Below, in pieces: positions 1-44,611 of a DNA stretch of 44,611 bases. This DNA is from a filamentous cyanobacterium CCP3 (GTDB lineage: Bacteria; Cyanobacteriota; Cyanobacteriia; Phormidesmidales; Phormidesmidaceae). Position numbers and translations under genes: made by a program. Location of the stretch: the NCBI GenBank assembly GCA_003022385.1, contig PYGV01000014.1:1-44611 (forward strand). Reading direction: 5' to 3'. The first letter of the stretch is position 1. Each line of letters begins with the position of its first letter. Under the pieces are notes generated by a model that searched no databases, had not been told where the DNA came from, and saw nothing but the letters and a program-made list of their open reading frames with translations.

Positions 1-1120
1 CATCCAACACCGTGCGAATCGTGTCCAACTCCCGCAGCACCGCCGTCTGAGTGGTCAGCCGCTGGTCATGGGTGTGAATCACCTCCGGAGCGGTGTCCAA
101 GGTCTGCTGCACGTCATCGAAGAGCTGCTGTCCCAGATGGTTCTCCAGGGCAAACCGCTCCACCTGCTCGCGATGGAACACCGCCTCCCGCTCAGCGCAG
201 TGGGTGAGCCCGGCTTGCGTGGCTCGCTTTGGCTGGCTCTGCCAGTCCATCAGCTGAGACTGGGGATGCTCCAGCTTTAGCGTCTGGGCCTGCTGCTGCC
301 AGTAGGTGCGCAGCTCTTCCCGAGAGATTTCCTTGCCTTTAGGTGCTCGGGTCATCAGAGTGGCCAGCTCTCGCTCCTGGGCCGTCGCGTTCTCCTCCAC
401 CGCCGCCAGAATTTGCTCCCGCCGCTTGGAGAAAGTTTGGAGGTCTTCAGGTTGATATCCCCTGAGTTCAAACTGGCCGTTGGCTTTGGGCTCAATGCCA
501 TAGCCCAGGCGCTGTACCTCCACCGCCAGCTCGTTCTGGTAAATCATCCCCAACAGCTTTTGCTGCTTGAAGAGGATGTCGTTGTGGAGTGACTGCCAGC
601 GGCCATTGGCCAGCTGCGTGGCGTTGATCACTACACAATGGGTGTGCAGCTGCGGATCTTTCTCACGGGAGGTGTCGTGGTGGAACTGGGCGACGAGCAG
701 GTTGCCGGTGCCAACTGCCTGCCGTCCCTCCGGTGTCCGCACCCGCGTTTGGGCATAGCGCTCCTCAATGATGGCCAGGGTGCGAGTGACAGCAATGCGA
801 TGGGCTTGCTCTATCGCGTCATTCCCCCCGACCAGGGCCGCCAGGCTGATGCTCTTGGGCGCACTAAAGGTTAAATCCAACCCAGCTCGATGACGCTCCG
901 GGTCAATCTTTCGACCCGATAGGGTCTGATGCCCCTGGGGATGAGAACCATGGAGCAGGTTCTTGAAGTCGTCCCCCTGCACCTGGCCTGCCAGCCCCAG
1001 GCTCTTGGCCCCCTGGCCCCACCAACCGGAGTGGGCCTGGTTCTCTTCGCTGGTGTAGTAGTTCTCGGCGGTGTAGTAGGTTTCGCCCTGGTTGGCGCTG
1101 ATCACCGTCAGGCTGAGCAT
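1..1120 (-). CDS. MobF-family conjugative relaxase (TrwC/TraI type), N-terminal part; runs off window
   Basis: Open on the minus strand from an ATG at 1120 to the window edge, about 373 codons of what is normally a 900-1900 residue protein. The N-terminus carries the catalytic tyrosine cluster (YY at residues 15-16 and 21-22), as in TrwC/TraI. The metal-binding motif HHDTSREKDPQLHTH lies near residues 150-164 and matches the MobF three-histidine signature. Relaxases of this family nick oriT and pilot the strand in conjugation; many have a C-terminal helicase, which would lie outside the window. A strong Shine-Dalgarno (AGGAGGT, about 1125-1131) supports the start. The upstream accessory gene ends 11 bp before it, so the two are probably one operon. 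The family call is firm; conjugative competence is unknown because no transfer genes are in view. Confidence 0.93.
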   Translation of the reverse strand, partial: MLSLTVISANQGETYYTAENYYTSEENQAHSGWWGQGAKSLGLAGQVQGDDFKNLLHGSHPQGHQTLSGRKIDPERHRAGLDLTFSAPKSISLAALVGGNDAIEQAHRIAVTRTLAIIEERYAQTRVRTPEGRQAVGTGNLLVAQFHHDTSREKDPQLHTHCVVINATQLANGRWQSLHNDILFKQQKLLGMIYQNELAVEVQRLGYGIEPKANGQFELRGYQPEDLQTFSKRREQILAAVEENATAQERELATLMTRAPKGKEISREELRTYWQQQAQTLKLEHPQSQLMDWQSQPKRATQAGLTHCAEREAVFHREQVERFALENHLGQQLFDDVQQTLDTAPEVIHTHDQRLTTQTAVLRELDTIRTVLD

Positions 1121-1130
1121 GGCTGACCTC

Positions 1131-1493
1131 CTAGCCCTCTACCAAGCCCTGGCGCTTGCGGATTTCCTGAATCAGCGCCTTGCGATTCTCCAGCGCCTGC
1201 GGCCCTCGGGCATTGGCCTGCTCCAAGGCGATGGTCTCCAGCAAAATCTGGAGCCCTTGAAACTGCACTTGCAGCAGCTCCATCCGTGCCTTCAGGTCAT
1301 CTACCTGCCGTTCCAGTTCGCGGCGCTGCTGACCATCGCGCATCATCAAGCGAATGATGCTGGCGGCAGGTAGACCCAGCCGATTGGCCTCTTTTTCGAC
1401 GATCGCCGCCTCTTCGAGGGGCAGCGAGACGCTAAATCCTTTACCCATGGGCTTTTCCGTGAATTCGTTAGTGATTCGTAAACGACCGGCCAT
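1131..1493 (-). CDS. Ribbon-helix-helix relaxosome accessory protein (MobC/TrwA-like role)
   Basis: A 120-residue protein. Residues 19-56 read as a strand (FSVSLP) followed by two helices, the layout of ribbon-helix-helix DNA-binding proteins. The rest is a long charged helix, probably a coiled coil (about residues 58-115). It sits directly upstream of the relaxase on the same strand, where MobF systems usually encode the small oriT-binding accessory factor. The likely role is binding oriT and repressing or assisting the relaxase operon. An alternative ATG lies at residue 16 (position 1448); the longer start at 1493 is kept because the frame is open and nothing excludes it. The function is inferred from fold and position, not from a recognised family signature. 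Confidence 0.72.
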   Translation of the reverse strand: MAGRLRITNEFTEKPMGKGFSVSLPLEEAAIVEKEANRLGLPAASIIRLMMRDGQQRRELERQVDDLKARMELLQVQFQGLQILLETIALEQANARGPQALENRKALIQEIRKRQGLVEG

Positions 1494-1784
1494 TGGCTCC
1501 CATGCCTAGAACCCCTGATATTGCTGGGTTTCAACAACCCCCTGGCCCAGGGCTGGGCGTGGTGTGTGAAACGCGGAGCGACGAAACGCAGTGGAGTGGC
1601 GTAGCCCCCAGGGCAGCCCATCAGGCTTTTGCCGGGGCATTTGTGCTAAGGGAGGGGGAGCAATAGTCTCTGTTGTAGCCCACAGATATTGCCAGTTCTG
1701 ATCAATCCAACAAGCAGCAAAATTTGTTTTTATTCATCACTTAGGTGATTGGTTTTCGTCTCTTATAGAAAGACCCCAACCAGC
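1494..1784. other. Non-coding stretch upstream of the mobilisation operon
   Basis: This region separates the leftward mobilisation genes from the iteron array. It should contain the mobilisation promoter and, by analogy with other MobF plasmids, possibly oriT. I see GC-rich segments with partial self-complementarity near 1535-1560 and a repeated GAAACGC around 1567-1590, but no convincing nic-site hairpin, so no oriT is called. Confidence 0.4.
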
Positions 1785-1974
1785 AAGTCGTGATTAAGTC
1801 GTTATCAAGTCGTGAATGATTCAGTGATTCTAGAGTTCTGCCAGAATCTAGCTAGACAAGTCGTTATCAAGTCGTTATCAAGTCGTGAATAAGTCGTGAA
1901 TGAAATTCTTCAGTCATCAAAACGATGATGGATTTTGCTGAAGATAACAATTCAGTCGTTATTAAGTCGTGAAT
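1785..1974 (+). repeat. Nine 11-bp iterons in three clusters, probable partition centromere (parC-like)
   Basis: Copies of AAGTCGTKAWY start at 1785, 1796 and 1807; at 1858, 1869, 1880 and 1891; and at 1953 (first base C) and 1964. Within each cluster the period is exactly 11 bp. The array ends about 100 bp before the ParM-like gene. Plasmid R1 parC is likewise built of 11-bp direct repeats in front of parM, where ParR binds. The repeats are directly visible; the centromere role is inferred from position. A replication-origin iteron role is the alternative, but no rep gene is visible. Confidence 0.8.
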
Positions 1975-2072
1975 AAAACCGGCGATTCAGAATACAGATA
2001 TTCATCAACAGAATTGAAGGCCCTCTTTGCTCTTCAGGATGTTGATTAAACGCTGTCATTGGCATTCAAACT

Positions 2073-3206
2073 ATGACCCAGATCATCCAGACCTATATCG
2101 ACATGGGCAGCTCTGCCACCAAGTGTCTCTACTGGCAGGGCCAGCCCTACCTGCTGCACCTCGACCCCCAGGTGGCTCGGTTGAACCCAGCGCGGCTTGA
2201 TCGACTAATGCTGGGCGGGTTGACCAGCCAGGAACCCGAGGACAGTGCCTATGTGATGGTGGGCAATAGTGCCTATGCCATTGGGGCGTTGGCGATCGCC
2301 CAAAAAGGTGACTCGGGTCTGGCTCTGCCGAAGCGCGATCGCGCTGTCTACAAAATCCTGGCTACCCTCGGCGTCATCGCTGAGAAAACCTTGGTCACCC
2401 AGGACTTCGACACCTCGGGTTGTGAGTTCACCGCTCAGCTGGGTCTGCTGCTGCCGCTGGAAGAATATTGGCAAGACCGCAAGGAGTTGAAGGCTCAGAT
2501 TCTGGGAGCTATTTCAGACTTCAGCTTTCGGGGCCGGTCTCTGTTTGGGCAACTAGAGCGCGTTGAGATGCAGCCAGAAGGAGCTGGGCTCTACTTGGCG
2601 AAGGGATTACAGCTAGCGAGGGCTGGGGTGGGAATTCGCGATTCTACCGTCGTCGTCCTCATGTTCGGCCACCGCAATCTCTCTATCCTCACCTTCGAGA
2701 AGGGCAGCACACCCCAGGAAACCAACAGCACCTCCCAGGGGCCAGGGTTCGTGGAATACCTAAAGCAGTGTGCCACCGAACTGCCGGGTGTCGCTCCTGA
2801 TGATCCGGCTCTGCTGGAAGCAATCCTTCAAGACCATCCTACCTTCCACGTCCCAGGCCGTAAGGAAGCTCTCGATCTGACCAGGGCCTGTAGTTATGCT
2901 CGGGAGTTCTATCTAGATCGGGTGAATCAGTTTCTGGTGGAGTGGCTGCCCTCGGCTGAAGTAGAGGTAATTGTCGGCGGGGGTGCCGCCTACTTTATTA
3001 GGCCAGAGCTGGAGCAGTTTTTTGACCAGCGCGGGCTTACTCAGCAGATCACCTGGGCCGAGGCCCTGCGACAGGAGATGACCGACGTGCTGCGAGGCCA
3101 GGAGGGTACGGCAGAACCCGACTTGATCACCAGCGTCCGCTGGGCCGATGTCTATGGGTTGTTCAAAACGTTCATGTACAGCGCCAATCCAACCCAGACC
3201 CGCTAG
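2073..3206 (+). CDS. parM: ParM/StbA-like actin-fold plasmid segregation ATPase
   Basis: A 377-residue protein with actin-superfamily nucleotide-binding segments. The phosphate-1 loop is near the N-terminus (YIDMGSSATK, residues 8-17), a phosphate-2-like segment (VVVLMFGHRNLSILTF) lies near residues 192-207, and the adenosine motif VIVGGGAAYFI is near residues 299-309. Length and layout fit ParM/Alp-type filament proteins rather than MreB. In type II partition, ParM filaments push plasmid copies apart and are nucleated by ParR on the centromere. The gene follows the 11-bp iterons and is followed 44 bp later by a probable ParR gene, so the locus has the order centromere-parM-parR. The family is clear; the exact subtype is not. 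Confidence 0.85.
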   Translation: MTQIIQTYIDMGSSATKCLYWQGQPYLLHLDPQVARLNPARLDRLMLGGLTSQEPEDSAYVMVGNSAYAIGALAIAQKGDSGLALPKRDRAVYKILATLGVIAEKTLVTQDFDTSGCEFTAQLGLLLPLEEYWQDRKELKAQILGAISDFSFRGRSLFGQLERVEMQPEGAGLYLAKGLQLARAGVGIRDSTVVVLMFGHRNLSILTFEKGSTPQETNSTSQGPGFVEYLKQCATELPGVAPDDPALLEAILQDHPTFHVPGRKEALDLTRACSYAREFYLDRVNQFLVEWLPSAEVEVIVGGGAAYFIRPELEQFFDQRGLTQQITWAEALRQEMTDVLRGQEGTAEPDLITSVRWADVYGLFKTFMYSANPTQTR

Positions 3207-3250
3207 CGCCAAACTCTACCCAATCGCAGCAACGATAAGGACTCAAAGGA

Positions 3251-3739
3251 ATGACCCAAACCTCCAAAACAAAGGCCCGGATTCAGTACTCCAGCCGAGA
3301 TGAGCTGGATGTGGCGGTGATTGGTTATTGCCGGGGAAAGTCTCGCCACGACCTCCATGCCCGTATGCGATCGGCGCTGAATGGCTGCTATGGCCCTTTT
3401 GCCATGGCAGCCATTCAATCTCCCCAGGATGAAATTCGGCGGCAGGCTGTGCGATCAATTCAGCAGTTGACGACTCAGATTCTAGAGATCAAGGAACGGT
3501 TTCTGCCGGAGTGGGAAGCCTTCGATGATTCGATAACTCCACCCAAGACAGCTCTCCCACTGGGTAAGCCATACCCACGACATCTACCATCGGCTAATGG
3601 CTCTATGGCATCCGCCCCAGCAGCACCCATCAAAACGGTGACCGCCGCAGGGCCGGTGGATCAGCCCCTGCGGGAGTTCTTGGGCGACGATGCCGCCATC
3701 ATGGCGGGGCTCAACCCTTTCATCAATGACTTGACTTGA
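3251..3739 (+). CDS. Probable ParR-like centromere-binding adaptor
   Basis: A 162-residue protein with no motif I recognise with certainty. The first 90 residues are basic and helical; the middle (about 95-135) is rich in Pro, Ala and Ser and probably disordered. It ends in a short acidic and hydrophobic tail (FLGDDAAIMAGLNPFINDLT), the kind of C-terminal peptide that in ParR proteins contacts ParM filaments. It lies 44 bp after the parM-like gene. An AAGGA about 9 nt upstream supports the ATG at 3251. Its stop overlaps the TTG start of the next gene (TTGA), so the two are translationally coupled. The ParR assignment rests on position, size and tail shape. Confidence 0.6.
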   Translation: MTQTSKTKARIQYSSRDELDVAVIGYCRGKSRHDLHARMRSALNGCYGPFAMAAIQSPQDEIRRQAVRSIQQLTTQILEIKERFLPEWEAFDDSITPPKTALPLGKPYPRHLPSANGSMASAPAAPIKTVTAAGPVDQPLREFLGDDAAIMAGLNPFINDLT

Positions 3740-4119
3740 CCTCACCGCGCCCCAGAACACCGACCGTTGTTGACCGCCAGACTCAGGAGCAGATTGCGGG
3801 GACGGCGGTGCTGCTCCTGGAGCGGTTTTGCCAGGGGCAGCACCGGGGGCAGCGAGTGTTTGAGGGCAAGCAGTTCTACACAATTGTGGAGCGGGGGCGC
3901 GATCTGAATATCGAGTTCAGGGGCGATGCCCACCACCTGCCGGAGACGATTCTCACGTTGCGGACTCAGCGACAGGGTGGGCAAACGTTCTACGAAATTG
4001 AGTCCTGGCTAACCCAGGCAGATGTGCAGCGGTTCGCCCTGATTCGGCAGGAGCTACACAAAGATCTAGGGAATAGCCAAATATCCTCAAGGCAAACTAC
4101 CGGATCAGTTCTAAATTGA
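3736..4119 (+). CDS. Hypothetical protein of the partition operon
   Basis: A 127-residue protein starting at TTG, overlapping the stop of the ParR candidate by 4 bp. I do not recognise a family. The sequence looks globular and mixed alpha/beta (GRQ-rich N-terminal helix; strands around FYTIVERGRDLNIEF; helix near WLTQADVQRFALIRQELHKDL). There are no membrane segments or cysteines. Its place as third gene of the parM operon suggests a role in plasmid maintenance or copy control, which is inference only. Confidence 0.6.
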   Translation: MTSPRPRTPTVVDRQTQEQIAGTAVLLLERFCQGQHRGQRVFEGKQFYTIVERGRDLNIEFRGDAHHLPETILTLRTQRQGGQTFYEIESWLTQADVQRFALIRQELHKDLGNSQISSRQTTGSVLN

Positions 4120-4134
4120 CGTACTATAACCTGA

Positions 4135-4482
4135 ATGTTGTCACCCGTGCATGCTCACGTTCTTGCCATGATAGCCGCTAAAACCCCAACCAGACGACAC
4201 TGGGAACTGTTCAAGGCTTACAAGGCTAGGATTTCGAGACAAATGGAGCCGGAAGAGTTCCTAGAGTACTGGGTTGTCACCTACGACGAATTAGCGGAAT
4301 TATGCGGGCGCTCTAAGAGCACCGTGGCCCACTGGTTCTCGCAGGGAGAGCATCGCCGCGAGCCATCCGAAGCGGATAAGCGTCGGCTGGCCGAAGTTCA
4401 TGCTCTCTGGAGTCAGTTTGAGAATGAGCCCTCCCACCTCCGAGAGATTTGGGAACGAAAGCGGAAGCGAAAACGAGACTAA
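4135..4482 (+). CDS. Small helix-turn-helix protein, plasmid type
   Basis: A 115-residue protein. Residues 49-70 (TYDELAELCGRSKSTVAHWF) read as a helix-turn-helix of the kind that recognises DNA by a second helix beginning SKSTV. The C-terminus is highly basic (RKRKRKRD). It starts 15 bp after the preceding gene and is probably cotranscribed with the partition genes. A transcriptional regulator of plasmid functions is the simplest reading; no specific family is recognised. Confidence 0.6.
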   Translation: MLSPVHAHVLAMIAAKTPTRRHWELFKAYKARISRQMEPEEFLEYWVVTYDELAELCGRSKSTVAHWFSQGEHRREPSEADKRRLAEVHALWSQFENEPSHLREIWERKRKRKRD

Positions 4483-4623
4483 ATCTTGTCACTCGTGCAT
4501 TATTTTGTTGCCCTAACAGCAACCTTGTAGTTATTGTGGTCTTGAAGCGACAAAGGTCGTTGAGCATCCTGGAGCGCTTAGTTCTCTCAACGCCCTCCAT
4601 AACTCCTCATTTGGTGAACCACA

Positions 4624-4872
4624 ATGACTCGACCTCCGGCAAACTACCCGCAGAATCCTCACTCTGCTCTTTTACCAATTGCGGTTGAAGATGCTCCGTC
4701 TGGTCGAGAACCGTTACGGCATCTGCTGATTGGCTCCCCGAGGGGTGTTACGAGCACCATCCATAATCTCTATGGGCTCGGCTATGCCGAAGTGGGAATA
4801 TGGAGCCCGCTCCTACCTACCCCCAATCCTGGCGAGGTCATGTCTATTCTGACTCGGTATATTCTTCTTTGA
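4624..4872 (+). CDS. Small conserved cyanobacterial protein of unknown function
   Basis: An 82-residue protein. The central part (RHLLIGSPRGVTSTIHNLYGLGYAEVG followed by WSPLLPTPNPGEVMSIL) resembles, from memory, a short protein found in many cyanobacterial genomes without known function. There is no signal peptide or transmembrane segment. The 140 bp before it has no other gene. The coding call rests on recognisable conserved-looking sequence and a clean ATG; the function is unknown. Confidence 0.6.
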   Translation: MTRPPANYPQNPHSALLPIAVEDAPSGREPLRHLLIGSPRGVTSTIHNLYGLGYAEVGIWSPLLPTPNPGEVMSILTRYILL

Positions 4873-4940
4873 GAAAGCACATAAATAATGGAAGCACCCT
4901 CGCTAAATGTCGTTCAATACGGCGTTAAGGCGTGATTAGA

Positions 4941-5861
4941 TTAGTCCGCCAAATGCCGGGCTAGAAACGGCAGCAGAATGGCCAGTGCTTCTTCCGAATA
5001 TTCTTCTCCCAAACCCAAAGAGCCTGGTGCCATGGCAGACTTCACTCCGGCCATAGCGCTCAGCATCTCCATCTCGGCTTTAGACTTGGGTGGGCTTTGT
5101 TGCCCAACAATGACCAGCTTAGGTACCGTCACCACCTGCATCAAATCTAGCCAGTCAGTGCGCTGCTGCACTGGGTCGAGACCCCCTGTTACAAAGGCTG
5201 CGGAGGCAAATCTGGCTCCCTTAGTTTGGGTTGTTTGGTGCTTAGCCTGCATCAGCTCTGGGGTAATGTGGGCGGCATCGCTGTAGACATGGCGACTCAT
5301 CATCCATCGTAAAAAAGTTGGGTGAGCATTCAAGGCATACAGGGCTTGCCCCACCACCGGGCACCATACTAACCAACGCAGCAGGCTATAGGCCCAGCGA
5401 TGATTGCCCATCGCTGTGGGCAGTGGCCCACGCCAGGTTGGTGCCATCAGCGCGATCGCTCGTAACTGGGGTATGGTACTTCCGTCGGTAGCCAGGGCCA
5501 GGGCGTACCCCGTACTATGGCCAGCCGCTACCAACCCGGCCAACCCTGGCACGATATCCTGAACAAAATCCTTCAGCAGGGCGTGGTAAATCGCTGGGCG
5601 AGTTCGCCAGGCTGGGCGATCAGACTCCCCAAACCCTGGCCAATCTAGGGTAACCACCTCATAGTGCTGAGCCAACGTTGCCGCTACAGTATTGAGCTCG
5701 ACACGGGTAGAGATGCTGCTGAGGGCAGGTAGCAAGAGTATAGGCGGCCCTTCCCCGCGCAGGTCGTAGGCTATAGTGGCTGACTGGTGATGCCAATGCC
5801 AGGCGTAGTATCGCGTTTCGACAGGTGCCTGTGCCTGATCTAAAAGCTTGACTTCAGCCAC
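4941..5861 (-). CDS. Alpha/beta-fold hydrolase
   Basis: A 306-residue protein with a GTG start at 5861. It has the alpha/beta-hydrolase core: oxyanion strand ILLLPALSSIS, DWPGFGESDRP loop, and the nucleophile elbow AGHSTGYA (G-x-S-x-G, near residue 115). Near the C-terminus the usual catalytic histidine position, expected in the stretch APGSLGLGEEYSEE, shows Gly and Glu and no His; the only nearby His is in the last residues (ARHLAD). Either the acid-base residue is displaced or the enzyme is altered. The substrate cannot be told. It is divergent from the PBP2 gene downstream of its start. Confidence 0.82.
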   Translation of the reverse strand: MAEVKLLDQAQAPVETRYYAWHWHHQSATIAYDLRGEGPPILLLPALSSISTRVELNTVAATLAQHYEVVTLDWPGFGESDRPAWRTRPAIYHALLKDFVQDIVPGLAGLVAAGHSTGYALALATDGSTIPQLRAIALMAPTWRGPLPTAMGNHRWAYSLLRWLVWCPVVGQALYALNAHPTFLRWMMSRHVYSDAAHITPELMQAKHQTTQTKGARFASAAFVTGGLDPVQQRTDWLDLMQVVTVPKLVIVGQQSPPKSKAEMEMLSAMAGVKSAMAPGSLGLGEEYSEEALAILLPFLARHLAD

Positions 5862-5954
5862 GCCAGTGTCCTTGTCCTTCTGACAACATCATTTCCTATA
5901 TTAACGCCCAGAATGTGCGGATTGCTTATTCGTAGTTGAGCTTAAGAACCAGCA

Positions 5955-5971
5955 TTTCATCTCGTTTTCAT
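5955..5971 (+). promoter_or_regulatory. Direct-repeat operator box 1, upstream of PBP2 gene
   Basis: TTTCAT-CTCGT-TTTCAT, an exact copy of the island's repeated box (two hexamers with an 11-bp period), ending 56 bp before the PBP2 ATG. OmpR-family regulators bind such head-to-tail repeats. Confidence 0.75.
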
Positions 5972-6027
5972 CGCACAACTGACAAAATGAAAAGCTGATT
6001 CTCATCCTGGCAACTAGATTCACCTGT

Positions 6028-7827
6028 ATGATTCTGACCTCCCGCAATAGTAAAACCTCTAAGGGTTACACAATCCCTTCCTTTGAACGCCGCAGGGTTG
6101 GTAGTCATCCTCGATCACTGCTTATCATTTTGATTCTCTCTGTAGTTTTTTGGGGCGTGATTGGTGGCCGTTTGTTTTATTTGCAGTTGGTTGAAGGCAG
6201 CCGCTACCACCAACTTGCTATTAATAATCGAATTCGCCTGATTTCTAATCAGCCTACTCGGGGCAGAATTCTAGACCGTGATGGACGGGAACTAGCAGGA
6301 AGTCGCCTATCTTACGCAGTATATGTATGGGCATTTGCAGTTCGTGAGCCGAGCTGGGAAAATACTCGCAAACAGGTTGCTCGGCTGCTTAGTATTTCTG
6401 AAATTGAAATTCAAAAACGGTTAGAACAAGTCGATCAAGAATCTCCATTCTTGTTTCGTATTGCTCAGGATATTAGCCCTGCCCAAGTAACAGCATTTCA
6501 AGAACGTATGACAGATCTTCCTGGTGTGGTGGTAAACACTGAAACAGTACGCTACTACCCCAATAATGAATTGGCTGCGCATGCGTTGGGATATCTCGGC
6601 GAAATCTCTGGAGAAGAACTGCAACAACGTACCAATGAGGGGTATCGCCTGGGTGATGTTGTAGGGCAGATGGGTGTAGAAGCCGCCTTTGAACAACAGT
6701 TGCGTGGCGATCGCGGCGGGCAGCAGATTGAAATTGATGGGACGGGGCAGGTCGTCCGCGTTTTAGGCGAAAAATTGGCTCGGCCAGGGCAAGACGTACA
6801 GCTTACTTTAGATTTGGATTTGCAAAAAGCAGCGGAATCTGCCTTAGGAAATAGAGAAGGAGCGATCGTTGCGCTTGCCTCCGAAACAGGCGAAGTTTTA
6901 GCTATGGTTAGTCATCCTGCGTTTAATCCTAATTTGTTTACAAGCCAGATTAACGCAACCCAGTGGCAGCAGCTTCAAAGCAAAAAATTTCCCTTTGTCA
7001 ATCGTGCTTTGCAAGGCTATCCGCCTGCTAGTACGTTCAAAATTGTCACTACTACAGCAGCTTTAGAGTCGGGTCGCTATTCTCGAAGTACTGTATTGCA
7101 AACTTCACCCTACCTTAATTTAGGTGGCATCAAGTTTTGGGAGTGGAATAGATCGGGATTTGGTCAACTAGATTTTGTTGGCGCGATGGCAAACAGTAGC
7201 AATACCTTTTTTGGCAGCGTAGGTATGGGTGTGGGTGAAACGACCCTCATTCGATGGGCACGAAAGTTTGGTTTAGGGCAAAAGACAGGCATTGAGCTGG
7301 GCGGAGAGGCGCACGGATTGGTGCCAGATGCGGCGTGGAAGCAGAAAATTTTTAACGAAGATTGGTACCCAGGTGACACGGTCAATTTCTCCCTAGGGCA
7401 GGGGGCGATTCAGGCGACACCACTCCAGGTGGCAGTCATGTTCGCTGCTATTGCCAATGGTGGTGCTCGGGTTACGCCACATCTGAAAAAGGGTTCAGAG
7501 GCATCGACTCAGCGCCAGTCTGTCGATCTTAGTACCGAGACGTTACAGGTAATTCAGGAGGGACTGAGGGCAGTTGTTGTGCGGGGCACGGGTCAAGCGT
7601 TAAACAGTTCTTCTCTGCCACCCATTGCGGGCAAAAGCGGTACTGCCGAAGACCCGCCGCGTCAGTCTCATGCCTGGTTTGGGGCCTATGCTCCGGCTGA
7701 CAACCCTGAAATTGTTGTCGTAGCCTTTGCTGAAAATTCTGGTGGTGGCGGTGGCTCGATCGCGGGGCCAATGGTAAAACAAGTCTTGGCAGCCTACTTT
7801 GAACCTGAACTGGCACTACAGCCTTAA
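6028..7827 (+). CDS. mrdA: Penicillin-binding protein 2 (class B transpeptidase)
   Basis: A 599-residue class B PBP that cross-links peptidoglycan during cell elongation. It has an N-terminal membrane anchor at about residues 30-53 facing the periplasm, a pedestal domain (about 60-255) and a transpeptidase domain with all three active-site motifs: S335-T-F-K338 (nucleophilic serine), S390-S-N392 and K536-S-G-T539. Length is normal for PBP2 and no lesion is seen. No MreC/MreD/RodA partner is adjacent, so this is likely an accessory copy beside a chromosomal one. The metal-type operator box just upstream suggests induction together with the efflux genes. The enzymatic call is firm; regulation is inferred. 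Confidence 0.93.
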   Translation: MILTSRNSKTSKGYTIPSFERRRVGSHPRSLLIILILSVVFWGVIGGRLFYLQLVEGSRYHQLAINNRIRLISNQPTRGRILDRDGRELAGSRLSYAVYVWAFAVREPSWENTRKQVARLLSISEIEIQKRLEQVDQESPFLFRIAQDISPAQVTAFQERMTDLPGVVVNTETVRYYPNNELAAHALGYLGEISGEELQQRTNEGYRLGDVVGQMGVEAAFEQQLRGDRGGQQIEIDGTGQVVRVLGEKLARPGQDVQLTLDLDLQKAAESALGNREGAIVALASETGEVLAMVSHPAFNPNLFTSQINATQWQQLQSKKFPFVNRALQGYPPASTFKIVTTTAALESGRYSRSTVLQTSPYLNLGGIKFWEWNRSGFGQLDFVGAMANSSNTFFGSVGMGVGETTLIRWARKFGLGQKTGIELGGEAHGLVPDAAWKQKIFNEDWYPGDTVNFSLGQGAIQATPLQVAVMFAAIANGGARVTPHLKKGSEASTQRQSVDLSTETLQVIQEGLRAVVVRGTGQALNSSSLPPIAGKSGTAEDPPRQSHAWFGAYAPADNPEIVVVAFAENSGGGGGSIAGPMVKQVLAAYFEPELALQP

Positions 7828-7861
7828 CCAATTGCTGTCTATCAGTACTTCGGAACTTCTG

Positions 7862-9232
7862 CTAGTGAGAAATAGGGGCTAATCGCAAGGTGAAGACACT
7901 GCCCTCTCTGGGTTGGCTTGCAACGGTTAACTGCCCCCCATGGCTCTTGGCGATCGCCTTGGCAATCGCCAACCCCAACCCAGTGCCGCCAGTCTTGCGA
8001 GAGCGATCGCTATCGACCCGATAAAAGCGTTCAAAAATACGGTTTTGTTCAGCTAGGGGAATACCAACCCCGGTATCTTTGACGGCAACAATAGCAGTGC
8101 GATCGCGAGTCTCTAAGCTCACCAGCACCGACCCGCCTGGGGTGGTGTACTGAATGGCGTTGGCAATTAAGTTAGAGACGAGTCGATAGAGTTGAGATTC
8201 ATGTCCTAAAACGTAAATTTCGACATCGGGAATTTGATTGGTCAAGTGGATATCTGAGACGGTGGCCAGTTCCGAGAATTCTTCGGTTAAATCAGCGACC
8301 AAATCATTGAGACAGCAGGGTTTAAACGATTTGGGTGAGGCGTCCTGTTCCAGGCTGGTCAGCAACAATAAGTCGCCGACCAAGTGGCTGAGGCGACGGC
8401 CCTGGCGCTCTACGGTTTGGAGCATGGGTGTAACCTCCTGCTGGAGGGTTGGTGGCAGTCGCAGAATCGCTTCTACCGTGGCTAGCAAACTGGCCAGAGG
8501 CGACCTGAGCTCGTGGGCGGCATCGGCGGTAAACTGCTGCTGCCGTTGATAAGACTGGTAAATCGGCTGCATGGCCAGACCCGCCAGCCACCAGCTAGAG
8601 GCTGCTACTAGGGCCAAAGCCAGGGGCAACCCTATGGCTAACACCCACTGAATACGCTTCACCTCAGCATCAAAGGGGGCCAGGGTGCGCCCAATTTGCA
8701 TGTGCCCCCAGGAGGGATGATCATGGCCATCAGTATTGGTGGGATGGGCATCGGCACTGTGCAAAATGGTGGTGAACTGGCGGTAGCGAGTGCCATTGTC
8801 GCTTTGTAGAGTTTGCCACAGGGCAGGGTTCACAGTTTGGGGCAGGGGCAAGGGCTGATTGGGCGAAAAGGCCAAAAGTTCGCCATGGTGATTGAACAGG
8901 CGAATGTAGTAGCTGCTGCGATCGCTAATGCCAATGGTATGGCGCTGAATCACGGTAGGCTGGGGCACACAGACCTGCCCTGCCACACACAGATCCGGAA
9001 AAATTTGCTGCAAAACAACGGTCGGGTCTGCCGACGGGGGCAGCATGGGTTCTAGGCTGTCGTGGAGCGTCCCGGCGATCGATTCAATTTCTCGCTCTAG
9101 GGCAGCCCAGTTTGACTGAATCAGCGCCCGGTAGATCCCCAGCCCCGATAGACTCAAAATCATCGCCATGACCCCGGCATACCAGAGGGCCAAGCGGGTG
9201 CGACTGCGACGAAAGAGTTGTTGGCTATTCAT
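7862..9232 (-). CDS. rppB: RppB-like sensor histidine kinase 1
   Basis: A 456-residue membrane kinase. TM1 at about residues 15-36, a periplasmic sensor to about 195, TM2 at about 197-218. The H-box FTADAAHELRSPL has H240, and it has an N-box (NLIANAIQYT), G1 (DTGVGIP) and G2 (GGTGLGLAIA). The sensor holds a Cys pair spaced C82-x5-C88 and a His-rich loop near 158-177 (HSADAH, GHDHPSWGH), plausible metal ligands. It is homologous to Synechocystis RppB/NrsS. It follows its response regulator by 6 bp on the minus strand as a two-gene operon, divergent from the short adaptor and RND pump that it presumably controls. The metal specificity is not readable. Confidence 0.9.
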   Translation of the reverse strand: MNSQQLFRRSRTRLALWYAGVMAMILSLSGLGIYRALIQSNWAALEREIESIAGTLHDSLEPMLPPSADPTVVLQQIFPDLCVAGQVCVPQPTVIQRHTIGISDRSSYYIRLFNHHGELLAFSPNQPLPLPQTVNPALWQTLQSDNGTRYRQFTTILHSADAHPTNTDGHDHPSWGHMQIGRTLAPFDAEVKRIQWVLAIGLPLALALVAASSWWLAGLAMQPIYQSYQRQQQFTADAAHELRSPLASLLATVEAILRLPPTLQQEVTPMLQTVERQGRRLSHLVGDLLLLTSLEQDASPKSFKPCCLNDLVADLTEEFSELATVSDIHLTNQIPDVEIYVLGHESQLYRLVSNLIANAIQYTTPGGSVLVSLETRDRTAIVAVKDTGVGIPLAEQNRIFERFYRVDSDRSRKTGGTGLGLAIAKAIAKSHGGQLTVASQPREGSVFTLRLAPISH

Positions 9233-9238
9233 GGGTAG

Positions 9239-9934
9239 CTACAGGGATGAGTTGAAACGATAGCCTTGGCCAGGAATGGTCTCGATTGGGCAGGCACAGC
9301 CATGCTTGGCCAGCTTGCGGCGCAACAGGCGAATTTGGGCGGCCACCACATTGCTCACTGGCTCGTCGTCAAGATCCCACAGCTGGTAGCGAATTTTGCT
9401 GCCGGGAATGATGCGATCGCAGTTTTGCATCAGGTAGGTCAGCACCTGAAACTCTTTTAGAGTGAGAGGAATGGTCTGGGCAGGTTGACCGGGTAGCTCA
9501 ACCTGTAGTTGGGTGTTGGCATCGTCTAGGGTAAAAGCGCCCACAGTCAACTGCTGAGGCTGGAGCTGGGGCGATCGCCGCTGAATTGCCCGCAGCCGCG
9601 CCAGCAGTTCCTCCATCACAAAGGGTTTAACCAAATAGTCATCGGCTCCGGCGTCTAGCCCAGTGACGCGATTTTCGGGCTGGCCCAGGGCAGTCAGCAT
9701 CAGCACCGGCAAAGGGTTTTGGTATGCCCTGAGCCGCTGGCATAGCTCCAGCCCAGACAGCTCGGGCAACAGCCAATCAACAATGGCCAAGGTGTAGTCC
9801 GTCCACTGGTTTTCGAGGCAGTACCAGGCCTGGGCACCATCGGTCACCCAGTCCACCACATACTTCTCACCCATCAAAACCTGCTTAATCGCCAGTCCCA
9901 AATCCTCCTCATCTTCCACCAGCAAAATTCGCAT
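9239..9934 (-). CDS. rppA: RppA-like OmpR-family response regulator 1
   Basis: A 231-residue protein from an ATG at 9934. An in-frame TTG at 9949 would add five residues, but the ATG begins the canonical MRILLVEDEE. The receiver is complete: E7-D8, phospho-acceptor D53, T81, K103. The C-terminal winged-helix domain has recognition helix SNVVAAQIRLLRRKL, nearly the same as in the second regulator at 16552, implying the same DNA target. It is homologous to Synechocystis RppA/NrsR. An operator box lies in the 122-bp divergent promoter region, 52 bp from this start, so autoregulation together with activation of the rightward efflux operon is likely. Confidence 0.9.
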   Translation of the reverse strand: MRILLVEDEEDLGLAIKQVLMGEKYVVDWVTDGAQAWYCLENQWTDYTLAIVDWLLPELSGLELCQRLRAYQNPLPVLMLTALGQPENRVTGLDAGADDYLVKPFVMEELLARLRAIQRRSPQLQPQQLTVGAFTLDDANTQLQVELPGQPAQTIPLTLKEFQVLTYLMQNCDRIIPGSKIRYQLWDLDDEPVSNVVAAQIRLLRRKLAKHGCACPIETIPGQGYRFNSSL

Positions 9935-9985
9935 AGCGTCGGGGTACAACAGTTCACGACGTTGATCTTACAGAACGACCCGCCG

Positions 9986-10002
9986 TTTCACCTCGATTTC
10001 AT
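9986..10002 (+). promoter_or_regulatory. Direct-repeat operator box 2, in the divergent rppA / efflux promoter
   Basis: TTTCAC-CTCGA-TTTCAT, one mismatch from the consensus, 11-bp period. It lies between rppA (starts 9934, minus) and the short adaptor (starts 10056, plus), so it can serve both directions. Confidence 0.7.
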
Positions 10003-10055
10003 CTGGTCTCTGGCAGACTACGACCGACCGTACCCAAATTTCGGAGTGAGGAACC

Positions 10056-10787
10056 ATGCGTTACACCCAAAAGCCTTTTCTAGAAGCCGTTCTAATTACC
10101 GTTCTGTTTCTAGCTGTACCCAAAGCCGCAATCTCCCACGTGGGCCACGGCGATGAATTCCAGGCCGAAGGCGGCGTCAACCGGGTCGAGGTCAAGGCCG
10201 AGACCGACTCCCTCTTGGGGATCGAGGTTAACTCCATTAAGTCTGCTGCCGATGGCAGCGCCGCCGTACTGATTCCGGTGACGGCCCTGGTGGACGATGC
10301 CGGTCAACAGCTTGTCTTTGTGCAGTACGAGAATTTTTATGAGCCAGTGCCGGTAACGACTGGTGCGACCCAGGGCGACCTAATTGAAATTACCGATGGA
10401 CTATCGGTAGGGGAGCAGCTTGTCACCCAGGGCAGCCTCTCGCTCTATGCCGAATCACGCAAAACCCAAACTGCTGATGCAGCTACCAGCCCCGAGGCAC
10501 TCGTTACCCCTCAAAACCATGCCCAGGCCGATGCCCAAGGCATTCCCCACAGCCACGATGCCACTGGCAATCTCGCTCAGTCCAGTGAAACGGCCCCCCC
10601 AGATGGTGATCTAGCTCAAGCGAGTGAAACCGTTGCACCCTCCAGAGGCTTTCCGTGGGCGCTTGTAGTCGGAGTCACATCAGCGGCTGCCGTAGTAACT
10701 GGGGCAATGACCTTTTTAAGTAGCGGTCGCAAAAAGAAGAGCCGCTTTTCTGATGGCACCTACTCCGGCAAAAGAGGGGACTACTAG
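10056..10787 (+). CDS. Minimal membrane-fusion-like protein lacking the lipoyl and hairpin domains
   Basis: A 243-residue protein. It has a signal segment (about 10-26), then HVGHGDEF, almost identical to the start of the mature full-length adaptor encoded at 33721-35367 (HAGHGDEF). It next jumps to the membrane-proximal part: VLIPVTALVDDAGQQLVFV and VGEQLVTQGSLSLYAES match the C-terminal domain of that adaptor. A His/Gln-rich linker (140-195) and a C-terminal TM (about 200-222) with a basic tail follow. The beta-barrel, lipoyl and coiled-coil hairpin regions (about 330 residues) are absent without any frame damage. It sits 118 bp before an RND pump, where a normal adaptor would be. A pump-modulating or metal-handing protein is plausible. 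SD GTGAGGA precedes the ATG. Confidence 0.8.
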   Translation: MRYTQKPFLEAVLITVLFLAVPKAAISHVGHGDEFQAEGGVNRVEVKAETDSLLGIEVNSIKSAADGSAAVLIPVTALVDDAGQQLVFVQYENFYEPVPVTTGATQGDLIEITDGLSVGEQLVTQGSLSLYAESRKTQTADAATSPEALVTPQNHAQADAQGIPHSHDATGNLAQSSETAPPDGDLAQASETVAPSRGFPWALVVGVTSAAAVVTGAMTFLSSGRKKKSRFSDGTYSGKRGDY

Positions 10788-10905
10788 CGCAGGTTGCTGC
10801 TCCAAATCAATGCCCCAGCAGGAGGTTGTCGCCTCGCCATCGGGGTTGCCATGCAACAGATGCGCTGGTGCGACGGACGGTATCTTTTTCTCAGATATTA
10901 CTTAG

Positions 10906-13900
10906 ATGTTTAACTCACTTCTGAACCAGACCCTCAAAAATTCCATTGCCCAGCGGTGGTTTATCGTGGCCGCTGCCATTGCGGTCACAATCTGGGGCAT
11001 TTTCAGCCTCACCCAAATGCCGCTGGATGTGTTTCCCGAGTTTGCGCCGCCCCAGGTCGATATCCATACCGAGGCCCCTGGCCTGGCCCCCGAAGAAGTG
11101 GAAACCCAAATTACCGTGCCCATCGAAAGCGCAGTGAACGGCCTGCCCGGTGTAACCACCGTGCGCTCCTCGTCAAAAGTGGGCCTATCGATGGTGCAGG
11201 TGGTGTTTGACCAAGAGGCCGATATTGCCCAGGCGCGGCAGTTGGTCACCGAACGCCTGCAACAGGTGAGCAGCCAGCTGCCAGCGGGTGCTCACACCCC
11301 CGAGCTATCGCCCCTGGCCTCGCCCCTGGGCACGATTTTGATGTATTCCTTTACGCTCAATGGCCAGGGCCAGACCTCAATGCTGGATCTGCGCCGCCTG
11401 GTAGACGGTGCCCTCAGCCAGCAGATTTTGTCGGTGCCGGGGGTGACGCAGGTGACCGTCTACGGCGGTGACGAACGGCAGGAGCAGGTTTTGGTGAATC
11501 CGGAGCAGCTGCGCGATCGCAATGTGGCCCTCAATGAGGTCACCGACGCGGCCCGTGGCGCGAACTCCAACGCCCCTGGCGGCTTTTTGATCGGCGGTGG
11601 CCAAGAGCTGCTGGTGCGCGGCCTGGGCCAGGTGCAGTCAATTGACGACCTTCAGCAGTCGGTGGTCAAGGTCGAAAATGGCGAACCCATTCTGCTGCAA
11701 GACGTGGCCGAGGTGCAGACCGGGGCCGCTCTGAAGCGAGGCGATGCCAGCTTTAATGGTGCTCCCGCCATCGTGCTGATGATCAACAAGCAGCCGGACG
11801 TGGATACACCCACGGTGACTCAGGCGGTGGAAGCGGTGATTGCCGATTTGCAGCGCACCTTCCCGACCGACGTGCAGATGGCCCGCACCTTTCGCCAGTC
11901 AAACTTTATCGACTCTGCTATTGGCAACGTCAGCGGTTCGCTGATTGAGGGCATCATCATTGTGTCAGTCATCATGCTGCTGTTTTTGATGAACTGGCGC
12001 ACGGCGATCATCACCCTCAGTGCCATTCCCCTGTCGCTGCTGATTGGCCTGATGTTCATGAAAGCCTTTGGTTTGGGCATCAACACTATGACCCTGGGCG
12101 GTCTGGTGGTGGCCATTGGCTCGGTGGTCGATGACTCGATTGTGGATATGGAGAACTGCTATCGCGGTCTGCGCACTAACCAGGCCCAGGGCAACCCCAA
12201 GCACCCCTTCCAGGTTGTGTACGACACCTCGGTAGAGGTACGGCTGGCAGTAATTTTTTCCACGGTGATTATCGTGGTGGTGTTTGCGCCGATCTTTAGT
12301 TTGACCGGGGTAGAAGGGCGAATTTTTGCGCCGATGGGCTTGGCTTATCTGCTTTCCATTGCTGCCTCTACCCTGGTGGCGATGACCCTGTCGCCCGCCC
12401 TCTGTGCCATTTTGCTGGCTAACCAAACCCTGCCCCAGGAGGGGACGTTTGTATCGCGCTGGGCGGAGCGGCTCTACCGTCCGCTGCTAAACCTGTCGAT
12501 GCGGGCACCCCAGCTCATTCTGGCGCTGGCGCTGGCGGCGCTGGTGGCAGCTATGGCAATTGTGCCGTCCTTAGGGCGGGTGTTTTTGCCGGAATTTCAG
12601 GAAAAATCCCTGGTTAACTCCATGGTGCTGTTCCCTGGTGTGTCGCTGGATATCACCCATCGGGCGGGGATAGCGCTGGCCACAACGCTGCAAGATAACC
12701 CCCTCTACGAATGGGTGCAGGTGCGGGCGGGGCGCGCCCCTGGTGATGCCGATGGAGCGGGGGTGAATATGGCCCACGTCGATATTGAACTCAGCGACCT
12801 GGCCCTGGAAGACCGGGAGGCCAGTGTGCAACAACTGCGGGAGGCGTTTTTGGCGCTGCCGGGGGTAGCCCCAAACATTGGCGGGTTTATCTCCCACCGC
12901 ATGGATGAGGTGCTGTCGGGGGTGAGAAGTGCGATCGCCATCAAAATCTTTGGCCCCGACCTGGCAGAACTGCGCCGCATTGGGGAGCAAGTACGCGACA
13001 CTATTGAACCGATTGAAGGGGTCGTTGACCTCCAGCTAGAGCCGCAGTTGCCCATTCGCCAGGTGCAGATCCAGTACGATCGCACCGCAGCCGCGAGCTA
13101 TGGTCTCAGCATGGCGGCGATCTCCGATGTGGTAGAAACGGCGCTGAACGGTCGGGTGGTCTCCCAGGTGCCGGAAGACCAGCAGTTGGTCAATATTGCC
13201 GTCGGTCTCCAAGAGTCGGCCCGCAACAACCTGGATGCGATTCGCGCTATCCCCATTGCTACTCCCACGGGCGAGACGATTTCTCTGGGGGATGTGGCCG
13301 CCGTTGACTACGGCATGGGGGCGAATGTGGTGAATCGGGAAGATGTGTCGCGGCTGATTGTGGTCTCGGCCAACGTGGCCGAGCGCGACCTGGGCAGCGT
13401 GGTGGGCGATATTCAAGCCCAGATTCAGCAGAATGTGCAATTGCCCAACGGTTACTTCATCCAGTACGGGGGCCAGTTTGAGTCAGAGCAGCGGGCCACC
13501 AGCAGCTTGCTGATTTACAGCATTCTGGCGGCGATCGCGATCGCCGTGCTGATGTTCTTCTCGGTTAAGTCGTTGCCCGCTACGGTTGCCATCATGATCA
13601 ACCTGCCCCTGGCGCTGGTGGGGGGCATTATCTCCATCCTGCTGACCGGCGGCGTGATGTCCATCGCCTCGCTGATTGGCTTCATTACCCTGTTCGGTGT
13701 GGCCGTGCGCAATGGCCTGCTGTTGGTCGATAACTACAACAGCAAATTCGCCCAGGGATTACCGCTCAAGGAGGTGATAGTTGGTGGATCGCTTGACCGG
13801 GTCAACGCCATTTTGATGACGGCGCTGACCTCGGCGTTGGGGATGCTGCCCCTGGCGATCGCCAGCGGGGCTGGGAATGAGATTCTGCAACCGCTGGCGA

Positions 13901-14070
13901 TCGTGGTGCTGGGTGGCCTCTTCACCTCCACCGCTCTGACGCTGCTGGTGATCCCGGCGATCTACGCCAAGTTTGGTAAGTGGCTGATGCCAAAACGAAA
14001 GCAAACTGCCTTGGAGGTTGCGATCGCTGTCAATGCGGCGGCGGGTTCTACCATAGGGGCAAGGCAGTAG
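10906..14070 (+). CDS. Heavy-metal RND efflux pump 1 (CusA/CzcA family)
   Basis: A 1054-residue inner-membrane antiporter, full family length. The N-terminus MPLDVFPEFAPPQVDIHTEAPGLAPEEVE is the typical HME-RND opening. TM4 near residues 398-416 contains VVDDSIVDMEN, with the Asp and Glu used for proton relay; the position of the extra Asp of CzcA is Ala here, as I recall for CusA-type monovalent-metal pumps. The large periplasmic loops and twelve TMs are intact. It exports metal from periplasm or cytoplasm with an adaptor and an outer-membrane channel. It follows the short adaptor gene and ends at a strong terminator. It is clearly paralogous to the pump at 30479-33613. The substrate (Cu/Ag versus Ni/Co/Zn) is uncertain. 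Confidence 0.92.
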   Translation: MFNSLLNQTLKNSIAQRWFIVAAAIAVTIWGIFSLTQMPLDVFPEFAPPQVDIHTEAPGLAPEEVETQITVPIESAVNGLPGVTTVRSSSKVGLSMVQVVFDQEADIAQARQLVTERLQQVSSQLPAGAHTPELSPLASPLGTILMYSFTLNGQGQTSMLDLRRLVDGALSQQILSVPGVTQVTVYGGDERQEQVLVNPEQLRDRNVALNEVTDAARGANSNAPGGFLIGGGQELLVRGLGQVQSIDDLQQSVVKVENGEPILLQDVAEVQTGAALKRGDASFNGAPAIVLMINKQPDVDTPTVTQAVEAVIADLQRTFPTDVQMARTFRQSNFIDSAIGNVSGSLIEGIIIVSVIMLLFLMNWRTAIITLSAIPLSLLIGLMFMKAFGLGINTMTLGGLVVAIGSVVDDSIVDMENCYRGLRTNQAQGNPKHPFQVVYDTSVEVRLAVIFSTVIIVVVFAPIFSLTGVEGRIFAPMGLAYLLSIAASTLVAMTLSPALCAILLANQTLPQEGTFVSRWAERLYRPLLNLSMRAPQLILALALAALVAAMAIVPSLGRVFLPEFQEKSLVNSMVLFPGVSLDITHRAGIALATTLQDNPLYEWVQVRAGRAPGDADGAGVNMAHVDIELSDLALEDREASVQQLREAFLALPGVAPNIGGFISHRMDEVLSGVRSAIAIKIFGPDLAELRRIGEQVRDTIEPIEGVVDLQLEPQLPIRQVQIQYDRTAAASYGLSMAAISDVVETALNGRVVSQVPEDQQLVNIAVGLQESARNNLDAIRAIPIATPTGETISLGDVAAVDYGMGANVVNREDVSRLIVVSANVAERDLGSVVGDIQAQIQQNVQLPNGYFIQYGGQFESEQRATSSLLIYSILAAIAIAVLMFFSVKSLPATVAIMINLPLALVGGIISILLTGGVMSIASLIGFITLFGVAVRNGLLLVDNYNSKFAQGLPLKEVIVGGSLDRVNAILMTALTSALGMLPLAIASGAGNEILQPLAIVVLGGLFTSTALTLLVIPAIYAKFGKWLMPKRKQTALEVAIAVNAAAGSTIGARQ

Positions 14071-14088
14071 TTAGTGAAGATGAGCTAG

Positions 14089-14136
14089 ATGCGCGATCTC
14101 GTCACCTTGTCGAAAAATGAGATCGCGCATTTTTTA
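14089..14136 (+). terminator. Intrinsic terminator after RND pump 1
   Basis: A perfect 12-bp stem, ATGCGCGATCTC (14089-14100) pairing with GAGATCGCGCAT (14119-14130), followed by a T run. It closes the efflux operon. It also shows that an apparent in-frame ATG at 14089 is part of the terminator, not the start of the next gene. Confidence 0.9.
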
Positions 14137-14169
14137 CTCATCACTTCAAACTGTTTGAGCCAAAAATTT

Positions 14170-14874
14170 ATGACACAAGACAGCTCTTTACCTACAACAA
14201 AATCATCGCCTCTTAAAAAGAGAGGATTTCGATTTCAATCCTCTAGCCTTAAAAAATATTGGCCCCTTTTCCCTATTTTGGGATTATTCCTCATTATCGG
14301 TCTTGTTCTGGAACAGCCGGGGAGTCATCTTCGGTTTCAATCACCTTTACTCGGGCAGCTACCTGATTTAGCTATGTCAGACGGTGATCCGTACATTCGA
14401 GCACTGATGTTAACTATCTCGGCCAGTGAGTCAAATAGCAAAAATTCTTATTTTCTTTTGTATGGCAGTAAACATGTCCATGATTTAGGACAACACCCCA
14501 ACCAATGTAGGCCAATTAAAACTGGCCCAAACCAAGGTCAGTGCTCAACGGCGGCTGGGCGATATCAATTCCTGACTTCTACCTGGATAGAGAAAGCCGT
14601 CAAGTATCACCCACATCCCCACCAGACTAATCATGGAATGACCTACAGCTTCGAGCCACAGTATCAGGATATTGTGGTATATCGCTGGCTCAGTGATCAT
14701 CATCAATGGAATATTGATATTTTAGCTTTGCTTAAAGAAGATCGAGTTGAAGAAGTCTTGACTGAACTATCTAATGTTTGGACAAGTCTGGGCAACGGCA
14801 TTGAGGATAACTCGATGACACCTTATTTGCCTAGTCTCTATCGACAGCTACTCAGTGAAGAGCTGCGGAATTGA
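14170..14874 (+). CDS. Membrane-anchored muramidase (lambda-lysozyme / GH104-like)
   Basis: A 234-residue protein starting at ATG 14170, downstream of the terminator. A signal anchor KYWPLFPILGLFLIIGLVLE (about residues 27-46) places the rest in the periplasm. The catalytic region matches phage-lysozyme-like muramidases of COG4678: IRALMLTISASES (candidate catalytic Glu), a glycine/HP-containing segment, then STAAGRYQFLTSTW, a signature of this group. These enzymes cleave glycan strands as lytic transglycosylases. It lies between the efflux pump and the nickel exporter with no phage genes nearby. It may remodel the wall for envelope-spanning pumps or be a captured phage gene. No operator box is directly upstream. 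Confidence 0.78.
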   Translation: MTQDSSLPTTKSSPLKKRGFRFQSSSLKKYWPLFPILGLFLIIGLVLEQPGSHLRFQSPLLGQLPDLAMSDGDPYIRALMLTISASESNSKNSYFLLYGSKHVHDLGQHPNQCRPIKTGPNQGQCSTAAGRYQFLTSTWIEKAVKYHPHPHQTNHGMTYSFEPQYQDIVVYRWLSDHHQWNIDILALLKEDRVEEVLTELSNVWTSLGNGIEDNSMTPYLPSLYRQLLSEELRN

Positions 14875-14930
14875 ATTTCAGATCTAAAGCGGATGACTTC
14901 GCTTGGACTTTTAAATTGCTTTTCCAGGCG

Positions 14931-14947
14931 ATGAAAGAATGATGAAA
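14931..14947 (-). promoter_or_regulatory. Direct-repeat operator box 3, upstream of nrsD-like gene
   Basis: Plus strand ATGAAA-GAATG-ATGAAA, the exact reverse-complement form of the box with an 11-bp period. It lies 111 bp before the MFS exporter start. Confidence 0.72.
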
Positions 14948-15058
14948 TGCTCGCCATCATGAATGTATCTTTCAACTCCTAAAAAATGCCCCCAGGGGGG
15001 ATATCCTAGAATTGTAATCCAAGTTTTGCCGTAAGCTTTATGAGCTTGTTTAAGCCCC

Positions 15059-16420
15059 ATGATTCCAACTCCTCGGTTATTACAGTGTCTTAGAAATCCT
15101 ACCTTTGCTCGCCTCTACGCGGCCCAGACCATTAACCTGGTTGGTGATGCCCTGACTTGGCTGGGGTTAGCGCTACTTGCCTTTGAGTTGGCAAACGAAA
15201 ACGCTGGGCTGATTTTGTCAGGAGCGCTGACCCTGCGAGTTGTGGCCTACGTGGTGCTGTCGCCGCTAGCGGGGGCGATCGCTGATCGCATTGACCGCAA
15301 ACGCATTATGGTCATCACCCATTTGGCGCGGATGGTAATTGTGTGTCTGCTGCCCTTTGTCACCCAGATCTGGCAAATTTACGCGATCGTGTTGGCCCTG
15401 AACATGTTCTCTGCCTTTTTTACGCCCACGTACACCGCCACTATTCCCTTGATCGCGACATCTGAGGAGTACCCCAGGGCGATCGCCCTTTCCAGTGCTA
15501 CCTATCAGCTTTTAGGCGTACTTGGCCCCGGTTTAGCCGGTAGCGTTGCCGCCTTTGTGGGTACCCGGCAGGTATTTTTTCTAGATGGCATCACGTTTCT
15601 GACCGCTGCCATTTTGATCGTTACTCTGCCAGGGCAACTGATGGTCACGCAGCAACCGCAGGAGGCTAGAACAGTTCGCAGGACGCTCCAGGATATTCGC
15701 CTGGGCACCACCTGTCTACTCAATGATCCAATGATTAGATATGCCTTAGTCATGCAGTTGGTGGCGGCGATCGCCGGGGCTGCCATCTTGGTCAACACCG
15801 TCGGGTATGTCCAGGGCACTCTTCAAATGGGCAAGCTGGAGTATGGCTGGGTTATGGCCGCCTTTGGTATAGGGGCAACCTTGGCATCCATTGGTCTAGG
15901 CACCGTCAACCCTGGGCCGAAACAGACGGTACTCACTGGCCTGGGGGCGGCTCTGATTACCCTGGCTCTTTTACCCGCAAATTGGGTTAGCCTGAGCGGG
16001 CTACTGCTGCTGTGGGCTGTCGCCGGGGCAGGGCAAACCCTGGTGAATGTGCCGACCCAAACCTTAATTGCCGATCGGGTAGCTGTCGATATTCAAGGTC
16101 GAGTCTACGGTGCCCACTTTGCCTGGAGCCATCTGTGGTGGGCGTTCTCTTATCCCCTGGCAGGATGGATGGGGAGCCATTTTTCTACGGCTACTTTTTT
16201 GGGGAGCAGTCTAATTGGTGTAGCGGTTTGGAGTATTGCTCAACTCGTTTTCCGACCCATTGCACAGCCCGAGTGGCCCAGTGGGCTGTGGCACGACCAT
16301 CAACACTTCCACGATGAAGAGCATTGGCATCGCCACAGGCGCAATCAAAAGGTTAGAGATGCTCACAGCCATCTTCACTTTCATCACAATCTCCAATCAG
16401 AGCTTTATGAGATTGGCTAA
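15059..16420 (+). CDS. nrsD: MFS nickel/cobalt exporter with His-rich C-terminal tail (NrsD/NreB-like)
   Basis: A 453-residue major facilitator with about 12 TMs. The motif-A-like loop is GAIADRIDRKRIM (about residues 74-86). The cytoplasmic tail from about residue 418 is strongly His-rich (HDHQHFHDEEHWHRHRR and HSHLHFHHN), the hallmark of NrsD of Synechocystis and NreB nickel exporters, where the tail binds Ni. It expels Ni(II) or Co(II) from the cytoplasm. An operator box lies upstream and the second rppA/rppB pair follows, the same gene association as nrsD with nrsRS. Ni is the likely main substrate, from the homology. Confidence 0.88.
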   Translation: MIPTPRLLQCLRNPTFARLYAAQTINLVGDALTWLGLALLAFELANENAGLILSGALTLRVVAYVVLSPLAGAIADRIDRKRIMVITHLARMVIVCLLPFVTQIWQIYAIVLALNMFSAFFTPTYTATIPLIATSEEYPRAIALSSATYQLLGVLGPGLAGSVAAFVGTRQVFFLDGITFLTAAILIVTLPGQLMVTQQPQEARTVRRTLQDIRLGTTCLLNDPMIRYALVMQLVAAIAGAAILVNTVGYVQGTLQMGKLEYGWVMAAFGIGATLASIGLGTVNPGPKQTVLTGLGAALITLALLPANWVSLSGLLLLWAVAGAGQTLVNVPTQTLIADRVAVDIQGRVYGAHFAWSHLWWAFSYPLAGWMGSHFSTATFLGSSLIGVAVWSIAQLVFRPIAQPEWPSGLWHDHQHFHDEEHWHRHRRNQKVRDAHSHLHFHHNLQSELYEIG

Positions 16421-16457
16421 ATGAGCCGCCGGGGTGACAGGCTCTTTGGCATAGTAA

Positions 16458-16474
16458 TTTCATCCTGGTTTCAT
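16458..16474 (+). promoter_or_regulatory. Direct-repeat operator box 4, upstream of rppA copy 2
   Basis: TTTCAT-CCTGG-TTTCAT, exact copy with an 11-bp period, ending 77 bp before the response-regulator ATG; suggests autoregulation. Confidence 0.78.
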
Positions 16475-16551
16475 AGTCAGATGTTACGGTCTTAGATTGG
16501 AGAGGATAACCACTGGCTGCCACCCTTTTTTCGGTAGCTTGAGCACTATCA

Positions 16552-17244
16552 ATGCGTATTTTGCTGGTCGAAGATGAGCCCGACTTGGGGCGAGCGATTA
16601 AGCGCACGCTAACTCAAGAAGCCTACGTGGTGGACTGGGTGCAGTCTGGGGATGAAGCGCTGACCTATCTGGAGAGCAGCACTGTCACCTACGTGCTTGG
16701 AGTACTTGACTGGATGCTGCCAGGGCTAACGGGGCTAGAGATCTGTCGCTGGCTACGGGCACGGCAGAATGCGCTGCCGATTCTCATGCTGACCGCCAAC
16801 GATCGCATCGAAGACCGGATTGCCGGGCTCGATGCCGGGGCCGATGACTATCTGGTCAAACCCTTCAGCATGGATGAGCTGCTGGCCCGGTTGCGGGCCT
16901 TGAGACGCCGCCCCGCTGACTTCAAGCCAGCTCAGATTCACGTTGGGCCGCTGACGCTGGACTGCGATCGCAGAATTGCCCTGCTGCACAGTGATACCGC
17001 CTCCGAGCAGGCGATTGAACTGACCCAAAAAGAGTTTCAGCTCTTGCAATATTTGATGGAGCACCCCGACCAAATTCTCACCCAAGAGCAGGTGCTCAAC
17101 CAGCTGTGGGAATTTGGCGCAGAGCCCATCAGCAACGTGGTGGCGGCCCAGGTGCGGCTGCTGCGCCGTAAGCTGGGGCAGTATGGCTATGACGATATGA
17201 TTGAAACCGTCTATGGCATGGGATACCGGTTCAAAGCTGAATAG
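16552..17244 (+). CDS. rppA: RppA-like OmpR-family response regulator 2
   Basis: A 230-residue regulator. Intact receiver: E7-D8, D53 phosphorylation site, T81, K103. The winged-helix recognition helix SNVVAAQVRLLRRKL differs from regulator 1 only by Ile/Val at one position and residues past the helix, so both probably bind the same TTTCAT repeats. Its 3' end overlaps the start of its kinase gene, giving translational coupling. It stands directly after the nickel exporter, as in nrs-type clusters. Confidence 0.92.
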   Translation: MRILLVEDEPDLGRAIKRTLTQEAYVVDWVQSGDEALTYLESSTVTYVLGVLDWMLPGLTGLEICRWLRARQNALPILMLTANDRIEDRIAGLDAGADDYLVKPFSMDELLARLRALRRRPADFKPAQIHVGPLTLDCDRRIALLHSDTASEQAIELTQKEFQLLQYLMEHPDQILTQEQVLNQLWEFGAEPISNVVAAQVRLLRRKLGQYGYDDMIETVYGMGYRFKAE

Positions 17245-18583
17245 ACTGTTTCGCCGCAGCCGCTGGCAGCTCACGGGTTGGTATACCGGCGTCATGGCCG
17301 TCGTGCTGGCGATCAGTGCTTTGGGCATGTACGAGGCGATCGCCCACGCCCATCGGGTAGCCGCCGATCGCGAGCTAAAATCGGTCGCTGAAGCCGTTCA
17401 CGACAACCTAGAGAAATCTCTCACCTCTGGCGATCAGATTGAGAGCGGTTCCTCTGAACTGCTGCCGAGCCTTTGTCTAACTGGGGATCCCTGCCTGGCC
17501 CCCTTTGAGCACAGCCAGAACCACTATCACCCCGGCGACCTATACTCCGGCAATTACTATATCCGAGTGCTAGGCACTAATGGGGCATTAGTTGCGACCG
17601 CTGGTGACTACCCCCCAGGACTACCCAGCCCTGATGTTTCTGCCCTTTGGCAAAGCCTGCGCGATGGGTCGGGTCAGCCCTACCGCCAGATTATTCTGCC
17701 CCTGTATGCCCTCGATGATCAACAACTGGTGGGCCGGGTCGTGGTGGGCCGTTCGCTCAATGACTTTGCCGCCTACCTCGCCACGGTTCGCTGGAATATG
17801 GCGTTAGGTCTACCCATTGTTCTAGCGCTCACGGCGATCGCTGGGTGGTGGCTGGCGGGGGTGGCGCTAAAGCCAGTGCGAATGTCGTACCGCAACATTC
17901 AGCAGTTTACGGCAGATGCCGCCCACGAGCTGAGAACCCCGCTGGCGGCGGTTCAAGCCACCACCGAGTCGGTGATTCGGCTGCCAGACATCTCCGATGC
18001 GGAGGCGCGAGATACACTCCAGGTGGTTGCTCGCCAAAACCATCGCCTAACCCTCTTAGTCAGCGATCTGCTGCTCTTGTCGCGGCTCGATATCCAAACT
18101 GCTACCCCTGGCTTTGCCTGCTGCTTACAAGACGTGCTGAGCGATATTGAGGAAGAGATGGCGGCGCTATCTATGGCCAAGGGCATTGGCCTAGTGCTCG
18201 ATCAGCCTGCAACCCCGCCCCTGGTGGTGATTGGTCACGAAGAGCAGCTCTACCGTCTGGTGCTGAATGTGGTCAGCAATGCCCTACAGCACACCCCTGC
18301 CAACGGGAAAGTCATTCTTTGCCTTAGAGCCGTAGATAAGCACGCTCTGATTACGGTAGAAGATACCGGAGTGGGCATTCACCCCGACGATCAACCCCGA
18401 ATTTTTGATCGCTTTTACCGCATCGAAAAAGATCGGTCTCGCCAGAGCGGCGGAGCGGGTCTGGGTCTGTCGATCGCGCTGGCGATCGCCCAGGCCCACG
18501 GCGGCAGCATTCACGTCAAAAGCGCCGTCTCAAAGGGCAGCACCTTTAGTATTAAGCTACCGCTCGCGGCACCGGTTCGTTAA
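17213..18583 (+). CDS. rppB: RppB-like sensor histidine kinase 2
   Basis: A 456-residue kinase from the ATG at 17213, inside the end of rppA; an in-frame TTG at 17201 would add four residues. TM1 at about 23-45, sensor to about 195, TM2 at about 197-218. The H-box FTADAAHELRTPL has H238, with an N-box (NVVSNALQHT) and G1/G2 (DTGVGI, GGAGLGLSIA). The sensor repeats the C-x5-C pair of kinase 1 (C88, C94), followed by HSQNHYHPGD, a cluster of possible metal ligands. The 3' part is nearly identical in DNA to a kinase fragment at 21592-21836. A short CCTCTG/CAGAGG hairpin follows at 18602-18616. Confidence 0.9.
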   Translation: MAWDTGSKLNRLFRRSRWQLTGWYTGVMAVVLAISALGMYEAIAHAHRVAADRELKSVAEAVHDNLEKSLTSGDQIESGSSELLPSLCLTGDPCLAPFEHSQNHYHPGDLYSGNYYIRVLGTNGALVATAGDYPPGLPSPDVSALWQSLRDGSGQPYRQIILPLYALDDQQLVGRVVVGRSLNDFAAYLATVRWNMALGLPIVLALTAIAGWWLAGVALKPVRMSYRNIQQFTADAAHELRTPLAAVQATTESVIRLPDISDAEARDTLQVVARQNHRLTLLVSDLLLLSRLDIQTATPGFACCLQDVLSDIEEEMAALSMAKGIGLVLDQPATPPLVVIGHEEQLYRLVLNVVSNALQHTPANGKVILCLRAVDKHALITVEDTGVGIHPDDQPRIFDRFYRIEKDRSRQSGGAGLGLSIALAIAQAHGGSIHVKSAVSKGSTFSIKLPLAAPVR

Positions 18584-19212
18584 GAGAAGATGCATCGAAA
18601 CCCTCTGATACAGAGGATATGCTGACTTTCTGGGTGAATAAGGGGTGAGAGCAAAGGCCTATCGCTATCGTCGGAGTTACCCGCTTCCCTAATCCTTATT
18701 GTTGCCTCAGCCAATTATGGATGTTCCGCTGGACATCCAACATATGCTATGAGCCCGCCTGAGTCTTGCCATAGAAATTCGACGCCGATGATACATACTG
18801 CACCATCGTCTCAGAGCCGCATTTTTAGATCCCCTCTTATAAGTCTCACGCCCACATTATGATTTGCATAACCTTTTTATCATGTGTTTTATGGCGTTAA
18901 ACAGATATTGTTCTGACGGTTTTATAAATAGGTTCTTAACGTCTTGTTAATCCGTTAATTCAGCCTTTACTAGACACTCAGCTATTTTCCAAGTGGCTCT
19001 CATTTTACCGCCGCAGATTTCCTATATGTTTCTGGTATAGCTGTGGCCAGTCTAGTTAAGGCATGACCTCTCTAGAGGTTGAAACGTTTTAATGGTGGAA
19101 CGTTTTCTGATTGTCCTAATCTCGGTGACCACAGCTATACGTCGAAATTGAGAGGCTCTATGCCACCCACCGACGCTATCCAGTTTTATCCAGTGTGAGG
19201 AGATATTCCCGA
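18584..19212 (+). promoter_or_regulatory. Long porin leader region with distant inverted repeat
   Basis: There is no gene in this 630-bp stretch. It is AT-rich between 18840 and 18990, consistent with promoter DNA. GTATAGCTGTGG (19035-19046) is exactly complementary to CCACAGCTATAC (19129-19140). Between them lie a small hairpin ACCTCT/AGAGGT (about 19066-19079) and a direct repeat AACGTTTT (about 19083 and 19099). If transcribed, the 5' leader could fold into a branched structure just ahead of the porin's ribosome site. The regulatory role is inferred. Confidence 0.5.
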
Positions 19213-20679
19213 ATGACTAAACTAATGTGGCGATTTTTGCTAGCGGTACCCGCTGCCTGGGGTGTTGCTGTGGCTGTTTCTAGTACAGCTGTCGCTGCTG
19301 AGTCGGCCACCGTTCAAGTGGACAGCTTCAACCAAGACTCGATTCAACTGGCTCAGATCACCAGCGTGTCGGATCTGACCGATGTGCTGCCCTCCGACTG
19401 GGCCTTCCAGGCGCTGCAAAGCCTGGTGGAGAATTACGGTTGTATTCAGGGTTACCCTGACCGCACCTTCCGTGGTCAACGCAGCCTCACGCGCTTCGAG
19501 TTCGCTGCTGGTCTGAACTCCTGCTTGGATGTCATTGCCACCTTAATCGCTCAGTCGGGCATCAACCCCGACGATCTAGCTACCATCCGTCGCCTGCAAG
19601 AAGAGTTCCAGGCTGAACTGGCTACCCTGCGTGGTCGCGTCGATGCTCTCGAAGCTGAAACCGCTGCCCTGCGCGCTCAGCAATTCTCCACCACCACCAA
19701 GCTGCGGGGGCAAGCTGACTTTCATTTGGTTACCCCTTTTGACGGCATTACCGGTGAAGCAAACACCAGCGTTGCCAACCGCGCTCGCTTAAACTTCGAC
19801 TCCAGCTTCACTGGCGACGATCGCTTGCGTATTCGCCTGCAGGCTGGTGATGGTAACGCCATTTCCCCAGGTGTGCTCGGTGGCTTGGCCAACGCTCGGG
19901 GTAGCGACTACAACGTAACCGTTGACGACTTCTACTACCGATTCCCCGTTGGTAACCGCATCACTCTAACTGCTTCTGCCCGTGGTCTTCAGGGCGACGA
20001 CTGGGTCACCGACACCATCGTTCCTTTTGATGGCCCCTCTGTCGCCCAATATGGAGAACCAGCTTTTTATACCAGCGGCGGCAGTAGCTCCAACGGTGCT
20101 GGTGTTGGTATCAGCATCGCCCTGACTGACAGCATCGTTTTTGATGCTGGTTACACGGCTGGCAACGGATCAGCCACTAATCCCCAGGCTACCAGTCCTG
20201 CGGTTGGTATCTTTGCTGCTGCCAACCAGAGCTACATTGCTCAGCTTAGCTTCCTGAGCGATGGTTTTCTAGATGCTGGTATTGCCTACCTACACAACGA
20301 CCGGTCTATCACCTTCCAAGGTGGTCTACCCGGTGGTACTGACACCTATGCTGGTCTGTTGAACCTTGACTTTGGTAGATTCTTCATCGCTGGCCATGGT
20401 GCGTATCAAACCTACAACGGCGGCAACGACTTTAGCTGGACCGCTGGTCTTGGCATCAACGATTTCCTGGCTGAGGGTGCTCAGCTAGGCGTTTACGGTG
20501 GTCAGCTACCCCAGGTGCGTGGTACCACCAACAACCCCACTCTTATTGAAGGTTACTACGAGGTGCCCTTTAACGAATTCCTAACTATCACTCCTGCCCT
20601 CATCTATGGGGATACCAACCTGGGTGGTACCGATGAAACTGGTTTCTGGGGTGTCCTGCGCGCCACCTTCCGGTTCTAA
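19213..20679 (+). CDS. SLH-domain outer-membrane porin (cyanobacterial OprB-like / iron-uptake porin family)
   Basis: A 488-residue precursor. The ATG at 19213 is chosen over a GTG at 19195 because the GTG region contains the Shine-Dalgarno (AGGAG, 19198-19202). It has a signal peptide (about 1-28, ending AVAAES), one SLH-like domain that binds cell-wall polymer (about 48-105, DVLPSDWAFQALQSL to RFEFAAGLNSCLD), and a coiled coil (about 118-155). A beta-barrel with alternating aromatic strands follows, ending in Phe (ATFRF), as expected for outer-membrane assembly. Codon use is more uniform than in its neighbours, typical of high expression. It carries solutes or ions across the outer membrane; its position in the island suggests altered metal permeability, which is inference. 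Confidence 0.9.
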   Translation: MTKLMWRFLLAVPAAWGVAVAVSSTAVAAESATVQVDSFNQDSIQLAQITSVSDLTDVLPSDWAFQALQSLVENYGCIQGYPDRTFRGQRSLTRFEFAAGLNSCLDVIATLIAQSGINPDDLATIRRLQEEFQAELATLRGRVDALEAETAALRAQQFSTTTKLRGQADFHLVTPFDGITGEANTSVANRARLNFDSSFTGDDRLRIRLQAGDGNAISPGVLGGLANARGSDYNVTVDDFYYRFPVGNRITLTASARGLQGDDWVTDTIVPFDGPSVAQYGEPAFYTSGGSSSNGAGVGISIALTDSIVFDAGYTAGNGSATNPQATSPAVGIFAAANQSYIAQLSFLSDGFLDAGIAYLHNDRSITFQGGLPGGTDTYAGLLNLDFGRFFIAGHGAYQTYNGGNDFSWTAGLGINDFLAEGAQLGVYGGQLPQVRGTTNNPTLIEGYYEVPFNEFLTITPALIYGDTNLGGTDETGFWGVLRATFRF

Positions 20680-20722
20680 GTTGAGAGGCTAGCGATTTTC
20701 GCTACCTAGGTTTGCCAAGTAC

Positions 20723-20755
20723 AAAAAAGCCTTGCCTCTATGGCAAGGCTTTTTT
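20723..20755 (+). terminator. Intrinsic terminator after the porin gene
   Basis: GCCTTGCC and GGCAAGGC form a strong stem around a short loop, flanked by A and T runs (20723-20755). A classic terminator 43 bp after the stop. Confidence 0.9.
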
Positions 20756-20939
20756 GTTGAAATTAGACCTCTCCCTAAGCTCCGCTCCAGATGCCCTCCA
20801 GCAGCCATTGCTTGTCTAAATCCATCGCTCGATCACTCAACGACCTAAGCCGTGCCCAGCGCTCACCCATGGGTGCCGTAGACAGCATGGAGATTCATTA
20901 TGACTTCTCAAATTACAGTCGCTTCACCAGCATTGAGTG

Positions 20940-21550
20940 GGCCGATCACCGAGAGTGAACTAACGACCATGGCCACCACCCCAATTACCGGATGCAGCAG
21001 ACCTAAAGCCGCTATGGGAATCGTTAACAGACTGTAAATAGATGCTCAAAACGGGTTCTGCACGGTATTCACCTTGGAGAGTTCCTCCTGCACCAGGGTG
21101 ACATCGGCGGCCTGAATGGCCACATCAGCCCCAGCCCCGATGGCAATGCCCACAGCTGCCTGAGTTAGTGCCGGGGCGTAGTTAATGTTGTCACCATAAT
21201 GGCCACCTTGCCGTGTTTGCGTTGTAGGTGCCTGATGGCGTCCACTTTGTCGCCCGCGACCATCATTGGCTGAGTGCCTTGGGCTTTGAGGGTAGCAATG
21301 GCTGCTTTAGAATCGGCCTTGACAGTATCCGAAATGGCGATCACCCTAGCGGCTTGGTTGCCAATGGCCACGGCGGTTTTGCCCTAGGCATTCAGTTCCG
21401 CTAGGGCTGCTTCCAGGGATTGAGAAGAGATCCCGGCCTCCTGCAGTAGGCGGCGACTGCCGACACGTGCCGGTTCACCCTTTACCTGTCCCTGCACCCC
21501 TCGGGCGGTGAGCGCCTGAACTAAATGACGGTGAAAATCTCTATCCCTTC
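20940..21550 (-). pseudogene. Decayed copper P-type ATPase (CopA/CtpA-like), C-terminal half
   Basis: Read on the minus strand, the P- and N-domain remains are VAIGNQAARVIAISDTVKAD, then [26 protein letters not shown], then [20 protein letters not shown] and the final TM segment LLTIPIAALGLLHPVIGVVA. Lesions: an in-frame TAG at 21384-21386, a frameshift near 21190 just before the GDNIN motif, a deletion after SKVNTVQNP, and a TGA where a Trp is expected in the family. The N-terminal half with the CPC and DKTGT motifs is absent. The decay is recent enough that the sequence is still easily read. Confidence 0.85.
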
Positions 21551-21591
21551 GGCTCGGGCTCCTTAGACGATGGATGGCCCGGCCCAGGGAT

Positions 21592-21836
21592 GGCCTTAGG
21601 GTTACCCTGGCTCTGGCCCTGATTGCGGCGGTGGGGGCGTGGGTGGTGAGGGTGGCGCTGGAGCCGGTGCAAATACCGTACCGCATCGAGAAAGATCGAT
21701 TACTCCAGAGCGGTGGAGCGGGTCTGGGGCTGTCGATCGCGCTGGCGATCGCCCAGGCCCATGGCGGCAGCATTCACGTCAAAAGTGCCGTCTCCAAGGG
21801 CAGCACCTTTACCATTAAGCTCCCCCTCGCCAGTTC
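21592..21836 (+). pseudogene. Internally deleted RppB-like histidine kinase fragment
   Basis: It encodes a TM2-like segment (LALALIAAVGAWVVRVALEPVQIPYR) joined directly to the end of the ATPase domain (RIEKDRLLQSGGAGLGLSIA onward). In kinase 2 (17213-18583) these segments are about 180 residues apart. The junction falls at TACCGCA, a 7-bp sequence present at both ends of the missing part in kinase 2, so a microhomology deletion explains it. The retained 3' part is nearly identical to kinase 2 in DNA. The open frame runs on into the 3' end of the CopB gene but no function is expected. Confidence 0.85.
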
Positions 21837-21846
21837 AGGCACACCC

Positions 21847-23883
21847 CTAGGCCAGCTTCGCCCGTCGCAGCAGCACCGCGTTAATCGCCACAATCACAGT
21901 CGAAAGGCTCATCAGTAGGGCACCCACCGCTGGGGACAGCAAAATTCCCCAGGTTGCCAGTACCCCCGCCGCTAGGGGAATGGCAAAGATGTTGTAGCCC
22001 GTAGCCCAGAACAAGTTTTGGATCATCTTGCGGTAGGTCTTTTTGGCCAAGACCAGCGCCTTGACGGCATCGAGCGGATCGTCTTCGATCAGTACTAGGT
22101 CAGCCGACTCGATCGCCACGTTTGTTCCGGCCCCAATGGCTAGCCCCATCGTGGCCTCCAGTAACGCTGCGGCATCGTTGACGCCGTCGCCAACGAAGGC
22201 GGTGGGGGCTTCTTTTTTCAGTTCCTTAATGCGGTTGACTTTGTCTTCTGGCAGTACGCGGGCGTAGTAGCGATCGATGCCCAAATCCTCAGCCACCGCA
22301 CGGGCTACCGCCTCGGCGTCGCCGGTAATCATCACCGCCTGAATGCCCATCTGGTGCAGGCGATCGATAGTAGTGCGGGCGCTGTCGCGCACCCGGTCAG
22401 CCATCGAAATCACCGCGATCGCCCGATCGAGCGCCATCAGCACCACCGCACTTTCGCCCCGCTCATCAGCCCGATCGAGCGCTGCTTGCAGGGGCTCTGG
22501 CCAAGCCAGGTTTTGCTCCTGTACCCATTCTGGCCGACCCACTCGGTAGGTCTGCCCATTGACCTGACCTTCCACGCCGCGTCCGGTGATGGTTTGGAAG
22601 TCGTTCATGGGGGGCACGTCAAGCTGACGCTGGTGGGCCGAGTCAACAATGGCCTTGGCCAGGGGATGTTCAGAGGGATTTTCGAGGGCAGCGGCGATCG
22701 CTAGGGCCTCATCTTCTAACATGCCGTCTACCGCGATCTGCTGCACGCCAAACTTACCCTGGGTCAGGGTTCCGGTCTTGTCAAAGGCCATGATTTTGAT
22801 ATCTTTGGCCCGCTCCATCGAGTCGCGGTTGCGCACCAAAATTCCATTGCGGGCGGCTAGCCCGGTCGAGTTGGCAATCACCAGAGGAATGGCCAGGCCC
22901 AGGGCGTGGGGGCAGGTAATGACCAGCACCGTTACCGCTCGGTTAATGGCAAACACCAGGTCGCTCAGGGTGAGCCAGACAATAAAGGTCAGGGTGCCCG
23001 CTGCGATCGCAATCAGGGTGAGCCAGTAGGCCACCTTGTCAGCCAACACCTGATAGCGGCTGCGCGACGACTGCGCTTCTTCCACTAGCCGCATAATCTG
23101 GCTAATCGCCGTGTCTTCACCCACCCGTGTGACCTTGACCTGCACAGAGCCATCAGTGTTGATGGAGCCTGCTACCACCTCATCGCCCACCTGTTTGTGT
23201 ACCGGCTTAGACTCGCCGGTCAAAAACGACTCATTGACGCTGGTGCTGCCCTCAATGATTTCCCCATCGTTGGGAATCTGCTCGCCAGGGCGAATCAGAA
23301 TGATGTCGCCTACCTGAATGTCGCTGGCGGGAACGTCATCGATCTGGCCGTTGCGCATGCGGTGGGCTGCACTGGGTACTAAGGTCGAGAGTTCTTCTAG
23401 AGCCTTACTGGCCCCCTGCACTGAGGCCATTTCAATCCAGTGGCCCAGCAGCATAATCACAATCAGCGTGGCCAGTTCCCAATAAAAGGGCATACCGTCT
23501 AGCCCCAGGGAAACCGCCAGGCTGTAGACAAAGGCCACCGTAATCGCCAGGGCAATCAGCGTCATCATGCCAATTTGGCTTGTCAGTTCGTGCCATGCCC
23601 CCAGCAAAAAGGGCCAGCCCCCATAGAAGTAGAGGGCAATGCCAAGGACTGGGTTAATCCAGGTTGAGCCGGGAAAGGCGATCGCCTCGTAGCCTAGCCA
23701 GCCCTGCAATTGCGGCGAGAAGTAGAGAATTGGCAGGGTTAGCAGCAGGGAGACCCAAAACCTCTTTTTGAACATCCCAGGGCTGTGCCCCGCATGTTTG
23801 TCGTGGCTAGAAACAGCACCATGCTCTGAAGTGCCATGATGCATTCCAGAGTGATCATGCTGTGTCGCGTGGTCGTGGTTCAT
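21847..23883 (-). CDS. copB: CopB-type (P1B-3) copper-translocating ATPase
   Basis: A 678-residue inner-membrane P-type ATPase. It has a His/Met-rich N-terminus (residues 1-37, many HD/HH/GH) in place of CxxC domains, the actuator motif TGES (222-225), the TM6 metal motif CPH (324-326) that marks the P1B-3 subgroup, the phosphorylation motif DKTGT (368-372), a GDGVND hinge, and the C-terminal TM motif MSLSTVIVAINA. It pumps Cu(I/II) out of the cytoplasm. Operator box 5 lies 116 bp upstream. The gene is intact beside the remains of a second, different Cu-ATPase (20940-21550). Zn or Ag as alternative substrates are less likely given the CPH motif. Confidence 0.92.
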   Translation of the reverse strand: MNHDHATQHDHSGMHHGTSEHGAVSSHDKHAGHSPGMFKKRFWVSLLLTLPILYFSPQLQGWLGYEAIAFPGSTWINPVLGIALYFYGGWPFLLGAWHELTSQIGMMTLIALAITVAFVYSLAVSLGLDGMPFYWELATLIVIMLLGHWIEMASVQGASKALEELSTLVPSAAHRMRNGQIDDVPASDIQVGDIILIRPGEQIPNDGEIIEGSTSVNESFLTGESKPVHKQVGDEVVAGSINTDGSVQVKVTRVGEDTAISQIMRLVEEAQSSRSRYQVLADKVAYWLTLIAIAAGTLTFIVWLTLSDLVFAINRAVTVLVITCPHALGLAIPLVIANSTGLAARNGILVRNRDSMERAKDIKIMAFDKTGTLTQGKFGVQQIAVDGMLEDEALAIAAALENPSEHPLAKAIVDSAHQRQLDVPPMNDFQTITGRGVEGQVNGQTYRVGRPEWVQEQNLAWPEPLQAALDRADERGESAVVLMALDRAIAVISMADRVRDSARTTIDRLHQMGIQAVMITGDAEAVARAVAEDLGIDRYYARVLPEDKVNRIKELKKEAPTAFVGDGVNDAAALLEATMGLAIGAGTNVAIESADLVLIEDDPLDAVKALVLAKKTYRKMIQNLFWATGYNIFAIPLAAGVLATWGILLSPAVGALLMSLSTVIVAINAVLLRRAKLA

Positions 23884-23998
23884 GGTTGCGCCCTTATTGA
23901 CTGACGTGAGTACCAGGGGATCTGTCTGTAGGTCTTTTTCCTGAGTGACCAGGAGAACCCAACGCCAAGATACTTACGAACAGATTTACGAGAGAAGT

Positions 23999-24015
23999 AT
24001 GAAATCAGGATGAAA
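23999..24015 (-). promoter_or_regulatory. Direct-repeat operator box 5, upstream of copB
   Basis: Plus strand ATGAAATCAGGATGAAA, so TTTCAT-N5-TTTCAT reading toward copB. Exact copy with an 11-bp period. The rest of 23884-24139 holds no gene. Confidence 0.78.
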
Positions 24016-24139
24016 TCACTCCCGAGCAGCAACACATCTTATTTTCATCCAGCCTAGAGGTTATTTCTATGCAACTAAGATTGAAGTCTAAATTTTGGCT
24101 GTAGAAAAATTCAGATACTGAACTGAGCTTGGTATGTGA

Positions 24140-24628
24140 TTATCTATTCTCAAGCTCCTCAATTAGTGCCTTCATCTCATCAATCTCTCTAACCTGGGAC
24201 TCAATAATCTCTCCGGCAAGCTCTTGAACACGCGGATCTGAGAGATTAGCCCGCTCACTCGTTAAAATTGCAATTGAGTGGTGCGGAATCATCGCCTTCA
24301 TCCAGGCGATATCCCCAACAGTGGTCTGGCTACGAACAAGCCATAGCGACAGGGCAAATACTATAATGCTGCCCACAAAGATACTTGTGTTTACTTTTCG
24401 GTTGCCATACATATTTAGCATAAAGCCAAGCATGATACCAGCCATGACTGCTCCCATGATTAGAGCCATATAGACTCGCGTCTCACTGAAGTAAATGTGA
24501 TCTAGCCGGTAAACATTCAAGTACATCAGAAAGAACATTGCAACGGTCGATGTTGCCACCATTGCGGCAAATCTTCCATACTTTCCCATAAACATTGTTT
24601 CGTTTTTCATCGCTTTTTGAGTAGACAT
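24140..24628 (-). CDS. Membrane-anchored DUF305 protein
   Basis: A 162-residue protein. About three TM helices (roughly 20-38, 50-71 and 81-98) are followed by a helical DUF305 domain with the diagnostic WMKAMIPHHSIAILTSE (HH pair) and a closing helix SQVREIDEMKALIEELE. DUF305 proteins are His/Met-rich and include the periplasmic copper binder CopM of Synechocystis. It is the first gene downstream of the Cys-rich protein on the same strand, and an AAGGAG about 10 nt upstream supports the ATG. A periplasm-facing copper-binding role is likely. Confidence 0.8.
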   Translation of the reverse strand: MSTQKAMKNETMFMGKYGRFAAMVATSTVAMFFLMYLNVYRLDHIYFSETRVYMALIMGAVMAGIMLGFMLNMYGNRKVNTSIFVGSIIVFALSLWLVRSQTTVGDIAWMKAMIPHHSIAILTSERANLSDPRVQELAGEIIESQVREIDEMKALIEELENR

Positions 24629-24785
24629 GTCGTTTAATACTCCTTATTAGATGCGCCTAATGAGCCTTATGATTGGGGTTTGAAGTGTTGATGAGATAGG
24701 CTTAATTGCTTGTCCTAAACTCTAATCTTGGCTATCAACTCCAGCAAGCTCAACGGAGCATTCTATCTGTGCGATAGCCATCAAA

Positions 24786-24804
24786 GCCAGTAAAAATTAC
24801 TGGC
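24786..24804 (-). terminator. Hairpin downstream of the Cys-rich copper protein gene
   Basis: GCCAGTAA and TTACTGGC form a perfect 8-bp stem with a 3-nt loop, 43 bp beyond the gene end. On the minus strand only TTT follows, so this is a weak terminator or an attenuating hairpin. Confidence 0.5.
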
Positions 24805-24847
24805 GATAGTCAGGATTTCAATACTTAGAATGCAGCAAAAACTGTGG

Positions 24848-25198
24848 TTATTTCGTTGCTACGGCTGTATTGGCAATCCGACGGTAAGTATTAGCTGCGG
24901 TACGACAAGCCTGAGCGCACTTTTGACAGTGCTCCATGTCGTGTTTCTCACACTCAGTTGCACAAGCTTCACAAATCTCGGCACAGGCATTCGCTAAGGG
25001 GGCAATGAAGTAGGAACCCCGTACCATAAAGGTTGCTAGCGTGCGACAGCTATCACCAGTATCCAGGCACATCCGAGCACACTTCACCATTTCTGCCTGT
25101 CCCATACAGGCTTCAGCACAGTGCTCACATTCCACTACACAAGCCATGGCTTCATCGAAGCTAGATTGATATTTTTCGTGATTGAGAAGCATGATCAT
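24848..25198 (-). CDS. Four-helix-bundle Cys-rich copper-storage-like protein (DUF326 / Csp family)
   Basis: A 116-residue protein with 14 cysteines in CxxxC, CxxC and related spacings (residues 20, 24, 27, 31, 40, 44, 51, 72, 76, 79, 83, 91, 94, 98), lining what should be a four-helix bundle. Csp1/Csp3-type proteins bind many Cu(I) ions inside such a bundle. There is no signal peptide, so it is cytosolic, as Csp3 is. An ATG two codons later (25192) is an alternative start. The upstream DNA carries operator box 6. Its role would be to buffer Cu(I) in the cytoplasm. Confidence 0.88.
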   Translation of the reverse strand: MIMLLNHEKYQSSFDEAMACVVECEHCAEACMGQAEMVKCARMCLDTGDSCRTLATFMVRGSYFIAPLANACAEICEACATECEKHDMEHCQKCAQACRTAANTYRRIANTAVATK

Positions 25199-25301
25199 TC
25201 TCCATTAATTTCTATTTGACAATAGAAATTTAGATTAGAATTCCTTCATTTACACCTCTCCAGGGTATGAAGATCAATTTCTTACTGATTGAATAGGGTG
25301 A

Positions 25302-25318
25302 TTTCATCCTGATTTCAT
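25302..25318 (+). promoter_or_regulatory. Direct-repeat operator box 6, upstream of the Cys-rich protein
   Basis: TTTCAT-CCTGA-TTTCAT, exact, 11-bp period. It lies inside a roughly 95-bp block (about 25238-25332) that is largely repeated at 28058-28152. Confidence 0.78.
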
Positions 25319-25373
25319 AAGTTGATGGTACTGTGCTCTGCCTCTAAATCGGTTGAAATACTATGACAAGCAC

Positions 25374-26135
25374 TTATTTCACATGAATGATGTCTCTCAT
25401 GTTAAACCAGTTATATCGATGAATGCCATACGGAAAGCCAATCAAAAAAGTCAGAAACAAAACAGAAAGAACAATCCCAAACGGTAGACTAACTGCAAAA
25501 GTTGAGCCCATAAAAGTTAGAAAAAAGGTTGATGGAATCATGCCAAGTAGAGTTGCAGTGGCATAAATTGGCAGCGAAAGCCCTGTGATACCGGCCCCAT
25601 AGCTAATTAGGTCAAATGACAAGATAGGAAGCAGGCGCGTGATGAAGATTACCCAACCTAGATAAACTTCTCCTCGATTTTTAGAAAAGTAGATGAGTTT
25701 GCCCGTCAATGCACGAACAGCCGATCGCCCTAAGGTGTATCCAATAAAGTACGCCAGCAAACCACCTAAGAAGCCACCAATGATACTATAGATTCCTGCC
25801 CAAACTGGCCCCCAAACCATACCAGCCGCTACCGCCAGAGGAGCGCTTGGAATGGGACTAAGGACAACAGACAAAATTAGAATACCAATGTAGGCTAGTA
25901 CTCCTAACCATCCCCAGCTTTGAATAGCTTGCTCCAAACCTTGTGCAGAGAATAAATCAAAGTCTGGTTGAACCCAAATCCAGCTGCAAATTAGTAGGCA
26001 CAGCAACAGAATGCTGAGGGCGATCGCATTCTGCCGATTGAGAAATCGCTGCTTCCCTAGTCGCTTACGCTTCATAAAAAGACTAACCAGGGGATTGCCT
26101 GTTGTAACATTCTGGTGTACGGGCAGTGTTAGCAT
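25374..26135 (-). CDS. TVP38/TMEM64-family (DedA-like) membrane protein
   Basis: A 253-residue membrane protein. The first TM is about 36-53, followed by others around 75-98, 105-135, 160-185 and 195-230. The family core is seen as PSAPLAVAAGMVWGPVWAG and GGFLGGLLAYFIGYTLGR, the conserved glycine-rich re-entrant segment. Members are linked to lipid scrambling and metal stress in bacteria; in metal islands they are often found beside MerA-like or CopA genes. An alternative ATG at residue 21 (26075) gives a shorter, equally plausible N-terminus. It ends shortly before operator box 6. Function is inferred from family only. Confidence 0.8.
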   Translation of the reverse strand: MLTLPVHQNVTTGNPLVSLFMKRKRLGKQRFLNRQNAIALSILLLCLLICSWIWVQPDFDLFSAQGLEQAIQSWGWLGVLAYIGILILSVVLSPIPSAPLAVAAGMVWGPVWAGIYSIIGGFLGGLLAYFIGYTLGRSAVRALTGKLIYFSKNRGEVYLGWVIFITRLLPILSFDLISYGAGITGLSLPIYATATLLGMIPSTFFLTFMGSTFAVSLPFGIVLSVLFLTFLIGFPYGIHRYNWFNMRDIIHVK

Positions 26136-26227
26136 TATGGAGCGCCTTCACAGCGGATAGATCGCAGCTGTCTAGCTTTTTTAGATATCTCCAAGCAGTG
26201 AGAGCGATCGCATTATTTGACTCACGG

Positions 26228-27253
26228 TTACGAATCCAGCTCATTCCATGTTTTGCCACCGTCTTGTGATTGAAAGACAACATTGTTCTCATTGACAGCA
26301 TAGAGAACTTGGGCGTTAGTAGGAGCAGCAGCCATATATAAAATTGTGCCCTCTAATTCATCGCTCCAGGGTCCCCAGGATTGTCCGCCATCCACGCTAC
26401 GGTACAATCCAGCATCCGTAGAAGAGATACGGTATCCCAACATCGTCGTTTGATCGCCCTCTGCTTGTAGTGCTAATCCGGCGATTGGAGCAGTGGCTGT
26501 ACTGGGAATCAGTGACCATGTTTTGCCTGCATCCTGACTTTCATATAGCCCCGCTTGTGTTGTTGCTAACACTCGTTCTGGATTAAGAGGATCAACATTA
26601 AGGCTAAAGGGTACTGCCTCTAAACCACTGGCAGGCTGTTTTGTCCAGGTTTGACCCGCATCGTTTGATACAAAAAAGCCTTGTTGCCCAGATGTAGCTA
26701 AGCCGTAAATGGTATCAGGGTTGCTAGGTGCGATCGCCATGGCATGAAAATCAACCCCTCGCATGGAAACTTCTTGCCAATCTAACCCTTGATTTTGGCT
26801 CACTTGAAAACCTAAGTTACCACCCTCTGGCGGATGTCCACTGGCATAGAAGCGGTTTGCATCAGTGGGGTGCGAGATAAACCCCATGTAATCGTACTGC
26901 TCTTTTACCCAAAACCACTGACCCGTCTCAGATCGTTTCAAAAGCCCACTATGACTAGCAATATAAATAATTTGAGGATCGTCAGGACTGACGGTTAATC
27001 CGTGAATGTGATTATTTGTTTGCCAGTTTTCGGCTGGTTTTAGAGATGCTTCTAAAGTAGTGGGTGCTGGTGCGCTATCTGCTTGGTTCGATGGCGATTG
27101 AGATACAGCACTGGACAAATTGCCGCCGGTAGGCTGGCTGGTACGGCTAAACAACCAGGCTGTGCCTCCCAAGATTAGGAGAAATATTGTTGCAGGAACA
27201 ACATAAGCTAACCATTTTGTAGCTTTTCCCTCGTTTGAATTTGGCTGACTCAT
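26228..27253 (-). CDS. Periplasmic BNR/sortilin-type beta-propeller (F510_1955-like)
   Basis: A 341-residue protein. One N-terminal TM (about 13-32) anchors a periplasmic domain with repeated BNR/Asp-box-like units: SNDAGQTWTK, SQDAGKTWSL, SVDGGQSWGP and SQDGGKTWNE. This is a beta-propeller like Ycf48-type and sialidase-like folds. Annotated relatives are called F510_1955-family glycosyl hydrolases, though no catalytic residues can be named here. It lies in a leftward cluster of copper-associated membrane and periplasmic genes. A scaffolding or metal-protein assembly role is possible. Confidence 0.78.
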   Translation of the reverse strand: MSQPNSNEGKATKWLAYVVPATIFLLILGGTAWLFSRTSQPTGGNLSSAVSQSPSNQADSAPAPTTLEASLKPAENWQTNNHIHGLTVSPDDPQIIYIASHSGLLKRSETGQWFWVKEQYDYMGFISHPTDANRFYASGHPPEGGNLGFQVSQNQGLDWQEVSMRGVDFHAMAIAPSNPDTIYGLATSGQQGFFVSNDAGQTWTKQPASGLEAVPFSLNVDPLNPERVLATTQAGLYESQDAGKTWSLIPSTATAPIAGLALQAEGDQTTMLGYRISSTDAGLYRSVDGGQSWGPWSDELEGTILYMAAAPTNAQVLYAVNENNVVFQSQDGGKTWNELDS

Positions 27254-27412
27254 AATGTCCTTATCGTAGTTTTTGGGTTACTGCCTCATACCATCATGCT
27301 GCCAAGGGGTCGCTATGCGGCTGATCAAAGCTTGGGGTTGGAACTGATTGAGGTTCCAAACGCTCAGTAGGGCGATCGCCATTTCTGCACTAACGAAAGA
27401 GTCTCTGAGCTG

Positions 27413-27541
27413 TTATTTTCGTCTCTCCATTTGGACTTGGTTCAACCGAATCTCTTGCACCGCTTGTTCTATGTATTGGGGTAGAATGTTAGCGGCGGCT
27501 CCGGCTTGAATTAATTCCTCTAACGAGCACCGATATGTCAA
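27413..27541 (-). pseudogene. Short gene fragment or micro-ORF related to the gene at 41757
   Basis: A minus-strand frame of 42 codons from a TTG. The segment CSLEELIQAGAAANILPQYIEQAVQEI closely parallels YSLEELVDTGAEANIGPEYICQAAQQI of the protein at 41757-42116. An in-frame stop lies two codons before the TTG and the membrane part of the parent is missing, so it is probably a remnant. The rest of the 27254-27566 gap holds nothing I recognise. Confidence 0.5.
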
Positions 27542-27566
27542 GGATTCTCATCTCATCCGACACAGT

Positions 27567-27971
27567 TCACTCCTTGAGATGACGATCTGCCTTAAGTGAA
27601 GAGCTGCTGGATGATCGCTGTTCAGATTGTTCTAATGTATTAATCTGGTGAGCGATCGCTTCGTGCTGCGTCTGCAATTGCTGAAGATGTTCTCGCAATT
27701 GAGCCAGTTGCACATCTCGGTTAAGGGGTGTACTGGCGGGTAAATGGCTCGCTGATCGGTGTGATGGAGCAGGAGTTGAGTCCTTGTCCATTCGATTCAT
27801 CATCACCATCATCAAAAACATTGAAAGCGGACAGGCTGCTAGCAACAGTAATGGTAATGCACTCAGCGTTAGTTGCGGTGCCAATATCGCAATAGCAATG
27901 CCAATGGCTACTAGCCCCACCAATACTCTCCAGTCAAAACACATGCCAAAGGCATTGAATTTTGTTTTCAT
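27567..27971 (-). CDS. DUF2933-like small membrane protein with coiled-coil tail
   Basis: A 134-residue protein. Two close hydrophobic segments (about 14-32 and 34-58) carry a short ACPLSMFLMMVMMNRM stretch, the Cys/Met-rich end typical of DUF2933 proteins found next to copper-efflux genes. A cytosolic helix (about 88-115, LREHLQQLQTQHEAIAHQINTLEQ) looks like a coiled coil, followed by a Ser-rich tail. The Met/Cys motif suggests copper contact. Box 7 lies 149 bp upstream, so it may head the leftward copper operon. Confidence 0.7.
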   Translation of the reverse strand: MKTKFNAFGMCFDWRVLVGLVAIGIAIAILAPQLTLSALPLLLLAACPLSMFLMMVMMNRMDKDSTPAPSHRSASHLPASTPLNRDVQLAQLREHLQQLQTQHEAIAHQINTLEQSEQRSSSSSSLKADRHLKE

Positions 27972-28120
27972 CGTGTTGCTCTTGTTTAAGACGGGAACGA
28001 TTTTGTGACTATTGCCATACTAGAGTCTCTAGTCGGCTATAGAGTCAAGTCATCAATAACATTTTCATTCACGTCTTTCCAAGGCATGAAGATTAATGCC
28101 TTCCTGATTGAATAGGGTAA

Positions 28121-28137
28121 TTTCATCTTGATTTCAT
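28121..28137 (+). promoter_or_regulatory. Direct-repeat operator box 7, between the DUF2933-like gene and multicopper oxidase 1
   Basis: TTTCAT-CTTGA-TTTCAT, exact, 11-bp period. Part of the repeated promoter block shared with 25238-25332. It can serve the leftward gene at 27971 and perhaps the rightward oxidase. Confidence 0.76.
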
Positions 28138-28188
28138 AAGTTGATGGTAGTGAATTTAGACAATCAACTATTTTTCATATTGCCTGTA

Positions 28189-28205
28189 TTTCATTGGCGT
28201 TTCAT
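28189..28205 (+). promoter_or_regulatory. Direct-repeat operator box 8, upstream of multicopper oxidase 1
   Basis: TTTCAT-TGGCG-TTTCAT, exact, 11-bp period, 150 bp before the oxidase ATG. With box 7 it makes a double site in the 384-bp divergent region 27972-28355; no other gene is seen there. Confidence 0.76.
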
Positions 28206-28355
28206 AGTTCAGTCATAATATGGCTATGAGAAACGCTAAGTATTATTTCGCTGCCTTGACTCTACAGTTTACTAGAATCTCTATCGTCATGGTAGTGAGA
28301 AATTAGCTCTTGTTTAAGGCAGCTACCTGAGTGAGTTGTTGAAATTTAAGCACCT

Positions 28356-29861
28356 ATGCGCTCTATCAAACGACGAGAATTTTTGGGTTTAAGTGCGGGA
28401 GCTACAGCAGCTATCCTGCTCTCTCAGTGTTCCAAAGCACAAACACAAGGCTCTACGGCTAGCCCTACTCTGCTGCCAGGGCGAGTTATCAACAGCCAAG
28501 GAGGATTACTAAGCCTTGATTTAGAAGCGAATGTTCAGCCAGTACCCCTGGGTAATCGCAGAGCCAACCTGCTGACCTTCAACGGTCAAATGCCCGGCCC
28601 TCGGCTAGAGGCCAAACCCGGCGACACAGTGCAGATTCGCTTCACCAATCGGCTCAATCAACCTACCAATCTGCACTACCATGGGCTGCACGTTACTCCC
28701 CAGGGCAACGCAGACAACATTTTCCTCAGCGTGCCCCCAGGGGAGCGTTTGACCTACGAATTTACCCTGCCAGCCGATCATCCGGCGGGTACGTTTTGGT
28801 ATCACCCTCATCACCACGGCCATGTGGCCGAGCAGTTGTTTGGCGGGCTGGCCGGGCTGTTTATCGTCCGGGGCGAGCTGGATGAGCTGCCTGAAATCAA
28901 AGCTGCTCAAGAAGCGTTTATGGTGCTGCAAGACTTTGACATCACCCGCGCTGGCGATATCGCCGCCCCTAACCCGATGGCAATGATGATGGGTCGCGAG
29001 GGGCCGATAGTGACGGTGAATGGACAGGTCAATCCAGGGTTAGCCATCCCCCAGGGCGGGCTTTTGCGGCTGCGGTTGCTCAATGCGTCTCCGGCCCGGT
29101 TCTATCGATTGCAGCTGGAGGGGCATACGTTGCACCTGGTGGCGACGGATGGGGGGGCGATCGCCGCTCCCATCGAGCTATCTGAACTCTTGCTGGCCCC
29201 TGGCGAGCGGGCCGAAGTGCTGGTGCAGGGCAACCGCGAACCGGGCCAATATCGTTTGCTTAACCTCCCCTACGATCGCGGCGGCATGATGATGGGGGGT
29301 GGCATGGGTATGGGTGGCGGTGGCATGGGCGGCATGAATCACAGCATGGGGAATATGCCGCATCAGAGCGGTGGTGACACTGCCCAACCTTTGGCCACCC
29401 TGACCTATGACGGTTCAGTTGCGGCCCTACCCCTACCCCAACAGCTAGGTCGTGTAGACCCTCTGCCAGAACCCACAGTGACCCGCCGCCTCGAACTATC
29501 GATGGCGATGGGGCCAGGTATGAGTATGGCGTTTTTGTTCAACGGCAAAACCTTTGATGAGCAGCGGATCGACATTACTCCTACACTCAACACCATCGAA
29601 GAGTGGGAATTGGCCAACGTCGATCCTGACCGGATGGATCATCCATTTCATTTACATGTCAACCCGTTTCAAGTGATCAGCCGCAACGGACAACCTGAAC
29701 CCTACCAGGCTTGGAAAGACACGGTACTGGTAAAAGGCAACGAAGCCGTGCGCATCCGCATTCCATTTCGCACCTTTACAGGTAAAACGGTGTACCACTG
29801 CCACATCCTTGACCACGAAGATCTTGGCATGATGGGCACTGTGGATATTCAGCCCGCCTGA
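28356..29861 (+). CDS. Tat-exported multicopper oxidase, Met-rich (CueO/CopA-type)
   Basis: A 501-residue periplasmic oxidase. The N-terminal twin-arginine signal is RREFLG (residues 7-12) and a Cys near residue 25 could also be lipidated. All four copper-ligand blocks are present: HYHGLH (about 107-112), HPHHHGH (about 150-156), HPFHLHV (about 429-435) and YHCHILDHEDLGMM (about 479-492), so the T1, T2 and T3 sites should be complete. A Met/Gly-rich loop (about 309-336, repeated MGGGM and HSMGNMPH) resembles the extra Cu(I)-binding segment of CueO. It oxidises Cu(I) to the less permeant Cu(II). Two operator boxes precede it; it is convergent with the lipoprotein gene. Confidence 0.93.
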   Translation: MRSIKRREFLGLSAGATAAILLSQCSKAQTQGSTASPTLLPGRVINSQGGLLSLDLEANVQPVPLGNRRANLLTFNGQMPGPRLEAKPGDTVQIRFTNRLNQPTNLHYHGLHVTPQGNADNIFLSVPPGERLTYEFTLPADHPAGTFWYHPHHHGHVAEQLFGGLAGLFIVRGELDELPEIKAAQEAFMVLQDFDITRAGDIAAPNPMAMMMGREGPIVTVNGQVNPGLAIPQGGLLRLRLLNASPARFYRLQLEGHTLHLVATDGGAIAAPIELSELLLAPGERAEVLVQGNREPGQYRLLNLPYDRGGMMMGGGMGMGGGGMGGMNHSMGNMPHQSGGDTAQPLATLTYDGSVAALPLPQQLGRVDPLPEPTVTRRLELSMAMGPGMSMAFLFNGKTFDEQRIDITPTLNTIEEWELANVDPDRMDHPFHLHVNPFQVISRNGQPEPYQAWKDTVLVKGNEAVRIRIPFRTFTGKTVYHCHILDHEDLGMMGTVDIQPA

Positions 29862-29871
29862 GCGCAAACGG

Positions 29872-29910
29872 AAACGCGAGCGGCTACCTATGGCTGAGCC
29901 ACTCGCGTTT
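29872..29910. terminator. Bidirectional hairpin between convergent genes
   Basis: AAACGCGAG (29872-29880) pairs with CTCGCGTTT (29902-29910), with GGCT/AGCC inside. It lies between the oxidase stop (29861) and the lipoprotein end (29925). Short T runs on both strands make it a modest terminator. Confidence 0.65.
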
Positions 29911-29924
29911 CTGGTCAACGCGAA

Positions 29925-30407
29925 TTACTTCATAAAGGAAAATCGGCCATTCACCTTCTCGCCGCCGATATCCGACAAAATAGCGACGTTATACTCCCCG
30001 GTGGCGGTGGCTGGCAGCATAGCTGTGTAGTGTGCGCCGTCAGGGTCATAGCTCAACTCGATAGACTCCTGAGTGCCGTCGGGAGACTGAACTTGCGCCA
30101 CTACCTTGGCATCGGCGATCGCCTCGTGGGTGTCGCCCTTTTGTAAAAAGAAATCTAGGTGAACCCCGGTCGGCTCATTGGAGGTGATCAGCTCTAGGTG
30201 GTAAGGGCCAGATTCAACCACCTGTCCCCCTTGGGAAGCTTGCGTTCCAGCGGAAGGTTCGGGGGCTGTTTGAGCTTCAACAGCGGGTGCTTCGGCAACG
30301 GGCGCTGCGGGAGCACTACTTTGCTCTCCACTGCTGCCACAGGCACCTAGGGTTAGAGACAGGCCGAGGGCTACTGCGGAAAAGGTCAGGGTCTTCTTAA
30401 CGGTCAT
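29925..30407 (-). CDS. Periplasmic lipoprotein of the RND operon (possible YtkA/FixH-like fold)
   Basis: A 160-residue lipoprotein with lipobox LGAC (Cys at residue 23), then an Ala/Pro/Glu-rich linker (to about 65) and a C-terminal beta-rich domain (GPYHLELITSNEPTGVHLDFFLQ, DGAHYTAMLPATATGEYNVAIL). The domain looks like a small Ig-like YtkA/FixH fold, but that is a tentative reading. It follows the RND pump gene by 71 bp on the same strand, so it is the last gene of an adaptor-pump-lipoprotein operon. It might deliver metal to the pump, as CusF does, although no Met/Trp CusF site is visible. Confidence 0.7.
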   Translation of the reverse strand: MTVKKTLTFSAVALGLSLTLGACGSSGEQSSAPAAPVAEAPAVEAQTAPEPSAGTQASQGGQVVESGPYHLELITSNEPTGVHLDFFLQKGDTHEAIADAKVVAQVQSPDGTQESIELSYDPDGAHYTAMLPATATGEYNVAILSDIGGEKVNGRFSFMK

Positions 30408-30478
30408 AGCGTTATTCCTTCAAAAAAGAAAACAGGATGTTGCTTAGGGGCAGCGTTGGGCTGCCCTATAAGAGTGAG

Positions 30479-33400
30479 CTACTGCACCAGAGCAGGATCG
30501 CGGGGCTCAGGTTCAAGCTCTGCGGGCGATTGCAGATCCGTCGCCTTGGGAACCAGATGTCGCCCAAACTGGGCGTACAGGGATGGCAGCACCAGCAGCG
30601 TCAGCGCCGTCGAGGTAAATAGCCCGCCCAAAACGACCACGGCCAGGGGCTGCAAAATTTCTTTGCCCGCCCCACTGCCCAGTACCAGGGGCACCATGCC
30701 CAGGGCCGAGGTGAGGGCCGTCATTAAAATGGCCACCAAGCGCTCTGAGGAGCCTTCGACAATCACCTGGCGCAGCGGCATTCCCTGGGCCAGTTTGGTG
30801 TTGTAGTTATCGACTAGCAGCAGACCGTTGCGGGTGGCCACCCCAAACAGGGTGATAAACCCAACCAGCGACGCCACCGACACCACCCCGCCACCTAGCG
30901 CAATGGAGGCAATGCCCCCCACCAGGGCCAGGGGTAGGTTGGCCATGATCATGATCACCCCTAACACCGACTTAACGGCGAAATACATCAGCACAGAGAT
31001 GACGACGATCGCCAGCCCCCCAAACACCAACAGGTTGCGGCTAGCCCGCTGCTCCGACTCAAACTGCCCGCCGTACTGAATGTAGTAGCCCGACGGCAGC
31101 GCTACAGAGGCGCTGACGCGATCTTGAATGGCATCGACCACCGAGCCCAAATCGCGCCCGGCAACGTTAGCCGACACCACAATCAGGCGCGAGACATTTT
31201 CGCGATTGATGGTGTTTGGCCCAGTGCCATAGTCAATACGAGCGACCTGAGCTAGCGGAATTTTTTGGCCCACTGGGGTATCGATCAGTAGATTGCCGAT
31301 CGCCTCCAGGTTGTTGCGGGCGTCATCTTGGAGCCAGACCAGCAGATCAAAGAGCTGCTGCTGCTCTAGCACCTGAGACACCACGCGCCCGTTGAGCGCC
31401 GTTTCAACCACGCTGGCAATTTGCCCTACGGTGAGGCCGTAGCGGGCTGCAGCGGGCCGATCAAACTGAATCTGCACCTGGCGAATGGGCACCTGGGGCT
31501 CCAGTTGCAGATCCACCAGGCCATCGATATCGCGAATCGCGGTTTCAACATCGCTGCCGATGGTGCGCAACTGGTCGAGGTCGGGGCCAAAGATTTTGAT
31601 GGCGATCGCGCTTCTCACCCCCGAGAGCACCTCATCCATGCGGTGGGTGATAAACCCGCCCACGCTGGGGGCAATGCCGGGAATGCGGGCAAACTCTTCT
31701 CGAATGGTTTCGATGGAGGCTTCGCGATCGCGCAATCCTGCTTGGCTCAGCTCGATATCGAGGTGGCCCAAATTGACCCCACCGGCATCGGCATCTCCCG
31801 GTGCTCGCCCCGCCCGCAGCTGCACCGTCGCAAAGCGGGGGTCATCCTTGAGCGCCTCCTGCATGGCAATCCCGGCCTGGTTAGTGGCCTGCAAAGACAT
31901 GCCGGGGTACAGGAGCATGGCGTTCACCAACGAGGGCTCTTGAAATTCTGGCAAAAACACCCGCCCCAGACTCGAAAACATCACCAGCGACGCTACCAAC
32001 GCCGCAGTGGCAATGGCCAGCACCAACTTGGCACGGGCCATCACAAACCGCAACGCCGGTTGATACAGCCGTTGCGACGATCGCGTCACCCAGGTTTCAT
32101 CGCTGGGCAGCGGGCAGTGGGCCAGCAGAATGGCGCAGAGTGCGGGGGAGAGCGTCATCGCCACCAGCGTAGAGGCCACAATCGACACCAGGTAGGCCAC
32201 CCCCATGGGGGCAAAAATCCGGCCCTCCACCCCGGTCAAACTAAAGATGGGGGCAAACACCACCGCAATAATGACGGTGGAAAAAATAACGCTCACCCGC
32301 ACCTCAACAGAGGTGTCATAGACCACCTTAAAGGGATGTTCCGGAGTGCCCGCCAGCTGGTTTTTGCGCAGCCCGCGATAGGCGTTCTCCATATCCACAA
32401 TCGAATCATCGACCACGGAGCCAATGGCGACCGCCAACCCGCCCAGGGTCATGGTGTTAATGCCCTGACCAAAGGCATTGAGAATGATCATGCCCACCAA
32501 AATCGACAGCGGAATGGCGCTCAGCGTAATTACCGCCGTGCGCCAGTTCATCAAAAACAGCAGCAGAATAACCGAGACGATGATGATGCCGTCTCGCAGA
32601 GAACCCAGCACGTTTTCAACCGACGCCTCAATAAAGTTTTCTTGGCGAAAGGTTTCGGTGACGACGACATCCTCGGGCAGAGCCGCTTTTAGCTCCTCCA
32701 TCGCGGCTTCCACCGCCCGTGTGACGGTGGGCGTGTCGTTGAGGGGCTGCTTGTTGACCACCATCACCACTGCTCGCTGGCCCCCCACGCTGCCGTCGCC
32801 CCGCTGGAGGGCGGCTCCAATGCGCACATCAGCGACATCTTGCAGCTTTACGGGGCGGCCATCTCGGGCGGCGACCACCGACTCTTGCAGTTGCTCAATC
32901 GAGTCTAGCCGCCCTACCCCCCGAATGATCAGCTCCTGATCGGGGGTGTTGAGAAACCCGCCTGCGGCATTGACGTTGGCCGCCTCGGTCGCCTCGGCTA
33001 CCTCTTGCAGCGACACATTAAACGCCACCAGCTTGTCTGGATCCACCAGCACCTGGTACTGCCGCACGTCACCGCCGTAGGCAATCACCTGAGAAATCCC
33101 TGGTACCGCCAACAGCCGGTTGGTGACATCGCGATCCACCAGCCGCCTCACCTCCATCAGCGGCGTGGTTTCCGCCGTAAAGGCGTACATCAAAATTGTG
33201 CCGATAGGCGACGAAATCGGCGAAATTTGGGGAATGCCGACCCCCGCTGGCAGCTTTTCCTGCACCTGCTGGAGCCGCTCGGTCACCAGCTGTCGAGCCT
33301 GGTAGACATCGGTACCCCACCGAAAAATGACCTTGACGACCGAAATACTGACCGCCGAGGATGAGCGCACGGTTTCGACCCCTGGGGTGCCATTGACGGC

Positions 33401-33613
33401 ACTCTCAATGGGCAGGGTAATCAGCGCCTCCACCTCTTCGGGGGCCAACCCCGGCGCTTCGGTTTGAATTTCCACCTGGGGAGGCGCAAAGTCTGGAAAC
33501 ACGTCCAGAGGCATTTGGGTGAGGTTGTAAATGCCTAAAAACGTCACCACGATCGCCCCGATGACCACGAGCCACCGCTGGGCGATCGACCATTTCAAAA
33601 TGTTATCTAGCAT
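30479..33613 (-). CDS. Heavy-metal RND efflux pump 2 (CusA/CzcA family)
   Basis: A 1044-residue pump, full length. It opens with the same MPLDVFPDFAPPQVEIQTEAPGLAPEEVE signature as pump 1 and carries the TM4 proton-relay segment VVDDSIVDMEN with Ala at the position of the extra CzcA Asp. It is paralogous to pump 1 over the entire length but with Met-richer periplasmic stretches (LVNAMLLYPGMSLQ). It follows a full-length adaptor gene by about 107 bp and precedes the lipoprotein; a TolC-like gene lies 3 kb away on the same strand. Together these could form a complete tripartite exporter. A long antisense open frame inside it is a shadow. Confidence 0.93.
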   Translation of the reverse strand: MLDNILKWSIAQRWLVVIGAIVVTFLGIYNLTQMPLDVFPDFAPPQVEIQTEAPGLAPEEVEALITLPIESAVNGTPGVETVRSSSAVSISVVKVIFRWGTDVYQARQLVTERLQQVQEKLPAGVGIPQISPISSPIGTILMYAFTAETTPLMEVRRLVDRDVTNRLLAVPGISQVIAYGGDVRQYQVLVDPDKLVAFNVSLQEVAEATEAANVNAAGGFLNTPDQELIIRGVGRLDSIEQLQESVVAARDGRPVKLQDVADVRIGAALQRGDGSVGGQRAVVMVVNKQPLNDTPTVTRAVEAAMEELKAALPEDVVVTETFRQENFIEASVENVLGSLRDGIIIVSVILLLFLMNWRTAVITLSAIPLSILVGMIILNAFGQGINTMTLGGLAVAIGSVVDDSIVDMENAYRGLRKNQLAGTPEHPFKVVYDTSVEVRVSVIFSTVIIAVVFAPIFSLTGVEGRIFAPMGVAYLVSIVASTLVAMTLSPALCAILLAHCPLPSDETWVTRSSQRLYQPALRFVMARAKLVLAIATAALVASLVMFSSLGRVFLPEFQEPSLVNAMLLYPGMSLQATNQAGIAMQEALKDDPRFATVQLRAGRAPGDADAGGVNLGHLDIELSQAGLRDREASIETIREEFARIPGIAPSVGGFITHRMDEVLSGVRSAIAIKIFGPDLDQLRTIGSDVETAIRDIDGLVDLQLEPQVPIRQVQIQFDRPAAARYGLTVGQIASVVETALNGRVVSQVLEQQQLFDLLVWLQDDARNNLEAIGNLLIDTPVGQKIPLAQVARIDYGTGPNTINRENVSRLIVVSANVAGRDLGSVVDAIQDRVSASVALPSGYYIQYGGQFESEQRASRNLLVFGGLAIVVISVLMYFAVKSVLGVIMIMANLPLALVGGIASIALGGGVVSVASLVGFITLFGVATRNGLLLVDNYNTKLAQGMPLRQVIVEGSSERLVAILMTALTSALGMVPLVLGSGAGKEILQPLAVVVLGGLFTSTALTLLVLPSLYAQFGRHLVPKATDLQSPAELEPEPRDPALVQ

Positions 33614-33720
33614 CGCTGTTGTTCAAAATTTGGCAGGGTAGGTGGCTCACCATGGCCGTTGTAGTCGTAGGGTGGGCATTGCCCACCATCTGGAAAGACA
33701 CTTCCCAGTCATTACCACAG

Positions 33721-35367
33721 CTACTTACGCGAAGGCTCTCCCTCTTCGACCAGGGGAGCAGCAAGGGTTGGCCCAGTGCCGTAGCGAGGATGCCCTTGTG
33801 CTGAAGGCGAAACCGCCTCGTCACCGATCGCTAGGGCATAGGTCGGACGCTGTCGCCTGGCCCACCAGATTCCGGCAGCAAAGGTGGTCATGGCGATCGC
33901 ACCACTGCCCAGCCCCATCGCCCACCAGGGGATGCCCGCAGTTGCAGCCGCCTCGACGGGGGCGGCGGGTTCCTCTTCTGCTTCAGCACTCCCGCCCCGC
34001 AACGACTGGGCATAGAGCTGGTTAGCCCGCTGGGTAACGATTTCATCGCCCTCAAACAGGCCACTGAGCACTTCGACTTGATCGCCCGCCGTTCTTCCCA
34101 GGGTGACGTCAACGGGTTCAAAGGCATTGCCATTGCGCACAAACACTAGGGGTTGGCCGTTGGCTTCTACCACCGCTGACTGGGGAATGGCCATCACGGC
34201 CTCAGAAGTGCTCTCGGTGAGCACTTCCAGGGACGCAAACATACCGGGTTTGAGCGTACCATCGGCATTGTCTAGCTCGGCCTGCACAGGTACGACCCGA
34301 GTTTCGCCATCAACTACCGAACCAACCGTGGTAATTTGTCCTTCAAAAATTTGATCGGGCAGGCTGGCTACGGTGATTCGCACCCGTTGCCCAGGGGATA
34401 CCTGAGGCAGATCTTTTTCAAAAATATTGGCGGTGGCCAATACCGTGCGATTGTCCACGATAGTCATCAGCACCGCGCCTGCGTCCTGGGCGGATTGCCC
34501 CAGGGTGACGTCGCGATCGGCAATGGTGCCTGCGATCGGCGCTTTGATGGTGATGGTGCCGTCTGGGTTAGCCGTGGCCCCCAGCTGCTGCAATCGGGTT
34601 TGGTAGGTCTCTGTACTCAACTGAGCGCGAGATTGCGCCACATTCAAAGCAGTCTGCGATCGCGCCACCTCGGTACGGGCATTCAACACCTCTAACCGAC
34701 TCTCTGCCTCGGTTAAGGCCCGCTTGGCGTCGGCCAGCCCCGCCTCTGAGGCCAGCAGCTCCCGGCGGGCAATCGCCCCTTGCGCGGCTAGTTCCGAGTC
34801 GCGATCGTATTGCTCTTGGGCCACCCGCAGATCGGTTTGGGCTTCTGCAATGGCCCCTAGGGCAATCTGCTGCTGTTGGGCATAGGTCTGCTGAGCTAGC
34901 TGCAAATTGGCCTCGGCCTGCTGCACGTCTCCCTGTCGCTCAGCAGAGTTTTCCAGGGCGGTCACTCGCAATTCAGCCAGCTCTCCACTAGTGATGACGG
35001 CTAATGCCTGGCCCGCTTCCACGCGCTGCCCTGGCTCCACCAGCAGCTTAGTCACCGTACCGCCGACGGGGTTCGTCACCGATACCTGTCGCCCCGGCGA
35101 GGCTTCAATTTGCCCCGTTGCCTTTACGCCAAAAGCTAAAACCTGGCGCTTTACGGGCTCTACAGTCAGACCAATACGGTCAGCAATCTCAGAATCAACC
35201 TCAATGCCGGTTGGAGATGCTCCAGCTCCACTCCCCTGAAACTCATCTCCATGGCCAGCATGGGCCAAGACCTCGCCGGCCGGGGCCAGCAAGAGCATCA
35301 GCAAGACGGCTACAGGGAGCGATCGCCCTCTAGCCGCGATACAAAAGCGATCAAAGATAGCTGTCAT
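33721..35367 (-). CDS. Full-length RND membrane-fusion protein (CusB/CzcB-like adaptor)
   Basis: A 548-residue adaptor from the ATG at 35367. An in-frame upstream start at 35517 is rejected because it would place operator box 9 inside the gene and the signal peptide 50 residues in. Order: signal peptide (ending VLAHAGHGDEF), barrel-sandwich half (VTKLLVEPGQRVEAGQALAVI), long alpha-hairpin (roughly 150-275, rich in Gln/Ala/Glu), second lipoyl half (ITIKAPIAGTIADRDVTLG), beta-barrel, membrane-proximal domain (AIPQSAVVEANGQPLVFV), then an unusual C-terminal TM (WWAMGLGSGAIAMTTFAAGIWW) and cytosolic tail. It bridges pump and outer-membrane channel. Adaptors usually have only an N-terminal anchor, so the C-terminal TM, shared with the short protein at 10056, is notable. 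Confidence 0.93.
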   Translation of the reverse strand: MTAIFDRFCIAARGRSLPVAVLLMLLLAPAGEVLAHAGHGDEFQGSGAGASPTGIEVDSEIADRIGLTVEPVKRQVLAFGVKATGQIEASPGRQVSVTNPVGGTVTKLLVEPGQRVEAGQALAVITSGELAELRVTALENSAERQGDVQQAEANLQLAQQTYAQQQQIALGAIAEAQTDLRVAQEQYDRDSELAAQGAIARRELLASEAGLADAKRALTEAESRLEVLNARTEVARSQTALNVAQSRAQLSTETYQTRLQQLGATANPDGTITIKAPIAGTIADRDVTLGQSAQDAGAVLMTIVDNRTVLATANIFEKDLPQVSPGQRVRITVASLPDQIFEGQITTVGSVVDGETRVVPVQAELDNADGTLKPGMFASLEVLTESTSEAVMAIPQSAVVEANGQPLVFVRNGNAFEPVDVTLGRTAGDQVEVLSGLFEGDEIVTQRANQLYAQSLRGGSAEAEEEPAAPVEAAATAGIPWWAMGLGSGAIAMTTFAAGIWWARRQRPTYALAIGDEAVSPSAQGHPRYGTGPTLAAPLVEEGEPSRK

Positions 35368-35441
35368 AGGCGTGCCCTTGAACCACTCAATTACAGTCTT
35401 TGGAGAAAAATGCCATCGTTCCCCAAACATCCCACAGAAAA

Positions 35442-35458
35442 ATGAAATCAGGATGAAA
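35442..35458 (-). promoter_or_regulatory. Direct-repeat operator box 9, upstream of the RND operon
   Basis: Plus strand ATGAAATCAGGATGAAA, identical to the copB box over all 17 bases. It reads toward the adaptor gene 75 bp away. Exact, 11-bp period. Confidence 0.8.
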
Positions 35459-35763
35459 TTTGTAGCTTTAATTGAGCAATCAATAGATTGCGCAGAGAAA
35501 ATCCCCCAAAAGTTCAAGCTGAATCGCGCTAAAAGTACGTCTAAGCAAAGACTATGGCGAATAAGATTAGGCTTCTACTCTAATTCAAAAAGCTTAAAAA
35601 CTTCATAAAGTTTCTAAGTGAAAAGATGCACTCTAATTTTTCTAACAAAACTTTCATTCTTGACTTAGGTAGCTATCACCAAATTAGCTGAAATGGGATC
35701 TACTATGACAAAACTTCCGCCAATAACCAAGCGCGGATCCTAGCAGTTCTCAAGGAGAAGACA
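35459..35763 (+). other. AT-rich leader of the small secreted peptide gene A
   Basis: There is no gene here. CTCTAATTTTTCTAA then AAAACTTTCATT (35631-35660) is repeated almost exactly at 36222-36251 ahead of peptide gene B, so the upstream regions were duplicated along with the genes. A single TTTCAT is present in each copy but without its 11-bp partner. Confidence 0.6.
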
Positions 35764-35934
35764 ATGAAAAAATATGTTCTTTCTGCACTAACTATTGCAC
35801 TAGCTACAATTGCCTTTGCTCCTGTGGCCAGTGCCTCTAGCCAAACTAACCTCCGTGGCTTAGCTGCCGAAAAAGGCAGACCTGTAACCATGAGTGAACT
35901 TATTCAGCATAACCGTGATTATAGGGGTTCATAG
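35764..35934 (+). CDS. Small secreted peptide A (degenerate EF-hand paralogue)
   Basis: A 56-residue precursor, shorter than usual gene-finder limits. A strong Shine-Dalgarno AAGGAG (35752-35757) stands 6 nt before the ATG. The signal peptide is MKKYVLSALTIALATIAFAP with a cleavage-like VASAS. The mature part is about 32 residues, starting SQTNLRGLAAEKGRPVTMSE and ending HNRDYRGS. It aligns with peptide B (36356) at both ends, but the calcium-loop residues are replaced (AAEKGRPV in place of the Asp-rich loop). The function is unknown; a periplasmic or secreted peptide of the metal island. The coding call rests on the SD, signal peptide and a paralogue 600 bp away. Confidence 0.82.
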   Translation: MKKYVLSALTIALATIAFAPVASASSQTNLRGLAAEKGRPVTMSELIQHNRDYRGS

Positions 35935-35944
35935 ACTTTTTTTA

Positions 35945-35972
35945 AGTGATAGCGCTTCAAATCGCTATCACT
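35945..35972. repeat. Perfect 10-bp inverted repeat after peptide A
   Basis: AGTGATAGCG (35945-35954) and CGCTATCACT (35963-35972) with an 8-nt loop. The T run precedes rather than follows it on the plus strand, so it is not a standard terminator; it could stabilise the transcript 3' end. Confidence 0.6.
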
Positions 35973-36003
35973 CATCAAGATGTCGCTCATCTCAATAGAC
36001 TCT

Positions 36004-36039
36004 AAAGCCACCATTGCTCAAAAGCCTGGTGGCTTTTTT
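36004..36039 (+). terminator. Intrinsic terminator of peptide gene A
   Basis: AAAGCCACCA (36004-36013) pairs with TGGTGGCTTT (36028-36037), followed by T residues to 36039. The remaining stretch to 36221 holds no gene that I can support. Confidence 0.85.
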
Positions 36040-36355
36040 GGAAAAGCATATAGTGTCTCGTTATGTTTAAGAAGATCTAACAAGCAAAGTACTATATAGC
36101 CCCTCTTAATCAAGTGAGGCACAGCAGAAAATTGAAAATCTTGCTGCATGGCAGCCTTATCTCTTGATTCGCACCTCACTAGAGTAGGGTGTGCTATATG
36201 ATTTAATGGCCATAAACTTTGCTCTAATTTTTCTAATAAAACTTTCATTATTAGCTTATGCAATTATCAGCCAATATTTGACCAGAAGATCTACGATGAT
36301 AGGAGTTTCGCTGATGAATGCAAGGCGAAATCTAGTTGCTTTCATAGAGAATAAA

Positions 36356-36532
36356 ATGAAAAAGTACTTTCTTTCCGTGCTGACAATTGCAATGGCTTCA
36401 ATGGTGCTATCGCCTGTGGCAAGTGCTTCAGGACAGACAAATCTTAATGATTTATCTGCTGATCTGAATGGGGATGGCATTGTCTCCCTTGGCGAACTTA
36501 GGTTTCACAACGCTGAATACAGAGGGAAATAG
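36356..36532 (+). CDS. Small secreted EF-hand peptide B
   Basis: A 58-residue precursor. The ATG at 36356 is preferred over upstream in-frame starts because it begins the signal peptide MKKYFLSVLTIAMASMVLSP with a VASAS cleavage site, matching peptide A. The mature part, about 33 residues, contains a complete EF-hand/dockerin-type calcium loop DLNGDGIVSLGE: D1, N3, D5, G6, V8, S9, E12. There is a single loop, so it may pair as a dimer or act as a small Ca(II) or metal binder. It lies between the RND operon and the TolC-like gene. A weak SD is the main doubt. Confidence 0.8.
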   Translation: MKKYFLSVLTIAMASMVLSPVASASGQTNLNDLSADLNGDGIVSLGELRFHNAEYRGK

Positions 36533-36643
36533 TCAGCGATCGCCTTTGAGAAAAGCAAAAAGAGTAATGACTCTTTAGTTTCTTCAGGGGGCAGCTTCTC
36601 TTCACAGACAGATTCAAGTTACCTTACTCACTCTAAAAACTGC

Positions 36644-36683
36644 AAAGCCCACCGTAGATTAACGCTACGATGGGCTTTTTTTT
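36644..36683 (+). terminator. Intrinsic terminator of peptide gene B
   Basis: AAAGCCCACCGTAG (36644-36657) pairs with CTACGATGGGCTTT (36664-36677) with one mismatch, then a run of T to 36683. It also separates this gene from the leftward TolC-like gene ending at 36748. Confidence 0.88.
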
Positions 36684-36747
36684 GACTTTAATTTACTTTA
36701 TATTTCAGAAAAAGTCTAACCGGGGTATTTGAGCAGATCTGCAAAAA

Positions 36748-38154
36748 CTAGTCTAAATAAGGTTGTTCAGTTGCTCTTTGTATTGCAGCCAACGACCGAT
36801 TGTAGTCTATGATGGCGTTTGCTAAATTGCCTTCTGCTTCAGCTAAATCCCCAATGGCACTTAATACGTCTAGTTGAGTGCCTACACCTGCATTAAACCG
36901 CAAGTTGGCCAATCGAAGTGCCTCCTGCGCTTGCTGTACCGCTACAGTAGCCGTAGTGATATTTTCTTGATTAGCCGTTAAATTAAAATAAGCATCTTCA
37001 ACTTCCAAGCGAATACTGTTGCGAGTTTGGGAGAACTGAGTTTCTGCAATTTCAGACTCCTTATCTTGCTGAGCCGCCGATGCTGAAGCAGCACCCCCAT
37101 CAAAGAGTTGCCACTGTAATCTAGCGCCCACGCTGAACCCATCATTCAGTGCCGTTGAATTGCCGCTCAAAGCCTGCTGAAGGCCGTAGTTGGCAACTAA
37201 GCTAAGGTTAGGTCTTACCGCTGCCAGGGCAATTTGTCTCTGGCGTTGGGCAATCGTGCGTTGGGCCAAAACCTGCGATAGCTCAACGCGACTTTGATAG
37301 GCCAGTACAATACTTTCCTCTAAGGTCAGCGGCCAGCCTCCAGCAATTTCGACAGGCAACGTCTCAACATTTACTGAAGCTGGTAAATTTAGCCTGCGTG
37401 ATAGTTGTCTCTGCGCAATTTGTCGTTGGCTTTGAACCTGCGTCAAGTCTTGGCGGGCATTGGCCACCTGCACTTCTGCCCGTAGCACGTCAAACTGAGT
37501 GCCTACGCCAGCACGCTCTCTTAAAATTGTGTCCTGTAGATTGCGCTCCGCTTCATCTAAAAAGGCCTGGCTAATCCGAATTTGCTCAACGGTCAGCTGT
37601 AAGGCGTAATAATCATTGGCGGTATCGAGCAGCAGTTGAGCCCTACGCCGGTTGATATCTAGTTCAGCGACCCGAATTTGCTCTTCGGCTACTTGTATTC
37701 TGGCTTGTCTACCCCCTGACAAGCCCAAGTCATAAAGGGCCTCAAGGTCTCCTCTTAAAGTCGTTTGGTTGTCATTCTCTTCGCTATTACTTTGTAATGT
37801 TGATGCTAAACCAACGGTTGGATACAGTTCTGCTCTAGCTTCTCTAAGGGCAAACTGACTGCGTTCTAGCTCTAGTAAGGCAATCTGAAGATCTTCGTTG
37901 TTGCGCAATGCTAGCTCAAAAGCTTCTTCTATAGAGAGAGTCTCTGTCGTAGTAATTTCAACAACTTCTGGCTGAGTTGGCAAAAATAGCGGACTAGGCT
38001 CAGGGGAAAGACGGTCAAGTCGTGAGGTATCTTCTCCTGGCTGAGGCAAAGATTGAGCAAGGGCTCTAGATGCAGTCAGGGGAGCAACATCCAACGCAAT
38101 CACCATGGCCAGACTGGCTAGGGTAGATGTAGAAAGTCGACAATTTTGACGCAT
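36748..38154 (-). CDS. TolC-like outer-membrane efflux protein
   Basis: A 468-residue precursor from the ATG at 38154 (a TTG three codons upstream is less likely). The signal peptide ends ALAQS. Two OEP repeats (about 75-260 and 275-460) are built of long helices with the typical TLSIEEAFELALRNNEDLQIA opening and paired motifs ERAGVGTQFDVLRAEVQVANA and NAGVGTQLDVLSAIGDLAEAE. It forms the trimeric outer-membrane channel for tripartite pumps and could serve both RND systems here, neither of which has its own channel gene. It lies 41 bp after the orphan regulator gene on the same strand, so the two are probably cotranscribed under box 10. Confidence 0.92.
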   Translation of the reverse strand: MRQNCRLSTSTLASLAMVIALDVAPLTASRALAQSLPQPGEDTSRLDRLSPEPSPLFLPTQPEVVEITTTETLSIEEAFELALRNNEDLQIALLELERSQFALREARAELYPTVGLASTLQSNSEENDNQTTLRGDLEALYDLGLSGGRQARIQVAEEQIRVAELDINRRRAQLLLDTANDYYALQLTVEQIRISQAFLDEAERNLQDTILRERAGVGTQFDVLRAEVQVANARQDLTQVQSQRQIAQRQLSRRLNLPASVNVETLPVEIAGGWPLTLEESIVLAYQSRVELSQVLAQRTIAQRQRQIALAAVRPNLSLVANYGLQQALSGNSTALNDGFSVGARLQWQLFDGGAASASAAQQDKESEIAETQFSQTRNSIRLEVEDAYFNLTANQENITTATVAVQQAQEALRLANLRFNAGVGTQLDVLSAIGDLAEAEGNLANAIIDYNRSLAAIQRATEQPYLD

Positions 38155-38194
38155 GTTTAACAAAGAAATGAGTGCTCTTAAATCAACAAATAAA

Positions 38195-38923
38195 CTACGC
38201 CAAAGCTAGAGAGAGGGAATTTCTAGATCGCCCCCTAGCAGCAGTCTTGAGAATGTATCCAAACCCTCGAATGGTGTGGATTAGCCGTTCTTTTTGACCG
38301 TCTTCCATCTTTTTTCGCAGAGAGCAAATGTAAAACTGGAGCACGTTGCTCTCATGGCCAAGATCGCAGTCGTAGCTCCAAACAGCATCAATGATCTGTG
38401 TTTTTTTAAGCGCTTCCTTAGGGTGCTCAAGAAAGTAAGCCAGTAAATCGAACTCCTTGGCTGTCAGGGTTAATTCATGACCGCCTCGATATACCGTCCG
38501 GCTGTAGTGGCTGAGTGTCACATCAGAGAAGACAAGTATTCTCGATGCATCTTCGCTATTGTTTCTCCTTAAAAAAACTTTAATGTGAGCCAAAACTAAA
38601 TCTAGACTTATGGGTGTAGTGACATAGGCATCAGCCCCTGCTTCTAGAACAGCCGCTTGCTTTTGAGGAGTAGTGTCCTTATCGATATAGAGAATGGGAA
38701 TTGGATTGCCTGTAGTCCTTAGCCTTCTGCATATATCAATAGCTGTTAAATCAGAAATAGACGAGCTAATAATTAGCGCGTCTGGCTCAATTTGGCGAAC
38801 GTTGACAAGGCCGCTAAAACCATCTTGATAAACACTGACGAGGTAGCTCTCTTGGATTAGCTCGGACTCAATTAAACGAGAAAAGCTAGATTCATTTTCT
38901 ATGACAAGAATATGTTTGGCCAT
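38195..38923 (-). CDS. Orphan OmpR-family regulator with inactive receiver
   Basis: A 242-residue protein from the ATG at 38923 (GAGGTGG upstream as SD; a GTG at 38938 is an alternative). The fold of receiver plus winged helix is clear, but the receiver has lost every key residue: the acidic pair is E9-N10, the phospho-acceptor position is S53 (IISSSISDL), the Thr/Ser switch position is D81, and the conserved Lys is T103 (VTTP). The DNA-binding domain is well kept, with recognition segment SNVLQFYICSLRKKM. No kinase is adjacent. It must work without Asp phosphorylation, or as a competitor of the two RppA proteins. It precedes the TolC gene. Confidence 0.9.
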   Translation of the reverse strand: MAKHILVIENESSFSRLIESELIQESYLVSVYQDGFSGLVNVRQIEPDALIISSSISDLTAIDICRRLRTTGNPIPILYIDKDTTPQKQAAVLEAGADAYVTTPISLDLVLAHIKVFLRRNNSEDASRILVFSDVTLSHYSRTVYRGGHELTLTAKEFDLLAYFLEHPKEALKKTQIIDAVWSYDCDLGHESNVLQFYICSLRKKMEDGQKERLIHTIRGFGYILKTAARGRSRNSLSLALA

Positions 38924-39075
38924 ATAAACCCACCTCACTCTCTAAAGTGAAAGCACCAGAAAGCAGGGCAAAATAAAGCCTATTCTAGGCGCTAGAACAT
39001 AGGCTCTTCTTAACACTCTTAGCATCAAGCTTTCTGAGTCTTTCAGTGTTTGTCGCTACAGTATGGCAAGTAAAA

Positions 39076-39092
39076 ATGAAATGAACGTGAAA
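39076..39092 (-). promoter_or_regulatory. Direct-repeat operator box 10, upstream of the orphan regulator
   Basis: Plus strand ATGAAA-TGAAC-GTGAAA, one mismatch, 11-bp period, 153 bp from the regulator start. The surrounding 38924-39291 region has no gene that I recognise. Confidence 0.68.
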
Positions 39093-39291
39093 ACTCTACT
39101 CAATTCAGAAAGTGTTTTTTTGTCTCGTCCAGTCGTTGCGATTAAGGCGATTGCGGAAAAAGCTTAGTATTGTTGGCCAGATGGCATCTAGATAAGGTGC
39201 TGCAATAGGTTTCCCGCATCTGATTATTTAGTCACATCGACAGTTTTTTGCTTGTTGAGTTCTAAAAATTAAGGCCAGAAAATATTCCATG

Positions 39292-39324
39292 AAAAACAGG
39301 CCTCAGTTTTTGGAGTGAGGCCTG
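39292..39324 (-). terminator. Intrinsic terminator of the tandem-DUF305 gene
   Basis: On the minus strand CAGGCCTCA pairs with TGAGGCCTG (plus positions 39297-39305 and 39316-39324), followed by a T run (plus 39292-39296). It lies 24 bp beyond the gene end. Confidence 0.88.
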
Positions 39325-39347
39325 CCAAATTTTATTCGTCAACGAAA

Positions 39348-40013
39348 TTACTGGCCGTACCAGTCTTTTCGCCACTGCTCCATTTGATCAATTTCGACCT
39401 GCTGGGTCGATACAATATCTTGGGCGAGTTGTTGAACGTCTGGTCGGCTACTTTTCTCTAGGGCATCTTGCGCCATAGCTAATGCCCCCTCATGGTGGGG
39501 AATCATGCCATTGATAAAACGTAGGTCAAATTCATCATCGGCAGCGCCCAAGTCGCCACTCATCATCATGGTGGCCTGCATATCAGGCGTCATAGCCATG
39601 GAATGTCCCATGGCTGCATGGTACATGACGGGCTCTTGGCTGGCATTTGGGTACCACGCTTGTCGCCATTGCTGCATGCGGTCAATCTCGACCTGCTGAG
39701 CGGCGATGATCTCCTCTGCCAACTGCTTGACTTCATCACGCTGCGAATTTTGCAAAGCCGATTCAGCCATCATGACTGCACCCTGGTGATGCAAAATCAT
39801 GCCGTCAATAAACCGTAAGTCGAACTCCTCGTCACTAGGGCCGAGATCCATCATCATGGAATGGTCGGCCATGGGTTCATCTCCCATGGGCATAGCGGCA
39901 GAGTCTGATTCTTTAGGTGCCGGGGATGACGTGCCGCACGCGCTCACCATTACAGGTAGGGACACCAGTCCGCCCACTACTATCCACGAAGCTAATAGTC
40001 GTCTCAGAGTCAT
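39348..40013 (-). CDS. copM: Tandem-DUF305 periplasmic lipoprotein (CopM-like copper binder)
   Basis: A 221-residue protein. The lipobox VSAC (Cys26) indicates a lipoprotein. Two DUF305 repeats follow: residues about 60-120 (DEEFDLRFIDGMILHHQGAV to QQWRQAWY) and about 159-220 (DDEFDLRFINGMIPHHEGAL to EQWRKDWYG). Met/His-rich linkers (MPMGDEPMADHSMMMD and HSMAMTPDMQATMMMSGD) precede each. Synechocystis CopM, a periplasmic DUF305 protein, binds Cu(I)/Cu(II), so a similar periplasmic copper buffer is likely. The internal repeat arose by duplication. Box 11 lies 100 bp upstream. Confidence 0.87.
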   Translation of the reverse strand: MTLRRLLASWIVVGGLVSLPVMVSACGTSSPAPKESDSAAMPMGDEPMADHSMMMDLGPSDEEFDLRFIDGMILHHQGAVMMAESALQNSQRDEVKQLAEEIIAAQQVEIDRMQQWRQAWYPNASQEPVMYHAAMGHSMAMTPDMQATMMMSGDLGAADDEFDLRFINGMIPHHEGALAMAQDALEKSSRPDVQQLAQDIVSTQQVEIDQMEQWRKDWYGQ

Positions 40014-40112
40014 CGGATGTCAAACCTCTTTTTCATCACAAAGGCGATTGCTCGCTTTCAAGCGCGCTGACGCGCCCGGCACAACTGTCGGTTCTAAGTT
40101 TGACACTCAAAA

Positions 40113-40129
40113 ATGAAATGCGGGTGAAA
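40113..40129 (-). promoter_or_regulatory. Direct-repeat operator box 11, upstream of the tandem-DUF305 gene
   Basis: Plus strand ATGAAA-TGCGG-GTGAAA, one mismatch, 11-bp period. Confidence 0.7.
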
Positions 40130-40162
40130 TGGAACAGGTCTGAGCAAAATGACAGGACTCTG

Positions 40163-40627
40163 TCATGATCCAGAATCCATTTCACTTGATACAGCCATTG
40201 TTGATCGCACATTTGCCAAACAACAGCGTCCCTGGGGATTGTTCACCTCGCAGCCGCAGCGCTGGGCTTGAATATGGGCCGTAATGTCGTCAAGGGCGCG
40301 TCGGTTGGTCGGATTGCGGAGCTGCTGCCGTCGCCAGTCAAAGCAGTAGCACACCGGCACTTCCGGGCCAGGATCTTTGGCAAAGACCGGCACCTTGAGG
40401 CGATCGGTTTCAAAGGTTTGCCCGTCGGCACCAAAGTAAACCACCGGGCAGTCAGGGCTAGCGCAAAATCGGTAGCTCTGCTGGGCGTTGAGCTGCGCCA
40501 GAGCACTGGGCACCAGCAAACTCTTAAGGGTAATCAGCGGCACGGGTTTGCCCTTAGCCCTATTGCGGGGGCAGTGTTGAGGGGATTGCGTGGCGGTAGT
40601 TGGTTGGTCAGTACAACAGTCGCTCAT
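40163..40627 (-). CDS. CopZ-like iron-sulfur metallochaperone (N-terminal CopZ domain type)
   Basis: A 154-residue cytosolic protein rich in Cys: CC at residues 4-5, CP with NRAKGKPVPLITLKSLL (the most diagnostic segment), FCASPDCPVVYF, VCYCFDW, then RCGCEVNNPQGRCCLANV at the end. This matches the N-terminal [2Fe-2S]/Zn domain of Archaeoglobus CopZ, known to reduce Cu(II) to Cu(I) and pass it on. The attached heavy-metal-associated domain of CopZ is absent. It is the last gene of the thioredoxin-like/MerR/MerF/CopZ cluster, 35 bp after merF. It may receive the metal imported by MerF. Confidence 0.85.
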   Translation of the reverse strand: MSDCCTDQPTTATQSPQHCPRNRAKGKPVPLITLKSLLVPSALAQLNAQQSYRFCASPDCPVVYFGADGQTFETDRLKVPVFAKDPGPEVPVCYCFDWRRQQLRNPTNRRALDDITAHIQAQRCGCEVNNPQGRCCLANVRSTMAVSSEMDSGS

Positions 40628-40662
40628 CAGTGGTCTCCTAAATGGACTTTTCCTGAATTGAT

Positions 40663-40875
40663 CTACTTCGCACAGCAGCGGCGATGCTGTCGATAGGCCA
40701 CCACTGTTAGAGCAATCAAGACGCCCAACAGCGGCAGCAGGACAACATTGAGATAGCCTACCCAGACCGCCAATCCTAGGGGACTGAGTAGAATCACCAG
40801 CATCGGTGTAAAGCAGCAGAGGGCCACCACTACGGTGCCAATTAGACTAGCGATCAAGGTGTTTCTAGGGGGCAT
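40663..40875 (-). CDS. merF: MerF-like small metal transporter
   Basis: A 70-residue protein with two TMs (about 8-30 and 38-60). Vicinal Cys pairs C20-C21 in TM1 (ALCCFTP) and C67-C68 at the C-terminus are the MerF signature for Hg(II) uptake. The ATG at 40875 is chosen over an upstream in-frame start at 41097, since the extra 74 residues are MerR-gene shadow. It overlaps the stop of merR by 11 bp. No mercuric reductase or MerP is present in the window, so the substrate here may be copper or another soft metal rather than mercury. Confidence 0.88.
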   Translation of the reverse strand: MPPRNTLIASLIGTVVVALCCFTPMLVILLSPLGLAVWVGYLNVVLLPLLGVLIALTVVAYRQHRRCCAK

Positions 40876-41296
40876 GGGATACCTGTTCAATAAAGCCGCA
40901 GATGGTTCCCTGACAAAGGGTTTCGGTTGGAACAGTAGCATCGTCGGGAAGTTGTGCCGCCAGGTTAGCGTAGTAGGTAGCCAGTTCCTGGCGGAGGGCT
41001 TGCAGCTCGGCAATTTGTTGATCGAGCTGCTGGAGATGGCTGGACACCATCGCTTTAAGCTGTTGGCAGGGCGCTGTGCCCCCGGCACGCAACGCAATCA
41101 GCTGACCAATTTCCGTCAGCGATAGCCCTAGCCGCTTGGCTTTTTGGATAAAGCGCAGCCGCTCCACATCGGCAGTTCCGTAGAGGCGATACTGAGCCGC
41201 GCTGCGCTGGGGGGCTTGCAGCAGCCCCAGCTGCTCGTAATAGCGAATGGTGGAAGCGGGCACCCCAGCGGCCCGACTCAGATCGCGAATTAACAT
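40865..41296 (-). CDS. MerR-family metal-responsive regulator
   Basis: A 143-residue activator. The winged helix-turn-helix is LIRDLSRAAGVPASTIRYYEQLGLL (residues 2-26), followed by the long dimerisation helix (about 78-112). Metal ligands are likely C77, C128 and C133, the same general pattern as the three Cys of MerR and as ZntR. It twists a promoter with an overlong spacer when metal binds. A perfect 22-bp palindrome with such a promoter lies upstream of the first gene of the operon (41614-41635). Hg, Zn/Cd or Pb are possible; the Cys-only set favours a soft metal. Confidence 0.88.
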   Translation of the reverse strand: MLIRDLSRAAGVPASTIRYYEQLGLLQAPQRSAAQYRLYGTADVERLRFIQKAKRLGLSLTEIGQLIALRAGGTAPCQQLKAMVSSHLQQLDQQIAELQALRQELATYYANLAAQLPDDATVPTETLCQGTICGFIEQVSHAP

Positions 41297-41306
41297 GACG
41301 GTGGTT

Positions 41307-41582
41307 CTACCCCTGCCCTATCCCCGTCGCCGCCAGAGCGTCGCGGGAAATCGGCTGCTGTTGACGGCAACAGTCCACCAATTCGCCATCGACCACCACG
41401 GCGGGAAGCCGATGGATGCCGTAGTCCTCCAGTTTTTGACGAGCGGTGGCCGTGATTTGCTCACTGCGCACATCCCAAACTTGAATCTGGCAGGCTGTAC
41501 AGCTCATCTGCTGCACCAGAGCCACGGCCTCGTCGCACCGAGGGCAACCGGCTACAAAAATTTCAACTTGTCGTTGAGTCAT
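41307..41582 (-). CDS. Thioredoxin/glutaredoxin-like small redox protein
   Basis: A 91-residue protein. The N-terminal strand-turn is VEIFVAGCPRCDEA with a CxxC (C13, C16), a second CxxC at C28-C31 (SCTAC), the cis-proline region GIHRLPAVVVDGELV, and a vicinal pair C71-C72. This is the MTH895-like/thioredoxin-fold group often found next to mer- or ars-type genes. It is first in the MerR operon, with a MerR-type operator just upstream. It may reduce thiols or carry the metal; six cysteines in 91 residues favour metal binding as well as redox. Confidence 0.85.
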   Translation of the reverse strand: MTQRQVEIFVAGCPRCDEAVALVQQMSCTACQIQVWDVRSEQITATARQKLEDYGIHRLPAVVVDGELVDCCRQQQPISRDALAATGIGQG

Positions 41583-41613
41583 TTCATTACCTTGGAAGTT
41601 GTGTTCACTCTAA

Positions 41614-41635
41614 ACCTTGAACCTAGCTTCAAGGT
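41614..41635 (-). promoter_or_regulatory. MerR-type palindromic operator/promoter
   Basis: ACCTTGAA and TTCAAGGT flank six bases to form a perfect 22-bp dyad. On the minus strand it lies between TTGACC (-35) and TTTAGA (-10) with an 18-nt spacer (or TTAGAG with 19), the overlong spacing typical of MerR-activated promoters. It drives the thioredoxin-like/merR/merF/copZ operon. Confidence 0.82.
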
Positions 41636-41681
41636 CAAGGGGGAGGCTAAACTCCGATTCGGTATGACAATTTACCAAACG

Positions 41682-41718
41682 CCCTTGACTCTCTAACGAC
41701 TTTAGGGTTTAGCCTGAG
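41682..41718 (+). promoter_or_regulatory. Probable second MerR-type promoter, rightward
   Basis: CCTTGACTCTCTAACGACTT followed by TAGGGTTTAG has a -35-like TTGACT, a long spacer of 17-19 nt and an imperfect dyad. It points to the gene at 41757, so the MerR protein may control both directions. Confidence 0.5.
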
Positions 41719-41756
41719 ATGACGGTTAATGCGGCAACTGATGCGAGGCCTCTATT

Positions 41757-42116
41757 GTGGATCCTTTGGATATAAACCCTTCAGATCTTAGAATCTCAGC
41801 AGACTTGGCCTCAGAAGTGTTGGCGCTGGCAGCACGACTACAGGCTGAGCAGCAAAGCAGCTACTCCCTGGAGGAATTAGTTGACACAGGAGCCGAGGCT
41901 AACATTGGGCCGGAGTATATTTGTCAGGCAGCGCAACAGATTCAATCACAACAGATTCAGGCGACATTACGCCCTGCCAGCTTCTCTTGGCTAGCTAAGG
42001 GCGGTGCGATGGCGGCAGTAATTTTGGTCGCGCTATTCGGTATGTCGCTAATTGGCGGCTCCACCGGTATGGGCTGCCATGCCAGGATGGACGCGGTAGA
42101 GAGCCATCGCCGATAA
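41757..42116 (+). CDS. Small single-TM protein with Cys/His/Met tail, unknown function
   Basis: A 119-residue protein with a GTG start. The N-terminal helical domain (about 15-70, SADLASEVLALAARLQAEQQ, SYSLEELVDTGAEANIGPEY) looks like a domain found in cyanobacterial membrane-associated proteins of unknown role. One TM (about 84-103) is followed by a short tail STGMGCHARMDAVESHRR with Met, Cys and His that might contact metal. A related fragment lies at 27413-27541. A MerR-like promoter is upstream. Confidence 0.65.
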   Translation: MDPLDINPSDLRISADLASEVLALAARLQAEQQSSYSLEELVDTGAEANIGPEYICQAAQQIQSQQIQATLRPASFSWLAKGGAMAAVILVALFGMSLIGGSTGMGCHARMDAVESHRR

Positions 42117-42163
42117 CCCAGAGCTAGCCGCAGCCCTAACCTAGCGACTGCGGCGTCTCAATT

Positions 42164-42180
42164 ATGAAATAAATATGAAA
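42164..42180 (-). promoter_or_regulatory. Direct-repeat operator box 12, upstream of multicopper oxidase 2
   Basis: Plus strand ATGAAA-TAAAT-ATGAAA, exact, 11-bp period, 50 bp before the ATG. Confidence 0.76.
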
Positions 42181-42209
42181 AGTCCTCGCCATCCACTATG
42201 CTTGTGATT

Positions 42210-42226
42210 ATGAAACAATTATGAAA
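42210..42226 (-). promoter_or_regulatory. Direct-repeat operator box 13, abutting the start of multicopper oxidase 2
   Basis: Plus strand ATGAAA-CAATT-ATGAAA, exact, 11-bp period, ending 4 nt before the oxidase ATG. Binding here would overlap the ribosome-site DNA, so it could repress or mark an unusually short leader. Confidence 0.74.
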
Positions 42227-42230
42227 AGCA

Positions 42231-43298
42231 ATGGATTGGCATGTACAGCGGCGATCGCTCCTTGGAGCCGGGCTTCTAGGGGCTGGCACCTGGTTGGGTA
42301 GACGGTTTAGCCAACCGGCACTGGCTCAGGAGCGTGCCCAGACTGCTCCGGATCTTCATCACCAGGGCATGACTACCCTAGGCGAGGTTGATCACCTTAG
42401 AAATGGCTTTGACCCTCACGTACTGCTGACCCAGTGGAATGGAGGACATGTCTCAATGCTGCCTACTGGGCAGCGACTGCGAGAGTACGACATTACTGCC
42501 GTCGAGCGAGAAATTGAGGTGGCTCCGGGGGTGTTCTATCCCGCCTGGACGTACAACGACCAAGTGCCGGGGCCAACCATTCGGGTCACGGAGGGCGATC
42601 GCATTCGCATTCGCTTTACCAATCAGGGCACTCACCTACACACCCTGCACTTTCACGGCATTCATGGAGCCAGGCAGGATGGCATTCCAGGAGTGATGGA
42701 GGCTGCGCCGGGGCAAACAGTGACCTACGAGTTTGATGCAAAACCCTTTGGCTGCCACCTCTACCACTGTCATTCTGTGCCGTTTAAGCGCCATCTCCAC
42801 AAAGGGCTCTACGGGGCCTTTATCGTTGACCCTGACCCTCAGTGGCACCCCGACCAGGCAGATGTTGCCCGATCGCGCCTGCTGGGCTCCCCAGAAAACC
42901 AGCGCTGGCAGGAGTTGATGATGGTGATGAACGCCTTTGACACCAATTTTGATGAGGAGAACGAAGTCTACGCGGTTAATTCCATTCCCCACGCCTATAT
43001 GAAGCAGCCGATTCGCATTGAGCGCGATCGCCCAGTGCGCGTCTATCTAATTAACGTGACCGAGTTTGACCCGATTAACTCCTTTCACCTGCACGCCAAT
43101 TTCTTCGACTACTACGACCATGGCACCACCCTAACCCCTACCCACCGCACCGTTGATACCGTCATGCTCTGTCAGGCGCAGCGGGGCATCATCGAATGCT
43201 CCTTTGTAGACTTTGAGCCAGGACTCTATATGTTTCACGCTCACCAAGCCGAATTTGCCGAACTGGGCTGGATGAGTGCCTTTGAGGTGGTGGCATGA
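42231..43298 (+). CDS. Two-domain Tat-exported multicopper oxidase
   Basis: A 355-residue protein. It has a twin-arginine-like signal (RRSLLG, R7-R8) and a signal cleavage near ALAQ. Domain 1 has HLHTLHFHGIHG (135-146) and HLYHCHSVPFKRHLHKGLYG (176-195) with the type-1 copper Cys at C180. Domain 2 has SFHLHANFF (285-292) and MFHAHQAEF (335-342), where the H-x-H lacks the central Cys. The type-1 site is therefore only in domain 1, the arrangement known as type C two-domain oxidases, related to nitrite reductases and small laccases. It overlaps the ZIP gene by 4 bp (ATGA), so oxidase and transporter are made together. No clear Shine-Dalgarno. Confidence 0.9.
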   Translation: MDWHVQRRSLLGAGLLGAGTWLGRRFSQPALAQERAQTAPDLHHQGMTTLGEVDHLRNGFDPHVLLTQWNGGHVSMLPTGQRLREYDITAVEREIEVAPGVFYPAWTYNDQVPGPTIRVTEGDRIRIRFTNQGTHLHTLHFHGIHGARQDGIPGVMEAAPGQTVTYEFDAKPFGCHLYHCHSVPFKRHLHKGLYGAFIVDPDPQWHPDQADVARSRLLGSPENQRWQELMMVMNAFDTNFDEENEVYAVNSIPHAYMKQPIRIERDRPVRVYLINVTEFDPINSFHLHANFFDYYDHGTTLTPTHRTVDTVMLCQAQRGIIECSFVDFEPGLYMFHAHQAEFAELGWMSAFEVVA

Positions 43299-44449
43299 AG
43301 GCTTTGCCCTGGCGCTGGGTGTTGCCGCCCCTCTTGTTGTCCGGGCTGGCAGCCCTGCTGCTGACCCTGAGCCCGGCCCGGTTGCTCAACTTGAATGCAC
43401 CGCCGCTGGAGTCCCTGATTGTGGAGCGTACCGTGCTCAATGATCGGGGCATCACCCTCAAGGTGCGGGCGGAGGGTTCAGCTCCCATGACCATTGCCCA
43501 GGTTCAAGTGGATGGTGCCTATTGGGCATTTACCCAGCAGCCTCCTGGCCCGATCCGGAGACTGGCGACGGCAACGGTGCAAATTCCATACCCCTGGGTA
43601 GAGGGTGAAGCGCATCACGTTCAGTTCTTGACCAACACGGGTGTTGTCGTTGCCCACCCCATTGACGTTGCTCTACCTACACCCGCTCTGTCTCTGGCAA
43701 CGCTGCTGGGCTATGGCTGGCTGGGGCTCTATGTGGGCCTGGTGCCGGTGGGGCTAGGCATGTTGTGCTACCCCTATTTGAAAGTGCTGGGCCAGCGGGG
43801 GCTGACCTTTGTTTTAACCCTGACATTGGGGATGCTAGCCTTTTTGCTGGTAGACACCTTGCAGGAAGGGCTGGAGCTGGCCGGAAAGGCGGCGATCGCG
43901 TTTCAAGGCCAAGCCCTGGTCTGGTTTGCAGCTACAGTGGCTGGTCTGGCCCTATTTGTCGTGGGCCGACGCCGAGGCAAACCGCCCGAAGGCTCTGCGC
44001 TCTCTACCTACATGGCCCTAGGTATTGGCCTGCACAATCTGGGCGAAGGGCTGGCGATCGGCACCGCCTTTGCCCTGGGGGAAATTGCCTTGGGTTCATT
44101 TCTGGTGATTGGCTTTACGCTCCACAACCTGACTGAAGGACTGGGCATTGTCGCGCCGCTGCTCAAGCAAAAACTGCGCTGGCAGACCTGTGTGGCGCTG
44201 GCCGCCCTGGCTGGACTCCCTGCTGTAGTGGGGCTGTGGGTGGGGGCTTTTGCTTTTTCTCCCCATTGGGCGGCCCTATTCTTGGGCATTGGTGCAGGAG
44301 CGATTTTGCAGGTGATTGTAGAACTAGGCACTTACCTACAGCAGCAACTGCATCGGTCAAGTCTCTCTGGCTTGGCAGGGCTGAGTTTGGCTGGCTTTAC
44401 GACCGGGCTACTTGTGATGTACAGCACCGCGCTGCTGGTAAAATTTTAG
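43295..44449 (+). CDS. ZIP-family metal transporter with N-terminal periplasmic domain
   Basis: A 384-residue protein. An N-terminal TM (about 9-30) leads to a beta-rich periplasmic domain (about 35-130), then a ZIP core of about 8 TMs from about 137. ZIP metal-site motifs are clear: GLHNLGEGLAIG (about 245-256) and TLHNLTEGLGI (about 272-282), each with His, Asn and Glu. ZIP proteins move Zn, Fe, Mn or other divalent ions, usually inward; some run outward. An extra domain of this kind is not typical of bacterial ZIPs. The ATG overlaps the oxidase stop, suggesting the oxidase prepares or checks the ion that this protein moves. Direction and substrate are unknown. Confidence 0.88.
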   Translation: MKALPWRWVLPPLLLSGLAALLLTLSPARLLNLNAPPLESLIVERTVLNDRGITLKVRAEGSAPMTIAQVQVDGAYWAFTQQPPGPIRRLATATVQIPYPWVEGEAHHVQFLTNTGVVVAHPIDVALPTPALSLATLLGYGWLGLYVGLVPVGLGMLCYPYLKVLGQRGLTFVLTLTLGMLAFLLVDTLQEGLELAGKAAIAFQGQALVWFAATVAGLALFVVGRRRGKPPEGSALSTYMALGIGLHNLGEGLAIGTAFALGEIALGSFLVIGFTLHNLTEGLGIVAPLLKQKLRWQTCVALAALAGLPAVVGLWVGAFAFSPHWAALFLGIGAGAILQVIVELGTYLQQQLHRSSLSGLAGLSLAGFTTGLLVMYSTALLVKF

Positions 44450-44454
44450 CCAGA

Positions 44455-44515
44455 CAACCTAGCCACCACTTGTTTGAGCGCTACAAGCGCGTTAGATCTG
44501 GTGTGGGCTAGGTTG
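44455..44515. repeat. 10-bp inverted repeat downstream of the ZIP gene
   Basis: CAACCTAGCC (44455-44464) and GGCTAGGTTG (44506-44515), with a small GCGC-based hairpin between them. No T run follows; a Rho-type or transcript-stabilising structure is possible. Nothing further is seen to the window end. Confidence 0.5.
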
Positions 44516-44611
44516 CTGGTACAGGTATGAGTCCGTGTACTGCCCAAGCTGGAAAGACGCTTTTAGCATGGGCACTGCGGGCGGCTTGAGAGGCTATCTG
44601 GTCTCTAAAAC

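Follow-up and report, generated by a model that had tools for sequence, protein, structure and literature searches.

The analyzed window (44,611 nucleotides of contig PYGV01000014.1 from the filamentous cyanobacterium CCP3, Phormidesmidaceae) contains two short genes on the plus strand, here denoted A (35764-35934) and B (36356-36532), which encode peptides of 56 and 58 amino acids, respectively, each with a Sec-type signal peptide. These genes lie where an earlier note on this DNA had placed them, and the features that it listed as common to both, namely the signal peptides, the VASAS site, the QTNL motif and a similar C-terminal end, are all found; the signal peptides end in VASA and the C-terminal end is HNxxYRG. 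At 171 and 177 nt, both genes exceed the usual minimum of gene callers. The longest mechanically derived open reading frame of B begins at 36191; the only start common to the orthologues is 36356. The pair sits between the gene for a CusB/HlyD-type adaptor (33721-35517, minus strand, with the orthologue start suggesting a position of about 35368), next to which a CusA/CzcA-type RND pump (ACR_tran family; 30479-33613, minus strand) is encoded, and the gene for an outer membrane efflux protein of the OEP/TolC type (36748-38163, minus strand) that is convergent with B. One gene beyond B, an OmpR-type response regulator with a degenerate receiver domain, denoted RR*, is encoded (38195-38938, minus strand). 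The wider metal island (7862-43298) includes, as judged by eye, a second CusA-like pump, two regulator/kinase pairs and multicopper-oxidase-like genes as well as, according to Pfam searches, a P-type ATPase and proteins of the DUF305 and DUF326 families.

Peptide B carries a canonical 12-residue EF-hand loop, DLNGDGIVSLGE, in which the ligands at positions 1, 3, 5 and 12 and the glycine at position 6 are all present. The same residues are not found in peptide A, where a deletion of two residues and the replacement of ligands 1, 3 and 5 leave EKGRP in place of the loop. The claim that paralogous exported peptides, with and without a calcium-type loop, are encoded side by side inside a metal-efflux island is thus supported. 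The EF-hand score of B, 15.4 bits, is below the Pfam gathering cut-off of 25.9 (PF13202 / PF00036), and all matches of B in Pfam and NCBIfam are sub-threshold EF-hand matches, whereas A has no Pfam EF-hand match and is assigned to no family by Pfam or NCBIfam. When profiles of solved structures are searched, the EF-hand proteins that match do so mostly over their loop (best E 0.001), and the AlphaFold2 model of B, with a helix at residues 30-37, a loop and a helix at 45-56, has a pLDDT of 63, so that the helix-loop-helix is weakly predicted and of low confidence. Each gene is followed by its own T-tailed hairpin, as previously proposed. The terminator-like hairpin of A with its T run spans positions 36004-36036 (plus strand; -17.4 kcal/mol, z -3.6), and the one located between B and the convergent efflux gene spans 36644-36678 (plus strand; -18.2 kcal/mol, z -4.6); of these two, a mechanical terminator scan lists only the latter, on the minus strand. 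Another strong hairpin, with 10 pairs and no T tail, is found 3' of A (35945-35972, plus strand; z -5.3).

Both reading frames are retained in orthologues from related genomes. Using tblastn against the fetched loci, we find A and B adjoining in three named records (L006, Leptolyngbya ULC186bin1; L007, Nodosilinea LEGE 07298; L008, Phormidium tenue FACHB-1052), whereas L009 has only B and L010 only A; among further loci, L063 of genome G339 has both genes and L076 of genome G013 has A alone. Altogether, among the eight genomes with the cassette, five contain both genes, two contain only A (G272 and G013) and one contains only B (G007). The whole-gene dN/dS ratios, computed for pairs with both kinds of change, are 0.06-0.26 for A and 0.06-0.15 for B, and when only the mature parts are compared, dN is again lower than dS, the ratios reaching about 0.36. 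The values for A, including those for its mature part, imply that this gene is maintained by selection despite the lost loop. The conclusion that A and B are real tandem genes evolving under purifying selection in the relatives is therefore well supported by sequence comparison. The earlier note further suggested that B is a sensor and A its non-binding antagonist, and the common flanks and end motif of the two peptides, together with the consistent absence of the loop from A-type peptides, would fit such a relationship. However, A and B occur apart in three of the eight cassette genomes, and in G013, which is listed as 100% complete, the single match is A. This distribution makes an obligate pair unlikely, and we consider the antagonist scenario to be very improbable.

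The window peptides belong to a larger family, and a third member is encoded on another contig of the same genome. At E values up to 0.001, a profile of the family matches in 45 of the order's 63 genomes and, at the level of the class, in 45 of 388, tallies that take in some matches to signal peptides alone. All but two of these 45 class genomes belong to the Phormidesmidaceae, the family of the window genome; the exceptions are G049, where the full match lies on a contig of only 3.3 kb, and G280, where part of a 1919-residue frame is matched. Forty stretches were fetched around family members, and among 50 peptides counted (L081, the second copy of the L010 record, was excluded), 42, that is B and 41 others, have a canonical loop, 12 residues long and similar to DxNxDGxVxxxE, seven are A-type peptides, all of which lack it, and the remaining one is a longer form whose repeats are irregular. 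The C-terminal end is strongly conserved, most commonly as YNRDQR or HNRDYR. A family of predicted exported single-EF-hand peptides that, among the 388 class genomes, is almost confined to one family of cyanobacteria is thus well supported. These peptides differ from previously described EF-hand proteins in that a single hand is contained within about 33 mature residues following a signal peptide, in that the EF-hand scores fall below the Pfam cut-offs, and in the existence of A-type members that have no loop. CSE (asr1131), the calcium sensor of filamentous cyanobacteria, is likewise a small cyanobacterial EF-hand protein and is not known to have a signal peptide. The CSE of Anabaena is described as an intracellular sensor with, putatively, two EF-hands (PMC7065334), in contrast to the one hand and the N-terminal signal peptide of the present family, which does not fit the definition of CSE.

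The neighborhoods of the family members differ according to the C-terminal end. For peptides ending in NxxYR, a gene for a CusA-type RND pump is found in the fetched stretch at all 10 unique loci, compared to none of the 33 loci with other ends, some of which are represented by short stretches (two long open reading frames, in L075 and L101, were excluded from this comparison). The tie to metal islands is therefore a property of one subfamily and does not extend to the entire family. The association within this subfamily is what would be expected if the peptides were periplasmic metal buffers or pump accessories of the efflux island. A general accessory role of this kind, one of the options raised previously, is nevertheless unlikely given that most family members are distant from CusA-type pumps. 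Moreover, mature A and mature B contain no cysteine and only one histidine each, the acidic ligands are gone from A, and the pump genes of the window have no match better than E 0.1 to the operator described below, so that even for the island itself this explanation appears improbable.

The DNA upstream of A and B turned out to be the most informative part of the locus. The similarity between the two upstream regions had been noted and left uninterpreted; it is real and extends beyond the approximately 30 bp originally claimed, to 54 nt with 81% identity (35631-35684 upstream of A and 36222-36275 upstream of B, both plus strand). Both elements have the same geometry, with five half-sites at a pitch of 9, 11, 11 and 11, starting at 35633, 35642, 35653, 35664 and 35675 for A and at 36224, 36233, 36244, 36255 and 36266 for B. 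At 26 nt past the start of the last half-site, there is a -10-like motif, TACTAT for A (35701-35706, plus strand) and TACGAT for B (36292-36297, plus strand), both identified as motif matches only; a mechanical scan of the window picked up neither of these. Upstream of the family members, half-sites of the form YTHAK make 79 pairs at 11 bp compared to 2.8 expected, a number reached in none of 500 dinucleotide shuffles. Over all helical spacings, there are 272 pairs versus 29.3 expected (the largest value among the 500 shuffles being 52), whereas off-helix spacings yield 51 versus 38.9. These statistics come from 41 of 49 regions, a set from which the two L063 regions had already been excluded and from which near-duplicates were then removed, and they have to be read in light of the facts that the YTHAK pattern was picked after viewing the sequences and that related promoters are not independent. 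Chains of at least three half-sites are found in 35 of 51 family regions but in only 12 of the 393 regions that precede the other genes of these loci; for chains of at least four, the family count is 11 of 51, compared to 0 of 393. With near-duplicates removed, the family numbers become 25 of 39 and 8 of 39. The longest chains comprise up to six half-sites, and the most common half-sites are CTCAG, TTAAT, CTAAT, CTTAG and TTCAT.

The tandem direct repeats at a 10-11 bp pitch, located 5' of a -10 motif, are read as an operator of the OmpR/PhoB type because the 11-bp pitch matches that of cyanobacterial Pho boxes. In particular, the SphR Pho box consists of tandem direct repeats of 8 bp separated by 3-bp linkers (PMC1906773), and some of the TTTAAT sites in the present set resemble its consensus, CTTAACCT. 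The most common half-sites differ from this consensus and form chains of up to six. That this upstream element is an OmpR/PhoB-type operator common to most members of the family is well supported by these sequence patterns. Since the element is kept by members located in differing neighborhoods, the operator travels with the peptide gene. A sequence-only profile of the C-type operator matches the promoter of the third peptide in the window's own genome with an E value of 1.3e-18, and weak matches that are not followed by a peptide gene have E values of 0.27-0.72. Across the 26 genomes of the genus, this profile yields 18 sites at E values up to 0.01, 13 of which are located 5' of EF-hand peptides, many of them from the training set. 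A profile of the A/B operators, in the same genomes, finds the A/B promoters only, plus one weak site in G272 (E 0.01), where no peptide of the sought kind was found. One of the 18 C-type sites, a strong match in G017 (L120, C17:72280-72357; E 4.6e-13), has no peptide gene seen behind it and is apparently a remnant.

In the search of the window's own genome, the C-type profile also finds an extra site (E 1.3e-3) upstream of a gene of a different kind, which encodes an exported repeat peptide, (DFxQLREENLDK)n (L103:1073-1450, contig C232). Further loci of this repeat family are L139-L152, L155, L157 and L158. Four of the 18 sites in the genus likewise precede its members (in G000, G007, G012 and G005), and the profile matches 6 of 19 repeat-family loci searched. 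Because a profile of EF-hand-peptide promoters finds promoters of repeat peptides in four genomes, the operator gains support from outside its training set. Inspection by eye of the 17 Sec-type repeat loci reveals CTCAG repeats in 10, with a CACTAT -10 motif at similar spacing; the remaining seven (L143, L144, L149-L152 and L158) have no such repeats. One repeat peptide scores 38 bits against YadA_stalk. This similarity, and the occurrence of the same operator in front of a class of exported repeat peptides, are compatible with a role in matrix formation or adhesion, in which the EF-hand and repeat peptides would be exported parts of a sheath or biofilm held by Ca2+. Such a use would be comparable to that of EbfG, a group of small secreted proteins in Synechococcus elongatus, an organism in which proteins of this kind are reported to enable biofilm formation (PMC4997328). 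However, the mature EF-hand peptides are only about 30 residues long with one hand, A has no loop at all, and the repeat peptides are a different family, which makes a structural role of this kind possible but, on balance, doubtful.

Several loci directly link the peptide genes to two-component systems. In L070, L079 and L073, the first two of which are near relatives, the EF-hand peptide gene adjoins genes for a histidine kinase and an OmpR-type regulator (hereinafter the HK-RR pair). The best NCBIfam model for the L070 regulator is NblR (NF045914), with a score of 281.5 bits, below the equivalog cut-off of 300. This regulator is present in 21 of the 26 genus genomes at an identity of at least 73%, with a match to its kinase next to it in 17 of the 21 loci. 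It is found in all 15 genomes that encode an EF-hand peptide, scored as present only for matches under 1e-10, compared to 6 of the 11 that do not (p 0.007). When genomes with operator-bearing repeat peptides are added to those with EF-hand peptides, the numbers are 17 of 17 versus 4 of the 9 others (p 0.0019). The genomes without the regulator include three small ones, so part of this co-occurrence may stem from genome size and from relatedness among the genomes. The promoters of the peptides in L070, L079 and L073 are among the weakest operators, with a chain of only two half-sites in register under the strict pattern, and a regulator of the NblR-like cluster is located beside the peptide gene or one gene away at only 13 of 45 unique loci. 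There is nonetheless a genomic link, and an NblR-like regulator is the type likely to act on the operator. Autoregulation is unsupported: within the window, RR* itself has no match to the operator below E 0.1, and the operator profile has no match in the 21 loci around the HK-RR genes, including the two with the peptide.

The proximity of kinase genes raises the question of whether the peptides act back on the regulatory system. CpxP and ZraP are small exported products controlled by envelope two-component systems, to which the present peptides can be likened in general terms and not by sequence. A feedback accessory of this kind would report calcium or the state of the envelope to the kinase. 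The adjacency to the HK-RR pair in three loci and the response-regulator type of the operator are consistent with such a function, as is the presence of a kinase gene directly 3' of a C-type peptide gene in five loci (L070, L079, L066, L082 and L083), with PAS domains detected by Pfam in four of these kinases and by similarity in that of L079. In Caulobacter, a periplasmic EF-hand protein takes part in a regulatory loop: CaBP, described as a protein of 133 aa with three hands, is tied to the ECF sigma factor SigV (PMC13171946). The shared feature is a Sec-exported EF-hand protein tied to a regulator; the size, the number of hands and the ECF sigma factor are different. However, there is no kinase next door at most of the loci, and RR* has no phosphate acceptor, so that the loop in the metal island need not include a kinase. 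We therefore regard feedback to a kinase as rather unlikely. The data favor peptides of the calcium type that are exported and the genes of which are under the control of a response regulator.

The candidate regulator in the metal island is RR*, which is present in exactly eight of the 26 genus genomes, the same ones that contain the A/B cassette. In RR*, the phosphorylated aspartate is replaced by serine, and one residue of the acid pocket as well as the conserved threonine and lysine positions are also changed, whereas the DNA-binding output domain is intact (80.5 bits against Pfam Trans_reg_C for the window copy), a combination typical of pseudo-receivers. The best NCBIfam model for RR* is again NblR, at 175.4 bits and thus below the equivalog cut-off of 300. 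NblR functions in phycobilisome degradation. In searches with RR*, the only other match among those listed is the HK-RR regulator, in 21 of the 21 genomes with matches. The closeness of the two proteins is derived from these best matches and not from the tree, in which RR* is on a long branch and is not placed as the sister of the HK-RR regulator; the tree included CopR-like regulators as the only outside sequences, with L063 and L081 excluded. For Synechocystis CopR, which was considered as well, the searched passages of PMC4182526 yielded no site. In two further metal-island loci, L074 and L086, the peptide gene adjoins a diverged regulator of the NblR-like branch that retains the aspartate.

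The recognition helix differs between the two settings: L070, L073 and L079 have SNIIEVYIRYLR in their HK-RR regulators, RR* has SNVLQFYICSLR, and the regulators of L086 and L074 have SNVLHVCISSLR or TNVLHVCISSLR. The half-sites differ as well, with those ending in CAG accounting for 5 of 46 in metal-island promoters compared to 55 of 131 elsewhere (p 1e-4; L063 and L081 excluded, with sites and promoters that are not independent of one another). Given that both the helix and the half-sites distinguish the metal-island members from the others, the regulator and its operator seem to have changed together.

The most plausible scenario, to which we assign a probability of roughly 0.55, is that A and B are output genes of an NblR-like OmpR/PhoB regulator, in a module that was copied beside an efflux operon. 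Under this scenario, A and B would have arisen by tandem duplication of a gene that encodes a small secreted peptide with a single EF-hand, both copies having a separate promoter, operator and terminator, and an NblR-like regulator would bind the half-sites at a pitch of about 11 bp just 5' of the -10 motif and activate transcription. In the relatives, the peptide is expected to be made under the control of the conserved HK-RR pair, whereas in the metal island, the module would have been copied next to the CusBA/OEP-type efflux operon along with the diverged RR*. Lacking the phosphate acceptor, RR* probably achieves its activity in some other way, for which there are precedents in NblR, which needs no phosphorylation (PMC12632262), and in ChxR of Chlamydia, an OmpR/PhoB-type regulator that works without phosphorylation (PMC3960148) and to which RR* is likened in general terms, not by sequence. 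The peptides are predicted to be exported by the Sec pathway. After cleavage, B, with about 33 residues, is expected to bind Ca2+ or a similar hard ion, probably as a dimer, and its site of action would be the cell envelope or the matrix. Peptide A would retain the flanking helices along with the conserved C-terminal end and act without calcium.

Few parts of cyanobacterial calcium signaling are known, and the annotation of exported proteins of very small size is poor; in the open-licence literature, we found no paper on the EF-hand peptide family, the LREENL repeats or the operator. The calcium-type family described here arrives with a promoter element, which it has in common with another peptide family, and with a candidate regulator, so that binding, regulon and function become directly testable. 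The A/B pair itself looks like a peptide-plus-regulator module that was taken up by a metal-efflux island. Furthermore, A and RR* make a natural pair of broken-site paralogues, from which the calcium loop and the phosphate acceptor, respectively, are gone and which are nevertheless kept in several species. A broader and more speculative possibility is that the EF-hand peptide, the NblR-like regulator and the operator form a portable cyanobacterial module that became free of both calcium and phosphorylation in metal islands. On entry into these islands, the regulator would have lost its phosphate-accepting site, the recognition helix and operator would have changed jointly, and one of the peptides would have lost its calcium loop, while the parent circuit would drive a regulon of small exported peptides from two unrelated families. 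If correct, this would be a case of a circuit based on calcium and phosphorylation being rewired into one that depends on neither.

Finally, some peptides with unusual architectures were noted alongside the two families. The L101 locus (5843-6265) encodes a 140-aa member of the EF-hand family with two extra EF-hand/NFNRDQRD copies, the loops of which are irregular. Short peptides in L126, L153, L154 and L167 combine a double-glycine leader with a VDFDQLRxENLxKD-like core, which suggests that they are ABC-exported relatives of the Sec-exported repeat peptides.
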